Part shown: piece by piece, positions 1 to 8,597 of the stretch | Numbering within the stretch: the first letter of the stretch is position 1 | Layout: every line of letters begins with the position of its first letter | Origin: an uncultured beta proteobacterium | Lineage (GTDB): Bacteria; Pseudomonadota; Gammaproteobacteria; Burkholderiales; Burkholderiaceae_C | Length of the DNA: 8,597 nt | Direction of reading: 5' to 3' | Assembly (NCBI GenBank): GCA_903920405.1 | Contig: CAIXMC010000028.1 | Location: forward strand, 1 to 8,597 | The notes under the pieces: generated by a model | Databases searched by the model: none | What the model saw: only the letters and a program-made list of their open reading frames with translations | Told to the model about the DNA's origin: nothing | Program-made: the position numbers and the translations under genes

Positions 1-162
1 AGTTTTGTGCATTTGCAGCAGATGTCGCTGTGCAATCTCATCAGCAACGCTTACCAATGGAAGCGTGATTTATTCACCCCAGTCATTGAATCTTTTGTCC
101 GTAGTTTTATTCCTGGAAAAGAGCACTTACTACCACAATTTTACCGCACTGTCAATGCGTAA
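1..162 (+). CDS. C-terminal end of an unrecognised protein (partial, 5' end outside window)
   Basis: The reading frame is open from base 1 and stops at TAA 160-162, giving 53 residues that begin SFVHLQQMSLCNLISNAYQW and end LLPQFYRTVNA. The piece is rich in aromatic and aliphatic residues and looks like the final helices of a globular enzyme. It has no low-complexity sequence and no transmembrane-type run. I do not recognise the family. It points toward vapC and converges on it with a 75-bp gap. No convincing T-tract terminator lies in that gap, only a weak AGTGA/TCACT hairpin at about 184-200. The frame could be fortuitous, because only 53 codons are visible and the start lies outside the window, but the sequence looks protein-like. 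Function: unknown. Confidence 0.5.
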   Translation, partial: SFVHLQQMSLCNLISNAYQWKRDLFTPVIESFVRSFIPGKEHLLPQFYRTVNA

Positions 163-237
163 GTCCTACTTCAGTTGAGTGAGTGAGTTTGCTTCACTTT
201 CAGCATGAACCAGTGACCGCCATCCATATCTTAAAGA

Positions 238-654
238 TTAAAGTGGTGACACCATCGGAATCACTTGATTGCCGTGGCGGCGATAGACGAAAAAATCGCT
301 GTCCAAAGTCAGCACCAAGCAGGGATTATGCAGCTCTGACATGCGTACCAGACAGGCATCCGCCAACGAGGCAGGCACGTTGTCATAACGACAAAACAGT
401 TCGCGTACAGCCCTCACCTGATCTGAAAGTGACATTGCCACCTGCACCACACCTCGTTCAATCAGGGCCAAGGCTCGAGAAGGATCAAATCCCGAACGCG
501 ACAACAAAAAACATACCTCAGCCACCACTGCCTCACAGGTGAAAAACGGCGCCGAGTATTGGGAAAACTGCGCTTTTGCCCACGCATGGTATGTGTCACC
601 ACTGCAATGCAATGCGACCCACGGCCCTGTATCCAAAATAATATGGCCGTTCAT
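238..654 (-). CDS. vapC: PIN-domain ribonuclease toxin, VapC type
   Basis: This is a 138-residue protein with the four acidic positions expected of a PIN nuclease: D8 in ILDTGPWVAL, E46 in VVAEV, D99 in SLADACL, and D118 with D120 in LTLDSDFFVYRR. In this family the acidic cluster binds Mg2+ and cleaves RNA, typically tRNA or rRNA, to stop translation when the antitoxin is lost. The frame stays open upstream to 720, but I chose ATG 654-652. MNGHIILDTGPW puts the first catalytic Asp at its usual distance from the start. This ATG also shares bases with the antitoxin stop (ATGA, 654-651), the arrangement of translationally coupled TA pairs. Length is typical and all catalytic acids are present, so the toxin appears intact. 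The VapC assignment rests on the fold and operon layout. The RNA target cannot be read from the sequence. Confidence 0.88.
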   Translation of the reverse strand: MNGHIILDTGPWVALHCSGDTYHAWAKAQFSQYSAPFFTCEAVVAEVCFLLSRSGFDPSRALALIERGVVQVAMSLSDQVRAVRELFCRYDNVPASLADACLVRMSELHNPCLVLTLDSDFFVYRRHGNQVIPMVSPL

Positions 655-893
655 ACGCGGCCAAAATCTTTCAGATGATCCATGTTGGACGATAAATCCG
701 GATGCCCACCACTGAAACAACCGACGAGATCACCGGCCTGATCCAGTGCTGAAGCGGCTGCCGCTTTTCGTTGCGCCACAAATGCGGCCAGCGCACGGCG
801 TACCAGCTCAGACTTGCTGAGGTGTGCTTGCTCGCTCAGTCGAAGCAACTCCTGCTCCAAGGCAGATGGAATCTTGAGGGTTAATGTGTTCAT
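651..893 (-). CDS. Ribbon-helix-helix (CopG/VapB-type) antitoxin
   Basis: This is an 80-residue protein. Residues 1-45 fit a ribbon-helix-helix DNA-binding fold: a short beta strand (MNTLTLKIP), helix one (ALEQELLRLSEQAHL), a turn with the common SKSELVRRAL second-helix start, then a helix to about residue 45. Residues 46-80 (from about ASALDQAGDLVGCF to the DHLKDFGRV end) resemble the toxin-binding tail of CopG-type antitoxins paired with PIN toxins. By family knowledge, the dimer binds its own promoter and the tail blocks the toxin's active site. ATG is at 893-891 and the stop overlaps the vapC start by four bases. No Shine-Dalgarno sequence precedes the ATG. A -10-like TAATAT ends seven bases before it, so the mRNA may be leaderless. 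I leave the symbol blank because RHH antitoxins of PIN pairs carry several names. Confidence 0.88.
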   Translation of the reverse strand: MNTLTLKIPSALEQELLRLSEQAHLSKSELVRRALAAFVAQRKAAAASALDQAGDLVGCFSGGHPDLSSNMDHLKDFGRV

Positions 894-901
894 GCGCGCA
901 T
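892..901. promoter_or_regulatory. 10-bp perfect palindrome over the antitoxin start, candidate autorepression operator
   Basis: ATGCGCGCAT reads the same on both strands and includes the antitoxin ATG (893-891). Ribbon-helix-helix antitoxins usually bind short palindromes at their own promoter. This site sits between the proposed -10 (905-900) and the start codon, so a bound antitoxin could block both transcription and initiation. The operator role is inferred from position and symmetry only. A GC-rich 10-mer palindrome can arise by chance. Confidence 0.35.
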
Positions 902-928
902 ATTACAACAGGGTGATGAATGTGAAAA
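900..928 (-). promoter_or_regulatory. Candidate promoter for the antitoxin-toxin pair
   Basis: Read on the minus strand, TTTTCA (928-923) and TAATAT (905-900) are separated by 17 bases. Each matches four of six bases of the sigma-70 consensus. A start about seven bases beyond the -10 falls on or next to the antitoxin ATG at 893, which would make the transcript leaderless. This agrees with the absence of a Shine-Dalgarno sequence. The match is modest and rests on inspection alone. Read-through from glnD is an alternative source of transcript. Confidence 0.3.
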
Positions 929-953
929 AATAAAGAAAACAATAGCAATGTAT

Positions 954-989
954 CCTTATCCCATAAGGGCTACAGGCACTTTTTATGGG
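954..989. repeat. Inverted repeats in the glnD-antitoxin spacer
   Basis: CCTTAT (954-959) can pair with ATAAGG (963-968) across a 3-base loop. Alternatively CCCATAA (960-966) can pair with TTATGGG (983-989) across 16 bases. The two structures share bases and exclude each other. They lie 46-81 bp past the glnD stop. No T-run follows on the minus strand, so this is a poor intrinsic terminator. It could be a processing or pausing hairpin, or nothing. The rest of the 141-bp spacer (894-1034) shows no gene on either strand. Confidence 0.25.
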
Positions 990-1034
990 TGAAAAATTCT
1001 TTCATCATTCGGGATGGCCAGGATGCCATGACAG

Positions 1035-3641
1035 TTAGCCCAACGCCTCCAATAGCTCGGTCTCTATGGTGATTTGGTCCCGGTTGTTTTGCAGTGCTGT
1101 GCCTTGAATCAAAAAAGTGTCTTCCACCCGTTCACCCAGCGTGGATATTTTGGCCAGTTGCAAGTTGATTTTGTGTGTAGCCAAAACTCTGGCCACGCTG
1201 TACAACAGCCCTACCCTGTCACTGGCTGAAATGTTGAGCAGCCAGCGCTGTGCTTTGTCATCAGGTTTTAGACTGACGCGCGGTGTCAGGGGGAAACTTT
1301 TCACACGCCTGGATACACGGCCTCGACTGACCGCGGGCAATGGACCTGCTGCGGCAATCACACGCGCCAGATCAACCTCGATCATGCTGATGAGTTCACG
1401 GTAATGGCCGGTCAGTCGGGTGGTCACGATCTGAAAGGTATCTAACGCATAGTTGTTTTTGGTGGTGTGGATGCGGGCATCCAGAATGCTGAAGTCACTG
1501 CGGTCAAAATAACCACAAATTCGGGCAAACAAATCTTCCTGGTCCGGGGTATAGACCAACACCTGCAGGCCTTCGCCTACGGGAGAAGGACGTGCTCTGA
1601 CCACGGGGGTTTGAAGCCCCAGATAGCGTGACAGCTTGCGTGTGTGCCAGGCAATTTCAACTGCATCGTGGCGCATGAAATAACCCACGTCGAGCGTCGC
1701 CCACAGGGCTTTGTGCGACTCAAACGGTTGGGCGTGCAGGGCGAGTTCAATCAGGGCATCGCGCTGGCGCTCTTGAACTTCAGCATGAACATCTGGCGCG
1801 TGACCGCCGAGTGCGCGTGAAGTGGATCGGTACAAGTCTTCCAGCAGTTTGCCCTTCCAGGCATTCCAGACCGTGGGGCTGGTGCCACGGATATCGGCCA
1901 CTGTGAACAGGTAGAGCGCCGTCAGGGTGCGTTCGTTGCCAACACGTTTGGCAAAGTCGGTAATCACGTTGGGGTCACTGTGGTCTGCTTTTTGGGCAAG
2001 ATTGCTCATGGTCAGGTGTTCTTGCACCAGAAATTCAATCAATCGGGCATCTTCACCCGTGATGTCGTATTGTTTGCAAAAGCGCCTGACCTCTACAGCT
2101 CCCAGACTGGCGTGGTCGCCGCCTCTGCCCTTGGCTATGTCGTGAAACAGGGCTGCCACATACAACACCCAGGGTTTTTCCATGCCACTGGCCAATTGCG
2201 AGCAAAAAGGATATTCGTGGGCATGTTCGGCAATGAAAAAACGCCGCACATTGCGAAGCACCATCAAAATGTGCTGATCGACTGTATAAACATGAAACAG
2301 GTCGTGCTGCATCTGCCCCACAATTTTGAGAAAGACTTTCAGATAGCGCCCCAGAACCGAGGTCTCGTTCATCAGCCGCAGGGTGTGGGTCAATCCATGA
2401 GGGTGCAATAAAATTTGCTTGAAGGTGCTGCGATTGACAGGATCGTGGCGAAACGAGCGGTTCATCAAAACCCGTGCGTTGTACAGCGCACGCAGGGTTC
2501 TCGCTGATAAACCTTGCAGCCCTGTATGGCGTTGATACACCCAAAAAGTTTCCAGAATGGCGTGCGGTTTACGCCGATACAGATCGTCACTGACGACCTC
2601 GACCATGCCCGCCTTGTCCAAAAAATCCTCAGTCAAGGATCGCAGCGGGGGAGGCGGATACGTACTTGCAGTTAACCGATCTTCAATATTAAGCAGAAAA
2701 ATCTGGTTGAGCTGAGTCACGGCCTTGGCAGCCCAGTAGTAGTGGCGCATCAGCTCTTCGCTTGGGCGAACAAAGGCGCGATGATCGGTGCTGACATCAG
2801 GTGCTTTGTATCCAAAAGACTGGGCAATAGCGTTTTGAAGGTCAAACACCAAACGGTCTTCGCGGCGGTGAGCCATCAGGTGCAGACGTGTGCGAATCAG
2901 CCTCAACATGGCTTCGTTGCGCTTGATTTGCCTGACCTCAAACGCTGTGGCCAGGCCAGCTTTGGCCAGTGCATCCCAGTCGCTGCCCAAACCTGCCGCT
3001 TTAGTGACCCACAAAATCACCTGCAAGTCACGCAGACCGCCGGGTGACTCTTTGCAGTTAGGCTCCAATGCATAAAAGGTATCGTCAAACTTGCTGTGAC
3101 GCTGCTGCATCTCCAGTGTTTTTGCTACAAAAAATGAGTGGGGATGGATGGCAGAAAAAAATTTCTCATGAAATTCATCAAATAAGGTCTGGCTGCCGGT
3201 GATCAGGCGTGCTTCAAGCAGCGATGTTTGCACAGTCACATCTTTGGCAGATTCGCTCAGGCATTCTTCAATCGTTCGCACACTAGAACCCATGTCCAGA
3301 CTGGCATCCCAACAACTGCCGATGAACCCCTCAATGCGTTCTCTCAGGACATCATCCGTATCGACAGACTGATCATCGGGCAACAACACAAGGACATCAA
3401 TATCAGAATAGGGGAAAAGTTCCTCGCGACCAAACCCACCGACAGCCAACAAGGCAAAAGGCGCGTCCAGGCCGGCTTGTTCCCATAATTGCTTCAAACA
3501 GGCATCAGCCAGGCGCGACAAACCCAGTAAAAAGGCATGAACTTCCCCAGTAGAAGATCCAGCCGCCATAGAGGCAAGTAAAGCAGCCTTGTTAACTCGA
3601 AATGTGTTGGGCATGGGTGTGAAAGGGGTGTTGCTGACCAT
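1035..3641 (-). CDS. glnD: Bifunctional PII uridylyltransferase / uridylyl-removing enzyme
   Basis: GlnD is the cytoplasmic glutamine sensor of the Ntr system. It uridylylates PII proteins (GlnB/GlnK) when glutamine is low and removes UMP when glutamine is high. Numbered from ATG 3641 (868 residues), the N-terminal nucleotidyltransferase domain has GGFGREELFPYSDID at about 68-82, with catalytic D80 and D82, and the family motif SPGGLRDLQ near 199. The HD domain that removes UMP carries FHVYTVDQH near 449 and the metal-binding LFHDIAKGRGGDH, with H500 and D501. Two glutamine-binding ACT domains follow, at about 691-765 and 800-868. All domains are complete. Start choice: the frame extends to TTG 3665, but ATG 3641 has AAAGGA just upstream (spacing short), and ATG 3614 is a further option without a Shine-Dalgarno sequence. 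From 3641 it overlaps the end of map by 50 bp, so translational coupling is likely. Identity is secure; only the start is open. Confidence 0.97.
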   Translation of the reverse strand: MVSNTPFTPMPNTFRVNKAALLASMAAGSSTGEVHAFLLGLSRLADACLKQLWEQAGLDAPFALLAVGGFGREELFPYSDIDVLVLLPDDQSVDTDDVLRERIEGFIGSCWDASLDMGSSVRTIEECLSESAKDVTVQTSLLEARLITGSQTLFDEFHEKFFSAIHPHSFFVAKTLEMQQRHSKFDDTFYALEPNCKESPGGLRDLQVILWVTKAAGLGSDWDALAKAGLATAFEVRQIKRNEAMLRLIRTRLHLMAHRREDRLVFDLQNAIAQSFGYKAPDVSTDHRAFVRPSEELMRHYYWAAKAVTQLNQIFLLNIEDRLTASTYPPPPLRSLTEDFLDKAGMVEVVSDDLYRRKPHAILETFWVYQRHTGLQGLSARTLRALYNARVLMNRSFRHDPVNRSTFKQILLHPHGLTHTLRLMNETSVLGRYLKVFLKIVGQMQHDLFHVYTVDQHILMVLRNVRRFFIAEHAHEYPFCSQLASGMEKPWVLYVAALFHDIAKGRGGDHASLGAVEVRRFCKQYDITGEDARLIEFLVQEHLTMSNLAQKADHSDPNVITDFAKRVGNERTLTALYLFTVADIRGTSPTVWNAWKGKLLEDLYRSTSRALGGHAPDVHAEVQERQRDALIELALHAQPFESHKALWATLDVGYFMRHDAVEIAWHTRKLSRYLGLQTPVVRARPSPVGEGLQVLVYTPDQEDLFARICGYFDRSDFSILDARIHTTKNNYALDTFQIVTTRLTGHYRELISMIEVDLARVIAAAGPLPAVSRGRVSRRVKSFPLTPRVSLKPDDKAQRWLLNISASDRVGLLYSVARVLATHKINLQLAKISTLGERVEDTFLIQGTALQNNRDQITIETELLEALG

Positions 3642-4455
3642 ATTCCTTTGCAAAATCCGTGACAAAAGCCGGCAAGGGTGGGCTGCCTGCCGATAGCGTC
3701 AGCACTTCATAACCTGTGGGTGTGACCAACACCGTATGTTCCCATTGGGCAGAGAGGGAGCGGTCTTTGGTGACGATAGTCCAGCCATCGCCCACCTCGC
3801 GCACTTCACGGCGACCGGCGTTAAGCATAGGCTCGATGGTGATGGTCATTCCTGACTCGAGTTTTTCAAGCGTGCCGGGCTGACCATAGTGAAGGATCTG
3901 GGGTTCTTCATGAAAAGCGCGCCCAATGCCGTGCCCGCAATATTCACGTACCACGCTGAGGCCATGCCTTTGCGCAAAGGTTTGAATGGCAAAACCAACA
4001 CTCCCCAGGTGAACACCTTCTTTCACCTGCATGATGCCTTTCCATAAGGCTTCGTAAGTAAGGTGGCAAAGCCTTTTTGCCGCCACCGAGACATGGCCGA
4101 CCATGAACATGCGGCTGCAATCGCCATGCCAGCCGTCTTTGATGAGGGTCACATCCACATTCACAATGTCGCCATTTTTCAAAGGCTTGTCATTGGGAAT
4201 ACCGTGGCAGACCTGGTGATTGACGGAAGTACAAATCGACTTGGGGTAAGGGTATTGACCTTTGGGGGAATAATGCAGAGGCGCTGAAACAGCACCCAAC
4301 ACACGGGTGGTGTGTTCTTCGGCCAGACGATCCAGTTGATTGGTGGTCATGCCGAGTTTGACAAAAGGTGTCAGGTAGTCCAGAAGTTCGCTGGCCAGCC
4401 TGCCAGCCACGCGCATTTTGGCAATATCGTCAGTGTTTTTGTAGGTGATCGGCAT
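3592..4455 (-). CDS. map: Type I methionine aminopeptidase
   Basis: This cytosolic metalloenzyme removes the initiator Met from nascent proteins after deformylation and is normally essential. The 287-residue protein has the complete pita-bread metal site in order: D101 (NVDV), D112 (GWHGDCSRMF), H175 (YCGHGIGRAFHEEP), E208 (ITIEPM) and E239 (WEHTVLV). The substrate-facing H84 (VCHGIP) is also present. There is no N-terminal zinc-finger extension. It is slightly longer than the roughly 264-residue E. coli enzyme because of a tail after about residue 265 that ends in a His-rich stretch (HPFHTHAQHISS); part of that tail is the sequence overlapping glnD. ATG 4455 gives the standard MPITYKNTDDIAKMRVAG start. 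No strong Shine-Dalgarno sequence precedes it, and it overlaps the upstream gene's stop by 26 bp. The mRNA just upstream is C/A-rich and likely unstructured. map beside glnD is a common betaproteobacterial pairing. Confidence 0.97.
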   Translation of the reverse strand: MPITYKNTDDIAKMRVAGRLASELLDYLTPFVKLGMTTNQLDRLAEEHTTRVLGAVSAPLHYSPKGQYPYPKSICTSVNHQVCHGIPNDKPLKNGDIVNVDVTLIKDGWHGDCSRMFMVGHVSVAAKRLCHLTYEALWKGIMQVKEGVHLGSVGFAIQTFAQRHGLSVVREYCGHGIGRAFHEEPQILHYGQPGTLEKLESGMTITIEPMLNAGRREVREVGDGWTIVTKDRSLSAQWEHTVLVTPTGYEVLTLSAGSPPLPAFVTDFAKEYGQQHPFHTHAQHISS

Positions 4456-6367
4456 GGGCTTTGAAATCTACCAGGAAGATGGGTTGGTCAATGGGTTGGT
4501 GGTTCTGGTCGTGGTTGGGCTGTTCGTTGCGTTGCAATAGCAGGCTCAAGGTATGGTCTTGCTGCCAGCGGGTTCTGTCCAACACAGGTTCAGCAAAGCC
4601 TAAATCATCCGGCCACAGCGTGCTGGTGTGATCCGGTGCGTAGTGGGGGGCGGGTAAATAAGTGGCGACCATGCGGTTGTGGGTCAGGTCACCACGGTAG
4701 ATAACGTAAGCATTGTCGCGCTCGTCCAAAACAATGTCGGGGCGGCTGATGGGAATTTGCAGTGTGCCATCACCTTGCAGATGAAAAGCCTGGGTTCGGT
4801 CAGAGATCACCTGGTGATGCCAGCTCTTGCCGTCAAAGCGCAGGTGTTGGTATTGGGGAATGGCATTGGCATCGTCGGCATAAAACACAATGTGAGGGTG
4901 GTTGCGACTGTCGAGCGCCATGCTGCATTGGTTCATGAGATTGCACCCCGGTGACACAGGGTGAATGGTTTCTGCATTGACCTGTGTGATGGGGAGTTGG
5001 TAGGCGCGTCCTTGTGAAGTTGTCCAGTTCAAGCCGTTGTTGGCGGAACGGGCATAACAGATATTGATGTTATTGATGCGATGCTCTTCACCCAGAGTGT
5101 GGGTTCGCCATACAAACGACAGGTGCAGTGTGCCATCTGTGCCTACAGCGGGGTGATTCCAGTAGGCGTTGCTGGTCCAGGGTTTTTGTTCTGCACCGCT
5201 CAAAATGGCCTGGGGATGGTCTGCCCAGATTTGGCTGCTTTCGTCATAGGTTTTAAGGCGGGCGGTGCCCTTGTTATGCACACCATCGCGGTAAAGCAGA
5301 GTGAGTGGGTAGCCGTGATGAGGCAGGATAAACGTGGGGTATGTCACCTGCTCTTCATGAACGCCCGTCATGGCCAGTTCGTCCGTCCAGTGGGTGATGG
5401 TGTTGGGCGCTGTACTGCGGCGGTAACGCAAATGTGTGGCATGGAGGGCGTAACTGATGTGCAGGTGACCCGCGCGATCCACTCCCAAACTGATGCTGTT
5501 GTGAGCATCTTTCAGGTTGTAGTGACCCGGCATGTCATAGGTTTGCAAAGTCAGGGTGGCCAGGTGGCGCTGCACCAGTCGCAAAGTGTGATCATCTACA
5601 TAAAAACCAGTGGTTTGCAAACCTTGGTAAGTCAATATGCCATGATGCCTGAAGATCACGGTGTTGATGGTATTGCCTGCCCAGGCCATGCCCAAAGGGT
5701 GCTGTGCCGTGATGGAAAGTAGGAAGGGGTAGGACGGCGGAGGCAAGCTGTGGGGCAATGCGTGGGGGGCTGGTTTTTCAGCTTCATGGGGGTTGTGGGT
5801 ATTGTGGGTGTCATCGGTCTTTTTGGCCAACCAGGGCGACTGTGCCACCAGCCCCATGTCAGTCAGTTGCTGCTGCGCGCGTGCAGGGGCTAACAGGTTG
5901 GCATCCAGATGGGGCGCGCCCGTGTGGATAGCCTGTTCAAAGTGTTGACGGGTTTGCAGCGTTTGCCCGGCAGCAGCCGCTGCACGCGCCAAACTGTTGT
6001 GGACACCTGAAATAAGCACCTGGCTGATGATCTTTTTGCTACACCCCCAATCTTGTGCCAAACGGGTAAATTGGCGGGCTGGTTCGGTGTGGCCAAGTTG
6101 GGCATGGCCAGCAGCACACAGCAAAGCGAGCTTGGCACGGTCAGGGTGATGCTGCAGGGTTTCCAAACTAATCTTTGCCAGATTTTGCCAGTCGCCAAAC
6201 TGCCATTGGGAACGACTGCACTCCAGCAAATTTTCATCGTAGGGCACTAAACTTTGGGTATCATTTTGGCCTGTAACGCGCTCTGGCTCTGCGTGAGTAG
6301 CTATGATTTTTGATTGTGATGGACGACGTGTGAACCAGGATGTGATGTGAGTGAAAAAGCGGGTCAT
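4430..6367 (-). CDS. TPR-like plus BNR_4-type beta-propeller protein, possible polysaccharide-active
   Basis: This 645-residue protein has three parts. Residues 42-170 are helical and TPR-like (QWQFGDWQNLAK, TLQHHPDRAKLALL, GHTEPARQFTRLAQDWGC); I recall this module beside surface-polysaccharide glycosyltransferases and methyltransferases. Residues 183-215 are a His/Pro/Asn-rich linker. Residues 216-615 look like a BNR_4 propeller, with repeated G-x-L-H-I/L-S blade strands such as DRAGHLHISYALH and TDGTLHLSFVW. Within it HNSISLGVD (H289), YALHATHLRYRRS (H308), VTYPTF (Y343) and LLYRDGVHNKG (R360) resemble the catalytic His/Tyr/Arg set of PL24/PL25-type ulvan lyases as I remember them. That is inference, not an alignment. 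No signal peptide or membrane helix is seen; the start MTRFFTHITSWFTRRPSQSK is basic without a hydrophobic core, so the product seems cytosolic. ATG 6367 lacks a clear Shine-Dalgarno sequence. The stop lies 26 bp inside map, so the two are probably cotranscribed. The substrate is unknown. Confidence 0.8.
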   Translation of the reverse strand: MTRFFTHITSWFTRRPSQSKIIATHAEPERVTGQNDTQSLVPYDENLLECSRSQWQFGDWQNLAKISLETLQHHPDRAKLALLCAAGHAQLGHTEPARQFTRLAQDWGCSKKIISQVLISGVHNSLARAAAAAGQTLQTRQHFEQAIHTGAPHLDANLLAPARAQQQLTDMGLVAQSPWLAKKTDDTHNTHNPHEAEKPAPHALPHSLPPPSYPFLLSITAQHPLGMAWAGNTINTVIFRHHGILTYQGLQTTGFYVDDHTLRLVQRHLATLTLQTYDMPGHYNLKDAHNSISLGVDRAGHLHISYALHATHLRYRRSTAPNTITHWTDELAMTGVHEEQVTYPTFILPHHGYPLTLLYRDGVHNKGTARLKTYDESSQIWADHPQAILSGAEQKPWTSNAYWNHPAVGTDGTLHLSFVWRTHTLGEEHRINNINICYARSANNGLNWTTSQGRAYQLPITQVNAETIHPVSPGCNLMNQCSMALDSRNHPHIVFYADDANAIPQYQHLRFDGKSWHHQVISDRTQAFHLQGDGTLQIPISRPDIVLDERDNAYVIYRGDLTHNRMVATYLPAPHYAPDHTSTLWPDDLGFAEPVLDRTRWQQDHTLSLLLQRNEQPNHDQNHQPIDQPIFLVDFKAHADHLQKH

Positions 6368-6404
6368 GATGTGTCATTGGGTGGTGGCATGGCTGTGAAT
6401 AGAC

Positions 6405-6424
6405 ATGGTCACGCAAGTGACCAT
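6405..6424. promoter_or_regulatory. Perfect palindrome with 8-bp arms, candidate operator in the divergent promoter region
   Basis: ATGGTCAC (6405-6412) and GTGACCAT (6417-6424) are exact inverted copies separated by GCAA. The centre lies about 47 bp from the propeller gene's ATG and about 65 bp upstream of the -10 proposed for the sensor gene. Sixteen paired positions in a 20-bp site is the size and symmetry of a dimeric repressor or activator site. As RNA it would also form an 8-bp hairpin in the propeller gene's leader. The regulator is not identifiable. Confidence 0.45.
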
Positions 6425-6453
6425 CGTGGTGAGGGGTGCAATTTGAACCGCAC

Positions 6454-6482
6454 CTGAAACGCACCCTCGATTAGACTATAAC
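6454..6482 (+). promoter_or_regulatory. Candidate sigma-70 promoter for the sensor gene
   Basis: CTGAAA (6454-6459, four of six consensus) and TATAAC (6477-6482, five of six) are separated by 17 bases. The predicted start near 6489 gives a leader of about 120 nt to ATG 6608, or 190 nt to ATG 6680. Two CGCACC direct repeats 11 bp apart (6449-6454 and 6460-6465) flank the -35. The opposite strand of the -10 reads TATAGT, but I find no good -35 for it, so a promoter for the propeller gene is not established here. Confidence 0.4.
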
Positions 6483-6607
6483 CAAAATTTTCTTCCCGAT
6501 AAGGATACGCCCCTTGGCACTGCTCTGCCTTCCTGGTGAAAGGCTGATTTTGGGAAGTTATTTTTAGCCATATCCTCATCTCATCTCATCAAGCACAGGT
6601 AGCAAAA
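6483..6607. other. Leader region of the sensor gene with a CTCAT triple repeat
   Basis: No gene is visible here. Three tandem CTCAT units (6575-6589) lie 18 bp before the first ATG. AGGT at 6597-6600 is a plausible Shine-Dalgarno sequence seven bases before ATG 6608. No riboswitch-like conserved structure is recognised. Confidence 0.4.
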
Positions 6608-8425
6608 ATGATGGAATCGAGAATGACACCTTGTGGAAGCGGCATCCTGCCGCTTTTTACAAAGTGCCAATTGAACAAAATGAATACAGCCAGTAGCCCA
6701 AAGTACACTGCAATTTCACGTTTTGTGACGCCTGTCACCTTGGTCGTGTCTGCCCTGATGTGCCTTCTGCTTATGACCGGCTTCCTCTTGCGAGCCAGCT
6801 ATTTGCAACAGATTGTTGAAGCTGAAAGCGAGACTCAAAATCTTGTGGGAGTGCTTGAATCGAGGTTGTCGAGCGAATTTTCACGTGTTAATGGGATGCT
6901 CACTTTTATTGCCAATGAGGTGCGATCAGATCCCTTTCACCGCCGATCTGCCGCCGTTTCCGCCACAAAGACTCAGCACCTCGTTCGCATGGTGACCACC
7001 TTTCCTGAACTGGCAGGGCTGTTCGCCTTTGATGCTAATGGCACCATGCAAATGACTTCTGACCCCCGCGTGAAGTCGTTTAGCGTTGCTGACCGTCCCC
7101 ATTTCCAGATGCTGCGTGACCATCCGAAAACCAGCATCGTCTTTTCAGAACCGCTTCTATCACGATCTACCGGCCAATGGTCGATGATCCAGTCGCGATC
7201 CATCCGCGATGATGCGGGGCGGTTTCTGGGCACTGTCAATGCTGTTCTTCATATTGACGTGTTCTCAGACCTGTTTCTCAGCACGGATGTCGGACAGGAT
7301 AACAGCTTGATCTTGCTGCGGCGCAGCGATAACTTTAAACTGATCGCACGCATACCGAGATCGAACGAGGAGGACTTCAACCAGCCCCTACCTGCGAATA
7401 ATCCTATCCGCCAGCGCATTGCATCGGGTGACAGACAAGGCACACTGTCGTATGTGGCAAGCACCAATGGTGTGCGACGCATCGCCAGTTTTTCCAGACT
7501 GGATGATCGCTTTCCGTTCTATGTGCAGGTTGCTTTGTCTGAAGATCGCTATTTGGCCGAATGGTGGCAGCAAGTGATGTGGATGGGACTCATTGTCGTG
7601 ACTTTGTTGCTTTCATTCGTAACGGCTCTTGTTCGTCTTGACAAGAACAAGCGCCTGTTGTTCAAAGAGAGTGAAGCACACAAAGCGCTTTTACGCTACG
7701 CCAGCGATGGCATCACCATCCTGGATGTGAATGCCAATATCGTTGAAGTCAGCGATTCATTTTGCACCATGCTGGGCTACTCGTCTGATGAGATGATTGG
7801 GATGAATGCTTTCAAATGGGACTGCGGATTCAACAGTCACGATGAATTTATGGCGGCTTTCAGTCAGCGGTTTCTTGGCCCGACAAGATCACTGTTCCAG
7901 TCACGTCACCGTCGCAAGGATGGAAGCATTTACGATGTCGAGATCAGTGGTCAAATGATCGAGCTGGAGGGTCATGCGATGGTGTACCACTCCTCTCGCG
8001 ACATGACGGATCGCATTCAAGTGCAAAATTTACTCAATGAACGGCACAAGGCGCTTCAGATCAGTGAAGCACAGATGGTCACATCGCAGCGGATCGGCGG
8101 TATTGGGTCGTGTGTTTATGACATCAACACCGACACCATTCGGGCATCGACCCAAATGCTGCACATATTTGGGTTCCCAACCGACATCACGGATCACCCT
8201 CTGGATGACTTTTTAGCTTGTGCACCTGAACAACGTGATCGGGTTCGCCAGACTTTGGCGGGCAAGTTTGGGTTCCCATCCGACATCAAGGATTACCCTC
8301 TGGATGACTATCAGAGTTGTCTGGCTGTGGGTATGGATGACTTTCTCACCAAGCCCATCTTGTTTGATGTCCTGAAATCGACTGTCAGTACGTGGCTACC
8401 GATACCCCCACAGTCCAGCGTTTAG
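6608..8425 (+). CDS. Membrane Cache-PAS sensor protein, remnant of a hybrid histidine kinase lacking its kinase core
   Basis: 605 residues from ATG 6608. Order: membrane helix 1 (about 41-63), a periplasmic dCache-like domain (68-317, with LAGLFAFDANGTM and FSVADRPHFQMLRD typical of this fold), membrane helix 2 (324-342), a complete PAS domain (357-470, from ALLRYASDGITILDVNANIVEV to the RRKDGSIYDVE strand), the beginning of a second PAS (493-552), then DDYQSCLAVGMDDFLTKPI (566-584). This last piece matches the end of a receiver domain, including the conserved Lys in TKPI. No His phosphorylation box, HATPase N/G boxes, GGDEF or EAL motif is present, nor is the receiver's phospho-acceptor Asp. 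The protein can probably still sense an extracytoplasmic ligand but has no visible output. Start: ATG 6608 has AGGT upstream. ATG 6680 gives a more natural N-terminus (helix 1 at residues 17-39) and avoids translating a terminator-like hairpin, so it is a serious alternative. It may be a decayed gene kept in frame. Confidence 0.8.
   Translation: MMESRMTPCGSGILPLFTKCQLNKMNTASSPKYTAISRFVTPVTLVVSALMCLLLMTGFLLRASYLQQIVEAESETQNLVGVLESRLSSEFSRVNGMLTFIANEVRSDPFHRRSAAVSATKTQHLVRMVTTFPELAGLFAFDANGTMQMTSDPRVKSFSVADRPHFQMLRDHPKTSIVFSEPLLSRSTGQWSMIQSRSIRDDAGRFLGTVNAVLHIDVFSDLFLSTDVGQDNSLILLRRSDNFKLIARIPRSNEEDFNQPLPANNPIRQRIASGDRQGTLSYVASTNGVRRIASFSRLDDRFPFYVQVALSEDRYLAEWWQQVMWMGLIVVTLLLSFVTALVRLDKNKRLLFKESEAHKALLRYASDGITILDVNANIVEVSDSFCTMLGYSSDEMIGMNAFKWDCGFNSHDEFMAAFSQRFLGPTRSLFQSRHRRKDGSIYDVEISGQMIELEGHAMVYHSSRDMTDRIQVQNLLNERHKALQISEAQMVTSQRIGGIGSCVYDINTDTIRASTQMLHIFGFPTDITDHPLDDFLACAPEQRDRVRQTLAGKFGFPSDIKDYPLDDYQSCLAVGMDDFLTKPILFDVLKSTVSTWLPIPPQSSV
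6637..6658 (+). terminator. Terminator-like or REP-like hairpin at the 5' end of the sensor gene
   Basis: AAGCGGC (6637-6643) pairs perfectly with GCCGCTT (6649-6655) across the loop ATCCT. The last two Ts of the stem run on into a 5-T stretch (6654-6658). It lies between ATG 6608 and ATG 6680 of the sensor frame. This is the form of a rho-independent terminator or a small interspersed REP-type hairpin, which is odd inside a coding sequence. If translation begins at 6680 it would be a leader attenuator. Confidence 0.5.
8168..8309 (+). repeat. Pair of 43-bp imperfect direct repeats, 99 bp apart, in the sensor gene
   Basis: The copies at 8168-8210 and 8267-8309 match at 40 of 43 bases by my count. 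They start TTTGGGTTCCCA and end CCCTCTGGATGACT. The 99-bp offset equals 33 codons, so the frame is kept. The encoded copies are FGFPTDITDHPLDDF and FGFPSDIKDYPLDDY. The first belongs to the second PAS domain. The second joins directly to the receiver-domain tail, marking a likely recombination junction. Confidence 0.85.
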
Positions 8426-8449
8426 GATGAAGGCGCTGGGCTGCACACT

Positions 8450-8473
8450 TCACTGAGACGAGTGAGTTTTTTT
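8450..8473 (+). terminator. Rho-independent terminator after the sensor gene
   Basis: TCACT (8450-8454) pairs with AGTGA (8461-8465) across a 6-base loop, extendable by one T-G wobble, and is followed at once by seven Ts (8467-8473). The stem is short and not GC-rich, but the T-run and the position 25 bp past the stop codon fit termination of the sensor transcript. Confidence 0.55.
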
Positions 8474-8480
8474 GTATAAC

Positions 8481-8535
8481 AAATCGGCCTCTAGCGCCCG
8501 TCCTGCTTGCATAGTTAGCTATATTTTTGATAGTA
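8481..8535. repeat. Interspersed-repeat-like sequence of Comamonadaceae style
   Basis: The stretch contains AATCGGCCTCTAGCGC followed, about 25 bp on, by AGCTATATTTTTGATAG. From memory, paired blocks of this kind ('CTAGAGGCCGATTT' next to 'AGCTAT...ATAGC') recur in intergenic regions of Comamonadaceae. I cannot verify copy number here. The surrounding bases 8474-8597 show no gene on either strand. Confidence 0.4.
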
Positions 8536-8597
8536 AGAAAGAACGGACTAATAGTTCAGCGCCAAGGTAGCTGATGGTTCAGACGCTGATGCAGGAG

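What the first reader, a model, noticed from the sequence alone, without database searches (positions are those of the whole stretch)
8090..8425. Hybrid sensor kinase collapsed in frame: PAS start fused to receiver-domain end
Sequence shows a PAS domain broken off after about 60 residues, followed by DDYQSCLAVGMDDFLTKPI, which fits the beta5/alpha5 end of a receiver domain. Between these a normal hybrid kinase would carry the rest of PAS, HisKA, HATPase and most of the receiver, several hundred residues. All of that is absent, yet the frame is open and the gene has a plausible promoter and terminator. It may be a fresh deletion derivative, or an output-less sensor that titrates ligand or heterodimerises with a paralogous full-length kinase and so acts as an inhibitor.
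Basis: partly seen in the sequence, partly recalled or inferred. Interest (0 to 1): 0.7.

Follow-up and report, generated by a model that had tools for sequence, protein, structure and literature searches.

The report
Sensor kinase missing its kinase core
In one draft bacterial genome a membrane sensor gene lacks the whole kinase engine that its relatives carry, most likely through a single in-frame deletion, so its protein would probably sense but be unable to signal on its own.

Summary
The ORF 6608-8425 (likely start ATG 6680, 581 aa) has a dCache domain, a complete PAS, the first part of a second PAS (PAS_B), then jumps at 8309|8310 to the last 37 residues of a receiver; no HisKA or HATPase is found. 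At the same place in a sister MAG (L028; three neighbouring genes 95-97% identical in protein) the gene is an 852-855 aa hybrid kinase whose last 37 residues are identical, so the tail belongs to this locus. Against relatives with the longest architecture 555-559 residues (about 1.67 kb) are missing. No base is shared at the join by the templates held. The fusion is a singleton among 13 proteins found. AlphaFold gives the junction region very low confidence. Most likely this is a recent in-frame deletion derivative without kinase output; inhibition of a 70%-identical paralog is possible but untested. Assembly error is unlikely, not excluded. The sister gene shows a different internal gap (PAS_A/PAS_B), so the family seems to lose modules repeatedly.

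The parts
6608..6679 (+). upstream extension of the ORF, probably not translated; contains a strong hairpin (6631-6662)
   Evidence: DNA homology to sister L028 begins only at 6669; hairpin -16.4 kcal/mol, z -3.19
6680..8425 (+). core-less hybrid kinase gene, 581 aa from the likely start ATG 6680
6821..7321 (+). dCache_1 sensor domain (residues 72-238 of the 605-aa ORF)
   Evidence: Pfam PF02743 E 2.5e-12, 47.3 bits, cut-off 45; PDB 3lif_A E 2.5e-15
7703..8011 (+). complete first PAS (PAS_A), residues 366-468
   Evidence: PF13426 E 8.9e-13, profile 1-103 of 103; modelled with pLDDT about 80-92
8048..8309 (+). N-terminal part of second PAS (PAS_B), cut off after D567
   Evidence: 65% identity to G000:C133 over residues 481-571; junction by comparison with C248, C133 and L028
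8168..8309 (+). two copies (8168-8210, 8267-8309; 40 of 43 identical) of a 99-bp (33-residue) internal PAS_B duplication shared with paralogs; not a deletion scar
   Evidence: same duplication with the same 99-bp spacing in C248 and C133
8309..8310 (+). deletion junction (codon Tyr568)
   Evidence: PAS templates match up to 8309, sister receiver matches from 8310
8310..8422 (+). receiver-domain tail (Q569-V605, with the TKP motif), lacking the phospho-acceptor part
   Evidence: 37 of 37 residues identical to L028; DNA 99.1% over 8310-8536

Best explanation
This is a hybrid sensor histidine kinase gene that lacks the rest of PAS_B, the HisKA and HATPase domains and most of the receiver, most likely because of one recent in-frame deletion of about 1.3-1.7 kb, and its protein is likely to be a membrane-anchored sensor without kinase output. 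Shown: the domain content, the sharp PAS_B-to-receiver switch at 8309|8310, a hybrid kinase with the same tail at the same locus in a sister MAG, and relatives with the longer architecture. Inferred: that the parent had Cache-PAS_A-PAS_B-(PAS_C)-HisKA-HATPase-REC; that the join arose by end joining or slippage with few or no shared bases (an open frame after such a join has a one-in-three chance and is no evidence of function); and that the product can neither autophosphorylate nor receive phosphate, because the HisKA histidine, the ATP site and the receiver aspartate are all gone. The likely fate is decay, tolerated because the genome has many other histidine kinases including close paralogs. 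A dominant-negative effect on a paralog, through mixed Cache/PAS dimers, is the main functional alternative.
For: Synteny: glnD, map and the 645-aa gene lie in the same order in L028, with protein identity 660/691, 273/287 and 628/645. blastn pairs window 6669-7659 with L028 4999-5989 (89.6%) and 8310-8536 with 7453-7679 (99.1%); window 7660-8309 and L028 5990-7452 have no partner in that comparison. L028's middle encodes PAS_C, HisKA, HATPase and REC. P0012, P0005 and P0006 carry PAS_B, PAS_C, kinase core and receiver; 555-559 residues lie between the LDD motif of PAS_B and the receiver tail (436 in P0002, which lacks PAS_C). Searching with residues 540-605 gave 13 proteins; only the window's own covers the whole region; the other 12 cover at most 61% and all 12 carry HisKA, HATPase and Response_reg. 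AlphaFold: Cache and PAS_A confident, the PAS_B remnant mostly 61-76, residues 531-559 below 50. HisKA: 49 matches in the genome (48 over the cut-off), none on C28.
Against: The Cache region is not evolving neutrally: dN/dS 0.439 against the sister (0.454 and 0.445 for window and sister against C248), so no decay is visible; but the deletion may be too recent to show. One contig of one MAG only, so fixation in the population is unknown. The parent gene of this very strain is not seen; its architecture is inferred from relatives.
Confidence: 0.66

Rival explanations
1. The core-less protein is a working inhibitor: it binds ligand and forms mixed dimers with the paralog on C248 or others, lowering their kinase output.
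For: C248 is 70% identical over residues 33-571 and reads on through HisKA to its contig end; Cache, the flanking long helices and PAS_A are intact and confidently modelled; the sensor part shows constraint (dN/dS 0.439). Inhibition of one sensor kinase by another is reported for RetS and GacS (PMC5992135, outline and abstract read).
Against: Two of the three RetS mechanisms in that abstract (taking phosphate from GacS, phosphatase activity) would need parts that this protein lacks (inference). The fusion is a singleton. No promoter-like site upstream. The constraint is no stronger than in the kinase-bearing relatives and may predate the deletion.
Confidence: 0.17
2. Assembly artefact: the real gene is a full-length kinase and the assembler joined two pieces.
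For: MAG of 458 contigs, 89.8% complete, 4.2% contamination; kinase cores are repeated and contigs break there (C248 stops just after HisKA, C244 begins inside it). C28 itself ends 55 bp after a dispersed repeat. The fusion is on one contig only.
Against: The PAS-side match stops at 8309 and the receiver-side match starts at 8310; among the loci held (not the whole genome) no exact match across the junction is longer than 11 bases, shorter than usual assembly k-mers (recalled). The longest word shared by three PAS_B templates and the sister receiver end (TGGATGACTTT, 11 bases) lies about 25 bases further on and was not the join. No stretch of G000 matches the missing core better than 87% (C244, partial; C133 82% over nearly the whole). 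87% is not far below the 89.6% of the Cache region, but C244 has its own tail and permease neighbour and its own counterpart in the sister genome (G060:C95:327-2794, 90% over all 2451 bases asked), so it is another locus. An unassembled piece stays possible.
Confidence: 0.12
3. The window keeps PAS_A and PAS_B by recombination with a paralog (gene conversion), and the join is a by-product of that exchange rather than of a simple deletion.
For: Cache divergence from the sister is 10.4% (gaps included) against 5% in the flank, while the tail is only 0.9%; the L028 gene lacks PAS_A/PAS_B altogether.
Against: PAS_A+PAS_B and the Cache region are about equally distant from C248 (dS 0.321 and 0.377), as expected if they descended together; the linker DKNKRLLF-ESE-HKALL is shared with C248, so L028 looks like the lineage that lost PAS_A/PAS_B.
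Confidence: 0.05

Closest known systems
Kinase-bearing family members: P0004 (L028 ortholog), P0005, P0012, P0002
   Same: Cache/TM (P0004, P0005, P0002), PAS_A/PAS_B modules (P0012, P0002; PAS_B in P0005) and receiver tail; same locus in L028
   Different: They carry HisKA, HATPase and a whole receiver; the window gene does not
P0011 (424 aa, Cache plus receiver, no kinase)
   Same: Another relative in which the kinase core is missing in frame; the only one of 15 Cache+Response_reg proteins among the 120 listed (of 246 found) without HisKA/HATPase
RetS (Pseudomonas aeruginosa), inhibitory hybrid kinase acting on GacS
   Same: Precedent for a sensor kinase that lowers another kinase's output (PMC5992135, abstract)
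   Different: RetS keeps its kinase region (recalled; its transmitter phosphatase activity is in the abstract) and works partly by phosphatase and phosphotransfer

Membership tests
Hybrid sensor histidine kinase | HisKA dimerisation/phospho-acceptor domain | tested here: not met
   no Pfam HisKA in the protein at E up to 1; none on contig C28
Hybrid sensor histidine kinase | HATPase_c ATP-binding domain | tested here: not met
   not listed at E up to 1; alignment gap against all five kinase-bearing relatives
Hybrid sensor histidine kinase | receiver domain with phospho-acceptor Asp | tested here: not met
   only the last 37 residues align; the VVEDN and LMDLHMP stretches are absent (that these hold the acidic pocket and the acceptor Asp is recalled)
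Hybrid sensor histidine kinase | descent from such a gene at the same locus | tested here: met
   syntenic hybrid kinase in L028 with identical tail
dCache_1 sensor protein | dCache_1 domain | tested here: met
   PF02743 47.3 bits, cut-off 45
dCache_1 sensor protein | transmembrane helices on both sides of the Cache domain | tested here: inconclusive
   long helices 11-83 and 293-340 in the model with hydrophobic stretches in the sequence; no TM predictor was run
Inhibitory partner kinase (RetS-like action) | physical interaction with and inhibition of a partner kinase | not testable with these tools
   only a candidate partner (C248) is seen

The most novel reading that the evidence does not exclude
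A recurrent route, in a fast-remodelling Cache/PAS hybrid-kinase family, by which paralogs are turned by single in-frame deletions into core-less sensor proteins that act as dominant-negative partners of their full-length siblings.
Probability: 0.08. Interest if true: 0.65.

Novelty: new member of a known kind. Interest (0 to 1): 0.3.

Why it matters
It is a well-documented snapshot of how sensor kinases lose modules: two orthologs at one locus carry two different internal gaps (the window lacks the kinase core, the sister lacks PAS_A/PAS_B). If the short protein is made and stable it would be a natural test of whether a Cache-PAS sensor without a kinase can interfere with its paralogs. As a function it is probably a dead end.

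Tried and rejected
Rejected: repeat-mediated collapse (the repeat is also in PAS_B of two paralogs). Rejected: the tail belongs to another C-terminal family (it is identical to the sister's receiver end). Looked for the missing core elsewhere in G000 with L028's core DNA: 33 matches, among them 82% (C133, nearly full), 87% (C244, partial) and 86% (C248, 282 bases); C244 proved to be another locus. Looked for the downstream neighbour seen in L028 (start of ileS, in L028:7660-8300): 15 matches, all to its first 35-55 bases (the dispersed repeat), so the 3' surroundings in G000 cannot be checked. Looked among 60 genomes (G000 plus 59, 35 of them same genus): outside G000 the best match was 198.8 bits at 31% identity (G034), so no close copy was seen there; the match list was cut. 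Paper searches gave no listed paper whose title or abstract start names a natural core-less hybrid kinase: (listings only; I opened one paper, PMC5992135, outline and abstract). The first codon-based script read the kinase gene in the wrong frame; its kinase-gene figures were discarded and repeated; its figures for three neighbouring genes (dN/dS 0.074-0.216) stand.

Full report
What is there. The window is the whole contig C28 of a draft genome of 458 contigs. The ORF 6608-8425 encodes 605 aa; DNA homology to the sister locus starts at 6669 and the sister protein P0004 begins MNTASHPK, so ATG 6680 (581 aa) is the likely start. It has a dCache_1 domain and one complete PAS by Pfam, and the first part of a second PAS, recognised by 65% identity to paralog C133 over residues 481-571 (Pfam does not list it). 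Then comes a receiver tail.

The same locus in a sister genome. L028 (Loclat_bin-01332, record title 'uncultured beta proteobacterium') carries glnD, map, a 645-aa gene and an 852-855 aa hybrid kinase in the same order (the names glnD, map and ileS are recalled from the look of the proteins). The window matches it in three blocks: 1594-6486 (95.0%), 6669-7659 (89.6%) and 8310-8536 (99.1%). In this comparison the window alone has 7660-8309 (PAS_A and start of PAS_B), and L028 alone has 5990-7452 (PAS_C, HisKA, HATPase, most of REC). The last 37 residues are identical. Thus the tail is this locus's own receiver end. PAS_A/PAS_B DNA of the window finds six places in the sister genome at 78-84%, none of them in this gene.

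Reconstruction (inference). C248 in the same genome has Cache-PAS_A-PAS_B-HisKA up to its contig end; P0012 has PAS_A-PAS_B-PAS_C-kinase-REC (its N-terminus is open), P0005 and P0006 have Cache-PAS_B-PAS_C-kinase-REC, P0002 has Cache-PAS_A-PAS_B-kinase-REC. The simplest parent is Cache-PAS_A-PAS_B-(PAS_C)-kinase-REC. The window lost 436-559 residues, depending on the relative used; the sister lost PAS_A and PAS_B. P0011 shows a further, different loss of the kinase core.

The junction. PAS templates (C248, C133) match the window up to 8309 and the sister's receiver from 8310, so with the templates held no base is shared; as this strain's own parent is unseen, a few could be hidden. No locus held matches exactly across the junction for more than 11 bases. 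The 43-nt repeat ends at the junction, but both paralogs have the same duplication at the same 99-bp spacing (30/43 and 34/43 identical, 40/43 in the window), so it predates the deletion. The higher likeness of the two copies in the window is unexplained.

Is it more than chance or error? The fusion is found once: 13 proteins match residues 540-605, and the 12 others cover at most 61% and have a kinase core. That fits a recent event or an error; the lack of shared sequence at the join speaks against an assembler error, but reads were not available. The nearest stretch of G000 to the missing core, C244 (87%), is a separate locus with its own counterpart in the sister genome. The MAG is incomplete (89.8%).

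Function. Without HisKA, HATPase and the receiver aspartate no phosphotransfer is expected (established knowledge of two-component systems). The model places confident Cache and PAS_A, a doubtful PAS_B remnant (pLDDT mostly 61-76) and residues 531-559 below 50. Selection on the Cache region is the family's usual (dN/dS 0.439; 0.454 and 0.445 for window and sister against C248); polarised against C248 the window branch has 24.2 nonsynonymous and 14.8 synonymous changes, the sister 9.8 and 10.2 (not tested for significance). This shows neither decay nor function after the deletion. Three neighbouring genes have dN/dS 0.074-0.216. The Cache region differs from the sister by 10.4%, above the 5% of the flank, and the tail by 0.9%, below it; under a uniform 5% both are unlikely (6e-12 and 7e-4), so the gene is a mosaic in divergence.

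Verdict. An ordinary but well-resolved domain-loss derivative of a hybrid kinase, most likely without output. The inhibitor idea stays open and untested.

Noticed in passing
window 8460-8542: Dispersed repeat of about 75-80 bp just 3' of the gene: 39 further matches at 89-97% identity in the same genome (40 of 111 candidates were scored); no Rfam family at gathering threshold in the window. The contig ends 55 bp after it and homology to L028 stops near its end (8536).
   Followed up: partly
L028:5989-5990: The sister kinase lacks PAS_A and PAS_B: its linker jumps from DKNKRL to a PAS_C start, a second in-frame module loss at the same locus.
   Followed up: partly
P0011 (424 aa): A relative with a Cache domain cut late and joined in frame to a whole receiver, kinase core absent; 6 member sequences, one 2.3-kb contig.
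   Followed up: partly
window 6631-6662: Strong hairpin (AAGCGGC...GCCGCTT followed by T's) inside the upstream extension of the ORF; the stretch 6487-6668 has no blastn match in the sister locus.
   Followed up: partly
window 6669-7659 vs 8310-8536: Uneven divergence from the sister: 10.4% in Cache, 5% in the flank, 0.9% in the tail and 3' region; may reflect recombination.
   Followed up: partly
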